DNA of 39,791 nt, taken from a virus. The notes under the pieces were generated by a model that was not told the DNA's origin, made no database searches, and saw only the letters and a list, made by a program, of their open reading frames with translations. The stretch is from the IMG/VR virus record IMGVR_UViG_3300036846_000708, positions 1 through 39,791 of that record, one strand, 5' to 3'. This document shows positions 1-39,791 of this stretch, one piece after another (the first letter of the stretch is position 1; each line of letters begins with the position of its first letter). The position numbers and the translations under genes were made by a program.

Positions 1-183
1 GCCTAATTTTTGCGCACGACGGTATGGTTTCGGGAATACTCCGTAGGAGCCGACATTGAGCACTGCCGCTAAAACGCCCCGCAATCGCGTTCCGGTGCCC
101 CAGGACGCTTCCGCCGGGGTTTCCGCGGGGAATGCGGCGCCCGCGGCTTTCTGGCCCGCCGCCGCGAAAGGCAGAGTGAACCC
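1..183. other. Noncoding leader before terminase; candidate half of a cos/packaging site
   Basis: No convincing gene is seen here. The sequence is GC-rich apart from a short A/T patch in the first 11 bases. Positions 12-19 (GCGCACGA) are the exact reverse complement of positions 39777-39784 (TCGTGCGC), so joining the window end to its start gives an 8-bp inverted repeat around an 18-bp centre. Together with the HNH nuclease gene at the far end and the small terminase gene just downstream, this is the expected place for a cos or pac site. The function is inferred. Confidence 0.4.
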
Positions 184-642
184 ATGAGAGGCGACAAGCC
201 AACACCGACCAACTTGAAGATCCTGCGGCTCACCGGTAAGAAAGCCGAGCAGCTGCTCAAGAAGCAAACGCCGACTCCTGGCCCGCTGCTTGAGCCGCCC
301 GACTGGTTCACCGCGGAACAGAAAGACGCCTGGAAGTACGCCATCGAGAACGCGCCGCGCGATGTGCTGCGCCGCATCGATAAGGCCGCGCTTGCAGGTT
401 TCATCGTGGCCGAGGATACGCACCGCAAGGCCGCGGTGCTGATGGGACAGACCGAACTCGTGGTGAAGAGTCCAAAGCAAAGCCTGCCGATGCAGAATCC
501 TTACCTGCCGATCGTCAACCGCCAGTACATGCTGATGCTGAAGGGCGCCTGCGAACTGGGATTCACGCCGTGCTCGCGGGCACGCATCGATGCCGGCAAC
601 ACGGTGCAGCCGGTGCAGGGCGACTGGGAGGACGTGGGCTAG
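184..642 (+). CDS. terS: Terminase small subunit, P27 family
   Basis: A 152-residue protein that would bind the packaging site on phage DNA and recruit the large terminase. The N-terminal 'KPTPTNLKILR' signature is typical of the P27 family. It is followed by 'PPDWFTAEQKDAW', then 'DKAALAGFI', and a C-terminal 'NPYLPIVNRQ' and 'LGFTPCSRARI' block that closely fits the family pattern. Length is normal for the family. It starts at the only good ATG, shortly before the large terminase (9-nt gap), and lies directly after the presumed packaging site. The HNH nuclease gene lies just upstream if the window is circular, a standard arrangement in HK97-like phages. Confidence 0.93.
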   Translation: MRGDKPTPTNLKILRLTGKKAEQLLKKQTPTPGPLLEPPDWFTAEQKDAWKYAIENAPRDVLRRIDKAALAGFIVAEDTHRKAAVLMGQTELVVKSPKQSLPMQNPYLPIVNRQYMLMLKGACELGFTPCSRARIDAGNTVQPVQGDWEDVG

Positions 643-651
643 TAACTTCCG

Positions 652-3474
652 ATGCCGACCGCCTCGCGCACATATCCGTATGCGGCGCTGGCGGCGAAGT
701 ATGTCGAAGACATCGTGGGCGAGCGGATCCCGGCCTGCCTCTGGGTGCGCCTGGCCTGCGAGCGCCAGGTCCGCGACCTGGAAACCTTCCGCGGCGACTC
801 GAGTCCGTACTACTTCGACCGCGCCGCGGCAAACCGCGTCTGCGATATCATCCAGCGGTTCCCGCACATCAAGGGCATCTGGGCGCAGCACCGCAAGAAG
901 CTGGAACTGGAACCGTGGCAGTGTTTCATCATCTGCACCGTCTTCGGCTGGATGTGCGCGGCCACCAAAACGCGGCGCTTCCGCGTGGCCTATGTCGAGA
1001 TTCCCAGGAAAAACGCGAAGGCGCTGGCACTCGACACCCCGATTCCCACTCCTACCGGATGGGCCACCATCGGCGATGTACAGGTGGGAGATGCAATCTT
1101 CGATCCAGAGGGTAATCCGGCTAGAGTCACGGCGGTTAGCGAGACATTCACTGACCACGACTGCTACGAATTAGAGTTTAGTAACGGGGAACGGATCGTC
1201 GCCGATGCGGGCCACATCTGGCGGACGCAGGCCCGTGTGAATCAGGTCGGCGTCCACGCAGGGCGGCAAATGGGAGCACGCGGGCAGTCCGTAATATCGC
1301 GCGATCGCACCACGCAAGAAGTATTCGACACCCAGACCTATGGCGAGCGTAACGACCGGAATCACAGCATCGCCCCGGCCAGTTCCTTAGCTTTACCTGA
1401 TGCCGACTTACTGATTGAACCGTACGTGCTCGGCGCATGGCTCGGTGACGGCACCAGCGCAGCGGCACACATTACTTGCGGTTCAGAAGATCTCGCGGAG
1501 ATGGCCGCCCAGATTCGGCATTGCGGTTATGCAGTCAAATTATCACGAGCGGGGGCTGCTTGGCGTGTATTGATTCAAGGCGTAGAGGTGGACCTGCTCG
1601 GCGACCGCATCGTGGGCACGAAGAGCACCGCAAATGTGCAGGCGCGACTGCGCGGCCTGGGTGTCTTGAACAGCAAGCACATCCCGGCAAATTATCTGCG
1701 GGCATCTCTTTCGCAACGGCTGGCACTGCTGCAAGGTCTGATGGATACCGACGGTACAATTAGCCGCTCCGGTCTGTGCATCTCATTTACCACGGTTAGC
1801 GAGCGCCTCGCTTCAGGAGTCCAGGAACTGTTATCTACTCTCGGCCTTAAGCACCGTACGCGCCATACGCCGCTGGTGTGCAATGGTGTGCCCGTTCCGG
1901 GCGTGGCTCACTTAATTCAGTTCCATTCCTTCCGCGACGAGCTTCCAGTATTTCGCCTGCCGCGCAAACTAGGCAGAATGCGCTTACGGTCAGAAGCGGC
2001 GACAGCCCCGCGTAGTCGTTCTATTCAGATTTGCCGTGTCGCTCCAATAGCATCGGTTCCCGTCCGGTGCCTCACAGTCGATTCGCCGACGCACATGTTT
2101 CTGTGCGGGCGGTCTATGGTGCCGACACACAACAGCACGCTGACCAGTGCACTCGGCAATTACCTCGTGGCCTGCGACAACGAGGCCGGCGCCTACGTGG
2201 TTTCTGCCGCCAATACGCGCGACCAGGCGAAGCTGGTCTTTACCGACGCGCAGATCATGGCGCGGCGCGAGGCTGGGTTCCGCAGTAAATTCGGCGTCGA
2301 AGTCCTGGCGCACACCATCGTGCAGACGGAAACCGCCAGTAAGTTCGAGGCGTTGAGCGCCGAGCACAGCAACCTCGACGGGCTGAATATCCATGCCGCT
2401 CTGATCGACGAACTGCACGCGCACCCAACCCGCGGCCTCTGGGATGTGCTCGAAACCGCCACCGGCTCGCGCTCACAGTCGCTCATCTGGGCGATCACGA
2501 CGGCGGGGATGAACCGCGCCAGCGTCTGCTACGACCAGCGCACACACGCCATCGAGATGCTCAAGCGGATCATCAGCGACGAATCGTATTTCGGGATCAT
2601 CTACACGCGCGACGATGACGACGATCCGTGGGACGAAGCCACGTGGATGAAGTGCAACCCGAATTACGGGATCTCGATCTATCCCGAAACGATGCGCGCC
2701 ACTGCGGCGCGCGCGCAGACAATGCCGTCGCAGCAGAATGCCTTCCTGACGCGGCATCTGAATATCTGGGTGAATGCCGATACCGCGTGGCTTCCGGCCG
2801 GCGCCTGGGACAAATGCGGCGACCCGGATCTCGACATCGAAGACTTCGCGCGCGACCGCTGCTACATCGGCATCGATCTGGCGCTGCGCAGTGATATCGC
2901 GGCCCTAGTCATCGCTTTTCCGCCTACCGCGCGCCGCGACTGGTGGGCCGTCTTCGGCCGCTACTACCTTCCCGAGCAGACGGTCCAGCGCAGCGAAAAC
3001 AACCACTACCAGGGCTGGGAAATCGAAGGCCGCATGGTCGCCACGCCCGGTGCAGTGACCGACTTCGACTTCATCATCGACCAGCTCGAGGATTACGCCT
3101 CGCGCTTCGATCTGATCGAGATCGCGCTCGACCCGTACCATGCGGGACCGCTGGTTACCACGCTCGAGAAGCGCGGACTGCCGACCCCGGTGCAGATCCG
3201 GCAGTCGGCCCCCAACATGTCGCCGGCGATGGTCGAGATGGAAGGTCTGGTGCTCTCGGGGCGCATCCGGCACGACGGCGACCCGGTGCTCGCCTGGATG
3301 ATGAGCAACGTGACCGCGCACCGCTCCGGCGATCTGATGCAGCCGCGCAAGGAATCGGATGAGAAGAAGATCGACGGCGTGACCGCGCTGCTCATGTGCC
3401 TGCACCGCGGCCTGAAGCAGGGCGGCGGCGGCGAGCGCGCCGACTACGAAAACCGGGGTTTATGGGCAATCTGA
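652..3474 (+). CDS. terL: Terminase large subunit (HK97-type), interrupted by an intein
   Basis: This is the motor and nuclease that pumps DNA into the prohead. The 940-residue precursor contains an intein at residues 124-494. Removing it leaves about 569 residues, a normal size. The spliced product regains the Walker A loop 'RKNAK|STL', so the insertion falls between the loop Lys and Ser. Walker B is 'AALIDELHAH' with Asp-Glu. The C-terminal nuclease shows the expected acidic residues in 'IGIDLALRSD', 'ALDPYHAG' and 'DGVTALL'. Activity should therefore depend on protein splicing. The ATG at 652 has no clear Shine-Dalgarno site. The 3' end overlaps the portal gene by 13 nt. Family assignment is secure; dependence on splicing is inferred. 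Confidence 0.95.
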   Translation: MPTASRTYPYAALAAKYVEDIVGERIPACLWVRLACERQVRDLETFRGDSSPYYFDRAAANRVCDIIQRFPHIKGIWAQHRKKLELEPWQCFIICTVFGWMCAATKTRRFRVAYVEIPRKNAKALALDTPIPTPTGWATIGDVQVGDAIFDPEGNPARVTAVSETFTDHDCYELEFSNGERIVADAGHIWRTQARVNQVGVHAGRQMGARGQSVISRDRTTQEVFDTQTYGERNDRNHSIAPASSLALPDADLLIEPYVLGAWLGDGTSAAAHITCGSEDLAEMAAQIRHCGYAVKLSRAGAAWRVLIQGVEVDLLGDRIVGTKSTANVQARLRGLGVLNSKHIPANYLRASLSQRLALLQGLMDTDGTISRSGLCISFTTVSERLASGVQELLSTLGLKHRTRHTPLVCNGVPVPGVAHLIQFHSFRDELPVFRLPRKLGRMRLRSEAATAPRSRSIQICRVAPIASVPVRCLTVDSPTHMFLCGRSMVPTHNSTLTSALGNYLVACDNEAGAYVVSAANTRDQAKLVFTDAQIMARREAGFRSKFGVEVLAHTIVQTETASKFEALSAEHSNLDGLNIHAALIDELHAHPTRGLWDVLETATGSRSQSLIWAITTAGMNRASVCYDQRTHAIEMLKRIISDESYFGIIYTRDDDDDPWDEATWMKCNPNYGISIYPETMRATAARAQTMPSQQNAFLTRHLNIWVNADTAWLPAGAWDKCGDPDLDIEDFARDRCYIGIDLALRSDIAALVIAFPPTARRDWWAVFGRYYLPEQTVQRSENNHYQGWEIEGRMVATPGAVTDFDFIIDQLEDYASRFDLIEIALDPYHAGPLVTTLEKRGLPTPVQIRQSAPNMSPAMVEMEGLVLSGRIRHDGDPVLAWMMSNVTAHRSGDLMQPRKESDEKKIDGVTALLMCLHRGLKQGGGGERADYENRGLWAI
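1021..2133 (+). mobile_element. Class 3-type intein with LAGLIDADG homing endonuclease, in terL
   Basis: A 371-residue self-splicing element (precursor residues 124-494). It starts with Ala in 'ALALDTPIPTPTGW', where most inteins have Cys or Ser. It ends in 'VPTHN' and is followed by Ser of the C-extein. A Trp after the block B His ('GHIW'), a Cys in block F ('VRCLTVDSP') and a Thr before the terminal HN match the WCT triad of class 3 inteins, in which the block F Cys makes the first attack. The central part has two LAGLIDADG-like motifs, 'LGAWLGDGT' (about residues 260-268) and 'LLQGLMDTDG' (about 359-368), both with the acidic residue kept, so homing may still work. Eight in-frame TTA leucine codons occur here and none was noticed in the flanking extein, which suggests recent transfer. 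Confidence 0.92.
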
Positions 3475-4706
3475 AAACCATGCTGGCGCGCGCCTGGAAG
3501 GCCATCGCCACCACCTTCGGCAGCGTGACGCGCATCGGGACCAGGAGCACTGGCGGTGGCGGCATCATCAACACCCTGCCTGGCGCCGGCATCACCAACC
3601 CCGCGGCCAATACCGCGCTGCAGTCCGCGGCCGTCTGGGCCTGCTGCCGGCTGATCGCCAACTCGATTGCATCGCTGCCCACAAACCTGTTCCACGACAC
3701 ATCGCAGGGAAAGGTGAAGGCCTTTGACTCGCCCTTGTACCGCGTGCTGACGCAGTCGCCGAATCCGATGATGACGGCGTCGCAATGGATGCAGCCGACG
3801 ATGATGAGCCTGCTGCTCTGGGGCAACGCCTTCACCTGGATCGACCGCGTGGATGGCGAGGTGCTGGGCCTGTGGCCGCTGAATGCATCGCGCGTCCAGA
3901 TCCTGCTCAAGACCGACGGCACGCTGGACTATTTCTATTCCGATCTGACCGGGCGCAGCCACCACTTCTCGGCCGAGGAACTGATCCACTTCCGGCTGTT
4001 CACTCTGGACGGTTACATCGGCCTGCCGGTGCTCGACTACCACCGCATGACGCTGGACTTCGAGACCGCCACCACCGCGTATGCTTACTCGATCTACCAG
4101 AACGGCGGGCAACCCGGCGGCGTGCTCGAGTATCCCGGCGTGCTGAAAGAGGCCCAGGTAAACCGCATCCGCGATTCCTGGAAGGCTACCCACTCAGGGC
4201 CGATGAACGCCGCGCAGGTCGCCATCCTCGAAGAGGGCATGAAGTACACGCCGCTCGCCCTGCCGCTCTCTTCGCTGAATTACATCGAAGAGAAGAAGTT
4301 CAGCGTCGAGCAGATCGCACGCATCTTCGGCGTGCCGCCGCACCTGATCGGCGCCATGGACAAGCCCACGTATGCAAGCGTCGAGCAGCAGTCCATCGAA
4401 TTCGTCCGCTACACCATCAACCCTTACGTGGTTTCTCTTGAGCAGTCGATCGCCAAGGCGCTGCTTCAGGGGCCGTACGTCTACAAGATGAACCTCAACG
4501 GCTTCGAGAGAAGCGACATCCGCACCCGCTATCTCAGCTATGCCACGGCGCGGCAGTGGGGCTGGATGTCGGCGAATGATATCCGCGAACTCGAAGACCA
4601 GAACCGCATCGAAGGCGGCGACGATTATCTGGTGCCGCTCAACATGTCGGCGGCGGCGGATGACGGCAAACCGTTGGCGCCGGCGGGGCCGCCGCAAGGA
4701 GCATAA
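3462..4706 (+). CDS. Portal protein, HK97 family
   Basis: The dodecameric ring at the unique head vertex through which DNA enters and leaves. From ATG 3462 ('MGNLKTMLARAW') it is 414 residues, normal for HK97-type portals. Typical segments include 'ALQSAAVWACCRLIANSIASLP' near the N-terminus, 'LLLWGNAFTWIDR', 'EELIHFRLFTLDGYIGLPVL' and 'ARIFGVPPHLIGAMDKPTYASVEQQ', a diagnostic family block. An upstream in-frame start at 3396 would add an Arg-rich stretch read from terL in another frame and is less likely. It overlaps terL by 13 nt and is followed by the protease gene. Confidence 0.94.
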   Translation: MGNLKTMLARAWKAIATTFGSVTRIGTRSTGGGGIINTLPGAGITNPAANTALQSAAVWACCRLIANSIASLPTNLFHDTSQGKVKAFDSPLYRVLTQSPNPMMTASQWMQPTMMSLLLWGNAFTWIDRVDGEVLGLWPLNASRVQILLKTDGTLDYFYSDLTGRSHHFSAEELIHFRLFTLDGYIGLPVLDYHRMTLDFETATTAYAYSIYQNGGQPGGVLEYPGVLKEAQVNRIRDSWKATHSGPMNAAQVAILEEGMKYTPLALPLSSLNYIEEKKFSVEQIARIFGVPPHLIGAMDKPTYASVEQQSIEFVRYTINPYVVSLEQSIAKALLQGPYVYKMNLNGFERSDIRTRYLSYATARQWGWMSANDIRELEDQNRIEGGDDYLVPLNMSAAADDGKPLAPAGPPQGA

Positions 4707-4708
4707 GT

Positions 4709-5341
4709 ATGGAACGCAAAGCGTGCGCGCTGATCGAACTGAAGGCGGAAGGGGACAGCGGCCTGTTCTCGGGTTACGCCTCGACCTACAACGTGGACCT
4801 GCAGGGCGACAGAGTGATCCCCGGCGCCTTCGCGCAGTCGATCAAGGACAAAAAAGGCAAGGTCCCGATCTTCGCCAACCATGAAGAGTGGATCGGTTTC
4901 TCTACCGGCCTGGCCGAGGATGGCAAAGGCCTCGCGCTGACCGGCAAGCTCGCGCTCGGCAACACCGTTTCCCAGAACACCTATGCCCTGTTGCAGGAAG
5001 CCGCGGCGCTCGACTTCCGCGTCGGCATGTCGATCGGCTTCATGGCGAAGCAGTGGGATTACGAGGACGACATCCGCACACTATCGGAGATCGACCTCTG
5101 GGAAGTGTCCATCACGCCCTTTCCGGCGCAGCCGAAGGCCTACGTGGCCGATGTGAAAACGTGGCGTGATTTCGAGAAACATCTGCGGGAGGCAGAAGGT
5201 TTCTCACGGGTCGAGGCAAAGAAGATTATTCGCGCCTTCGCGGCCTGTAACCAGTCTTCGAGCGGGATGCCCGACGACGCCCCTACGCCGCTTACCCGGC
5301 GATTACTGGCGGCATTGACCGCCGTTCAAGGAGCCGAATAA
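4709..5341 (+). CDS. Prohead maturation protease, HK97 family
   Basis: A 210-residue serine protease that would cleave the capsid scaffold domain after prohead assembly. The N-terminus ('LFSGYASTYNVDLQGDRVIPGAF') is typical. The catalytic candidates are His58 in 'ANHEE' and Ser108 in 'VGMSIGF', followed by 'EIDLWEVSITPFPA'. This is the usual fingerprint of caudoviral prohead proteases. A good ribosome site (AAGGAG) precedes ATG 4709. The stop overlaps the capsid start by one base (TAATG), implying coupled translation. Its natural substrate should be the N-terminal delta domain of the capsid protein at 5341. The second capsid protein at 7857 lacks such a domain. Confidence 0.93.
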   Translation: MERKACALIELKAEGDSGLFSGYASTYNVDLQGDRVIPGAFAQSIKDKKGKVPIFANHEEWIGFSTGLAEDGKGLALTGKLALGNTVSQNTYALLQEAAALDFRVGMSIGFMAKQWDYEDDIRTLSEIDLWEVSITPFPAQPKAYVADVKTWRDFEKHLREAEGFSRVEAKKIIRAFAACNQSSSGMPDDAPTPLTRRLLAALTAVQGAE

Positions 5342-6741
5342 TGGCAATCCCAGGGATTGACAACGAAGAACTGGAACTCATCCGCAAACTGCGGTTCGAG
5401 TGGAAGCAGGACATCACCGCCAACATTAAACAGGCGAAAGCGGAGGGGTTCGTGGACCCCGAAGCCCGCGAGAAGGCCGGGAAGGTCGAGAAGGACCTGA
5501 ACACACACTCTGACGCTGCCGCCGCGGCGTCCGCCGCCGCCGCTGCCGCCATCAAACGGTGCGACGACCTGGATGCGAAGGTGAAGTTGTACGGCGAACG
5601 CAGTTCCCGGCCGCCGGGCGCCGGCGCCGGCGAGGACGGGGTGCTGGTGAAGAGCCTGGGCGCCAAGTTCGTGGAAAGCGACCAATTCAAAAACTGCCAG
5701 TTCAGTGGGCGCTTCCAGATCCAGACCGGCCTCACCAAGACGCGCATCAAGGACATCATGGCCGGCATCCTGGGCCGCAAGGCCGTGACTACTATCGCCG
5801 AAGGCGGCGCCACCACCATCACACCGCCGGTCGGCGCTTACCCGATCTTTCCGCGGCGCATGGGACTGATCCCGCAGCAGTTCGCGCCGGTCACCATGCG
5901 CGATCTGGTGGACGTGGTCCCGATCGACGGCACCAACGCCGTCGAGTACGTGACGGAAGTCTGGACCAATGCCGCCGACTACCAGATTCTGGAAGGCGAC
6001 AAGAAGGCGCAGTCGGGCGTGACCTACACGGACAACACCGCGGTGGTCCGCACCATTGCGCACTACGTGAAGGTATCGCGCCAGATGGCGAGCGACGTCA
6101 GCTTTATCATCGCCACCATCGAAAACCGCCTGGCGCTCTTCGTGTTGCTCAAGGAAGATACCGAGATCCTGTTCGGCAACAACGCCGCTGGCCACCTCTG
6201 GGGCATCATGCCGCAGGCGACGGCGGCGACGGTCTACTATCCCGGTCCCGCGCCGGCGACCGACACCATGCTCGACCAGTTGAATGCCGCCGAGACCTAT
6301 ATCGAGAACCAGTTCTATTTCCCGACCGCGTACGTGCTGAACCCGACCAACTGGTTCCATATCGAAAGCCTGAAGACGACCTACGGCCAGTACCTGCTGC
6401 CGAGTTCGCCGATGAACGAAGGTACGCCGCGGCTGTGGGGACTTCCGGTGATCACCACCCCGGTCATGACGCTCAACGATTACCTGTGCGGCGCCTTCCC
6501 CGGAAATGCCGCGCTCTTCGATCGCGAGACAGTCAACGTCGAAATGGCGTTCCAGAATGAGGACGACTTCATTCGCAACCTGATCACGCTGCGAGCAGAA
6601 GAACGGATTGCGTTCGCCGTCTTCGTGCCGAAGGCCTTCGCCAAGGGACCGTTCGTTACCGCAGCTCTCGGGGCCTTGGGATCGGGACCTTCAGGGCCGG
6701 GAACTTCGGGGCCGGGGCACCTCGGGCCGGGAACCAAGTGA
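5341..6741 (+). CDS. Major capsid protein with delta scaffold domain, HK97 fold
   Basis: A 466-residue capsid precursor. Residues 1-95 are charged and helical with an Ala-rich stretch (roughly 56-69), as expected for the delta scaffold domain removed by the protease. The mature part begins near 'DGVLVKSLGAKF' and includes 'MRDLVDVVPI', 'YVKVSRQMASDV', 'YVLNPTNWFHIESLK', 'RLWGLPVITT' and 'FQNEDDFIRNLITLRAEERIAFAV', a clear HK97-fold ending. The last ~18 residues are an unusual Gly-Pro repeat (GPSGPG, TSGPG, HLGPG) encoded by a repeated GGGCCGGG DNA motif. An AAGGAG site precedes the start, which overlaps the protease stop. Confidence 0.94.
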   Translation: MAIPGIDNEELELIRKLRFEWKQDITANIKQAKAEGFVDPEAREKAGKVEKDLNTHSDAAAAASAAAAAAIKRCDDLDAKVKLYGERSSRPPGAGAGEDGVLVKSLGAKFVESDQFKNCQFSGRFQIQTGLTKTRIKDIMAGILGRKAVTTIAEGGATTITPPVGAYPIFPRRMGLIPQQFAPVTMRDLVDVVPIDGTNAVEYVTEVWTNAADYQILEGDKKAQSGVTYTDNTAVVRTIAHYVKVSRQMASDVSFIIATIENRLALFVLLKEDTEILFGNNAAGHLWGIMPQATAATVYYPGPAPATDTMLDQLNAAETYIENQFYFPTAYVLNPTNWFHIESLKTTYGQYLLPSSPMNEGTPRLWGLPVITTPVMTLNDYLCGAFPGNAALFDRETVNVEMAFQNEDDFIRNLITLRAEERIAFAVFVPKAFAKGPFVTAALGALGSGPSGPGTSGPGHLGPGTK

Positions 6742-6902
6742 TCATCCAGTTTCTCAAGGACCACATCATGCGCGACGGCAAACTGCGGCGCAAAGGCGAA
6801 GTGCTCGTGGTCCCTGAAAATATGGCCGGCGAACTCATGCAGGCGGGCGTTGTCAAGGAGCGCCCGCCTGTCGGACCTACCGAACGGAAGGAGACAGCAT
6901 GA
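6738..6902 (+). CDS. Small phage protein following the capsid gene, unknown function
   Basis: A 54-residue protein starting at GTG 6738 and overlapping the capsid stop (GTGA). It reads 'FLKDHIMRDGKLRRKGEV', then 'VPENMAGELMQAGVVKE'. This resembles a small family found after capsid genes in many siphophages, with a compact beta pattern in which a 'G..Y/R.KGE.v.v' strand is followed by 'A..L...G'. It is coupled to the downstream membrane-protein gene by an ATGA overlap. The role is unknown; a structural or assembly role is only suggested by position. Confidence 0.7.
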   Translation: MIIQFLKDHIMRDGKLRRKGEVLVVPENMAGELMQAGVVKERPPVGPTERKETA

Positions 6903-7036
6903 TCACGCTTCGCCTGCTGCTCATGATCGTGGCCTTCATAATGCTTCTGCTCAGTGGCCTGGGCATCTCCGCGCCGCGCATCAATCTGCAAGGTCTGGGC
7001 CTCGCACTGTGGCTCCTGGCCGTGATGATCCAATGA
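6899..7036 (+). CDS. Small two-helix membrane protein
   Basis: A 45-residue hydrophobic protein with two predicted membrane segments, about residues 4-20 ('LRLLLMIVAFIMLLLSG') and 28-44 ('LQGLGLALWLLAVMI'), separated by a short 'SAPRIN' turn. Strong Shine-Dalgarno sequence (AAGGAGA) upstream, and ATGA overlaps with both neighbours. Similar tiny membrane proteins occur near the head genes of many phages, with no settled function. In the absence of any other lysis candidate, a holin-like role cannot be excluded, but I have no direct evidence for it. Confidence 0.65.
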   Translation: MITLRLLLMIVAFIMLLLSGLGISAPRINLQGLGLALWLLAVMIQ

Positions 7037-7530
7037 GCACGCAACCGCCGATCATCCCGAATATCCAGGTGCCCACGCAGCAACTGAAAGACGCTGGTGG
7101 CCCGCCCGCGGCGCTCGAAGACCGGGATAACTTCGTGCGCAACCTGGGCACCGTGTTGACCGGCGCCGGCGCGGCCACGACCGATACAGGCACGCCGGCG
7201 CCGCCGGTTCCTCCGTCCGGTTCGGCATCAGGCCGCGTCCCGGTGCTCACCCTCGTGGACATCAAGGCGCAGTGCCACATCGAACCCGACCAGACCGAAG
7301 ATGACGACTACCTGAAGCAACTGGAAATGGCGGCGCGGCTGCACACCGAAAACTACCTGCGTTACACCATTGATGCGTCGGTGGGCGAAAACATCAAGCA
7401 GGCGCTGCTGATCCTGATCGCCGACTGGTATCGCAACCGCGAATTGATGCGCGACGGCCGCTGGGTCAACGCGCCCATTGCCTGGGAGGCCCTGTTGAGC
7501 ACGGAGCGGGATTACCCGACTTACACCTAA
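7033..7530 (+). CDS. Head-tail connector, gp6-like adaptor
   Basis: From ATG 7033 the protein has 165 residues. The N-terminal ~75 residues are Pro/Ala/Thr-rich and probably disordered. The C-terminal ~85 residues ('LVDIKAQCHIEPDQTEDD' onward) show the classic adaptor pattern: 'D..YL..LE.AAR..TE.YL' followed by a helix with 'ALLILIADWYRNREL'. Such proteins sit under the portal as the first connector ring. It lies between the membrane protein (ATGA overlap) and the head closure gene, which starts immediately after the stop. Confidence 0.85.
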   Translation: MSTQPPIIPNIQVPTQQLKDAGGPPAALEDRDNFVRNLGTVLTGAGAATTDTGTPAPPVPPSGSASGRVPVLTLVDIKAQCHIEPDQTEDDDYLKQLEMAARLHTENYLRYTIDASVGENIKQALLILIADWYRNRELMRDGRWVNAPIAWEALLSTERDYPTYT

Positions 7531-7860
7531 ATGCCAGAGCATCCCGGTATCGAAGCAGGCGTCCTGGATAAGCGGGTCACGCTTTTGCAGCCCGACTATA
7601 ACACGGAACTGGACGAGATCACCGACTGGACCCCGGTCGCCACGGTGTGGGCGGGCATCATGCCGGCGGCCGTCCGCGAAACCAACCAGGCGGGCCGCAC
7701 TATCGCCATCACCATGATCGGCATCGTAATCCGCTTCCGTACCGACATCGATGCGCGGTGGCGGATTCAGGACCGTGACCGTACCTACCAGATCAGAGGC
7801 ATCGACGACGTGCTGCGCCGTCACGTGCAGTTGCAACTAACTTGCGAGGAGGTCCAATGA
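7531..7860 (+). CDS. Head closure / head-tail joining protein
   Basis: A 109-residue, beta-rich protein of the phage head-tail joining family. 'LDKRVTLLQPD' at the N-terminus, a central 'TPVATVWAGIMPA' strand pair and 'DIDARWRIQDRDRTYQIRGIDD' near the end are the usual landmarks. It should form the second connector ring that seals the portal channel after packaging. It abuts the adaptor gene exactly. Its stop overlaps the start of the second capsid gene (ATGA), and an AGGAGG ribosome site for that gene lies within its last codons. Confidence 0.85.
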   Translation: MPEHPGIEAGVLDKRVTLLQPDYNTELDEITDWTPVATVWAGIMPAAVRETNQAGRTIAITMIGIVIRFRTDIDARWRIQDRDRTYQIRGIDDVLRRHVQLQLTCEEVQ

Positions 7861-8768
7861 AATCCCCCGGCAAACAGATCACCGACATGCTGATCGAAAA
7901 GCCCGAGCGCCGCCGCTTCGATATTGCCGTCGATCGCAAAGCGGCGACTCCGATTCTCGCTTATCCGCCGACTTACGAAACCGTTGACCGCGTGATTCCA
8001 GGACGCACGTGGCAATACCGGATGCGCTCGCTGATCACGCCGGGATCGACCGTCGGCTCGGGCATTGTCTACGTGCGTGAGACGTCGTTTACAACCAACA
8101 CGATTGTGCCCGTCGCTCCAGGCGCGCCCAAGCCGCAACCCGTCATGACGTACGACGTGCAGCAGCAACCCGTGATCACGATCCCGGCGTATCTAAAGCT
8201 GCCCTCGCAGTACTGGCAAGACTTCGCGATGCTTCAGTCGTGGATGGACTCGCGCTTGATGTACGGGCTCGCGCTCGCTGAAGAGAATCAGTTTTTGAAC
8301 GGCAACGGCACCGCGCCGAATCTGCAAGGATTTATGGCGGTCGCGCTCACCGCGCCCGCGCCCACTCCCGCGCCGACTCCGGGTGCAGCCGCTGTGCTCG
8401 CGGGCGTCGCGAGCGGTATCGCGAGCGTCTATGGGCAGGCTTACGCGCCGAATGGAATCGTGCTCAACCCGAACGATTTCGGACTCATGCTCTTCGCGCT
8501 CGGCACGCCGACTCTGGTCACGACTCCGATCACGCTATGGGGCATTCCCGTCGTCGCCACGCAAGCGATGGCGAGCGGCAGCTATCTGGTCGGACAGTTC
8601 GACCCGTACTCGCAGATATTCGACCGCGAAGAGGCGGCGGTCGAAGTCGCCGATCAGAACGAAGACGACTTCATCCGCGACCTCGTAACGGTGCGCGCTG
8701 AAGAGCGGCTCGCGCTCGCTATCTATCAGCCTTCGGCCTTCGCCAAAGGCACGTTCCTGCTGTCATGA
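7857..8768 (+). CDS. Second HK97-fold capsid protein, lacking a delta domain
   Basis: A 303-residue protein clearly related to the major capsid protein at 5341. Its C-terminus contains 'VLNPNDFGLMLFALG', 'TLWGIPVVATQAM', 'FDREEAAVEVADQNEDDFIR' and 'TVRAEERLALAIYQPSAFAKG', aligning with the matching blocks of the first capsid over the whole A/P-domain end. There is no long helical scaffold region, so it would need no proteolytic maturation or would use the scaffold of the other protein. An Ala/Pro-rich loop (about residues 165-180) replaces part of the domain. An AGGAGG site precedes ATG 7857. It is inserted between head-closure and gp10-like genes and its codon style differs from theirs. Its role as minor capsid, alternative shell or acquired spare is unknown. 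Confidence 0.85.
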   Translation: MKSPGKQITDMLIEKPERRRFDIAVDRKAATPILAYPPTYETVDRVIPGRTWQYRMRSLITPGSTVGSGIVYVRETSFTTNTIVPVAPGAPKPQPVMTYDVQQQPVITIPAYLKLPSQYWQDFAMLQSWMDSRLMYGLALAEENQFLNGNGTAPNLQGFMAVALTAPAPTPAPTPGAAAVLAGVASGIASVYGQAYAPNGIVLNPNDFGLMLFALGTPTLVTTPITLWGIPVVATQAMASGSYLVGQFDPYSQIFDREEAAVEVADQNEDDFIRDLVTVRAEERLALAIYQPSAFAKGTFLLS

Positions 8769-8829
8769 AAAACCGGGTCAATAGTACGGTGTTGACTTGG
8801 TCAGGGTCAATAAAAGTCGAGGTGAATGC

Positions 8830-9282
8830 ATGACCGGAAGAGACGCAATGGACCCCGCGATTCAGGCCATCTTCACCGCCATCGAATCGTACATGGCGGC
8901 GAATAGCCTGCCGCAGTGCAGTTGCAATGCGACGGCATCGGGCGCGGGCATGAATGAGAGCATCTCCTGCACGCAGTTGAACGGCGACAGCTACACGTTC
9001 ACGTACTTTACAAAGGGCACGTCGATTGTCATCACGCCCGCGGGCGTGAGTCTCGGCCCCGGCGGCGTGCAGCAGTTCACGGCGACGGCGACTGCCGCTG
9101 ATGGCTCGCCTATCGCGGCGGCGGCGTTCGCGTGGACGCTCACGAGCGGGCCGGGAACATGCGATGCCACTGGACTGTACACCGCGCCCGTGACGATCGA
9201 CGCCGCCCAAAACGCCACGATCCGCTGCACGCTCACGGGCGGCGCGGCGTGGTCACAAGTCATTCTCACGGTACATCCATGA
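8830..9282 (+). CDS. Ig-like domain protein, possible capsid decoration
   Basis: A 150-residue protein. ATG 8830 is preferred over an upstream TTG at 8797 because GAGGTG lies six bases before it. Residues ~1-45 are Cys-containing (CSC and later Cys). From about residue 60 an Ig-like bacterial beta domain follows: 'GVSLGPGGVQQFTATATA', 'FAWTLTSGPGT', 'ATGLYTAP', 'ATIRCTLTGG'. Such domains decorate heads and tails in many phages. It directly follows the second capsid gene, shares its codon style, and ends with an ATGA overlap into the gp10-like gene. A decoration or stabilising role on the head is an inference from domain and position. Confidence 0.65.
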   Translation: MTGRDAMDPAIQAIFTAIESYMAANSLPQCSCNATASGAGMNESISCTQLNGDSYTFTYFTKGTSIVITPAGVSLGPGGVQQFTATATAADGSPIAAAAFAWTLTSGPGTCDATGLYTAPVTIDAAQNATIRCTLTGGAAWSQVILTVHP

Positions 9283-9725
9283 AAACCATTTCCATCAAAA
9301 GCAAGGCCATGAAGCTCGAGGGCGTGCCGCAGATGGTAAAGACCCTCCAGGATATGGCGAAGACGCTGAACGGCGAAGGCTCGAGCGCCATGACCGAGCG
9401 GCTGAAGGCCATCACCATGAAACCCGCAATGGTCGTGCGCGACGAAGCCAAAGACCTGGTCCCAGTGGTGACCGGCGCGTTGAAGGAAGCCATCTTCGCG
9501 GGACCGCTGAAGCAAAAGGTTGGCGCGCTGGTCGGCGTCAAGGGCGTTTATTATGCGGCCTTCGTGGAGTTCGGCACCAGCAAGGCGGAAGCGCACCCCT
9601 ACTTCCGGCCGGCGCTGAATGCCACCCGCCCGCTGTACGCCAACATGATCGCGGGCGACCTGAAGCAATTGATCGACGACGTGGCGCGCGCCGATGCGTG
9701 GCACGCAACGGATTCCGGCTCATGA
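9279..9725 (+). CDS. Tail completion protein, HK97 gp10 family
   Basis: A 148-residue protein starting at ATG 9279. The C-terminal half shows the family pattern: 'VVRDEAKDLVPVVTGALKEAIF', 'YYAAFVEFGTSKAEAHPYFRPAL', which is diagnostic for HK97 gp10-like neck/tail completion proteins. It probably caps the tail tube and joins it to the head. It is coupled by ATGA overlaps on both sides, consistent with a continuous head-tail operon into which the second capsid module was inserted upstream. Confidence 0.9.
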   Translation: MKTISIKSKAMKLEGVPQMVKTLQDMAKTLNGEGSSAMTERLKAITMKPAMVVRDEAKDLVPVVTGALKEAIFAGPLKQKVGALVGVKGVYYAAFVEFGTSKAEAHPYFRPALNATRPLYANMIAGDLKQLIDDVARADAWHATDSGS

Positions 9726-10162
9726 TCTTCGAGGATGTGCTGCGCGCCATGCTGATCCAGTTCAACCTGGTGGACAAACGCGTCTGGCTGATCCGCGCGC
9801 CGCAGAAACCCACCGTGCAGCCGATGGTGCCGTACATGATCTTCCAGCATGTGGGGCCGGTGCCGCTGCACTCGATCCGGGCGCCGCTCGACGTGCTCCA
9901 GCGCGAATATCAGATCTCCATCTTCGATACCTCGCAGTCGCGGGCTCTGGCGATTGCCGACGCGCTGCGCACGCGCCTGGATGGCATGCGCGGCGACTAC
10001 ATGACGGTCCATTTCGGCGCGATCTTCTACCGGCTCCAGACCTCCGGATATGAAGCCGACACCGAACTCTACAGCGTGGTGACCAGTTTCGAGATTCTCT
10101 TTCAATATCTGGTCGCCATTAACCCTCTACCGCAGCATGAACGGCACCACCTACGGACGTAA
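9722..10162 (+). CDS. Tail terminator/completion protein (DUF3168-like)
   Basis: From ATG 9722 a 146-residue protein. The pattern 'FEDVLRAMLI', 'VPYMIFQHVG', 'LDVLQREYQISIFDTSQSRALAIADALRTRLDG' and the final 'YEADTELYSVVTSFEILFQ' fits the DUF3168 / HK97 gp11-like family of tail terminators. These form a ring that ends tail-tube growth. The order gp10-like, terminator, tail tube is the standard one. An upstream start at 9698 is in frame but ATG 9722 overlaps the previous stop (ATGA), so I favour the latter. Confidence 0.8.
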   Translation: MIFEDVLRAMLIQFNLVDKRVWLIRAPQKPTVQPMVPYMIFQHVGPVPLHSIRAPLDVLQREYQISIFDTSQSRALAIADALRTRLDGMRGDYMTVHFGAIFYRLQTSGYEADTELYSVVTSFEILFQYLVAINPLPQHERHHLRT

Positions 10163-10164
10163 CT

Positions 10165-10938
10165 ATGGCAACACAACCGCAAGCATTAGTAATTCCACCT
10201 CCGGTGCTTCCTACCGGAGTCAATCCCGATCCCGCCGTCGCGGCGTTCGGAACCCAGATCCAGGTACTGAGCGCGGCGTCGCCGGAAACCTACGCCACGA
10301 TCGCGGGCGTCGGCGACATCACCGGGCCGAATACGAGCGTGGCGGAAACCGAAACTACGTCGCACTCGACGGGCAAGCCGCATCGCACGTTCATTCCGAC
10401 GCTGATCGACGACGGCGATTTGAGCTTTCCGTGCTACTTCAACCCGTCCGATCCGACGCACTCGCTCTTCAGTCCCTATGGGCTCGAGAATCTCTATCAA
10501 AATCGCGCGGTGACGAAATTTCGCTTGGTCAACACCGACGCCACGCAGCGCACGCGGGTCTTTCTTGGATTCGTCAAGCAACTGGGCGAAACGTATCCGC
10601 TGGCGGGTGTCTGCACCCGCGCGACGACGATCCGCATCTCGAGTGTGCCCACGGATGTGCAGGCAGTAGTCACTTTGTTGCCGACCAACGATCTCACCGA
10701 GACGGCGGCGGGTGCCCCATCCAAGACCATCGCCGTTACTTCATCCGATACCCTGGCCTGGAAACCGAGTTCCGATGCCCCGTCATGGCTGGCCATTATT
10801 TCACCCACTACGCCGACGGTCGGCGCCGGAACCGTGACTTATTCAGTTGCGGCCAGCGTGGCACCCACCCCTGCGCGGACGGGCCACATCCAGGTCGGCA
10901 ATCAGTCTTTCACCGTAACCCAGGCAGCGGGAGTATAG
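10165..10938 (+). CDS. Major tail tube protein with C-terminal BACON-like domain
   Basis: A 257-residue protein. Residues ~1-175 read as a tail tube fold: 'GVGDITGPNTSVAETETTSH' near the N-terminus, 'LSFPCYFNPSDPTH' in the middle, then 'RVFLGFVKQLGETYPLAG'. The last ~75 residues form a separate all-beta domain: 'IAVTSSDTLAWKPSSDAP', then 'SWLAI', 'TVTYSVAASVAPTPARTGHI' and final 'FTVTQAAGV'. That is the usual BACON-like layout (W near the start, 'vtysVaan...RtGtitv', 'ftVtQ'). Such add-ons would project from the tail surface and may help adhesion. The gene sits between the tail terminator and the tail chaperone. Confidence 0.85.
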   Translation: MATQPQALVIPPPVLPTGVNPDPAVAAFGTQIQVLSAASPETYATIAGVGDITGPNTSVAETETTSHSTGKPHRTFIPTLIDDGDLSFPCYFNPSDPTHSLFSPYGLENLYQNRAVTKFRLVNTDATQRTRVFLGFVKQLGETYPLAGVCTRATTIRISSVPTDVQAVVTLLPTNDLTETAAGAPSKTIAVTSSDTLAWKPSSDAPSWLAIISPTTPTVGAGTVTYSVAASVAPTPARTGHIQVGNQSFTVTQAAGV

Positions 10939-10942
10939 GCGA

Positions 10943-11329
10943 ATGCCATTTGAGCCTGGGATGCCCGTCACCATTGCCATCGGCGGGCAAGAGTATCCGG
11001 TGCGCTTCACGCTGCGCGTGCTCAAGGAGCTACAGAAGGACCACGGCATCACGGTGATCGGCGGGACCGCGGAACTGGTCACCGATGCGGGCAAACTGGC
11101 CCAAGTCCTGTACTACGGGATGCGAACCGCCAACCCGGAGATCACGCTCGACTGGGTGGAGGATAACGTGGACACCTCCATGCTGATCGGCATGATTCCG
11201 GCGCTCAGTTATGCCATGAGCGGGCAGCAGCCGAAGCTGGATGCCGCAAGCCCAAACCCCGAGCGGCCCAAAGTCATCAATGGAATTGGCTCACCCTTTG
11301 GGCCTTCGGAAGGTTCGACCTCCGTCTGA
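10943..11329 (+). CDS. Tail assembly chaperone, short form (gpG-like)
   Basis: A 128-residue protein located between tail tube and tape measure genes, the fixed place for tail assembly chaperones. It has 'FTLRVLKELQKDHGITVIGG' and an acidic helical middle 'PEITLDWVEDNV'. The last ~20 residues after the slippery site are Pro/Ser/Gly-rich. A -1 frame is open beyond the stop and yields a longer product (see the frameshifted form). It would bind the tape measure protein and help recruit tube subunits. Confidence 0.8.
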   Translation: MPFEPGMPVTIAIGGQEYPVRFTLRVLKELQKDHGITVIGGTAELVTDAGKLAQVLYYGMRTANPEITLDWVEDNVDTSMLIGMIPALSYAMSGQQPKLDAASPNPERPKVINGIGSPFGPSEGSTSV

Positions 11330-11652
11330 GTGAGCACGACCTGTGGCAACTGAACCTGGAGGAGTTTCACGCCCTCCAGGAACGGCTGCTGGTGGCCTAT
11401 GACCTCGCGGAGTACTGCGCGGCTCTGCCCACCAGCGCGGTCTATAACACCCACCTGAAGCCGCATGTGAGCCTGTATAAGCCCGACGATTTCATGTCGC
11501 GCAAGCTCCGTGGCAAGCCCACGGCAGCACCAGCCCCGATGCGCTACGCCCTCCCCGGTGAGCGGCCACCCTCCATGCGCCCGCCTGGGGCCAGGGATGA
11601 TGTGATCGATCGGCTGGACGCATACGCAGCCCGTCCCAAGAGGATCAATTGA
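10943..11652 (+). CDS. Tail assembly chaperone, -1 frameshifted long form (gpGT-like)
   Basis: Inferred product of a programmed -1 frameshift at 11251-11257. The zero frame is read through codon AAC ending at 11257, then the -1 frame continues 'PRAAQSHQWNWLTLWAF', 'GRFDLRLSEHDLWQLNLEE' and on to the stop at 11652, giving about 236 residues. The -1 frame is open from 11167 and its protein looks real, with alternating hydrophobic helices and 'PHVSLYKPDDF'. A free-standing start at 11392 would cut off the well-formed 'DLWQLNLEEFHALQERLL' part. The G/GT arrangement is conserved in siphophages; the use of the frameshift here is inferred from sequence only. Confidence 0.75.
11251..11257 (+). promoter_or_regulatory. 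Programmed -1 frameshift heptamer CCCAAAC
   Basis: CCCAAAC stands in the exact X XXY YYZ phase relative to the chaperone start (AG C CCA AAC) and lies in the window where both frames are open (11167-11329). It is 72 nt before the zero-frame stop. It is the only heptamer in correct phase that I found in this overlap. Downstream GC-rich sequence could fold, but I did not identify a definite pseudoknot. Confidence 0.7.
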
Positions 11653-11653
11653 T

Positions 11654-14600
11654 ATGGCAGATCTGGGCGACTTACTCGCGCGGTTGATGCTCGACGCCTC
11701 GCAGTGGGTGTCTGGCATGAAGCAGGCCGAAACCGAAACCAAGGAGGGCGCGGCCTCGATTGAAGGCTCCCTGGCAGGCATGAGCGAGGGCTTGCACACA
11801 GTCGGAGAAGCCCTGGCTGGCCTCGCGGTGGCGGAAGGACTCAAGGAGTTCGCCGCCGATGCCATTGCAGCCTCCGATGAGGTGGGCAAGTTTAAGAGTG
11901 CGATGGTGGCCCTGAAGGGCAGCGGGGAGGAAACCAGCGCATTCCTGGAGCACATCCACGAACTCGCCGCCACGTCGCCGTTTGCGTTTCCCGAGTTAGC
12001 GGGCGCGGCGCAGAAGATGGTGCAACTGGGCGGCAGCATGGAGCAGGTTTCGGCCACCATGACGGCCATTACCCAGATGGGCACGGCGCTCAAGATGAGC
12101 GGCGATCAGGTGACGGGCATTGCCAATTCGATGAGCAAGCTGGCGGCTGGCTCCGACCCGCTCAGGACGATGAACCAGCTGGTCCGCGAGGGTGTGCCCG
12201 CATGGCAGATGCTGGCCGAGCAACTGGGCACCAACATGACCGATGCCCAGGCAAAGGTGAAGTCCGGGGCCATCGACTCCGATACGGTCATCCAGGCCCT
12301 CACTAAGTCGATGGGAACCTACGCCGATACCGCCGATGCCTGGGGCAATACTTGGCGCGGGGCCATGAAGGGCTTCCAGACCGAGGCCCACGCCGCAATG
12401 GCTGCGGTGGGCGACGACATCAAGAATGCGCTGAACACCATCGCCGCGCCTGCCATCAAGGCCATGACCGAGGGCCTGAAGGAACTCACCGACTGGTGGA
12501 AAAACCTGTCGCCCCCGGTCAAGGATGCCATCCTGGCCTTCGGCGCAGCCGTGGGCGTGATTGCCGCAGTGGGCGGGGCCATCAGCCTGCTGGCGGTTGC
12601 CATCGGGGCCATCGGCGCACCGATTGCGCTGGCAGTCCTGGGCATCGCCGCTGTGGTGGCCGCACTGGTGGCCCTGGGCGAGTGGGTGAACTCCCACTGG
12701 GCGGGGATCAGCAACATCCTGGTGAACGCCTGGGAGGGCATCAAGGAGATCTGGGCCAGCACATGGAACGATACCATTGCCGACATCAAGCAGAGATGGG
12801 ACGGCTTCGTGGCCGACACCAAGCAGGAATGGAATGATCTGGTCAACTTCTTCACGGCCCTGTGGAGCGGCATCACCGCCGTCTGGAGCATCGTCTGGGG
12901 CGGCATCATCGCAGCGGTCAAGTTCGTGTGGGACACGCTGAAGTCCGAGCTGAAGATCTTCGATGCCATCATGAGCTTCCTGCTGCCGTTCTGGGATCCG
13001 ATCAAGGCGGCATTTCTGGCCGTCTGGAACGAGATCGTCGGCACCATCACCACGGCCTGGAACAAGATCAAGGGCATTTTCGAGTCGGCCACCGACAGTA
13101 ACAGCTTCCTGGGCAGGATCGCAGCCACCTTCGGCATCGTGCAGCGGGCCACCAAGAATGTGGCCGACGAGATGGGCAGGACCGTTGCCCCCGCAAATGA
13201 TCTGGGTGCTGCGGTCAAGACAACCACCGGGCACCTGAACGATAACAACGATGCCCTGGGCAAGCTGAATAAGACCCACGTTGAGGCCCAGGACAAATTC
13301 AAGGCCACCAAGGACGCCACGGCCATCCTCTGGGCTGAGTCCGCGATCCTTAACGGGGAACTGAACAAGCTGGTGCAGTCGATCGCGGCCAGCCGCCTGG
13401 AAGCCGACAAGATGGCGGCAAGCGGGCAGACCCTGGCCGACAAGGTGACGGCCATTGCAATCCCGGTTACCAATGCCGCCGCAGGCGTGGAAGCCCTGGG
13501 CAAAGCTGCCGACAAGACGATGAGCCAGATTGCCAGCATGAGTACCGTCGTCGGGGCTGCGGAAACCGCCATGAAAAACATCGGCGCGGAGTCCACCCGC
13601 GCCGCCCAGGCGATTGCCGATAAGACCACGGCAGACAAGGATCAGGTCACGGCCGCTGGCGACATGATGTCGGCCTACGACAGGCTGATGGTGAAGCAGG
13701 CCGACCTGAAGGCCCAGATCGACCTGCTGGTGCGTAGCGATGGTGATCACAAGGCCAAGCTGGAGGAACTCCAGGCCGCGCTCAAGGACACCACGCAGCA
13801 GATAGATGCGATGGCCACCTCGACCACCGATGCCTATCACAAGATGAACCTGAATACGGTGGCGGATATCCAGGCCATCATGGACAAGGATGCGGCGCGG
13901 TGGCAGGCAGCAAAGGATCTGGCCGATACAGGCAACCCGGCCATGATCCGGCAGATGCATGAAGCCGAACTCCAGATGCTGAAGGACTATGACGATTACG
14001 GCATCGCCCTGTCTGCCAGCCAGAAGCAGCGCATGGAGGATCTGGAGAAGGAACTGGGCAAGCACCACGACACGCAGATGGAATTGTGGAAGACCTTCGA
14101 GAAGGACGTGAAGAAGGATTTCGACGACACCTTCAAGGCGATGGAAAACCTGCTGATCACAGGCGACGGCAGCTTCAAGGACATTATGACGAAGCTCTGG
14201 CAGGGCCTCGCGCAGGATGCCCTGGATCTGTTCCTGTCCCCGCTGAAGAAGGCCCTGGAAGAGTTCATGGCGACCACGATCAAGGCCCTGCTCGGCTCGG
14301 GCGGCTTCGGCGGGGTGAGTGATGCCATAGCGAAACTGGGCAAGGATATCGGGGGCCTGTTCGGCGGCGGGAGCAGCGTCCCTGGCACAGTCCAGAGCGT
14401 CCCCGGCCTGCCCAACGTGGGAGCCACCCCATCGGCACCTCCCGGCGACGCCGCCTCCAGCATTCTCAGCGGCGGGCTGACCAGCATCGTGGGTGCAGTG
14501 AGCGGCGTCGTCAGTGCCATCAGCGGCGTCATCTCCAACTTCCAGTTCGCCCACATGGAAACGTCGCTCAACGCGATCGAGCACAATACGCGCTACACGA

Positions 14601-14980
14601 TGATGTACGTCGGCGAGCGGGCGGACGGCGGCATCCTGGGCGTGCTGTTTAAGATCGACGAGGAGATCGCCTGGGGCGCGAACGCCAAGGACACTATGGC
14701 CCTCAAGGACATGTTCAAGGACTGGAGTAATCCGGCGCTCGCCGCGCTCGAGGGTATCCGCAATCAACTGGACAGCATCGCGCCGTATATTTCCGACAGT
14801 AAAGTCGTGCTCGAGGATATCCGCGGGCTGGCGGGCGAGTTATCCGGCGTCGTCAAGCAGGGCTTCGACACGCTCAACGTCACCGTGACGGCGACCGGAG
14901 TCACTACCGCGGAAGCCGCCAAGGCGCTCGGCAATCAGATCGCGGCTAACCTCTCGCGGCAACTGGTGCAGACGTCGTGA
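11654..14980 (+). CDS. Tape measure protein
   Basis: A 1108-residue protein that sets tail length and lies within the tube. The N-terminal ~250 residues contain the tape measure domain ('SDEVGKFKSAMVALKG', 'GGSMEQVSATMTAITQMG', 'VPAWQMLAEQLG'). A hydrophobic stretch at about residues 288-345 probably contains membrane-active helices. Trp-spaced repeats follow ('AWEGIKEIWASTW', 'LWSGITAVWSIVWGG'). Then come long helical coiled-coil regions and a Gly/Ser/Pro-rich linker (about residues 890-950). Up to about 14560 codons favour GCC/CTG/GGC; beyond it the GCG/CTC/TCG style of the next gene takes over, suggesting a recombination joint. ATG start two bases after the chaperone stop; stop overlaps the next GTG. 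Confidence 0.92.
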   Translation: MADLGDLLARLMLDASQWVSGMKQAETETKEGAASIEGSLAGMSEGLHTVGEALAGLAVAEGLKEFAADAIAASDEVGKFKSAMVALKGSGEETSAFLEHIHELAATSPFAFPELAGAAQKMVQLGGSMEQVSATMTAITQMGTALKMSGDQVTGIANSMSKLAAGSDPLRTMNQLVREGVPAWQMLAEQLGTNMTDAQAKVKSGAIDSDTVIQALTKSMGTYADTADAWGNTWRGAMKGFQTEAHAAMAAVGDDIKNALNTIAAPAIKAMTEGLKELTDWWKNLSPPVKDAILAFGAAVGVIAAVGGAISLLAVAIGAIGAPIALAVLGIAAVVAALVALGEWVNSHWAGISNILVNAWEGIKEIWASTWNDTIADIKQRWDGFVADTKQEWNDLVNFFTALWSGITAVWSIVWGGIIAAVKFVWDTLKSELKIFDAIMSFLLPFWDPIKAAFLAVWNEIVGTITTAWNKIKGIFESATDSNSFLGRIAATFGIVQRATKNVADEMGRTVAPANDLGAAVKTTTGHLNDNNDALGKLNKTHVEAQDKFKATKDATAILWAESAILNGELNKLVQSIAASRLEADKMAASGQTLADKVTAIAIPVTNAAAGVEALGKAADKTMSQIASMSTVVGAAETAMKNIGAESTRAAQAIADKTTADKDQVTAAGDMMSAYDRLMVKQADLKAQIDLLVRSDGDHKAKLEELQAALKDTTQQIDAMATSTTDAYHKMNLNTVADIQAIMDKDAARWQAAKDLADTGNPAMIRQMHEAELQMLKDYDDYGIALSASQKQRMEDLEKELGKHHDTQMELWKTFEKDVKKDFDDTFKAMENLLITGDGSFKDIMTKLWQGLAQDALDLFLSPLKKALEEFMATTIKALLGSGGFGGVSDAIAKLGKDIGGLFGGGSSVPGTVQSVPGLPNVGATPSAPPGDAASSILSGGLTSIVGAVSGVVSAISGVISNFQFAHMETSLNAIEHNTRYTMMYVGERADGGILGVLFKIDEEIAWGANAKDTMALKDMFKDWSNPALAALEGIRNQLDSIAPYISDSKVVLEDIRGLAGELSGVVKQGFDTLNVTVTATGVTTAEAAKALGNQIAANLSRQLVQTS

Positions 14981-17553
14981 ATGCCATCGTCCTGCTCAAC
15001 GGCGAAGATGTCACCGAAAGCTGCCGGCTGGCGGATACGCGCATCAGCTACGATTCGACGCGGCGCATCACGACGGCATCGCTCACCATCATGGGCCGCA
15101 CCCTGTCGAAGATCTCGCGCTACGACTACGCGCACTACGGTCAGGACTTCTACAGCGTCGGCATCGGCGAACTTTATCTCTGCACGATTCTCGACGGGCG
15201 CGACGGCGTGACGAAGCTCTTCGAGGGCCAGATATTCAGCATGACGCTGGAGCAGTCGGACGCGGTTGGCTTCGAGATCTTTTATCACTGCGAATTGAAT
15301 GACTATGCATCGTGGCTGGATCGCTCGGTCTGCTGGGGCAACTACACGCTCCCGCTGCCCGCTTCCGACAGCGCCATCATCAAGGGGCTGCTCGGGCAAT
15401 TCTGCACGCATATCAACGCGCAGAGCGACGTCGCGACCGTGATTCCGACCGTGCAGTTTTACGACTGGAAAGGCAAGACGGCGCGCCAGGTGCTCGACGA
15501 CATGGCCGCGCTTGCGGGCGCAGAGTGGAGCGTCGACTTCAGCGCCGTGCTGCACTACCGGCTGGCGGCGAATGCGCCCGTCGCGCCCTTCGTGCTGTCG
15601 ACATCCCACGACGACGTGACCAGCTTTCCAGTGAAAGTCACGGGCTATAAAAACGACTTCAATAATCCCGTAAACCGCTGCTATGTGCGCGGCGCGACCG
15701 ATCCCGTGTCGGGTCTCTTCATCGAAGCGAGTTACTCGGACCCTGTGAGCGTCGGCAAGTACGGCGAGTACGCGTACTCTGTCGTCGACGAGCAGATCAC
15801 GACGTCGTGGGACGCGTCGCTACGCGCGAAGAGCGTCGTATTGCGCTATGCGTACCCCGTCGAGAGCGGCAGCTTCACGATCTGGGGCAAGGACGGTCTG
15901 CAACTCGGCCAGCAAGTGAATCTCATCGAAGACGCGCTCGGCATCAGCGGCTGGTACATCATCCGCGCGCTCACGATGTCGTGGGTGGACCAGAGCACGG
16001 TGCAGTACGATGCGCAGTTTGGCGCATCGCAGCCCGATCTGGAAACCCTGCTGCGGCTGATGGATCAGCGCATCCGCTGGCAGTCGACCGTCGCCCAGGC
16101 GGGAGTCGTCGCCCCCGGCTCGATCACCGACGCGAACATCAAGATGCCGCCGGGAATCAGCGCGGCTGTCATCGGCAGCGTCAACGCGAATACCATCGTC
16201 GGTCAGATCACGGCGGGGCAGATCGGCAGCGTCAACGCGGGCGTAATCGTCGGGCAAGTGAGCGCGACGCAGATCGCGAGCGTCAATGCGGGCACGATTC
16301 AAGGCGTGATCACGGCGGGACAGATCGGCAGCGTCAACGCGACGACGATTCAGGGCGTCGTCGTGAGCTCACAACTCGCCGACCAGATTATCACCAACCT
16401 GTCGAAGTATGCCGCCGCACTCGTGCCGATACAGATGATTCAGACGTCGGGAAATCTTCCGGCGGCGATGCCCGACAAGAACTTTCCGCCGAACTCGTTT
16501 TTCTACTACGTGCCCGACGGTCACTTCTACCGCATCACGGCAGACGGTACGACGTGGGTGCGTAACGACAGCCCGCAGAATGCGCTGATGCAGTTCTATT
16601 ACATCGGGGCCATCAACGCGCAGAGTATCATCGGACTGATTGCCGCCGCGCAGATCGGCACGATCACTGCGGGACAGATCACGGGGCAGATATCGGCGGC
16701 GCAGATCGCGAGCGTCAACGCGTCGGCGATTAGTGGGACGCTGACGGCCTCGCAGATCTCCAGCGTCAACGCCGCCAGCATCCAGGGCACACTCAGTGCG
16801 GGCCAGATCGCCAGCGTCAACGCAAGTTCCATCACTGGTGCTATTACGGCGAACCAGATCGGCAGCATCAATGCCGCGACCATCACCATCGGGCTAATCG
16901 GAGACAGCCAGATCGGCAGCATCTCGGGCGTGAAGATCACTCAGGGCAGCATCGGCTCCGACAAGTTCACTGGATTTTCTCTCGACGTGGGCGGCGGCAG
17001 TAACATGCCGGGGCGCATTCGCGTGTTCAACGCATCGAGCACAGTCGTGGCGCAGATGGGCTACCTGGGCGAAGTCGGTTCGACTTCGTATGGCGGCTGG
17101 TTTCAACTGTTCGGCGCGGGCGGGACGAGTTACTCGACCGCCAACATGTACACCGACACGGGCGGAAGCCTGTATCTGAAGAACGCCAACCTGAATATCA
17201 CGAGCGGCAGCTTTTCGATTATCACGAGCCCTTCGACATTCGACAGTACGTACGCCTCGCTGGCAATCCAGATTAGCGGTAGCGGCGATCTGTCGAGCAT
17301 GATCTCGCGCGGGTTTTTGGTGTATAACGCAGGCACCCTGCTCGGCGGCATCGTGCGTGATCCGAGCGTCGCCAACAGCCTGCAAGGCGTCTTCTATAAC
17401 ACGTCGCACGCGCTGGCGATACTAATCGACGGCGGCAGCGGCGTCATTCGCGCGGCAGGCTTCCAGTGCGGGAGCAATCCCGGCTTCAATGGGCAAGTCC
17501 CGGCGGGACACGCCATCAATGTTCAAGGAGGAATCATTACAGGCTATGTCTAA
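14977..17553 (+). CDS. Tail hub / central fibre protein with beta-repeat region
   Basis: An 858-residue protein beginning at GTG 14977, overlapping the tape measure stop (GTGA). Residues ~1-380 look like a tail-tip hub ('VLLNGEDVTESCRLADTRI', 'LFEGQIFSMTLEQ', 'GKTARQVLDDMAALAG', 'GISGWYIIRALTMSWVD'). Residues ~395-465 and ~545-655 consist of 17-residue repeats of the type 'Q-I-(G/A)-S-V-N-A-x-x-I-x-G-x-(I/L)-(T/S)-A', probably a triple beta-helix. They are separated by a globular insert with 'PPNSFFYYVPDGHFYRITADGT'. The last ~200 residues are beta-rich fibre sequence. Position after the tape measure supports a baseplate hub with central tail spike. No catalytic motif was recognised. Confidence 0.75.
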   Translation: MNAIVLLNGEDVTESCRLADTRISYDSTRRITTASLTIMGRTLSKISRYDYAHYGQDFYSVGIGELYLCTILDGRDGVTKLFEGQIFSMTLEQSDAVGFEIFYHCELNDYASWLDRSVCWGNYTLPLPASDSAIIKGLLGQFCTHINAQSDVATVIPTVQFYDWKGKTARQVLDDMAALAGAEWSVDFSAVLHYRLAANAPVAPFVLSTSHDDVTSFPVKVTGYKNDFNNPVNRCYVRGATDPVSGLFIEASYSDPVSVGKYGEYAYSVVDEQITTSWDASLRAKSVVLRYAYPVESGSFTIWGKDGLQLGQQVNLIEDALGISGWYIIRALTMSWVDQSTVQYDAQFGASQPDLETLLRLMDQRIRWQSTVAQAGVVAPGSITDANIKMPPGISAAVIGSVNANTIVGQITAGQIGSVNAGVIVGQVSATQIASVNAGTIQGVITAGQIGSVNATTIQGVVVSSQLADQIITNLSKYAAALVPIQMIQTSGNLPAAMPDKNFPPNSFFYYVPDGHFYRITADGTTWVRNDSPQNALMQFYYIGAINAQSIIGLIAAAQIGTITAGQITGQISAAQIASVNASAISGTLTASQISSVNAASIQGTLSAGQIASVNASSITGAITANQIGSINAATITIGLIGDSQIGSISGVKITQGSIGSDKFTGFSLDVGGGSNMPGRIRVFNASSTVVAQMGYLGEVGSTSYGGWFQLFGAGGTSYSTANMYTDTGGSLYLKNANLNITSGSFSIITSPSTFDSTYASLAIQISGSGDLSSMISRGFLVYNAGTLLGGIVRDPSVANSLQGVFYNTSHALAILIDGGSGVIRAAGFQCGSNPGFNGQVPAGHAINVQGGIITGYV
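16165..16935 (+). repeat. 51-bp (17-residue) tandem-like repeats in the hub gene
   Basis: The DNA phrase GGCAGCGTCAACGCG or close variants recurs at roughly 51-bp spacing in two blocks (about 16170-16345 and 16640-16935). It encodes 'GSVNA' or 'ASVNA' in each unit. The units differ in the third codon bases and are not recent exact duplications. Likely structural beta-helix repeats. Confidence 0.75.
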
Positions 17554-17767
17554 CGAAAACGAAACCAACGACATCTACCCGCTCGACGAAGCGGCGATCA
17601 CATTGCTGGCTGATATCAGAACCCAGATGCGAATGCTCGAGGCCCAGTTCCAGGGGGCGCTTGTGCTCTTCATCCGGCAGCAGAAACTGGGGGGCAACTG
17701 GCAGGTAAGCGAGAACGGCCGCGAGATCGTGAAGGTGCAGCCCGCGGCGTCTCTGGCCCAGAACTGA
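17546..17767 (+). CDS. Small tail-associated protein, unknown
   Basis: A 73-residue protein between the hub and the fibre genes. ATG 17546 is chosen because the first residues ('MSNENETNDIYPLDEAAI') read as a natural N-terminus and overlap the hub stop. The nearest AAGGAGG lies 15 bases upstream, which is rather far, so the in-frame ATG at 17519 is a possible alternative but leaves the site inside the gene. It contains an amphipathic helix ('LLADIRTQMRMLEAQFQGALVLFIRQQK') and a short beta end. Small helical proteins at this position may be tail-fibre chaperones or connectors; nothing more specific is supported. Confidence 0.6.
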   Translation: MSNENETNDIYPLDEAAITLLADIRTQMRMLEAQFQGALVLFIRQQKLGGNWQVSENGREIVKVQPAASLAQN

Positions 17768-17776
17768 GGTGCAACC

Positions 17777-20700
17777 ATGGCCCCGAAACCGCCGCCGTCC
17801 GTGATCCCGGCGCCGCCGAATTATGCGGTGCCCGAACTCGTGTTTCCTAACTTCATTCCGGGGCGCACTGGACTCCCGGCATCGTTCCAGCTATGGCCCG
17901 ACGCTGGGCCGCAGGGCTTCCCAGTCACGCCGCCGATCCCGCCGACAGTGCAGACTGGCGATGTCATTACGGCCAGCCATGAGAACACGGTATCGACCGC
18001 CATCAACGATCTTTGGATCGACCTCCAGTCACTCGCCAGTACAACGATCACGGACCCTACGAGCGCCAAGGGCGACCTGATTGTCAGGGGGGCCACGGCA
18101 CTGGTGGCCTTGCCAGTCGGGGCCAATGGAACGATTCCAATGGCCGACAGCGCGGCATCCAGCGGCATCCGCTGGGCAACGGTGAGCGCGGCGGGAGTGG
18201 TCCCGGCAACCCGCCAGATAATCGCTGGGGCCGGGATGACAGGCGGCGGGCCACTGAGTGCCGACGTGACTCTGAATGCCAACGTGCTGAGTGTCAATGG
18301 GCGGACTGGTGCCGTGGTGATCGGCGCAGCGGATATCAGCGCAGCAGGCGGCGTCCCAGCTACCCGGCAGATCATTGCTGGCACCGGGCTTCAGGGCGGT
18401 GGGCCACTCAGTGCCGATGTCACGCTGAATGTGGCCGCAGACACTACAGTGCAGCGCATCCGCTATTCGTACAACGGTTCACTAGTTTCCACTCGGCCCG
18501 AGGTCAACCTGATTCCCGGTGCGAACGTGACGCTGTCCGTAACCGACAACGTAGCGAGCAATCGTATCGACGTTACGGTGGCCGCTGCGGGCGGCGGTGC
18601 CGGGGGCATGATCGATCCGACGACGACGCTTGGCGATCTGATCATTCGCGGCTCGGCAACCACAGTGCGCCTGGGCGTAGGTGCGAATGGGCAGGTACTC
18701 ACTGCCGATTCCACGGCAGGCGTCGGCGTCAAATGGGCCGCGCCCGTGGGCGGCGTGCCCGTCACCCGGCAAGTAATCGCGGGAACTGGACTGAGCGGCG
18801 GCGGGCCGTTGAGCGCGGATGTCACACTGAACGTCGTCGCGAACACGACCGTTCAGCAGACGCGCGTCTCGAACAACGGCACCCTGATCGGCGTGCGGCA
18901 GGAGACGAACTTCATTGCCGGAAGCAACGTGACACTCACTGTAGCCGACAATGCAGGCAGCAACCGCGTGGATGTGACCATCGCAGCCACGCCGGGTTCG
19001 TCGCAGACGCCGTGGACGACCGACGTTGATGCCGCTGGTCACGTGTTGTTCAACGCATCGAAGGTTGGCATCGGTACTGCGCTGCCGCAAGCGCCGCTTC
19101 ACGTCGTGTCGGCTGGCGTCACTGTCGCAATGATTGAGACAACCGCAGCCAGCGGCGGCTTCGTTGATCTGAATCTCAAGACGACCGACAGCTTCTGGCA
19201 AGTGGGCGTGGCGGGCGCAGGCGCATCGCTCGACGGCTCGTGGTATGTCTACAGTCAGACAGCGGCGGCTTATCGTCTGCTGATCAATCCCAGTGGGAAT
19301 GTCGGCATCGGTACGGGGACAGCGTCGCCTAACTCGCTGCTCCATGTGGGCGCGGGCGCACCACTGGCGGCCGGTATCGCGGACTTCTACGGCCCGAACC
19401 GGACTCTCATTCAAGGCTCGTCGCTAGTCAACATACTGAGCACCGATGCGATATCTCTGGACAAGGGCGGAACGTTGGGACTGGGCGGCGTCGGCGGCGC
19501 GGCGAATCCTTATGCCTTCGCAATTCTCGCGGGCCGCAGCGAGGCCAACTCCTATGCGGGTTACTTCCAGATATCTACGATGACGAGCGCCGGTACCGCG
19601 ACGGAGCGGCTGCGCATCACGAGCGCGGGCAACGTCGGCATCGGGACGGCGAGCCCGGCCCAGCGTCTCTCGATCACCGTAGCTGGTTCATGGGTTCCGA
19701 CATCTACCGTTGGCATGGCGGGCGCTGGCGTCGTGGCAAGCGGTCCGTTTGGCGGGGGCATTGGAATGATCGATGGCTCTTCCATGATGGGCATGTGGTC
19801 TAACAGCGGGGTATGGAATTTCGGCAATGGTACAACGTCAGGTGCTCTTGTCTCGCGGGTTGTGATCGATACGGCGGGCAACGTCGGCATCGGGACGGCG
19901 AGCCCGGCGGTAACCCTACACGTGGCGCAGGATGTACATCGTCAGTTGTATCTCACTTCCAGTTCAGATCCGGTAAACAAGCAGATGCGAATTGGCTATG
20001 ACCTGGGCAATAACACTACGGTAGTCGAGGGTTTTCTAAGCGGATCGCCAGTACACCTGCTGCTGAATCCCAGCGGCGGCAACGTCGGCATCGGGATGGC
20101 GGCGACGATTCCGCCCGCTTCATTGACTGTTTATGGGCCGTCCAATAATCCATCATTGAGCGCGGATACTGAGGCCGTGTATTTCGGGTTCGCGAGTACA
20201 GTTGGCTTGGCTTTCGGGTCATATAATGGAACCCCCTCTTATAACCCGTGGATTCAGACCAAACGAACCAACAATAACGGTGTTGCGGATGGCTTGGCGA
20301 TTAATCCACTGGGCGGCAACGTCGGCATCGGGACGGCGAGCCCAGGCTACTCTCTCCATGTCGTAGGCGACTGCAATATCAGTGGCACTTACCGTGTCAA
20401 TGGCACGCCTTTGGCGACAGGTGGTGGCAACATAAACGTTTACATGAACAACGGTCTTCTGGCAAGTGCCGTCCCTGGCATTAATCTTTATGCGATGACG
20501 GGCATCGTTCTTACCGCAGGCACTACAACCGGCAGTTATGCCACGGTTCAGATTGGAACCCCCTCCGATGTGCGCTTGAAGCGTAACGTTGAGACGCTCA
20601 CCGGAGGGCTTCCGTTAATCGCCCAACTGCGCCCGATACGCGCCGAATGGAACGGCCTCGCGAATACTCGCGAAGGAGAGCGTGTCGTCTCGATACCCGC

Positions 20701-20881
20701 GCATGAGCTTCGCGAGATCATCCCCGATGCGGTCGCGCCGTACCGCACCAAACTACACCCCGAGGATAACGAGGAGACGGAATTACTCAGCTACGATCCT
20801 ATGGCGATCACCGCGCATCTGATTCTCGCCGTGCAACAACTCCATCAACGCTTGATAGTTCTGGAAGAAAGGACGAATTGA
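17777..20881 (+). CDS. Long tail fibre with S74-type intramolecular chaperone
   Basis: A 1034-residue receptor-binding fibre. The N-terminus is Pro-rich ('PKPPPSVIPAPP') and may anchor to the tail. Residues ~140-360 hold three repeats of the form 'TRQIIAG-G-xx-GGGPLSADVTLN'. Residues ~430-870 contain repeated 'GNVGIGTASP' motifs followed by 'LHV', typical of trimeric phage fibres. The C-terminal ~100 residues form a peptidase S74 domain: 'PSDVRLKRNVETL' (Ser-Asp at the expected self-cleavage site), 'LRPIRAEWNG', 'VSIPAHELREIIPDAV' and a final coiled coil 'LILAVQQLHQRLIVLEER'. This domain guides trimer folding and is then released. AGGTG precedes ATG 17777. Confidence 0.88.
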   Translation: MAPKPPPSVIPAPPNYAVPELVFPNFIPGRTGLPASFQLWPDAGPQGFPVTPPIPPTVQTGDVITASHENTVSTAINDLWIDLQSLASTTITDPTSAKGDLIVRGATALVALPVGANGTIPMADSAASSGIRWATVSAAGVVPATRQIIAGAGMTGGGPLSADVTLNANVLSVNGRTGAVVIGAADISAAGGVPATRQIIAGTGLQGGGPLSADVTLNVAADTTVQRIRYSYNGSLVSTRPEVNLIPGANVTLSVTDNVASNRIDVTVAAAGGGAGGMIDPTTTLGDLIIRGSATTVRLGVGANGQVLTADSTAGVGVKWAAPVGGVPVTRQVIAGTGLSGGGPLSADVTLNVVANTTVQQTRVSNNGTLIGVRQETNFIAGSNVTLTVADNAGSNRVDVTIAATPGSSQTPWTTDVDAAGHVLFNASKVGIGTALPQAPLHVVSAGVTVAMIETTAASGGFVDLNLKTTDSFWQVGVAGAGASLDGSWYVYSQTAAAYRLLINPSGNVGIGTGTASPNSLLHVGAGAPLAAGIADFYGPNRTLIQGSSLVNILSTDAISLDKGGTLGLGGVGGAANPYAFAILAGRSEANSYAGYFQISTMTSAGTATERLRITSAGNVGIGTASPAQRLSITVAGSWVPTSTVGMAGAGVVASGPFGGGIGMIDGSSMMGMWSNSGVWNFGNGTTSGALVSRVVIDTAGNVGIGTASPAVTLHVAQDVHRQLYLTSSSDPVNKQMRIGYDLGNNTTVVEGFLSGSPVHLLLNPSGGNVGIGMAATIPPASLTVYGPSNNPSLSADTEAVYFGFASTVGLAFGSYNGTPSYNPWIQTKRTNNNGVADGLAINPLGGNVGIGTASPGYSLHVVGDCNISGTYRVNGTPLATGGGNINVYMNNGLLASAVPGINLYAMTGIVLTAGTTTGSYATVQIGTPSDVRLKRNVETLTGGLPLIAQLRPIRAEWNGLANTREGERVVSIPAHELREIIPDAVAPYRTKLHPEDNEETELLSYDPMAITAHLILAVQQLHQRLIVLEERTN
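18195..18850 (+). repeat. Three ~27-residue repeats in the fibre shaft
   Basis: Copies begin near 18200, 18360 and 18757. Each encodes 'TRQ(I/V)IAG-G-(L/M)-x-GGGPLSADVTLN'. The second and third are followed by related 'TTVQ' segments and by paired 'NGTLIGVR / NGSLVSTR' stretches. Divergence in silent positions shows that these are old, structurally maintained repeats. Confidence 0.75.
19300..20350 (+). repeat. Repeated 'GNVGIGT' DNA motif in the distal fibre
   Basis: The phrase GGCAACGTCGGCATCGGGA occurs nearly unchanged near 19628, 19877, 20078 and 20314, with a looser copy near 19297. The protein motif is 'GNVGIGTASP'. The near identity of the DNA, in contrast to the shaft repeats, suggests recent duplication or gene conversion and gives sites for recombination between fibre modules. 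Confidence 0.75.
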
Positions 20882-20882
20882 A

Positions 20883-21227
20883 ATGATGCCTCCTAGTACG
20901 CGGGACAGTATTGTGCCCATTCCGCCTGATACTGTACTCAGTCAGGAACAGTCTGCTGCCCTGATGGCGGATTTCGGGTTCAGGGGTAGAGTCAAAGTGG
21001 CGTGCATGAAGTATGCCGATAGTATCGTGATCGCAAGCGTGGCAGTATCTACACACACTGCGGCGGTGAAATGGGCGTTTCGATGTTTTCAGATGCCAGA
21101 TGCCGTCGCGGGCGAGGTGCAGTCGCCAACGGTCATGGATGACAAGGTGCAGACGGCGGGTTCCGCTGTGACCGACCAGGACCTTCAGAGTGCGGTCGAA
21201 GCTACCGTCGGTAAGGTGATCTCATAG
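20883..21227 (+). CDS. Unknown protein downstream of the tail fibre
   Basis: A 114-residue protein that I do not recognise. It begins one base after the fibre stop, with a GAAAGGA-like site upstream; a second ATG follows at 20886. The middle ('RVKVACMKYADSIVIASVAVSTHTAAVKWAFRCFQ') reads as beta strands and a helix. The C-terminus ('SAVTDQDLQSAVEATVGKVIS') is acidic and helical. Genes at this site are often fibre chaperones or lysis-related, but no transmembrane segment or catalytic motif is visible. Confidence 0.6.
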   Translation: MMPPSTRDSIVPIPPDTVLSQEQSAALMADFGFRGRVKVACMKYADSIVIASVAVSTHTAAVKWAFRCFQMPDAVAGEVQSPTVMDDKVQTAGSAVTDQDLQSAVEATVGKVIS

Positions 21228-21265
21228 TCGAAGCGGTCGTCAACAAGATGCTGTAGGCTGCGCTT

Positions 21266-21538
21266 GTGAGTGCGCGACGGGATGCCGAGAAGGAGGCGGA
21301 AGTCTTACGTCAACAGGCCAAGCGGCTCCTGACTCTCTGGGCGGCGCGCAGGCCTGAGTTGGAATCCGCCGAATGGCACGAGCACACCGACTCGCATGAG
21401 GACGTGCTGGTCGTCATCACAAAGCGCGAAGCCGTCTTCCGCGTCTCGATTGCGCCGATGGACTTCACCGTGTTCGAGAAGCGCCGGCGCGCGTGGGAGC
21501 GAGCCAAGAAGGCCAGAGCTGCAGAGGAAAAGAAATAG
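21266..21538 (+). CDS. Small charged helical protein, unknown
   Basis: A 90-residue, highly charged protein from GTG 21266. Both ends are coiled-coil-like and basic ('EKEAEVLRQQAKRLLTLWAAR' and 'EKRRRAWERAKKARAAEEKK') and flank a short beta segment ('DVLVVITKREAVFRVSIAPMDF'). It is the last rightward gene of the late block and faces the leftward RHH gene, leaving only 7 bases between the two stops. The function is unknown. Confidence 0.55.
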   Translation: MSARRDAEKEAEVLRQQAKRLLTLWAARRPELESAEWHEHTDSHEDVLVVITKREAVFRVSIAPMDFTVFEKRRRAWERAKKARAAEEKK

Positions 21539-21545
21539 AAGCGCG

Positions 21546-21923
21546 TCAGGGCTTCGGCTGCGAGTCCAGATAGTCGATCAACGCGATGCGGACCACGTGC
21601 TGCTTGTACGTGTTGTGCTCGTACACGAACTTCCTCAAGATTTCGAAGTCAGCGCGATCGAAAACGAGCTTCTCTTTGGCCTCCAGGGGCAGGTCGGGGG
21701 CGAAGCGCAGACGCTCCAGCATCGCGGCCCGTTTCTGCTTTGCCGCACCATTTACCAGTTCGATAAACCGCTGGACGGCCAGGCGCAATACCGGCTGTTT
21801 CTTGAGCCGGCGCCGGTAGCAGAACTCGCGCAACCGCTCGGCCAGGTCGGCCTCCAGCCGAACAGTGATTGCCGGCGCCGTGCTGCCGCTTGCTTCTTCG
21901 TCATCATAATGATTATGCATCAC
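21546..21923 (-). CDS. Double ribbon-helix-helix DNA-binding protein, candidate repressor
   Basis: The only leftward gene in the middle of the genome. It starts at GTG 21923 or ATG 21920 (124-125 residues). Two RHH-like units lie in one chain: 'ITVRLEADLAERLREFCYRRRLKKQPVLRLAVQRFIEL' split around residues 18-58, and 'LVFDRADFEILRKFVYEHNTYK' with 'HVVRIALIDYLDS' around 86-122. RHH proteins normally work as dimers, so a single-chain double unit is unusual. It is divergent from the early operon, across an AT-rich region with inverted repeats, and has its own near-consensus promoter. A role as lysogeny repressor is inferred; no CI-like HTH repressor was found elsewhere. No clear ribosome site is present before the start. 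Confidence 0.65.
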   Translation of the reverse strand: MMHNHYDDEEASGSTAPAITVRLEADLAERLREFCYRRRLKKQPVLRLAVQRFIELVNGAAKQKRAAMLERLRFAPDLPLEAKEKLVFDRADFEILRKFVYEHNTYKQHVVRIALIDYLDSQPKP

Positions 21924-21951
21924 ATTCTAAACAGGTTACGTCGTCATGAGG

Positions 21952-21979
21952 ATTATAGGACAATTCGCATGGTCCGCAA
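21952..21979 (-). promoter_or_regulatory. Sigma70-type promoter for the leftward RHH gene
   Basis: On the minus strand a perfect -10 box TATAAT (21957-21952) lies 16 bases downstream of TTGCGG (21979-21974). Transcription would begin near 21945 and give a leader of roughly 20-25 bases before the GTG/ATG start. Confidence 0.55.
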
Positions 21980-22369
21980 ACCCCCGGACATCCCCTGAGC
22001 GGAGTGCGGATCGGGACCGGCGGCACAGCCGGAAACGGCAGCCGCCACTTCCGTTTCCGTGCCTAAAATGTTAACCAATCCGGCCCATGTTACAGCGCCA
22101 TAAATGTCACTCCTGACTTTTGTACAGAATGTCTCAGATGATATTCGTTACTCGTGTATAAATATTGCTAAGTACAGATTAATTTTTGGACAAAAAGTCA
22201 AAAATGATAAAAGTAATTTGAGACAAAAGTACAATAACATCAGCAAGTTAGCGCCAAAAATACCGCTTGACTCTAGTTTTGCAGAGGCATATGATCTCGA
22301 TTGTTAGTCAGTTGGGCCGTGGCTGATTAGCGAACGTATCAAACATTCCTGGTGGAGGGCGAACCCGTA
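21980..22369. promoter_or_regulatory. AT-rich intergenic control region with spaced inverted repeat
   Basis: Between the divergent RHH gene and early operon. The stretch from about 22095 to 22310 is strikingly AT-rich compared with the rest of the genome. It contains a spaced inverted repeat, TTGTAC-N4-TGTCTCA at 22120-22136 and TGAGACA-N3-GTACAA at 22219-22234, and a further AGTACA at 22172-22177. These look like operator half-sites. A GC-rich hairpin (GGCGGC...GCCGCC, about 22020-22050) lies on the RHH side. A weak 67-codon reading frame crosses the region but has no ribosome site and overlaps the promoter, so I treat it as noncoding. Confidence 0.55.
22267..22295 (+). promoter_or_regulatory. 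Strong sigma70-type early promoter
   Basis: TTGACT (22267-22272), a 17-base spacer and TATGAT (22290-22295) are very close to consensus. Transcription would start near 22302, about 70 bases before ATG 22370. It lies at the early-operon edge of the AT-rich region, the expected place for a PR-like promoter. Confidence 0.65.
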
Positions 22370-22606
22370 ATGAGCACCCATAAGTACAGGGTAATTGTGA
22401 CTTTCGATCCGCAGGTCTGGGCGGAACTCATGCGCCATCATCTTGAGCTAAACCTACAGTCGGAAAACGGCGCCATTACCAAAAGCGCCACGGTCAACCG
22501 GATCGTCGGCGAGCACCTGCACGTTGCAGGCGCCGACGCATTGCCCCTGAAGGCAGCGCCGCAACGCGCGCCGCGGAGCCGACTCCGCACGGCTAAGTCG
22601 GCCTAA
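22370..22606 (+). CDS. Small RHH-like protein, first gene of the early operon
   Basis: A 78-residue protein. ATG 22370 has GGAGGG ten bases upstream; a GTG at 22352 is in frame but less likely. The beginning 'YRVIVTFDPQVWAELMRHHLEL', followed by 'AITKSATVNRIVGEHLHV', fits a strand-helix-helix RHH fold. The C-terminus is basic and Pro/Arg-rich. As the first gene after the early promoter it could be a Cro-like regulator, but this is inferred from fold and place only. Confidence 0.55.
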   Translation: MSTHKYRVIVTFDPQVWAELMRHHLELNLQSENGAITKSATVNRIVGEHLHVAGADALPLKAAPQRAPRSRLRTAKSA

Positions 22607-22672
22607 ACCCCGAACATCAGAGCGAGCGTGACCAGGCCTGCACCACGCGGCGCAGGCAGAAGGGAGAAGTGT

Positions 22673-22825
22673 GTGCCTAGCGACGATAAAGCCTATCTCT
22701 GCGACCGCTGCCACGCCGCGCCTGGCGTGAAGGCCGTCCTCTACGACTGGCTCTGTGCGCCCTGTGCCGAAGAATGCATTGCCCGGATCGAGCGCGAGAG
22801 GTGGAGTCGATATGAGCAAAACTGA
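22673..22825 (+). CDS. Small zinc-finger protein
   Basis: A 50-residue protein from GTG 22673, with AGGGAG six bases upstream. Two Cys pairs, '[10 protein letters not shown]' and 'LCAPCAEEC', spaced by about 19 residues, suggest a zinc ribbon. The C-terminus is charged. It overlaps the bet start by 14 bases. The function is unknown; a DNA- or protein-binding role is likely. Confidence 0.6.
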
Positions 22826-23771
22826 AAGCACCACGGAACTGGCAGTGGCCCGCACGCCGGCCGCGCCCGCGCCAGTGCAGTTATCCAGGGAGCAGATACA
22901 ACTGCTCAAAGATACTATCGCCAAAGGTGTCACCGATAACGAATTGAAGCTCTTTATCGAGGTGAGCCGGCGTATGAATCTTGATCCCTTCCGCCGACAG
23001 ATCCATGCCGTCAAACGTTGGGATGGCACGCTGAAACGCGATGTGATGACGTGCCAGACGGGGATCGACGGATTCCGTCTGATCGCGGAGCGTACCGGAC
23101 GGTACGAGGGGCAGGAAGGCCCTTTCTGGTGCGGTCCTGAAGGCCGCTGGATCGACGTCTGGCTCGACAAAGCGCATCCGCCGGCAGCGGCCAAGGTCGG
23201 CATCTTCCGCAAGGGTTTTCAGAAGCCGCTGTATGCAGTGGCGCTCTACGCCGAATACGTGCAATACAACAGAGAAGGCAAGCCGAATTCCATGTGGGCT
23301 AAGATGCCCGCAAATCAACTAAGTAAATGCAGCGAGGCATTGGCTCTGCGTAAGGCGTTCCCTGAAGAGTTGAGCGGCCTGTATGCCAACGAGGAAATGG
23401 AGCAGGCCGATAACCCGCCGCCGCCGCCGGCAGGGGGCAAGCCGCCCGCAGAAGACTTCAGCGATGTACCCGAGCCGGTGAAGATCATGTGGTCCACCAT
23501 GCACGGGATCGCGGAGGTTTGCAACGTATTCCTCGATCTCAAGGGGCGATTGGTCCAGGTGATGGGAGATGCCGGGACGACGGAATACTACCGGATCCTG
23601 CGTGAATCAGGCGGCGGCGTGGCACATGCCAACCAGCTTAAGCAGAAGGCTGCGCGCCGGGCATCGTGGCACATGTGGCAAGCGATCGAGCAGGCGAAAG
23701 CGCTGCGCCAGCCGGCGCCTGAAACTGAGGCTGAATTCATAGAGCCGCGCGAACCCGGCGAAGGGGAATGA
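22812..23771 (+). CDS. bet: Phage recombination protein Bet (RecT/Redbeta single-strand annealase)
   Basis: A 319-residue annealing protein that pairs complementary single strands during phage recombination. ATG 22812 ('[12 protein letters not shown]') follows GGTGGAG. Diagnostic blocks are '[19 protein letters not shown]'-like (here with V at the first place), '[22 protein letters not shown]', 'WIDVWL', '[12 protein letters not shown]', '[31 protein letters not shown]', all as in Bet. The C-terminal third is Pro-rich then helical and is variable in the family. Bet usually works with a 5'-3' exonuclease. The Gp157 gene follows as in many phages, and the PD-(D/E)XK protein at 26796 is a possible nuclease partner. 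Confidence 0.93.
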
Positions 23772-23774
23772 AGC

Positions 23775-24281
23775 ATGTCGTCACTCACTCTATACGACAT
23801 TTCAGACACCCTGGTGGCGCTGCTCGATAGCTACGACATGTGCGAGACGGACGAGCAGCGGATGCAATGCGAGGCCGAGATCCGGCAGACCGTCGAGTTG
23901 CAAATCCGCAAAGTGGATGACTTCTGCCGATTCCTGGCGCACCTCGAGTCACAGACGGATCTGGCCGGCAAAGAGATCGAGCGGCTGAAAGCGCGCAAGT
24001 CACGCTTCGAGAATCTGGAGGAGAGGCTCGAGCAGTATGCTGTCTGGACACTTCAATCACTGGGCCTGCGCAAGTTGGACGGCGCCACATCGAAGCTGAC
24101 GCTGCGCACCAACCAGCCCGGCGTGGAAATCGACAACGGGGAACTGGTCCCTCCGCAATTCAAAACGATCAAGCAGGAGGTTGTGATCGATAAGCGCGGC
24201 ATCAAGAAGGCGATCGATGGCGGCGAAGCAGTGCCCGGCGCGCATTTGCGCGAACCGTCGATTTCGCTATTGCGGAGATAG
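23775..24281 (+). CDS. Siphovirus Gp157 family protein
   Basis: A 168-residue protein of the Gp157 family, which commonly neighbours annealase genes. The N-terminal half is a long coiled coil ('EQRMQCEAEIRQTVELQIRK', 'IERLKARKSRFENLEERLEQ'). The C-terminal half shows the family ending 'KLDGATSKLTLRTNQPGVE', 'LVPPQFKTIKQEVVIDKRGIKKA-IDGGEAVPGA'. A GGGGAA-like site precedes ATG 23775, three bases after bet. In a streptococcal relative a role in phage resistance was claimed; the biochemical function is not established. Confidence 0.88.
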   Translation: MSSLTLYDISDTLVALLDSYDMCETDEQRMQCEAEIRQTVELQIRKVDDFCRFLAHLESQTDLAGKEIERLKARKSRFENLEERLEQYAVWTLQSLGLRKLDGATSKLTLRTNQPGVEIDNGELVPPQFKTIKQEVVIDKRGIKKAIDGGEAVPGAHLREPSISLLRR

Positions 24282-24283
24282 AT

Positions 24284-24433
24284 GTGGAAGAGGAAGTAGG
24301 CGGATGTCCGCAATGCGGATCCACCCACATGGCCGTTAGCGAAGGGTACGACTCAGCGGCAGCGACCGGCGCAGAGCCCCGGTACTGGCGGGTAATCCGC
24401 TGCTTGGAGTGCGGACACTACGAGGAATTTTGA
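24284..24433 (+). CDS. Small zinc-ribbon protein
   Basis: A 49-residue protein from GTG 24284, with GGAG six bases before it and directly after the Gp157 stop. It shows 'CPQCGSTHM' near the N-terminus and 'CLECGHYEEF' at the very C-terminus, a tidy CxxC...CxxC zinc ribbon with about 31 residues between the pairs. Short enough to be easily missed. The function is unknown. Confidence 0.6.
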   Translation: MEEEVGGCPQCGSTHMAVSEGYDSAAATGAEPRYWRVIRCLECGHYEEF

Positions 24434-24466
24434 CCAAGGGGAAAGGCAGAGAAAAGGAGCAAACGT

Positions 24467-24553
24467 ATGGGCTTTAAACGCGTATCGGTACCCGTATTTA
24501 TATGGGTGCCTGAAGGACCACTTGATCCAGGCTGGGGTGTGACGCCGCCCTAG
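24467..24553 (+). CDS. 28-residue microprotein with strong ribosome site
   Basis: ATG 24467 follows an excellent AAAAGGAG. The product is 28 residues and rich in Pro, Gly, Val and Trp ('FIWVPEGPLDPGWGV'). It ends 9 bases before the next gene, whose ribosome site overlaps its stop. Without relatives at hand it is only a candidate; the signal strength is the main evidence. Confidence 0.4.
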   Translation: MGFKRVSVPVFIWVPEGPLDPGWGVTPP

Positions 24554-24562
24554 GGGAGCGCC

Positions 24563-24943
24563 ATGGCAGAGAAACAAGTAATCGAGAAAGTACGGTACAC
24601 CTTCTCTCGCACCGAACTACTCGAGTTGGGCGACGAGTTGGCGCGGGCCGCGGACGATGTTCGCGAAATCGAAGCGCGGAAGAAGGAAGCGACCAGCGCG
24701 ATCTCGGCGGAACTGAAGAAGGCCAATGGTCGCGTCTTCACGCTTGCCGGAAAGATTCGTGATCGCTACGAGATGCGCGAGGTGCAGTGCATTGCCTATT
24801 TCGGCGCGCCGCTGGCCGGCATGAAGACCATCCGGCGGGCCGACAACGGCGAAGAACTCAGGCAGGAAGCGATGAGCACCGAAGAGATGCAAGCCGATCT
24901 CGATTTCCGGGAGGTCGGCGAATCGGAGGCACCAACAAGATGA
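24563..24943 (+). CDS. Coiled-coil early protein, unknown
   Basis: A 126-residue protein, GGGGAG before ATG 24563. The first 60 residues are a long, regular amphipathic coiled coil ('ELGDELARAADDVREIEARK', 'ATSAISAELKKANGRVFTLA'). A short beta unit follows ('REVQCIAYFGAPLAGMKTIRR') and an acidic C-terminus. Similar proteins occur beside Gp157 and bet genes in other phages. It is coupled to the next gene by an ATGA overlap. Confidence 0.65.
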   Translation: MAEKQVIEKVRYTFSRTELLELGDELARAADDVREIEARKKEATSAISAELKKANGRVFTLAGKIRDRYEMREVQCIAYFGAPLAGMKTIRRADNGEELRQEAMSTEEMQADLDFREVGESEAPTR

Positions 24944-25101
24944 GTAGTTACGATCCCGAATGTGAGAGCCTGGCGCGCTATTTCCTGTCGGCCGAAGGCG
25001 GCAAGGTGGCGGAAAAGGATGTCACCTCGCTGGCCGGCGCCATCCAGCGCGCGGTCGAGGATTGGTGGGCCGCGCAACCGGAAAAAGAGGAACCAAGGTG
25101 A
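24940..25101 (+). CDS. Small acidic protein, unknown
   Basis: A 53-residue protein starting at ATG 24940 inside the previous stop (ATGA). 'ECESLARYFLSAEGGKVAEKDV' and 'LAGAIQRAVEDWWAAQPE' predict two or three helices. I do not recognise a family, although short 'LA..FL......' helical proteins of this kind are common in phage early operons. Confidence 0.55.
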   Translation: MSSYDPECESLARYFLSAEGGKVAEKDVTSLAGAIQRAVEDWWAAQPEKEEPR

Positions 25102-25262
25102 ACACGCGCGCCATCTGGGCCGAACTATTTCCCGGCCAGCCATACCCCGGAGACAATACCGCGGTGGACGTGATGGCGGATGAAATCCACTCGTTGCGCC
25201 TGCTCACCGAGACCATTGTGGCCGCGGCGATCGATGAGCAGCAGCGGCAGAAGGCCATATGA
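25098..25262 (+). CDS. Small early protein, unknown
   Basis: A 54-residue protein from GTG 25098, overlapping the preceding stop (GTGA); GAGG and AAGG lie just upstream. A start 36 bases earlier is in frame but would sit inside the neighbour. It has a predicted helix 'AVDVMADEIHSLRLLTETIVAAA' and little else. It is linked to the next gene by an ATGA overlap. Confidence 0.5.
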   Translation: MNTRAIWAELFPGQPYPGDNTAVDVMADEIHSLRLLTETIVAAAIDEQQRQKAI

Positions 25263-25531
25263 GCATCACCACCCGCGACGTCAACGAAATCCAGCGCGCG
25301 CACGATGTGCTGGTCAGCCTGGTGCTCGACGAGAAGCTGCTGAAGGCGACCGTGGCCGAAGACTCCCGGCACCTCGTCGTCCCCACGCTCAACGTACTCT
25401 GCTGGATTCTCAACCACGAGCACAACAACAGATTCGCGGACGATCTCGCGGTCCTGGAACGCCAGTTGGATGCGCTGGGTGTCGTGGTGCTCGACCTGGG
25501 AAGTCTGCATGAAGGAGAACGGCCGCAATGA
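25259..25531 (+). CDS. Small helical early protein, unknown
   Basis: A 90-residue, mostly helical protein in the overlapping early gene string. It shows 'DVNEIQRAHDVLVSLVLDEKLL' and 'LNVLCWILNHEHNNRFADDLAVLERQLDALGV'. It begins and ends with ATGA overlaps, so translation is probably coupled along the series 24940-25620. No family was recognised. Confidence 0.6.
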   Translation: MSITTRDVNEIQRAHDVLVSLVLDEKLLKATVAEDSRHLVVPTLNVLCWILNHEHNNRFADDLAVLERQLDALGVVVLDLGSLHEGERPQ

Positions 25532-25620
25532 GGACACGGAACTGGGGTGATGATTCATCGATCTGCATCAAACTATCCGCCGGCGCGTCGATCGCACTGG
25601 TCTTTAGAAGCGCGTGCTGA
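25528..25620 (+). CDS. 30-residue microprotein, tentative
   Basis: Starts at ATG 25528 in the previous stop codon (ATGA), with GAAGGAGAA close upstream. Product of 30 residues with a hydrophobic C-terminal half ('LSAGASIALVFRSAC'). The overlap continues the pattern of its neighbours, but the short length makes this only a candidate. Confidence 0.35.
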   Translation: MRTRNWGDDSSICIKLSAGASIALVFRSAC

Positions 25621-25665
25621 AGCGCGACCGCGTGCCGCCGCTGTTTGAGGGGCTGGATAACTCTG

Positions 25666-26799
25666 ATGCGAATTGATCCCGAATTCCAGGCGTTGATTGC
25701 ACCGCTACAGCAGGAAGAGCGCGATCAACTGGAAGCGAATCTTGTGGCGCACGGTTGCCGTGACCCGCTGGCGCTCTGGCGCGACATCCTGATCGATGGG
25801 CACAATCGCTACGAGATTTGCGCTCGGCTGAAGATCCGATATCGGACGGTTGATGTGCCGCTGGCTTCGCGTGAGCACGCGCTCTTGTGGATTGAAGAGA
25901 ACCAGCTAGGGCGGCGGAATCTGAAAGAGTGGCAACGCGCGGCCATTACGCATAGCATCCTGGAACGCCGTTCGGCGTTGGAGCGTCAAGAGCGGGCGCG
26001 GAAGGGGCGGGCACGCGGCGGCGACGCAACCCCGGAGCAGAAACAGAGGCGCTTGTCGGAGACGTCCTCCGACAAGCGGTCGGATAAGAAGAAAGACTCT
26101 CGCGCCGCCGTATCCAAACAGGCCCGCGTCAGTGAATGGAAACTTCGCCAAATCGGCGAGATAAAAAAGAAAAAGCCGGAAGCTATCGCAGCAATTCGGA
26201 CGGGCGAGAAAACGGGCAACGAAGTAATAGCGGAGATCCGAAACGCGGAGAAGCAGAAGGTCCGCGAACGCATCGAAGCGGAAGCTCCGCAATATCCAGA
26301 CGGGCCGTTCCGCGTGCTAGTAGTCGATCCGCCGTGGAAGTACGGCGCACGCAGCGAAGATCCGACGCATCGAGCGGCGAATCCGTATCCCGATATGGAT
26401 ATCGACGAGATACGCGGGCTTCCGGTGGCGAAGTTGGCGCACCCGGATTGTGTTCTGTGGCTGTGGACAACAAACGCATTTCTTCGCGACGCATTCACAT
26501 GCCTAGATGCGTGGGGCTTTCAGCAGAAGACCATTCTCACGTGGGTAAAGGATCGCATGGGACTGGGCGACTGGCTGCGCGGCATGACGGAGCATTGTCT
26601 GCTTGCGATCAAAGGTCGACCGCTCGTTACACTTACCAACCAAACGACGGCGCTTACCGCGCCGAGAGGAAAGCATTCCGCTAAGCCGGAAGAGTTCTAT
26701 GTGCTCGTGGAAAGCCTGTGCCCTGGCGCGAAGCTCGAAATGTTCGCGCGGGAAAAGCGCAAGGGCTGGGAGGCATGGGGAGCAGAGGCCGATAAATGA
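25666..26799 (+). CDS. ParB-like / MT-A70 adenine methyltransferase fusion
   Basis: A 377-residue protein from ATG 25666. Residues 1-75 form a ParB N-terminal-like domain ('LIDGHNRYEICARLKI'), followed by 'LWIEENQLGRRNLKEWQRA', a typical ParB continuation. A basic, low-complexity linker follows ('DKRSDKKKDSRAAVSKQARV'). The C-terminal ~170 residues are an MT-A70 N6-adenine methyltransferase: 'VLVVDPPWKYGA' (the DPPW active-site motif), 'CVLWLWTTNAFLRDA', 'FQQKTILTWVKD', 'EHCLLAIKGRP', 'KPEEFYVLVE'. Such fusions occur in many phages and may protect phage DNA from host restriction. It overlaps the nuclease-like gene by 4 bases. Confidence 0.9.
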   Translation: MRIDPEFQALIAPLQQEERDQLEANLVAHGCRDPLALWRDILIDGHNRYEICARLKIRYRTVDVPLASREHALLWIEENQLGRRNLKEWQRAAITHSILERRSALERQERARKGRARGGDATPEQKQRRLSETSSDKRSDKKKDSRAAVSKQARVSEWKLRQIGEIKKKKPEAIAAIRTGEKTGNEVIAEIRNAEKQKVRERIEAEAPQYPDGPFRVLVVDPPWKYGARSEDPTHRAANPYPDMDIDEIRGLPVAKLAHPDCVLWLWTTNAFLRDAFTCLDAWGFQQKTILTWVKDRMGLGDWLRGMTEHCLLAIKGRPLVTLTNQTTALTAPRGKHSAKPEEFYVLVESLCPGAKLEMFAREKRKGWEAWGAEADK

Positions 26800-27362
26800 C
26801 TAACAACGGACGCTTTGGAGAAAACGTTGTTGCCCGTTTCCTGCGGGCAAGGGGAAACAGTATTCTACCGATCCGCGATATCGACATGGGCGAAGTCTGG
26901 AAAGGTCCGCGATTAACCGGCCCCGAAGGAATGGAACTGGTTTCTACCGATTGGTTCGTAATTGGACCACAAGGCAAGTCCTGCTGGATGGAAGTCAAAA
27001 CCAAGGCGCGGTTTTCGTGGCATCAGCGAACCGCCAGTTGGTGTACCGGCATCGACCAGCATTATCTGGATCACTACATCAACATTGCGCGGCGTTCCAA
27101 TATTCCCGTATGGCTGATATTCCTGCACTTGAATGACTCGCCTTCGACGGCAGATCTGAAAAACGGCGCTCCGGAGCATTGCCCTACGGGATTATTCGGC
27201 GGGGACGTATTACATCTCGCCAAGGAGGAAATGGTCCATCACGCGCATTCCAATTGGGGCAAGGGCGGAATGGTGTATTGGGCACCAAAGAAGCTGGTAA
27301 GGCTGGCTACCAGTGAAGAAATCGAAGTGTTGCTGCGGGAAGAACGGAGAGGCCAACGATGA
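26796..27362 (+). CDS. PD-(D/E)XK nuclease-like protein
   Basis: A 188-residue protein, ATGA-coupled to the methyltransferase. The core nuclease pattern is complete: Glu9 in 'GRFGENVVARFLRARG', Asp52 in 'STDWFVIG', and Glu66-x-Lys68 in 'CWMEVKTKA', followed by a helix 'IDQHYLDHYINIARR' and the strand 'PVWLIFLHL'. This fits restriction-endonuclease-fold enzymes of phages. Its partner could be the upstream methyltransferase (a restriction-modification-like pair) or the Bet annealase (as processing nuclease). The sequence alone cannot decide between them. Confidence 0.75.
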   Translation: MTNNGRFGENVVARFLRARGNSILPIRDIDMGEVWKGPRLTGPEGMELVSTDWFVIGPQGKSCWMEVKTKARFSWHQRTASWCTGIDQHYLDHYINIARRSNIPVWLIFLHLNDSPSTADLKNGAPEHCPTGLFGGDVLHLAKEEMVHHAHSNWGKGGMVYWAPKKLVRLATSEEIEVLLREERRGQR

Positions 27363-27679
27363 AGCGGCCCAAGGGCCAACTGATCGAGCAGCAGAACCGC
27401 CTGGCCGCGGAAATCATCGCCGCGAATCCGCGGCGATATCAGGGACTGATGGCAGAGTGGGCCGCAGCGATTCTAGGAGGCTCCCGCATGATAGACTTAC
27501 CGAATGCCCAAAAACATTCTGGCGGCGCTCGTCCTTCGTTGCAACCGCTGCCAGCACGCCTGGCTGCGCCGAATCGCGCACGAGCCGCGGAAGTGCCCGA
27601 AATGCAAGACAATCTTCTGGAACCAGCCGCGGGTACGCAAGATCAAGCCCGAACGGCGCGCGGCGGTGCGCGGTGGTAA
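27359..27679 (+). CDS. Small protein overlapping a zinc-ribbon gene, tentative
   Basis: A 106-residue frame from ATG 27359, ATGA-coupled to the nuclease gene. The first ~43 residues ('GQLIEQQNRLAAEIIAANPR', 'AEWAAAILGG') are helical and look real. Downstream the frame overlaps the zinc-ribbon gene for 176 bases and its Ala/Pro/Arg-rich sequence looks like an off-frame reading. An AGGAGG at 27475-27480 seven bases before ATG 27488 in this frame may also allow an internal start. The real product may be shorter in an ancestral sequence, or the overlap may be genuine. Confidence 0.45.
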   Translation: MKRPKGQLIEQQNRLAAEIIAANPRRYQGLMAEWAAAILGGSRMIDLPNAQKHSGGARPSLQPLPARLAAPNRARAAEVPEMQDNLLEPAAGTQDQARTARGGARW

Positions 27680-27830
27680 AGCGGCGCCGGCGCAAGCCAG
27701 AACCCGTACTGGTGGAGAGGACCAGCCACTTCAGCACAATCGACGACCCGGCACGCGCAGTGGACCTGTTCGCCACGATGCTGCGGTCGGTAGAAATCGA
27801 AAAGAAAAGACGCGCGGAGAAAAACGCTAA
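27504..27830 (+). CDS. Zinc-ribbon protein
   Basis: A 108-residue frame from ATG 27504, the only start in this frame. The N-terminal ~50 residues form a clear zinc ribbon, 'RCNRCQHAWLRR' and 'KCPKCKTIFWNQPR', a pattern frequent in phage and bacterial DNA-binding accessory proteins. Beyond residue ~60 the sequence becomes Arg/Gly-rich and overlaps another plausible frame (27673-27894). The stop overlaps the recombinase ATG (TAATG). No good ribosome site is present; coupling to the upstream frame is likely. Confidence 0.6.
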   Translation: MPKNILAALVLRCNRCQHAWLRRIAHEPRKCPKCKTIFWNQPRVRKIKPERRAAVRGGKAAPAQARTRTGGEDQPLQHNRRPGTRSGPVRHDAAVGRNRKEKTRGEKR

Positions 27831-27894
27831 TGATGGCACCGACAATGAGGCCCCGCCTCAACGTTCTCGAACTCGAAAGAGTCAGCACGAATAA
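27673..27894 (+). CDS. Small basic protein overlapping the recombinase start, tentative
   Basis: A 73-residue frame from GTG 27673. 'VERTSHFSTIDDPARAVDLFATMLRSVEIEKKRRAEK' reads as a sensible helical protein, better than the overlapping Arg-rich tail of the zinc-ribbon frame. It overlaps that gene by 158 bases and the recombinase by 65 bases. No clear ribosome site. It may be a remnant or a real overlapping gene. Confidence 0.35.
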   Translation: MVKRRRRKPEPVLVERTSHFSTIDDPARAVDLFATMLRSVEIEKKRRAEKNANDGTDNEAPPQRSRTRKSQHE

Positions 27895-29467
27895 ACAAGA
27901 TTTGGAGCGGCAGGAATACGACCTCGCCGACAACAGAGCGGAGTACAACCTGAACCCGCTACAAAAATTCAGCATCAAGGAATCCGGCGAAAAGGTTTTG
28001 AAATCCGAAGACATCGCAAGACTGAGGGAAGAGCTAAAAAAGCCAGCCGTAGACGGCGTGAGCGTGTCGGCGATTGATCGGTTCGCCCGGCCCCAGGATA
28101 TGATCTCCTGGGCGTTTTTCCAAGTTTTCATCGACCTGAAAAAAGTGATCGTCTCGAAACGCGAAGGGCTGATCGAGCCGTGGACGCCGCGAGGCCGGAA
28201 GGCTCTCTGGGCGGCTCTCATGCAGGCGGGCAACGAATTGAGTGACCTGAAGGATCGGCTTCAGAGCAACCGCCGGAAGCAGCACGCGCAGAAGAAGCCC
28301 ATGAATACGGATGCGCCATACGGCGTAATTTACGTGGACAAGTACAGCCGCGATAGCGAAGGCAAGAGCCAGTACTACAAAGAAGACTTCTCGCCCGTGC
28401 TCTGGGCCCCGGGGAAGACGCCCATCGGGGGGCTCACCCGGCGTGGAGTCGTAGAGATGGTTTTCCGTTGGCGGTACGCCGACCGGATGAAGTCCCGTGC
28501 CATCGCAACGCGCCTGAACAAGATGGGCATCCTGAGCCCCGGCAAGAAGTACAAGGACGGACGCTGGCAGTACGAACCCGGCCTGTGGCAACGGCACGCC
28601 GTGATTCATCTTCTGCAAAACCGCCACTACATCGGCGAACACTGGGAGGGCGGCAAACAGGTGGATGTGGCCTGCCCGCAGTTCATCGACCGCGACGTAT
28701 TCGATGCCGTCAAGAAGAGCTTCGCGGAAAACAAACAGGACCGTAGCGGCAGACCGCCGACGCAGAGTGTGCTCTCCGAATTCCTGAGATGCGGGCTCTG
28801 CAAGCATAAGTTGTACATGGATCAGCGGGATCGCAAGCGCAAGCCCATTTACCGCTGCGTCAATTACGACGAGCGGCAATTGAAACGGCGTTGCTCTCTG
28901 AAGTCCATCCTCTGCGCGAAAATCGATGCTGCGGTATTTCATACCATCTGGCAGCACCTGACGCAGCCTGAGCTTCTGCTGGCAAACGCAAGGGCGTATT
29001 ATGAATCCTTACCAACCAGAGGCGCTTCGGCGAAGCTTGAAAAGGAACTTGTCGAGATGCGGGGACAAATTGAGCGGACGCAGGAGATGGTTCGTCTGGG
29101 CACCTACGATAAAGACAAGGGCAACACGAAGATTTTGGAGGACATGAAGCGCGTCCGCGAGATCGAAGCTGACCTGGGTGCAGCGGGGAGTGTAGTGAAT
29201 CTTCCGGCGCAGCGCGTGATCGAAGCGGCGTGCCGCCAGATCGCCGAAGGCCCGGAGCCCGGCGACTTCGAAACGCGCCGTCCGGTGCTTGAAAAGCTGA
29301 TCGATCTGCGCATCTTCTATGCAGACAATGAGTTCGAAGTTACGGCCAAAGTTCCGGTCGCGCTGACGGCTGCAAAGCATGGGGGGAAGTGTAGTGGCAG
29401 TCAATACGGCCACTACACTTCTACCCTCTATATCCCGTTGCAAATAAAAGGAAGGGTCGCCGCATGA
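27830..29467 (+). CDS. int: Large serine recombinase (integrase)
   Basis: A 545-residue site-specific recombinase that would integrate and excise the phage. The N-terminal catalytic domain shows 'ERVSTNKQDLERQ' with the nucleophile Ser19 and the conserved 'SAIDRFARPQD' Arg region. The recombinase domain follows ('GVVEMVFRWRYADRMKSRAIAT-RLN', 'VIHLLQNRHYIGE'). A zinc ribbon lies around residues 320-350 ('FLRCGLCKHKLYMD', later 'YRCVN' and 'RRCS'). A coiled coil follows ('KLEKELVEMRGQIERTQEMV'). Length is typical of large serine recombinases. The start may also be ATG 27845. The 3' end carries a perfect inverted repeat (29387-29420). This gene shows that the phage is temperate. Confidence 0.92.
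   Translation: MMAPTMRPRLNVLELERVSTNKQDLERQEYDLADNRAEYNLNPLQKFSIKESGEKVLKSEDIARLREELKKPAVDGVSVSAIDRFARPQDMISWAFFQVFIDLKKVIVSKREGLIEPWTPRGRKALWAALMQAGNELSDLKDRLQSNRRKQHAQKKPMNTDAPYGVIYVDKYSRDSEGKSQYYKEDFSPVLWAPGKTPIGGLTRRGVVEMVFRWRYADRMKSRAIATRLNKMGILSPGKKYKDGRWQYEPGLWQRHAVIHLLQNRHYIGEHWEGGKQVDVACPQFIDRDVFDAVKKSFAENKQDRSGRPPTQSVLSEFLRCGLCKHKLYMDQRDRKRKPIYRCVNYDERQLKRRCSLKSILCAKIDAAVFHTIWQHLTQPELLLANARAYYESLPTRGASAKLEKELVEMRGQIERTQEMVRLGTYDKDKGNTKILEDMKRVREIEADLGAAGSVVNLPAQRVIEAACRQIAEGPEPGDFETRRPVLEKLIDLRIFYADNEFEVTAKVPVALTAAKHGGKCSGSQYGHYTSTLYIPLQIKGRVAA
29387..29420. repeat. Perfect 12-bp inverted repeat in the 3' end of the recombinase gene
   Basis: AAGTGTAGTGGC (29387-29398) and GCCACTACACTT (29409-29420) are exact reverse complements around a 10-base centre. 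The size and dyad symmetry resemble attachment sites of serine recombinases. No T-run follows, so it is not a normal terminator. It codes for the recombinase C-terminus. An attP function is a hypothesis. Confidence 0.6.
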
Positions 29468-29730
29468 GCGCCCATTTGCTTCTGGTCCTCGAAGTTGGGG
29501 TTCCGCTCCGCGCCCATGAGATCAAGAGCCGCAACGGCCCTTCAGATTTCGATTTGCGGCGCTGCCGGGAGTTTGCATCCGTCCTCGGTTCGAAGGGGGA
29601 TGTGCTTCAGTATGGATCCAAAAAAAAGGGAGAGGCTGCGGACATGACGGCACAGTTGATCGACGCCATCGCGGTGCTTGCCTGCATGCCGGGCGGCGTG
29701 GATTTCCTTGGCCTGCATTGGGAGGCGTGA
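29464..29730 (+). CDS. Small unknown protein after the recombinase
   Basis: An 88-residue protein, ATGA-coupled to the recombinase stop. Strand-helix pattern at the start ('HLLLVLEVGVPLRAHEIKSR') and a helix 'MTAQLIDAIAVLACMPGGVD' at the end. An A8 tract (29620-29627) in the middle codes Lys-Lys-Lys. No family was recognised. The last codons contain the ribosome site GGGAGG for the next gene. Confidence 0.55.
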   Translation: MSAHLLLVLEVGVPLRAHEIKSRNGPSDFDLRRCREFASVLGSKGDVLQYGSKKKGEAADMTAQLIDAIAVLACMPGGVDFLGLHWEA

Positions 29731-29732
29731 GG

Positions 29733-30398
29733 GTGGAAGCGGACCAGATATACAACATCGCGGACCATGCTGTGAGGGCCGTCATGTGGCGTAGTACATC
29801 GAGGTGGTGGGCGGAAGACCGGGAGGATGCGCGACAAACGGCTGCGCTGCAGATCCTGCTCGCTGGCCGGCGCGGCCTGGACAAGGATCGCGGCTATTAT
29901 TTTGGCGCCGCCAGAAAGGGAGTAGCCATGTGGATTCGTGCCTGGCTGCGACCGAGCCGCGCCACTTTCCCATTGCTCGTTCGCTTCGAAGAGTTACTGG
30001 CTGCTGAAACGAGCATGGCGGATTCGATGTTGCGGAACCTAGAATCACTCGCGCCGCTCTTGCGTGGGCAGCGGATCAAGAGCCGGAAGAGCACAGATGC
30101 CGAGATTGAACTGGAGATCGAGTATTGCCTGCTTATGATCGAGGGCTACACGATCGATGAGGCCGCAGTAAAGCTGGGCCGCACAAGACGTAATACGCAT
30201 GCGCTCCGGGAGCGGGTTGTGCCGCGGTTGCAGATGATCGCAGATGGGAAGCAGCCGGAGATCAAGCCGGTGAATGTCAATCCGGCGTCAATCGCGGCAC
30301 TCCGCAAACTGGCAGGGGACCCGGAAGCGGTGCGGGCGAGGAATAAGGCGATTAGCGCGGCCAAGCGGCGTAGGGATCAGATTCGGAGGACGGCATGA
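29733..30398 (+). CDS. Sigma-factor-like transcription regulator
   Basis: GTG 29733 is chosen because GGGAGG lies seven bases upstream; GTG 29727 overlaps the previous stop but sits too close to that site. The 221-residue product has a region 2-like helical N-terminus ('SRWWAEDREDARQTAALQIL', 'GYYFGAARKGVAMWIRAWL') and a helix-turn-helix near residues 140-165 ('GYTIDEAAVKLGRTRRNTHALRERVV' in two parts), resembling sigma region 4. The C-terminus is basic. This may be a phage sigma-like or late-gene activator; the assignment rests on pattern only. Confidence 0.6.
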   Translation: MEADQIYNIADHAVRAVMWRSTSRWWAEDREDARQTAALQILLAGRRGLDKDRGYYFGAARKGVAMWIRAWLRPSRATFPLLVRFEELLAAETSMADSMLRNLESLAPLLRGQRIKSRKSTDAEIELEIEYCLLMIEGYTIDEAAVKLGRTRRNTHALRERVVPRLQMIADGKQPEIKPVNVNPASIAALRKLAGDPEAVRARNKAISAAKRRRDQIRRTA

Positions 30399-30685
30399 GC
30401 GACCCTCGCACGGGCAACCCGCCTGCCCCCCCCCCGCGCTGGGGCCAGGGCAGAGCGATCACCGGCCCTCACCTTCTGGTTTCGATCCCGCCACCGGTGC
30501 GCTCCGTGCTGTACATCCACAACCTGGTCAAGCTCGAGTGTCCTGAGCCGCCGCCGAATCGCTGGTGGCGCTTCTGGCATTGGACCTTGCTCGGCTGGCG
30601 TTGGGAGACGCGGCCATCTGCGGACGAAGTGAAAGGAGTTTTATGGCGACAGAGAAAATCACACTCGATAAATTGCGCGAGATGA
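30395..30685 (+). CDS. Small Pro/Trp-rich protein with a C10 tract
   Basis: A 96-residue frame, ATGA-coupled to the sigma-like gene, with GGAGG close upstream. The N-terminus is Pro-rich and encoded partly by a run of ten C (30426-30435). A strand ('HLLVSIPPPVRSVLYIHNLV') and a Trp-rich patch ('NRWWRFWHWTLLGWRWETR') follow. It overlaps the next gene by 43 bases. The function is unknown. The C-run may be prone to slippage during replication. Confidence 0.5.
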   Translation: MSDPRTGNPPAPPPRWGQGRAITGPHLLVSIPPPVRSVLYIHNLVKLECPEPPPNRWWRFWHWTLLGWRWETRPSADEVKGVLWRQRKSHSINCAR

Positions 30686-30876
30686 AGGAGGACTGGGACT
30701 GGGACGACGACGGCATCGCCCCGACCGAAGAGGCTATCAACCTGGCCGAACTGATCCTCAACACGCCGCCGGCCGTGGTGCCGCGGGAAAACGGCGGCGT
30801 GCAGATCGAGTGGCACTGCGGCGGCGAGGATGCGGAAATCGTCATCACGCCCGAAGGCACCCTCGAATTGGAGTGA
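30643..30876 (+). CDS. Small acidic protein, conserved-hypothetical type
   Basis: A 77-residue protein from ATG 30643, with AAAGGAG upstream. 'LREMKEDWDWDDDGIAPTEEA', 'ILNTPPAVVPRENGGVQIEW' and 'EDAEIVITPEGTLEL' form a pattern I associate with small bacterial and phage hypothetical proteins ('...WDGYGA...A...A..LL......P.V.PTPDGGVQLEW...'). The function of that group is unknown. Confidence 0.6.
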   Translation: MATEKITLDKLREMKEDWDWDDDGIAPTEEAINLAELILNTPPAVVPRENGGVQIEWHCGGEDAEIVITPEGTLELE

Positions 30877-30889
30877 CGGAGGCGAAGCC

Positions 30890-31099
30890 ATGGCTTGGAG
30901 AGTCGGGTCTAAAGTCCGACTAAACGTCTATGACGGCGACAGGCCGGTGTGCCAGTGCCATAACGAAGAAGACGCCGCGCGGATCGTCCTGGCGGTCAAT
31001 GCTGTAGATCCGGAACTGTGTCGTGAAAGGGTCGGGGACGGATGGTGCGGTCGTCCTTTGGGGCATGAGGGAAGACATATGTACGGGACCGGAGACTGA
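30890..31099 (+). CDS. Small Cys-containing protein, unknown
   Basis: A 69-residue protein from ATG 30890 with GGAGG nine bases upstream. 'VRLNVYDGDRPVCQCHNEEDAARIVLAVNAV' looks like a strand pair and helix, then 'CRERVGDGWCGRPLGHEGRH' carries Cys and His residues that could bind metal. No family was recognised. Confidence 0.5.
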   Translation: MAWRVGSKVRLNVYDGDRPVCQCHNEEDAARIVLAVNAVDPELCRERVGDGWCGRPLGHEGRHMYGTGD

Positions 31100-31101
31100 C
31101 C

Positions 31102-31401
31102 ATGGCCGGCATCCGTGTCCAGTACAAAGACGCCCCAGAGCACGGGTTGACCGTGCGCCTGATTCAGACCTGGCACCGCGGCGACATCGACCACGCCGTC
31201 ATGTCCGCGAGCTCGGGGCCCAAGGAGTACGTGAAGAACATCATCTTCGCGCTCTTTGAAGCCAACCCGGCAGTGGAAGCCATCGTGATGGTCCGCGGAT
31301 CGGGTTCGCCGTTTCTTCTGCTGCGCGCCGGCCGCAACTACTTCGACATGTCTAACCGTGAGGTCGAAGGGGTGGAGGAGTTATGCGCCAGTTCCGCGTG
31401 A
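31102..31401 (+). CDS. Small unknown protein
   Basis: A 99-residue alpha/beta protein from ATG 31102, two bases after the previous stop. It includes 'IRVQYKDAPEHGLTVRLIQTW', 'YVKNIIFALFEANPAVEAIVMV' and 'SPFLLLRAGRNYFDM'. The alternating strands and helix suggest a small globular domain. It overlaps the next gene by 19 bases. No family was recognised. Confidence 0.55.
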   Translation: MAGIRVQYKDAPEHGLTVRLIQTWHRGDIDHAVMSASSGPKEYVKNIIFALFEANPAVEAIVMVRGSGSPFLLLRAGRNYFDMSNREVEGVEELCASSA

Positions 31402-31616
31402 TCGCCGAAATCCAGATCGTGAACTTTATCGAGCACTACCATGCCCGGATCCTCGCATGGCGTGGCGACCACTGGGCCGTCGTCGGCATATTGCAACTTC
31501 ATCCAGCGGAGTGGGCCTTCTTCCTTGAGCTCTGCGCTAACGAAAACATCGAGATCAGTTATGAACCAACAGCACGCGTCACGCTTCCGGCTGAAGCCGC
31601 CGCCGCGTCTCAATGA
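31383..31616 (+). CDS. Small unknown protein
   Basis: A 77-residue protein from ATG 31383, with GGAGG just upstream (GTGGAGGAGTTATG). It reads 'FRVIAEIQIVNFIEHYHARILAWRGDHWAVVGI' in two strands, then 'LHPAEWAFFLELCANENIEI'. It overlaps the VRR-NUC gene by 56 bases. No family was recognised. Confidence 0.55.
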   Translation: MRQFRVIAEIQIVNFIEHYHARILAWRGDHWAVVGILQLHPAEWAFFLELCANENIEISYEPTARVTLPAEAAAASQ

Positions 31617-31959
31617 GAACGACGTCGAGCGGGCTTGCCTCGATCTGCTGCGCCTGCGCGGCTATTGGGTAGGCCGCAATCACTGCGGCACGTTCAAGAG
31701 CGCCGACGGCAATCGTTGGATCAAAGGTGCGCCGAAAGGCACGCCGGATTACGTTACATGCCACGCACACTTTCCCGGTTTTCTGCTCGAGGTCAAGCGG
31801 CCAGGCGAAGAGGCCAGCCCCGAGCAGAAAACCAAAATCATGGAAATCCGCTTGGGCTACCACCTGGCGATCGCGGTAGTGGATACCGTCGAAGCGCTTT
31901 CTGCGTGGATCAGGCAACACGAGGCTGCAATAAAACCGGCGCCGCCCACTTTGGATTGA
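31561..31959 (+). CDS. VRR-NUC domain nuclease
   Basis: A 132-residue protein from ATG 31561. It is a stand-alone VRR-NUC domain: Glu23 in 'NENDVERACLDLLRLRGY', 'KGAPKGTPDYV' with Asp63, 'FLLEVKRPGEEASPEQKTKI' with Glu77-x-Lys79, and the C-terminal 'LAIAVVDTVEAL' strand and helix. These enzymes of the PD-(D/E)XK superfamily cut branched or flapped DNA and are often found in phage replication regions as Holliday-junction nuclease candidates. It is placed just before the replication initiator. Confidence 0.88.
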   Translation: MNQQHASRFRLKPPPRLNENDVERACLDLLRLRGYWVGRNHCGTFKSADGNRWIKGAPKGTPDYVTCHAHFPGFLLEVKRPGEEASPEQKTKIMEIRLGYHLAIAVVDTVEALSAWIRQHEAAIKPAPPTLD

Positions 31960-31984
31960 ACGACGCCAGAAAGGTGATCCTTCG

Positions 31985-32068
31985 ATGTATCAACACCATC
32001 GTAGCCCTTTTTCCACAACTGTTGAAAACGGCTGTATTACGGTTTCGCGAATTCTGGAGGTGCGGTAG
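31985..32068 (+). CDS. 27-residue microORF before the initiator, tentative
   Basis: ATG 31985 is preceded by AAAGGTGA at a good distance. The product has 27 residues and ends in 'VENGCITVSRILEVR'. Its 3' end carries the GGAGG ribosome site for the initiator gene, so it may act as a leader peptide. There is no other support. Confidence 0.25.
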   Translation: MYQHHRSPFSTTVENGCITVSRILEVR

Positions 32069-32070
32069 CC

Positions 32071-33063
32071 ATGGCGGCCAGCACTTTTCCCTTCGTCTGT
32101 CTGCCGGACGCCGCGATCTGGCAACGTATCGGTTCACACGCGAAGGTTCTCTACGCCGCGCTGATCCATTACCGGAACCGGAAGACTGGATTGTGCAATC
32201 CGAAACTATCCAGGCTAGCCGAACGTCTGGGCAAAAGCCTGAGGACGATCCGGCGGGCGCTCGATCAACTGCGCCGGGCGGGCATGGTAATCGTCCGTCG
32301 GACCCTTTTCGGCAACCGCTACGAAATAGCCACTCCCGACCAGTGGGGGACCACTATGTCGCGTCACGACTGTGAGGCCAAATGTGGCCCTTGCGCATCG
32401 GCCACCGGTGACCTCACGCATCGGCCATCCGTGGCCGCACAAGAACCAGATGTATTTGAACCAGAAGAGCAGGGGGCGGCCTTGTTGTTGTTGCCTGCTG
32501 ACCGAGAAGAAGCAACAACAACAACACCGGCGGCTGGTGGTGCGCAGCCGGAAACCCCAACGCCCCCGGCCCCGGTCGTAGCTCCGGCGGCTTCTGGTTC
32601 ATTGAACGAGAACCCTGTCGTCCACGAATCCGCGGAAGAAGAAGCCGAGAAGCTCGTCATCGAACTCCTGCCTTATCACCCGTGGAAGGGCAACCGTCCT
32701 TGGGCCGTCAAGGCGATCGCCAAGGTCTTGAGCCAGGATCCCGGCGCCGGCGATCAGATCCGCCGCAGCCACATCGCCATGCGTCCCCACTGGGACATTG
32801 AACAGAGCCTGAGCCCTGGCAAATTCCGGCCGCCCTTAGGGCAATGGATCGAGGAAGGCAACTGGAAGGCAGAAGCGGCTCCGCCGGCCGAACGCAAAGA
32901 CATCAAACGCGAGACGTGGCAGCAGCAGCGGGACCAGGAACGCCGGGAATCGGACGACGCATTTTACCGGGACCTTGCGGAGTCAGAGATGTGGACCGCG
33001 CTGGCGGAATACGTCGGGCCGGATGGGGTGGAGGCGTGGCGTGAAAAACTCAAAGTTGCTTGA
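32071..33063 (+). CDS. Replication initiator-like protein with winged-helix domain
   Basis: A 330-residue protein, GGAGG before ATG 32071. Residues ~15-95 form a winged HTH of the type common in phage O-like and RepA-like proteins: 'SHAKVLYAALIHYRNRKTGL', 'LSRLAERLGKSLRTIRRALDQL-RRAGMVIVRR'. Residues ~100-190 are a low-complexity linker (Pro, Thr, Ala, Glu). The C-terminal ~130 residues ('AVKAIAKVLSQDPG', 'MRPHWDIEQ', 'FRPPLGQWIEEGNW') are helical and may bind the helicase loader or helicase. The DNA coding for the linker contains repeats and a hairpin that may be the origin. Role inferred from domain and position. Confidence 0.7.
   Translation: MAASTFPFVCLPDAAIWQRIGSHAKVLYAALIHYRNRKTGLCNPKLSRLAERLGKSLRTIRRALDQLRRAGMVIVRRTLFGNRYEIATPDQWGTTMSRHDCEAKCGPCASATGDLTHRPSVAAQEPDVFEPEEQGAALLLLPADREEATTTTPAAGGAQPETPTPPAPVVAPAASGSLNENPVVHESAEEEAEKLVIELLPYHPWKGNRPWAVKAIAKVLSQDPGAGDQIRRSHIAMRPHWDIEQSLSPGKFRPPLGQWIEEGNWKAEAAPPAERKDIKRETWQQQRDQERRESDDAFYRDLAESEMWTALAEYVGPDGVEAWREKLKVA
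32376..32524. other. Candidate replication origin inside the initiator gene
   Basis: The linker-coding part carries five GGCC motifs in 61 bases (32376, 32386, 32400, 32423, 32433), including a direct repeat CGCATCGGCCA (32394-32404 and 32417-32427). About 45 bases on, a perfect 13-bp inverted repeat follows (TTGTTGTTGTTGC, 32482-32494; GCAACAACAACAA, 32512-32524). Iteron-like and hairpin elements within the initiator gene recall lambda O. This is inference only. Confidence 0.35.
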
Positions 33064-33424
33064 GGATGCGGAATACGAGAAACAACTCCAGCGGCTGAGC
33101 GGCCTACCTAAATTTCCGCAGGTTCCAGCTGCTCAGAAAGAACTGGTCCGTGCGCTGCGGCGGATCTCGGACAGCGACAAAGATTTTCTCCACAAACTGA
33201 TTAGCGACGTGATCGACACGGCAACAGTTTGCCCGACGCCGGCGGATCTGATCCAGCGCGCTGGAGCCAAGCGGCAGCATGCGCACGCGAGCATCGGCCA
33301 TGTCGATTGTCCGCATTGCCACGGTTCCGGCTTCGTTACCACGCTTCGAAAGGTCAGCGTTGCGGGGATTGCGCCATACGAAACCGAATTCGCGGCTGCG
33401 TGTAAGTGTCGCGGGGGGAACTGA
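33041..33424 (+). CDS. Zinc-finger protein following the initiator
   Basis: A 127-residue protein from GTG 33041, overlapping the initiator gene by 23 bases; GGAGG lies a few bases upstream. The N-terminal two thirds are helical ('KELVRALRRISDSDKDFLHKLI'). The C-terminal part has 'DCPHCHGSGFV', a DnaJ-type CxxCxGxG motif, and 'ACKCRGG' at the end. Small zinc-finger proteins like this often follow phage initiators and may help load the helicase; here that is inference. Confidence 0.6.
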   Translation: MKNSKLLEDAEYEKQLQRLSGLPKFPQVPAAQKELVRALRRISDSDKDFLHKLISDVIDTATVCPTPADLIQRAGAKRQHAHASIGHVDCPHCHGSGFVTTLRKVSVAGIAPYETEFAAACKCRGGN

Positions 33425-33425
33425 A

Positions 33426-34229
33426 ATGGCATCTGAACTTGTTCCACTGTTGAAATCGTTTGAAGATGGGCAACCCCGAATTAGAGATTTAGAGGGTGTC
33501 GGGACGGCCAGCCCGCAATACCCGCTCGACGTGAATGGCGATCTGAACATTACTGGCCACTACTTCCGCAACGGCGTGCAGTTGTCGAGAAGTCCTGATA
33601 TGGAGCGCATGCGCGATATGCAGACTGAAACACGCACGCCGGAAGATGCGTCACTGGCCGCGATCGGTGGGTGTTTCGAGCGACGGCGACGGAAATGGTT
33701 TCGGCTCGCCTATTCCGTGCTCCATGATGTGGACGAATCGCACGAGGCGGTAGCCGATGCGGTATTGGCCGCCTGTAACTCTGCCGGGAAGTTTCGCGGC
33801 GACAGTGGTCTGGAAGGATGGTTGCATGCGATTGTGCTTAACTGCGCGCGAATCCGGCGGCGGCGAACTGTTAGGTCGATAGTGCAATATGTCGGAGCTA
33901 TGGACGAATATGCGAGCCATCCGCAATCTATCGAGCAGGCGCTGGTCCAGGAGGAAGAGGGGCGTCTGGTTAGGATTGTCCTACGGACCCTGCCGGCGAA
34001 GTTTAGGTGCGTGTTCGACCTCATATATTTCGATGGCTTGTCTTACCACCAGGCTGCGGAGCTTTTGGGGATTACTTACCCTTCCCTAAAATCGCGGGTG
34101 GCCGACGGTCTGCGTCTTATTCGCAATAAGCATGCCGCACTGTGTCGCCCATTGGTCGAGCGAAAGCTGCGGCAAACTTTCGCACAGGTGCTCGAGTCGG
34201 AAATGTCCGATAATCCAGGAATTATCTGA
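33426..34229 (+). CDS. ECF-like sigma factor with N-terminal tail-fibre-like motif
   Basis: A 267-residue protein from ATG 33426 with GGGGGAA upstream. Residues ~20-55 ('GVGTASPQYPLDVNGDLNIT', then 'YFRNGVQL') match the 'GIGTASPGYSLHVVGDCNIS' and 'YRVNGTPL' segment of the tail fibre at 20320-20417 in about 18 of 33 positions. The rest is sigma-like: region 2 'RKWFRLAYSVLHDVDESHEA' with 'GLEGWLHAIVLNCARIRRRR', and region 4 'LRTLPAKFRCVFDLIYFDGL' with 'HQAAELLGITYPSLKSRV'. An internal ATG at 33600 would give a normal sigma factor without the motif. It could activate late genes. The fusion is very unusual. Confidence 0.7.
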   Translation: MASELVPLLKSFEDGQPRIRDLEGVGTASPQYPLDVNGDLNITGHYFRNGVQLSRSPDMERMRDMQTETRTPEDASLAAIGGCFERRRRKWFRLAYSVLHDVDESHEAVADAVLAACNSAGKFRGDSGLEGWLHAIVLNCARIRRRRTVRSIVQYVGAMDEYASHPQSIEQALVQEEEGRLVRIVLRTLPAKFRCVFDLIYFDGLSYHQAAELLGITYPSLKSRVADGLRLIRNKHAALCRPLVERKLRQTFAQVLESEMSDNPGII

Positions 34230-34370
34230 GTCCGAAAGATAGCTTGTCTGAGGCCAGAAGATAGTCTTGAACAAGTACGAAAAACCGCTTGGCAACCGTT
34301 CGGTTTAGGCGTACCGTAATGACTAGTCGTTTTGATGACGTTTAACGATGGACAAACGGAGAGCGGGAGC
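34230..34370. other. Short intergenic gap
   Basis: About 140 bases without a gene. There is a partial direct repeat (GAAAGATAGCTTG near 34233 and AGAAGATAGTCTTG near 34257) and a small AACCG...CGGTT dyad near 34284-34305. No convincing promoter or terminator was found. Confidence 0.35.
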
Positions 34371-34775
34371 ATGGCATTGAATAGTTACGCTTTATTCCAT
34401 GAATGTGGACACTTTGTTCTGCATGCCAAGGATGACGAGAAGATTTTGCTCGAAACCCGGTTCGAGCAGGATTACGCCAGTTGGGATCCCGAGTTTCTCC
34501 AGCAAAAGTTTCTGGAACTCATGGGCAAAATTGGCGATGGCCTCAAGAAACGCGGACGCCGGCCGATCTTCAGTCATGAGCAGATTATGGAATTGGAGAT
34601 CCTGCGCCGGACGACGCGGCCGCGGGATCACGGCATCGGGCTCGAGACACGGAGTGATGGTTGGGTGTGGACTGTGGATCTATTTCGTGAATTGATCTTG
34701 CGCCTGCATCCCAATAAACAGTGCTCACGCGCCACCGCCGACAGGCTTCTTCGCGAGTTCAAAGAAAAGCGATGA
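34371..34775 (+). CDS. Putative DNA-binding protein, tandem paralog 1
   Basis: From ATG 34371 a 134-residue protein; this start is chosen because 'MALNSYALFHECG' aligns with the N-terminus of its downstream paralog. Shared blocks are 'YASWDPEFLQQKFLELMG', an AT-hook-like 'KKRGRRPIFS', 'RRTTRPRDHGI', and a C-terminal 'WVWTVDLFRELILRLHPNKQ' with 'SRATADRLLREF', which resembles the second HTH of transposase N-terminal domains. It might bind DNA as a regulator. An upstream ATG at 34332 is in frame. Confidence 0.6.
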   Translation: MALNSYALFHECGHFVLHAKDDEKILLETRFEQDYASWDPEFLQQKFLELMGKIGDGLKKRGRRPIFSHEQIMELEILRRTTRPRDHGIGLETRSDGWVWTVDLFRELILRLHPNKQCSRATADRLLREFKEKR

Positions 34776-34828
34776 CGAGCCCCGCGTGACCTGGAGGTGC
34801 GGATCTAACCAAGAGGGGGACGAGATCA

Positions 34829-35293
34829 ATGGCGGACGACCATTTCTGGATCTACGAGTGTGGGCGCTCTTTTTTAGACGCTAAGAAATACCGAAACCTT
34901 TGGATCACCACCCATTTGGATGGTGTCGTGGTAGAGGGGCCGCCGTCCGTAACCCAGTTCGATTACTCCAGTTGGGATCCGGAATTCCTCGAGCAAAAGC
35001 GGCTGGAACTCATGGGCAATTCTGGTAATGGTTTAAATGCGCTCGGCAAGAAACGCGGACGCCGGCCGATCTTCAGTGAGATGGAAATTTTGAAATTGAA
35101 GGCACTGCACCGATCGACCAGGCCGCGTGATCACGGCTTGGACCATGAGAAATTGCACGGGCAGGGGTTGACGTGGACTGTGGAGCTTTTCCGCTATTTG
35201 ATTTGGAAGATGTACCCGGACAAGACCTGCTCGCATAGTACCGCCCACCGGCTGCACTACGAGTTCACGCAGCAGGAGAAATCGCCATCATGA
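34829..35293 (+). CDS. Putative DNA-binding protein, tandem paralog 2
   Basis: A 154-residue paralog of the preceding gene, with AGAGGGGG upstream of ATG 34829. The shared blocks are 'YSSWDPEFLEQKRLELMG', 'KKRGRRPIFSEMEI', 'HRSTRPRDHGL', 'TWTVELFRYLIWKMYPDK' and 'SHSTAHRLHYEF'. The N-terminal half is longer and more divergent. Divergence over the whole length shows that the duplication is old. Neither copy contains a transposase catalytic domain. It is ATGA-coupled to the next gene. Confidence 0.6.
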   Translation: MADDHFWIYECGRSFLDAKKYRNLWITTHLDGVVVEGPPSVTQFDYSSWDPEFLEQKRLELMGNSGNGLNALGKKRGRRPIFSEMEILKLKALHRSTRPRDHGLDHEKLHGQGLTWTVELFRYLIWKMYPDKTCSHSTAHRLHYEFTQQEKSPS

Positions 35294-35514
35294 CGATTCT
35301 GATCCAGACGGCCCTCGTGGTCGATGAAGGCTATAAAGCCGGTCTGTCCGTGCTCGGCGATTACGATGCCGCGGACATGCAACTGCATACGACAGTGGGC
35401 GGCAAACGATATCCCACGGAGCAGGAAGCTGCCGGCGCCGCGCTGGCGGCCGCCATCCGGCAATCGGACACGGAAACCCACGTCCGCTGGTATTTGGAGC
35501 ACGCGCGAAAATGA
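35290..35514 (+). CDS. Small unknown protein
   Basis: A 74-residue protein from ATG 35290, overlapping the stop of the paralog gene. It contains 'IQTALVVDEGYKAGLSVLGD', 'HTTVGGKRYPTEQEAAGAAL' and 'ETHVRWYLEHARK'. Likely a small alpha/beta domain. It is followed by another ATGA overlap. No family was recognised. Confidence 0.5.
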   Translation: MTILIQTALVVDEGYKAGLSVLGDYDAADMQLHTTVGGKRYPTEQEAAGAALAAAIRQSDTETHVRWYLEHARK

Positions 35515-35714
35515 ACGCATCCGAAACCGCTATGTACACCAAAGTCGTAGTCACCCAGGAGCGCGGCACCTGCCTGCTCTGCGTCCAGCCGCTGGCGGCG
35601 GGTGACCTCTGTTTCCTGGTGCCGTCAAGTTGTGGCGAGGCTGAGAAGATGGAGGCCGGCAAACCCTACAAGGGCGTACTCATGCACCGGCGATGTGTGG
35701 CGGGCGTGCCATGA
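35511..35714 (+). CDS. Small zinc-binding-like protein
   Basis: A 67-residue protein, ATGA-coupled on both sides. 'GTCLLCVQPLAAGDLCFLVPS' and 'GVLMHRRCVAG' give a CxxC...H-x2-C arrangement with a 'l..Gd' turn, as in small treble-clef zinc modules. The function is unknown. Confidence 0.55.
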   Translation: MNASETAMYTKVVVTQERGTCLLCVQPLAAGDLCFLVPSSCGEAEKMEAGKPYKGVLMHRRCVAGVP

Positions 35715-35896
35715 TCAGCAGCCGCACCGAAAAAGGTTGTCTGGCGCCAGACAACCCAAAAAGGAAAGAAGTTACCGCGCGGCTCGATGAAGAGCTTTAC
35801 GAGCAACTCAGGGTGGCGGCATTCAGATTGCGAATCTCTCAAAATCAGGCAATGACCGAAGCTCTCAGGATATGGTTGAGGAAGATCAAGGCATGA
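35711..35896 (+). CDS. Small ribbon-helix-helix DNA-binding protein
   Basis: A 61-residue protein from ATG 35711 (overlapping the preceding stop as ATGA; a start 18 bases earlier is less likely). The RHH core is clear: 'KEVTARLDEELYEQLRVAAF', 'LRISQNQAMTEALRIWLRK', as in CopG/MetJ/Arc-type regulators. The DNA coding for its first residues contains a perfect 22-bp palindrome (35735-35756), a good operator candidate for self-control. Function as transcriptional regulator is likely; its targets are unknown. Confidence 0.75.
   Translation: MISSRTEKGCLAPDNPKRKEVTARLDEELYEQLRVAAFRLRISQNQAMTEALRIWLRKIKA
35735..35756. promoter_or_regulatory. Perfect 22-bp palindrome inside the RHH gene
   Basis: Each 11-base arm reads GGTTGTCTGGC and its reverse complement with no central gap. 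It lies 24 bases after the RHH start codon. RHH proteins bind such dyads, so autoregulation is plausible. It could also form an RNA hairpin; no T-run follows. Confidence 0.55.
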
Positions 35897-35967
35897 CCGC
35901 GCCCGGCTACTGGATGAACGAAACCGGTAGGCAACTCGCGATAGACATGGGGATGGACCCGCTATGA
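35893..35967 (+). CDS. 24-residue microprotein coupled on both sides
   Basis: ATG 35893 overlaps the RHH stop (ATGA) and its own stop overlaps the next ATG in the same way. The 24-residue product ('GYWMNETGRQLAIDMGMDPL' at the C-terminus) ends in a short helix. The double coupling is the evidence that it is translated. Confidence 0.45.
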   Translation: MTAPGYWMNETGRQLAIDMGMDPL

Positions 35968-36212
35968 CGACCACGCTTCCATCTGATGAGATCCGGGCGG
36001 CCGCCGTGGCGATCGCCAATGTGCGCGGCGCTCGAAGAGGTATGCCGCCGATCATCAACGTGCTCGAGATGCTCGAGTCCTCGCCTGGATTGAAGCATCT
36101 TGGCCGAAGAGGTCCTGGAAGATGCTGCCGCGGCCCTCGGTGCCGTGGAGGAACTGCGGCGGCAAAAGCTGAAGATCGCCACCGCTATAAGAAACGGGCA
36201 GGGCTGAGGTAG
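35964..36212 (+). CDS. Small helical protein, probably with a +1 frameshift
   Basis: The frame from ATG 35964 codes 'SDEIRAAAVAIANVRGARRG' and 'PPIINVLEMLESSPGLKHL', a sensible helical protein, up to about 36099. After that the same frame is Arg/Gly/Cys-rich and looks wrong. Skipping one base at 36099 gives 'LAEEVLEDAAAALGAVEELR', then 'RQKLKIATAIRNGQG' and a stop at 36205-36207, a natural continuation. So this is either a +1 programmed shift, a disrupted gene, or a sequence error. A separate TTG-started gene at 36100 is a further option. Confidence 0.5.
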   Translation: MTTTLPSDEIRAAAVAIANVRGARRGMPPIINVLEMLESSPGLKHLGRRGPGRCCRGPRCRGGTAAAKAEDRHRYKKRAGLR

Positions 36213-36272
36213 ACTGAGATGTCCGATCTCAGGTGTCTGACCAAAGCCAGACACGTCCGACCAAAAGACAAA

Positions 36273-36301
36273 CGGCTCACTCACACTGGGCCGCTTTTTT
36301 T
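36273..36301. terminator. Bidirectional rho-independent terminator
   Basis: Stem CGGCTC (36273-36278) pairs with GGGCCG (36288-36293, one G-T wobble) around a 9-base loop, followed by C and seven T. It ends the rightward early/replication block. On the other strand, the same stem follows the leftward Pro/Gly-rich gene and is followed by a T-rich stretch. A second hairpin, GTGTCTG...CAGACAC (about 36232-36253), lies just upstream. Confidence 0.65.
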
Positions 36302-36946
36302 CTACTTGGGTTCCGGCGTAGGTGGTTGACCGCCAACTGTCGGAGGTTTTTCGGCGCCGGTCGGAGGCGGCACTACCACCCAACCGAGGCCAGGAACGAA
36401 TTGCAGAGTCCAACCTCCGCTGATCGGGACCTCGACATGTCCAGGAGGTCCTTCAGGCGCCGGCGGTCCACCAGCACCAGGGGGCGGCAAGAAGATCGGC
36501 GGCGTTGGAAATCCCGGCCCTTGCGACGGTCCCCCTCCGGGGGCAATCGGATGAGCAGGGTATCCCGGTCCCGGCCAAACTTGCGGTGGTGGCCCGCCAG
36601 GAGCGATGGGGTTCGTCGGGAATCCCGGGCCAGTCGATGGATAGGGCGGCTGACCGCCACCCCCCGAAGGCGGATAGTAGATCGGCGGCATGGCGACCGG
36701 TGGCCAGCCGGCTACGGGCGGCGGTCCACCCGGCGCGATCGGGGGCGTCGGGAACCCCGGTCCAGTGCTCGGATAGGGCGGCTGTCCACCAGGAGCGATA
36801 GGGGGTGTCGGGAATCCTGGCCCAGTCGATGGGTAGGGTGGGTTGTAGATCGGATGTGTAGGGTGGCCCCCCGAAGGCGGATAGTAGATCGGCGGCGTCG
36901 GCGCTCCCCCGCCCAGGTCGGACAAGGGAATTCCAAGAAAAAGCAT
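36302..36946 (-). CDS. Proline/glycine-rich repeat protein
   Basis: A leftward 214-residue protein with AAAGGAG before its ATG. It consists mostly of Pro/Gly-rich repeats such as 'PPYPSTGPGFPTPPIAPGG' and 'PPIYYPPSGG'. The C-terminus contains a small more ordered part 'GGWTLQFVPGLGWVVVPPP'. Proline-rich proteins of this form, with repeated 'P(T/A)HPI..PP', are known in various phages without an assigned function. It faces the rightward block, sharing a terminator with it. Confidence 0.75.
   Translation of the reverse strand: MLFLGIPLSDLGGGAPTPPIYYPPSGGHPTHPIYNPPYPSTGPGFPTPPIAPGGQPPYPSTGPGFPTPPIAPGGPPPVAGWPPVAMPPIYYPPSGGGGQPPYPSTGPGFPTNPIAPGGPPPQVWPGPGYPAHPIAPGGGPSQGPGFPTPPIFLPPPGAGGPPAPEGPPGHVEVPISGGWTLQFVPGLGWVVVPPPTGAEKPPTVGGQPPTPEPK
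36590..36850 (-). repeat. Imperfect tandem repeats in the Pro/Gly-rich gene
   Basis: A unit of about 60-66 bases coding 'PPYPSTGPGFPTPPIAPGG' or variants occurs three times or more, interrupted by 'PPIYYPPSGG' units. Repeats of this kind vary easily in copy number. Confidence 0.7.
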
Positions 36947-36989
36947 ATGCAGACTCCTTTCGCGGCTATCTTACAACGCATCTGTTACA

Positions 36990-37127
36990 ATTTGGCCGCA
37001 CCAAGCCGAAATCGAGATCGAATCCCTCGATGAGCCGGATCGCGAGCAGCCCTTCTTTCGGATCGGCAACGATCCCAGTGGTATGGTCCTGCCGATCGAG
37101 GTGGATCTCTCTGATGAATTGGATTGA
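36990..37127 (+). CDS. Small acidic protein lacking a normal start, tentative
   Basis: An open frame codes 'AEIEIESLDEPDREQPFFRI' and 'GNDPSGMVLPIEVDLSDELD', which looks like real protein, more so than overlapping frames. There is no ATG, GTG or TTG at its head; ATT 36990 is the only rare-start candidate, and no ribosome site is visible. It overlaps the next gene by 14 bases. Possibly a start-damaged gene. Confidence 0.35.
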   Translation: MWPHQAEIEIESLDEPDREQPFFRIGNDPSGMVLPIEVDLSDELD

Positions 37128-37293
37128 ATTTGCGATCGCCCGTGAAGCCGGTCAACTTCTGCGCGCCATGGATCGGCGTCCCTTGACGAAGCAGGAAGCC
37201 TGGGTGCTCGAGAGCATCACCCCGGTCGTCGACCGCTTGCGCGACAATGCGCTGGAAAAAACCATTGCGGCGGGACTTGTCTACCGCCGCTGA
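37114..37293 (+). CDS. Small helical protein, unknown
   Basis: A 59-residue protein from ATG 37114, overlapping the acidic frame upstream. It is mainly helical: 'WIEFAIAREAGQLLRAMDRR', 'LTKQEAWVLESITPVVDRLR'. An upstream start at 37030 would add a Ser/Arg-rich stretch that reads as an off-frame product. No family was recognised. Confidence 0.45.
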   Translation: MNWIEFAIAREAGQLLRAMDRRPLTKQEAWVLESITPVVDRLRDNALEKTIAAGLVYRR

Positions 37294-37529
37294 TTGCCTT
37301 ACGATAAGTTGTCTCGCGTTTGTGCGGATGCCCCTGTGCATCGCGAGGTTGTGTTTCGCGGTGGCCTTCTACCACCGGAGGTCGCCGCGACGTTCCCCGC
37401 CAAATCCCCACCACCCAGCTGCAACACCCACCGCACGTACGCCCAGGAAGCCTCCGATCCGGGGCCTGCCGCGTAACCCCCGCGCCGCACCCGTCCCGCG
37501 GCGCGTCGCGTCTCAGTAATTTAACCCCC
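37294..37529. other. Intergenic region with GC-rich hairpin
   Basis: No convincing gene. A perfect 8-bp inverted repeat CGCGCCGC (37481-37488) / GCGGCGCG (37498-37505) lies shortly before the next gene. TAACCCCC appears at 37474-37481 and again at 37522-37529, directly before ATG 37530. Confidence 0.4.
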
Positions 37530-38222
37530 ATGCAAACCCTATACGCTTTCATCATTCTCTTTTCCCTGGTCGCCCTAGTGGTTGGCTTGTGGAAGCCATC
37601 GAAGGTTTTACCGCGCGCCATTCCGCAGAATCGATTGATGGTGACACTGATCTATTTCGGCTTGATCGTCGTGATCCTCGCATTCCTGCCTGCGCCGCCG
37701 AAGGTCGTGAAGGCCAGTACGTCGCCCGTCACCGCGCCTGTAGTGAAAACCGAAGTCCCCAAGCCCGCGACTGTGGCACCGAAGCCGGCAGCAGTGTCGA
37801 AGCCGGAATCGCAATGGGTGGAATCTGACTATAGCGACGGTATGGGCCGCAAGCGCTTTATCGCTTCCCTGCCATCGACAAACACGATGGACTTTGGCTT
37901 CCCCTACGGCGGCGATCAGCACGCACGCTTGACGGTGCGCGCAAGTGCTTCTGAGATCCACGACATCATTTTCGGCATCGAGCGCGGCCAGTTCTCTTGC
38001 AGTATCAGCGACTGCTATATTCAGGCGCGGTTCGATAACGGCGCAATTCGGCGATACAGCGTAAGCGACCCGGACGATCACAAAACGACGGTGAAGTTCA
38101 TCAGCGACTACCGCGGCTTTCTCTCGGCGTTGCGCAAGGCGAAGACGGTGCGCATCGAGGCCAGCTTTTACCAGGAAGGAAACCGAACCTTCGAATTCAA
38201 CACGGCAGGCTTCGACTGGTAG
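37530..38222 (+). CDS. Membrane-anchored protein with beta-rich external domain
   Basis: From ATG 37530 a 230-residue protein. Two membrane segments lie at about residues 2-20 ('TLYAFIILFSLVALVVGLW') and 37-53 ('VTLIYFGLIVVILAFLP'). A Pro/Lys/Val-rich linker follows (55-90), then a beta-rich C-terminal domain with 'ASLPSTNTMDFGFPYGGDQ', 'RGQFSCSISDCYIQARFDNG' and 'RIEASFYQEGNRTFEFNTAG'. The last domain is common in bacterial exported proteins of unknown function. In a prophage this could be a lysogenic-conversion (moron) gene. It has its own terminator at 38256 and no ribosome site, so translation may start differently. Confidence 0.65.
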   Translation: MQTLYAFIILFSLVALVVGLWKPSKVLPRAIPQNRLMVTLIYFGLIVVILAFLPAPPKVVKASTSPVTAPVVKTEVPKPATVAPKPAAVSKPESQWVESDYSDGMGRKRFIASLPSTNTMDFGFPYGGDQHARLTVRASASEIHDIIFGIERGQFSCSISDCYIQARFDNGAIRRYSVSDPDDHKTTVKFISDYRGFLSALRKAKTVRIEASFYQEGNRTFEFNTAGFDW

Positions 38223-38255
38223 ACTCGTAATCAGATTCGTTTTCCGTTTGATCGC

Positions 38256-38294
38256 ACCCCTTCCCGCCGACCTGGCCGGAAGGGGTTTTTCTTT
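38256..38294 (+). terminator. Rho-independent terminator
   Basis: Perfect 9-bp stem ACCCCTTCC (38256-38264) / GGAAGGGGT (38278-38286) with an inner GCC/GGC pairing and a following TTTTTCTTT run. It ends the membrane-protein transcript 33 bases after the stop codon. Confidence 0.85.
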
Positions 38295-38427
38295 GCACCC
38301 ACTTGCGCGCTGACCGCTACATCGGATACTATGCGGTCGAGTACCCATCAGGCCGTGCGGGACAGGCCTTTAACCTAAAAAGCGATAGCATCCCGCCACT
38401 TTCTTAACCCCCAGCGTGCCTCTACAC

Positions 38428-38730
38428 ATGACGATATTCGGCGCAACCTTCGCCAGCAAGGTCGCTGTGGTCGGCACTACCGGCGCCCACATCCGCTATA
38501 TCCCCGGCACTCTGGCGGCGAGCATGGTGAGCGATGGAATCGCCGCGGCCAGGTCCGCAGGCGGCAAGGTCCGCGAGGTAGCGTTGACGCGCACCGCCGA
38601 TACCCATGCCCAGCGTATCGGTCCGAGCGATGGCCGCGCTGTCGGTGTGAAGTTCTTTAGGACCGTGCGCCTGGACGCCAGCGCATCCAGGATCTTCGAA
38701 CACCATCCGCGATGTACGTATGACTACTGA
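38428..38730 (+). CDS. Unknown protein upstream of the kinase-HNH gene
   Basis: A 100-residue protein from ATG 38428 (a GTG at 38416 is also in frame). 'FASKVAVVGTTGAHIRYIPG', 'MVSDGIAAARSAGGKVREVA' suggest an alpha/beta fold, and the C-terminus 'VRLDASASRIFEHHPRCTYD' is not distinctive. It overlaps the kinase-HNH gene by 11 bases, so the two are probably co-expressed. No family was recognised and there is no clear ribosome site. TAACCCCC lies at 38405-38412 upstream. Confidence 0.5.
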   Translation: MTIFGATFASKVAVVGTTGAHIRYIPGTLAASMVSDGIAAARSAGGKVREVALTRTADTHAQRIGPSDGRAVGVKFFRTVRLDASASRIFEHHPRCTYDY

Positions 38731-39571
38731 GCCGGCAATCGTTCGTAGAATGGCGGAAACCGCCGTCGCGTTGACGGTAACTATCGGCGCGCCGGGCTCA
38801 GGGAAATCGACGTGGGCGGCACAGCAGCAAGCCCGTGTGGTGAGCACGGATGCGCTTCGTGCCGTTACGGACGATCGCCGCGCGATTGGCGAGTTCTTCG
38901 AGTGGGCGTTCGGCGAATTGAGAGAATCGCTCACGCATGGCGAAGCCGTGATTCTCGACTCGTGTGCCGTGAATCGCCGCATCCGCCAGCAAGCTATCGA
39001 AGCCGCACGCGCGGCTGACGTGCGCGCTATTGCGGTTGTATTCGATACCGACCTAGAAACCTGCTGCGACGCCCAGCGCGAACGAGCGCATCCGGTACCC
39101 ATAGGCATGGTGCGCTCGATGCACGCAGCAGTCACCGACATCACGGACGCGCGGTTACGGGCTGAGGGTTTCGATGACGTGCGGCATGTCCGTCGTGGCG
39201 ACGCGCCCGCCAGTGTGCTGCACCGTAGCGTGCCAGCCCTCCATAGCGAATGCAGGTCGCCGCTGTGCGGCCGATACGCACACGCCAACGGATTCTGCGT
39301 GCTGCATCAGGACCGGCAGCGTGCGCAGTCGGCGCCAACCCCTGGCACCAACCTGTCGCCCGCTAACCGCCGATTCCGCAGGGCGCGGCACAGCTACCTC
39401 GTACGGCATCCCATGTGCGCCATGTGCCGGCGCGAGCCTGCCGGCATCCTCGACCACATCGTGCCCCACCGTGGTATGCCGCAGCTGTTCTGGGATCAGG
39501 AGAACTGGCAGGGTTTGTGTATCCGCTGCCACGGAATCAAGACCGCACGCGAGACTTGGCATGGAAATTAA
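38720..39571 (+). CDS. Polynucleotide-kinase-like P-loop domain fused to HNH endonuclease
   Basis: A 283-residue two-part enzyme. Residues ~14-150 resemble the kinase domain of T4 polynucleotide kinase: Walker A 'TIGAPGSGKSTWA', a candidate base Asp in 'VSTDALR', and a lid region 'RERAHPVPIGMVRSM' aligned with T4 'RGTKAVPIDVLRSM'. Residues ~165-283 form a complete phage HNH protein, with an N-terminal zinc knuckle ('CRSPLCGRYAHANGFCVLH'), 'CAMCRREPAGILDHIVPHRG', 'LFWDQENWQGLCIRCHGIKT'. Stand-alone HNH proteins normally occupy this place before terS and help terminase cut DNA. The kinase part could act on DNA 5' ends. ATG 38752 is an alternative start. Confidence 0.85.
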   Translation: MTTEPAIVRRMAETAVALTVTIGAPGSGKSTWAAQQQARVVSTDALRAVTDDRRAIGEFFEWAFGELRESLTHGEAVILDSCAVNRRIRQQAIEAARAADVRAIAVVFDTDLETCCDAQRERAHPVPIGMVRSMHAAVTDITDARLRAEGFDDVRHVRRGDAPASVLHRSVPALHSECRSPLCGRYAHANGFCVLHQDRQRAQSAPTPGTNLSPANRRFRRARHSYLVRHPMCAMCRREPAGILDHIVPHRGMPQLFWDQENWQGLCIRCHGIKTARETWHGN

Positions 39572-39791
39572 AGGCCACCCCTTCCTGAATTCAAGGGCTA
39601 TGGTCCCGGCATCGTGCATGCCGCTCCCTGCTGTGCCATGCCAGCGCGCTTCGGGCGCGCTGCCGAGCCCGCTGCTCCCTCGACACCAGCCGAGCCGCGG
39701 CGATCGGGCGGGCCGCGCACACGCCGTTACATCCCATCCTGGGGGGAGGCCAGGGCGGGGTGAAAAAGTTTCACCCTCGTGCGCCGGAATG
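39572..39791. other. Noncoding end region with hairpins; candidate cos/pac half
   Basis: No gene is seen. A strong hairpin CAGCGCGC (39642-39649) / GCGCGCTG (39655-39662) lies around a TTCGG loop. GGGTGAAA (39758-39765) / TTTCACCC (39769-39776) forms another inverted repeat with a 3-base loop, directly before TCGTGCGC (39777-39784), which pairs across the window ends with positions 12-19. The purine-rich GGGGGGAGG (about 39741-39749) precedes it. Position between HNH and terS genes suggests a packaging signal. Confidence 0.45.

Follow-up and report, generated by a model that had tools for sequence, protein, structure and literature searches.

A conserved second HK97-fold capsid gene in a lineage of HK97-type siphophages known from metagenomes and its possible role as a vertex subunit

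Most HK97-type phages make both the hexamers and the pentamers of their shell from one protein, and the mechanism of the switch between them is a long-standing question. The head operon of the IMG/VR virus record studied here (39,791 bases, called the window below) encodes, together with TerL, portal, protease and major capsid protein (MCP), a second HK97-fold capsid protein, and the question is what the phage could use it for. This gene, CAP2 (7857-8768, 303 aa; like all the head operon features located below, on the + strand), comes after those for the prohead protease (4709-5341, Peptidase_S78, 8e-23), the primary major capsid protein MCP1 (5341-6741, 466 aa, Pfam Phage_capsid 7e-39) and the head completion/closure protein HCP (7531-7860, Pfam Phage_HCP 2.6e-18). 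Its ATG at 7857 overlaps the TGA stop of HCP (7858-7860) in an ATGA, and a Shine-Dalgarno-like AGGAGG is found within the 3' end of the HCP gene (7847-7852). Downstream there is a gene for an Ig-like (Big) domain protein of 150 aa (8830-9282), which may decorate the head or neck, and then one for an HK97 gp10-like tail completion/neck protein (9279-9725), recognized by a domain/profile match. A previous interpretation of the same letters (the sequence-only reading) had CAP2 inserted neatly between the head closure and gp10-like genes; the overlap with HCP agrees with this, but it is the Ig-like gene that precedes the gp10-like one. Promoter and terminator scans, Rfam, tRNA and PADLOC searches gave nothing relevant.

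Outside the head genes proper, the window contains several other recognizable features. TerL (652-3474) is interrupted by an intein-like LAGLIDADG insert (about residues 125-489) with different codon use, missing from the TerL of the relatives L003, L005 and L008. A large serine recombinase (27830-29467, with Resolvase, Recombinase and zinc ribbon domains) suggests that the phage is temperate. There are also a RecT-family annealing protein (22755-23771), an MT-A70 methyltransferase with what looks by eye like a ParB-like N-terminal part (25645-26799), a phage-encoded sigma-70 family factor with regions 2 and 4 (33279-34229) and, near the end of the record, an AAA_33 P-loop kinase-like domain fused to an HNH nuclease domain (38720-39571).

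CAP2 belongs to the HK97-type capsid family (PF05065 / PHROG 10) by its profile matches (Pfam Phage_capsid 1e-31; PHROG 10, major head protein, 6e-40) and is 35% identical to MCP1 over 279 aa (BLASTP, E=2e-40), far beyond chance, confirming the presence of an HK97-fold capsid gene beside the MCP in one operon. The homology had been described as a C-terminal half in common with the MCP, but actually it covers the entire capsid domain. Moreover, CAP2 is nearer to the MCPs of some cultured phages, such as Xanthomonas phage Valrath (46% identity) and HK97 (39%), than to MCP1. Structure prediction with AF2 and Foldseek also gave a capsid and not a non-capsid fold, with spine helix, E-loop, P- and A-domains. 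The CAP2 model has a short N-terminal helix (residues 4-14, low confidence) and a capsid domain with a long helix at 123-148, and that of MCP1 has two long delta-domain helices (residues 8-35 and 40-88; 5362-5604), missing in CAP2, and an HK97 capsid domain. The top PDB matches of both models were the capsids of HK97, D3 and phiXacJX1 (Foldseek E for CAP2 from 1e-18 to 1e-25). The mean pLDDT was just 68 for CAP2 and 68-69 across both models, so the details of the models are unreliable.

The coiled-coil delta scaffold that is found in single-MCP phages devoid of a separate scaffold is absent from CAP2. In phage D3 the N-terminal 70-80 delta residues form coiled-coil towers, and the last part of the domain, the PDAR, folds as a helix-turn-strand and acts as a clamp on the P-domain at local threefold sites (PMC12749128). 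CAP2 had been proposed to have no delta domain at all, which is correct for the coiled-coil part, but residues 1-28 (7857-7940; consensus MKTPGEQITxALLExPERRRFDIxLERK) resemble the C-terminal end of the delta domain plus the cleavage junction. They align with the last delta stretch of other MCPs (KSLGQxFxES..FK...GR....), K28 falling on HK97 K103, the annotated cleavage point of HK97, and the R27-K28-A29 junction is invariant among CAP2 sequences. When a PDAR profile was compared with shuffles, 4 or fewer of 500 shuffles scored as high in eight of the 12 CAP2 N-termini; the match was weaker in the other four, being less clear in L008 and L019 and poor in two (L009/L010). The reverse PDAR search found the expected places, with weak scores. 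A PDAR-like N-terminus is in this way supported, not proven, and the likeness is moderate. By revealing this segment of about 28 residues, the N-terminal alignment spoke against a CAP2 start exactly at the mature N-terminus, as we had first supposed. The pro-region is thus of ~28 residues in CAP2 versus more than 100 in MCP1, which makes CAP2 a member of the family by fold and not a complete self-assembling MCP.

The residues involved in the HK97 crosslink, which are also those of the HK97/D3 subgroup, are largely conserved in CAP2. The lysine (HK97 K169; K92 in the window, 8130-8132) and the catalytic glutamate (HK97 E363; E282, 8700-8702) are found in 12 of 12 sequences, and the asparagine (HK97 N356) in 10, being replaced by Asp in the window (D275, 8679-8681) and in L008. 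These residues are family-wide, so their retention must be due in part to descent. Of the triad with a role at the D3 local threefold (its meaning is taken from PMC12749128), N360 was found in 11/12 and both F364 and R372 in 12/12. On the other hand, CAP2 has its own changes at sites otherwise near-invariant (HK97 120, 160, 165, 172, 187-188 and 261) and fixed differences from all the MCPs (in HK97 positions, A187P, H188A, W at 206 and Q at 372). The combination indicates a protein that keeps its ties to an HK97 shell and differs elsewhere. Most CAP2s have lost the A-domain segment equivalent to HK97 287-295 and others retain it, so that it does not provide a universal penton signature.

These conserved and changed positions bear on two alternative explanations. 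CAP2 might be incorporated at random, or in part, in both hexamers and pentamers, stabilising the shell or varying its surface from no fixed position. The full capsid domain and the conserved crosslink residues would fit such a role, as would the several MCP1 lineages with which CAP2 is found (see below), but the fixed changes exclusive to CAP2 suggest a dedicated environment, and the natural solved cases that we found place the second protein at the pentamers (PMC8569155, PMC9958956), making random mixing quite unlikely. A location outside the virion, either as an encapsulin-like compartment or as a decoy against rival phages or a capsid-sensing host defence, we consider very unlikely: the conserved crosslink and threefold residues, PDAR-like start and R-K-A junction are not obviously needed by a decoy or a compartment, no recognisable cargo gene adjoins CAP2 and there was no PADLOC match, even if the missing coiled-coil scaffold and the accessory distribution described below would be compatible with it.

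The search for other phages carrying both genes, proposed with the sequence-only reading, was successful. CAP2 and MCP1 were found together in at least 12 distinct IMG/VR phages, the window and L003, L004, L005, L008, L009/L010, L014, L015, L019, L047, L049/L050 and L164 (the CAP2 of L006, L007 and L011 is identical to that of L005, and L170, perhaps the same phage as L047, was not counted separately). MCP1 is present in every one of them, although in L004 and L009 the contig edge cuts it short. In 22 whole records there were two capsid matches per record with CAP2 and one per record without it. In the L005 group CAP2 is found between gp6 and HCP (L005:7963-9224) and in all the others it comes after HCP, indicating that the gene has been relocated at least once. 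About 27 relatives lack CAP2 and share the gene order TerL, portal, protease, MCP1, gp6, HCP, gp10, gp17 and TTP. One of them, L098, whose MCP1 is near that of the window, illustrates the junction without CAP2: HCP ends with GAGGAGGTTCTATGA, the Ig gene starts in the same ATGA, and AGGAGG is found at this junction too. CAP2 is therefore an accessory gene, missing from sister phages with the same operon. The Ig-like gene, conserved in the operon with CAP2 present or not, is usually found in the ~27 relatives too, ruling out that it is part of a CAP2 cassette. Two other peculiarities were seen among the relatives, an in-frame stop that splits the MCP1 frame of L092 (2-1180) after the spine-helix region, due to a sequencing error or a real interruption, and in L068 an extra gene (2263-5031), placed between those for the tail terminator and the tail tube, whose 922-aa product has what look by eye like Ig-like repeats.

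Among cultured phages, 957 records matched CAP2 and 954 matched MCP1, each at one place only, and no record with the two genes was found at this sensitivity. Scans of genome contigs gave no prophage relatives, and no description of a siphophage with such a capsid gene pair was found in the open-licence literature searched. Within the papers and collections covered, CAP2 is then a previously undescribed second capsid gene that is conserved and under selection in a lineage of HK97-type siphophages, and this lineage consists of tailed phages known from metagenomes only.

The comparison of phages with and without CAP2 is also relevant to shell size. The sequence-only reading had mentioned a different shell size as a possible effect, and the nearest functional precedent, Ccm of SaPIbov5, a second HK97-fold protein with a shortened delta domain (PMC8569155), would point in this direction. 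However, the long contigs with CAP2 (35.6-41.0 kb) overlap in length with those without it (30-42 kb), which argues against a switch, with the caveat that these contigs are not necessarily complete genomes. Besides, CAP2 is the phage's own gene and not that of a satellite like SaPI Ccm, its neighbours being the phage head operon. A protein that switches shell size or shape is thus highly improbable.

The complete CAP2 copies are all intact, down to 52-56% identity, and their ATG starts fall in corresponding alignment columns. Pairwise dN/dS was 0.17-0.26 for CAP2 and 0.11-0.27 for MCP1; synonymous sites are near saturation in most pairs, the window and L003 having a dS of 0.54 and a ratio of 0.17. 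These values indicate that CAP2 is under purifying selection comparable to that of MCP1. Decay of the second gene in close relatives, which would have spoken against a capsid function, was not observed (complete copies intact, dN/dS about 0.2). The codon use of CAP2 is slightly unlike that of the head genes (e.g. Leu CTC over CTG, Ala GCG over GCC) and this, together with the accessory distribution, could be expected of a functionless module, spare or in decay, that was captured recently, but such an origin is contradicted by the intact copies, by the dN/dS of about 0.2 and by the single start column throughout, and is hardly credible. The idea of a spare module captured from another phage survives only as far as capture is concerned: CAP2 forms its own clade, is missing from sister phages and moves together with the neck/tail block, but it is neither spare nor decaying.

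Regarding its origin, in a tree of 38 sequences all the CAP2s form one clade and all the MCP1s another, each with 100/100 support. Such separate old clades rule out that CAP2 is a recent duplicate of MCP1, and a distant common origin is compatible with them: when both were forced into one clade, a grouping absent from the best tree, the AU test gave p=0.255. The deep origin may be either an old duplication or a capture. More recent inheritance was followed through the other genes. The monophyly of the phages with CAP2 was rejected for TerL (AU p 4e-4), portal (4e-51), protease (2e-6) and MCP1 (1e-29) and weakly rejected for gp6 and the Ig gene (p about 0.012), and it passed without rejection, which is weak evidence, for HCP, gp10 and gp17. 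In the TTP tree all of them are on one side of a branch with support of 90. They belong to two head lineages with MCP1s ~40% identical to each other, indicating that one CAP2 family works with MCP1s this different. Matrix correlations were moderate for every gene (r 0.43-0.64) and singled out no partner; L004, with a truncated MCP1, was excluded from them and from the MCP1 monophyly test. With grouping on the tail side and rejection on the head side, CAP2 appears to have followed the neck/tail block, and not the MCP, in its inheritance, the head module having been exchanged, although linkage alone could give such co-inheritance, which by itself does not prove a neck partner.

This pattern could also be explained if CAP2 were a shell-type subunit at the portal or neck side, in a collar or portal-adjacent ring, that partners the neck/tail module instead of MCP1. 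Both its phylogeny (TTP on one side, HCP, gp10 and gp17 unrejected, and MCP1, portal, protease and TerL rejected) and its location, flanked by HCP and the neck genes (in L005 by gp6 and HCP), go in this direction. Nevertheless, plain linkage would suffice if recombination breaks the operon around gp6/HCP, the TTP support is just 90 and non-rejection is a weak argument. CAP2 also keeps the capsid-lattice residues and, to our knowledge, there is no HK97-fold neck protein, so that we regard a neck subunit as unlikely.

We conclude that CAP2 is probably a structural subunit that joins the MCP1 lattice in one shell, a role supported by the full capsid domain, trimmed scaffold, PDAR-like N-terminus, kept lattice residues, selection and stable place in the operon between head and neck. 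As to where it would sit, the vertex (penton) is an even bet on the present analysis; a penton would be expected to co-evolve with the MCP, and the pairing of CAP2 with MCP1s ~40% identical argues against it. Both incorporation and position are inferred, and we give co-assembly with MCP1, most likely as penton, a probability of roughly 0.5. Of the mixed shells suggested earlier, the likely one would have MCP hexamers and CAP2 vertices. MCP1, which has a coiled coil of its own, should be capable of initiating the prohead together with the protease and the portal. CAP2, lacking the coiled coil, would probably be unable to build a shell by itself and would join the lattice at the local threefolds, through the P-domain and the PDAR-like start. 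The prohead protease would then cleave it at K28|A29, in the invariant R27-K28-A29 junction, and the K/N/E crosslink would lock it into the expanded shell.

If CAP2 is indeed a vertex subunit, the coiled-coil towers would be dispensable at the vertices, and a vertex gene could be passed from phage to phage along with the neck/tail block and serve different MCPs afterwards, that is, a shell gene could be inherited with this block instead of with the MCP. The natural split in two proteins, with coiled coil and PDAR in MCP1 and the PDAR-like segment alone in CAP2, would make the hexamer-pentamer switch testable by co-expression. We propose, tentatively and with slightly less than even confidence, a class of HK97-type siphophages with a two-protein shell in which the scaffold of the vertex subunit is reduced to the P-domain clamp (PDAR).

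Several known systems resemble this arrangement in part. Encapsulins have the HK97 fold and no long delta domain, but they are found outside phage head operons and carry cargo. CAP2 differs from such stand-alone compartments with a cargo gene in its operon context and in its best listed structural matches, which are phage capsids. The MCPs of HK97 (gp5), D3 and phiXacJX1/Valrath share with CAP2 the fold, PF05065, PHROG 10, 35-46% identity, the crosslink positions, the P-loop residues and the PDAR-like segment; they differ in being single capsid genes with a complete delta domain, whereas CAP2 lacks the coiled coil and occurs alongside an MCP. The SaPIbov5 Ccm is, like CAP2, a diverged HK97-fold homolog (24% identical to CP) beside an HK97-type MCP, located at the pentamers and with delta domain and N-arm both shorter than those of CP (PMC8569155). 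It is however a satellite gene, keeps a delta domain of 87 residues (128 in CP) and alters the head shape (PMC8569155), while CAP2 is in the phage's own operon with ~28 delta-like residues and no indication of a size change. T4 gp24 is also a second HK97-fold protein beside the MCP (about 20% identical, versus 35% here), and its pro-region is far smaller than that of the MCP gp23, a propeptide of 10 residues compared to 65 (PMC9958956), just as CAP2 accompanies MCP1 with a shorter pro-region in at least 12 phages. In T4, a prolate myophage, the scaffold core is separate, and in the window phage, with its HK97-type head, the delta domain is fused in the MCP; gp24 has been shown to form pentamers (PMC9958956), whereas CAP2 is a candidate vertex protein. 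It is the location of both gp24 and Ccm at the pentamers, with pro-regions shorter than those of their MCPs, that suggests the vertex model for CAP2.
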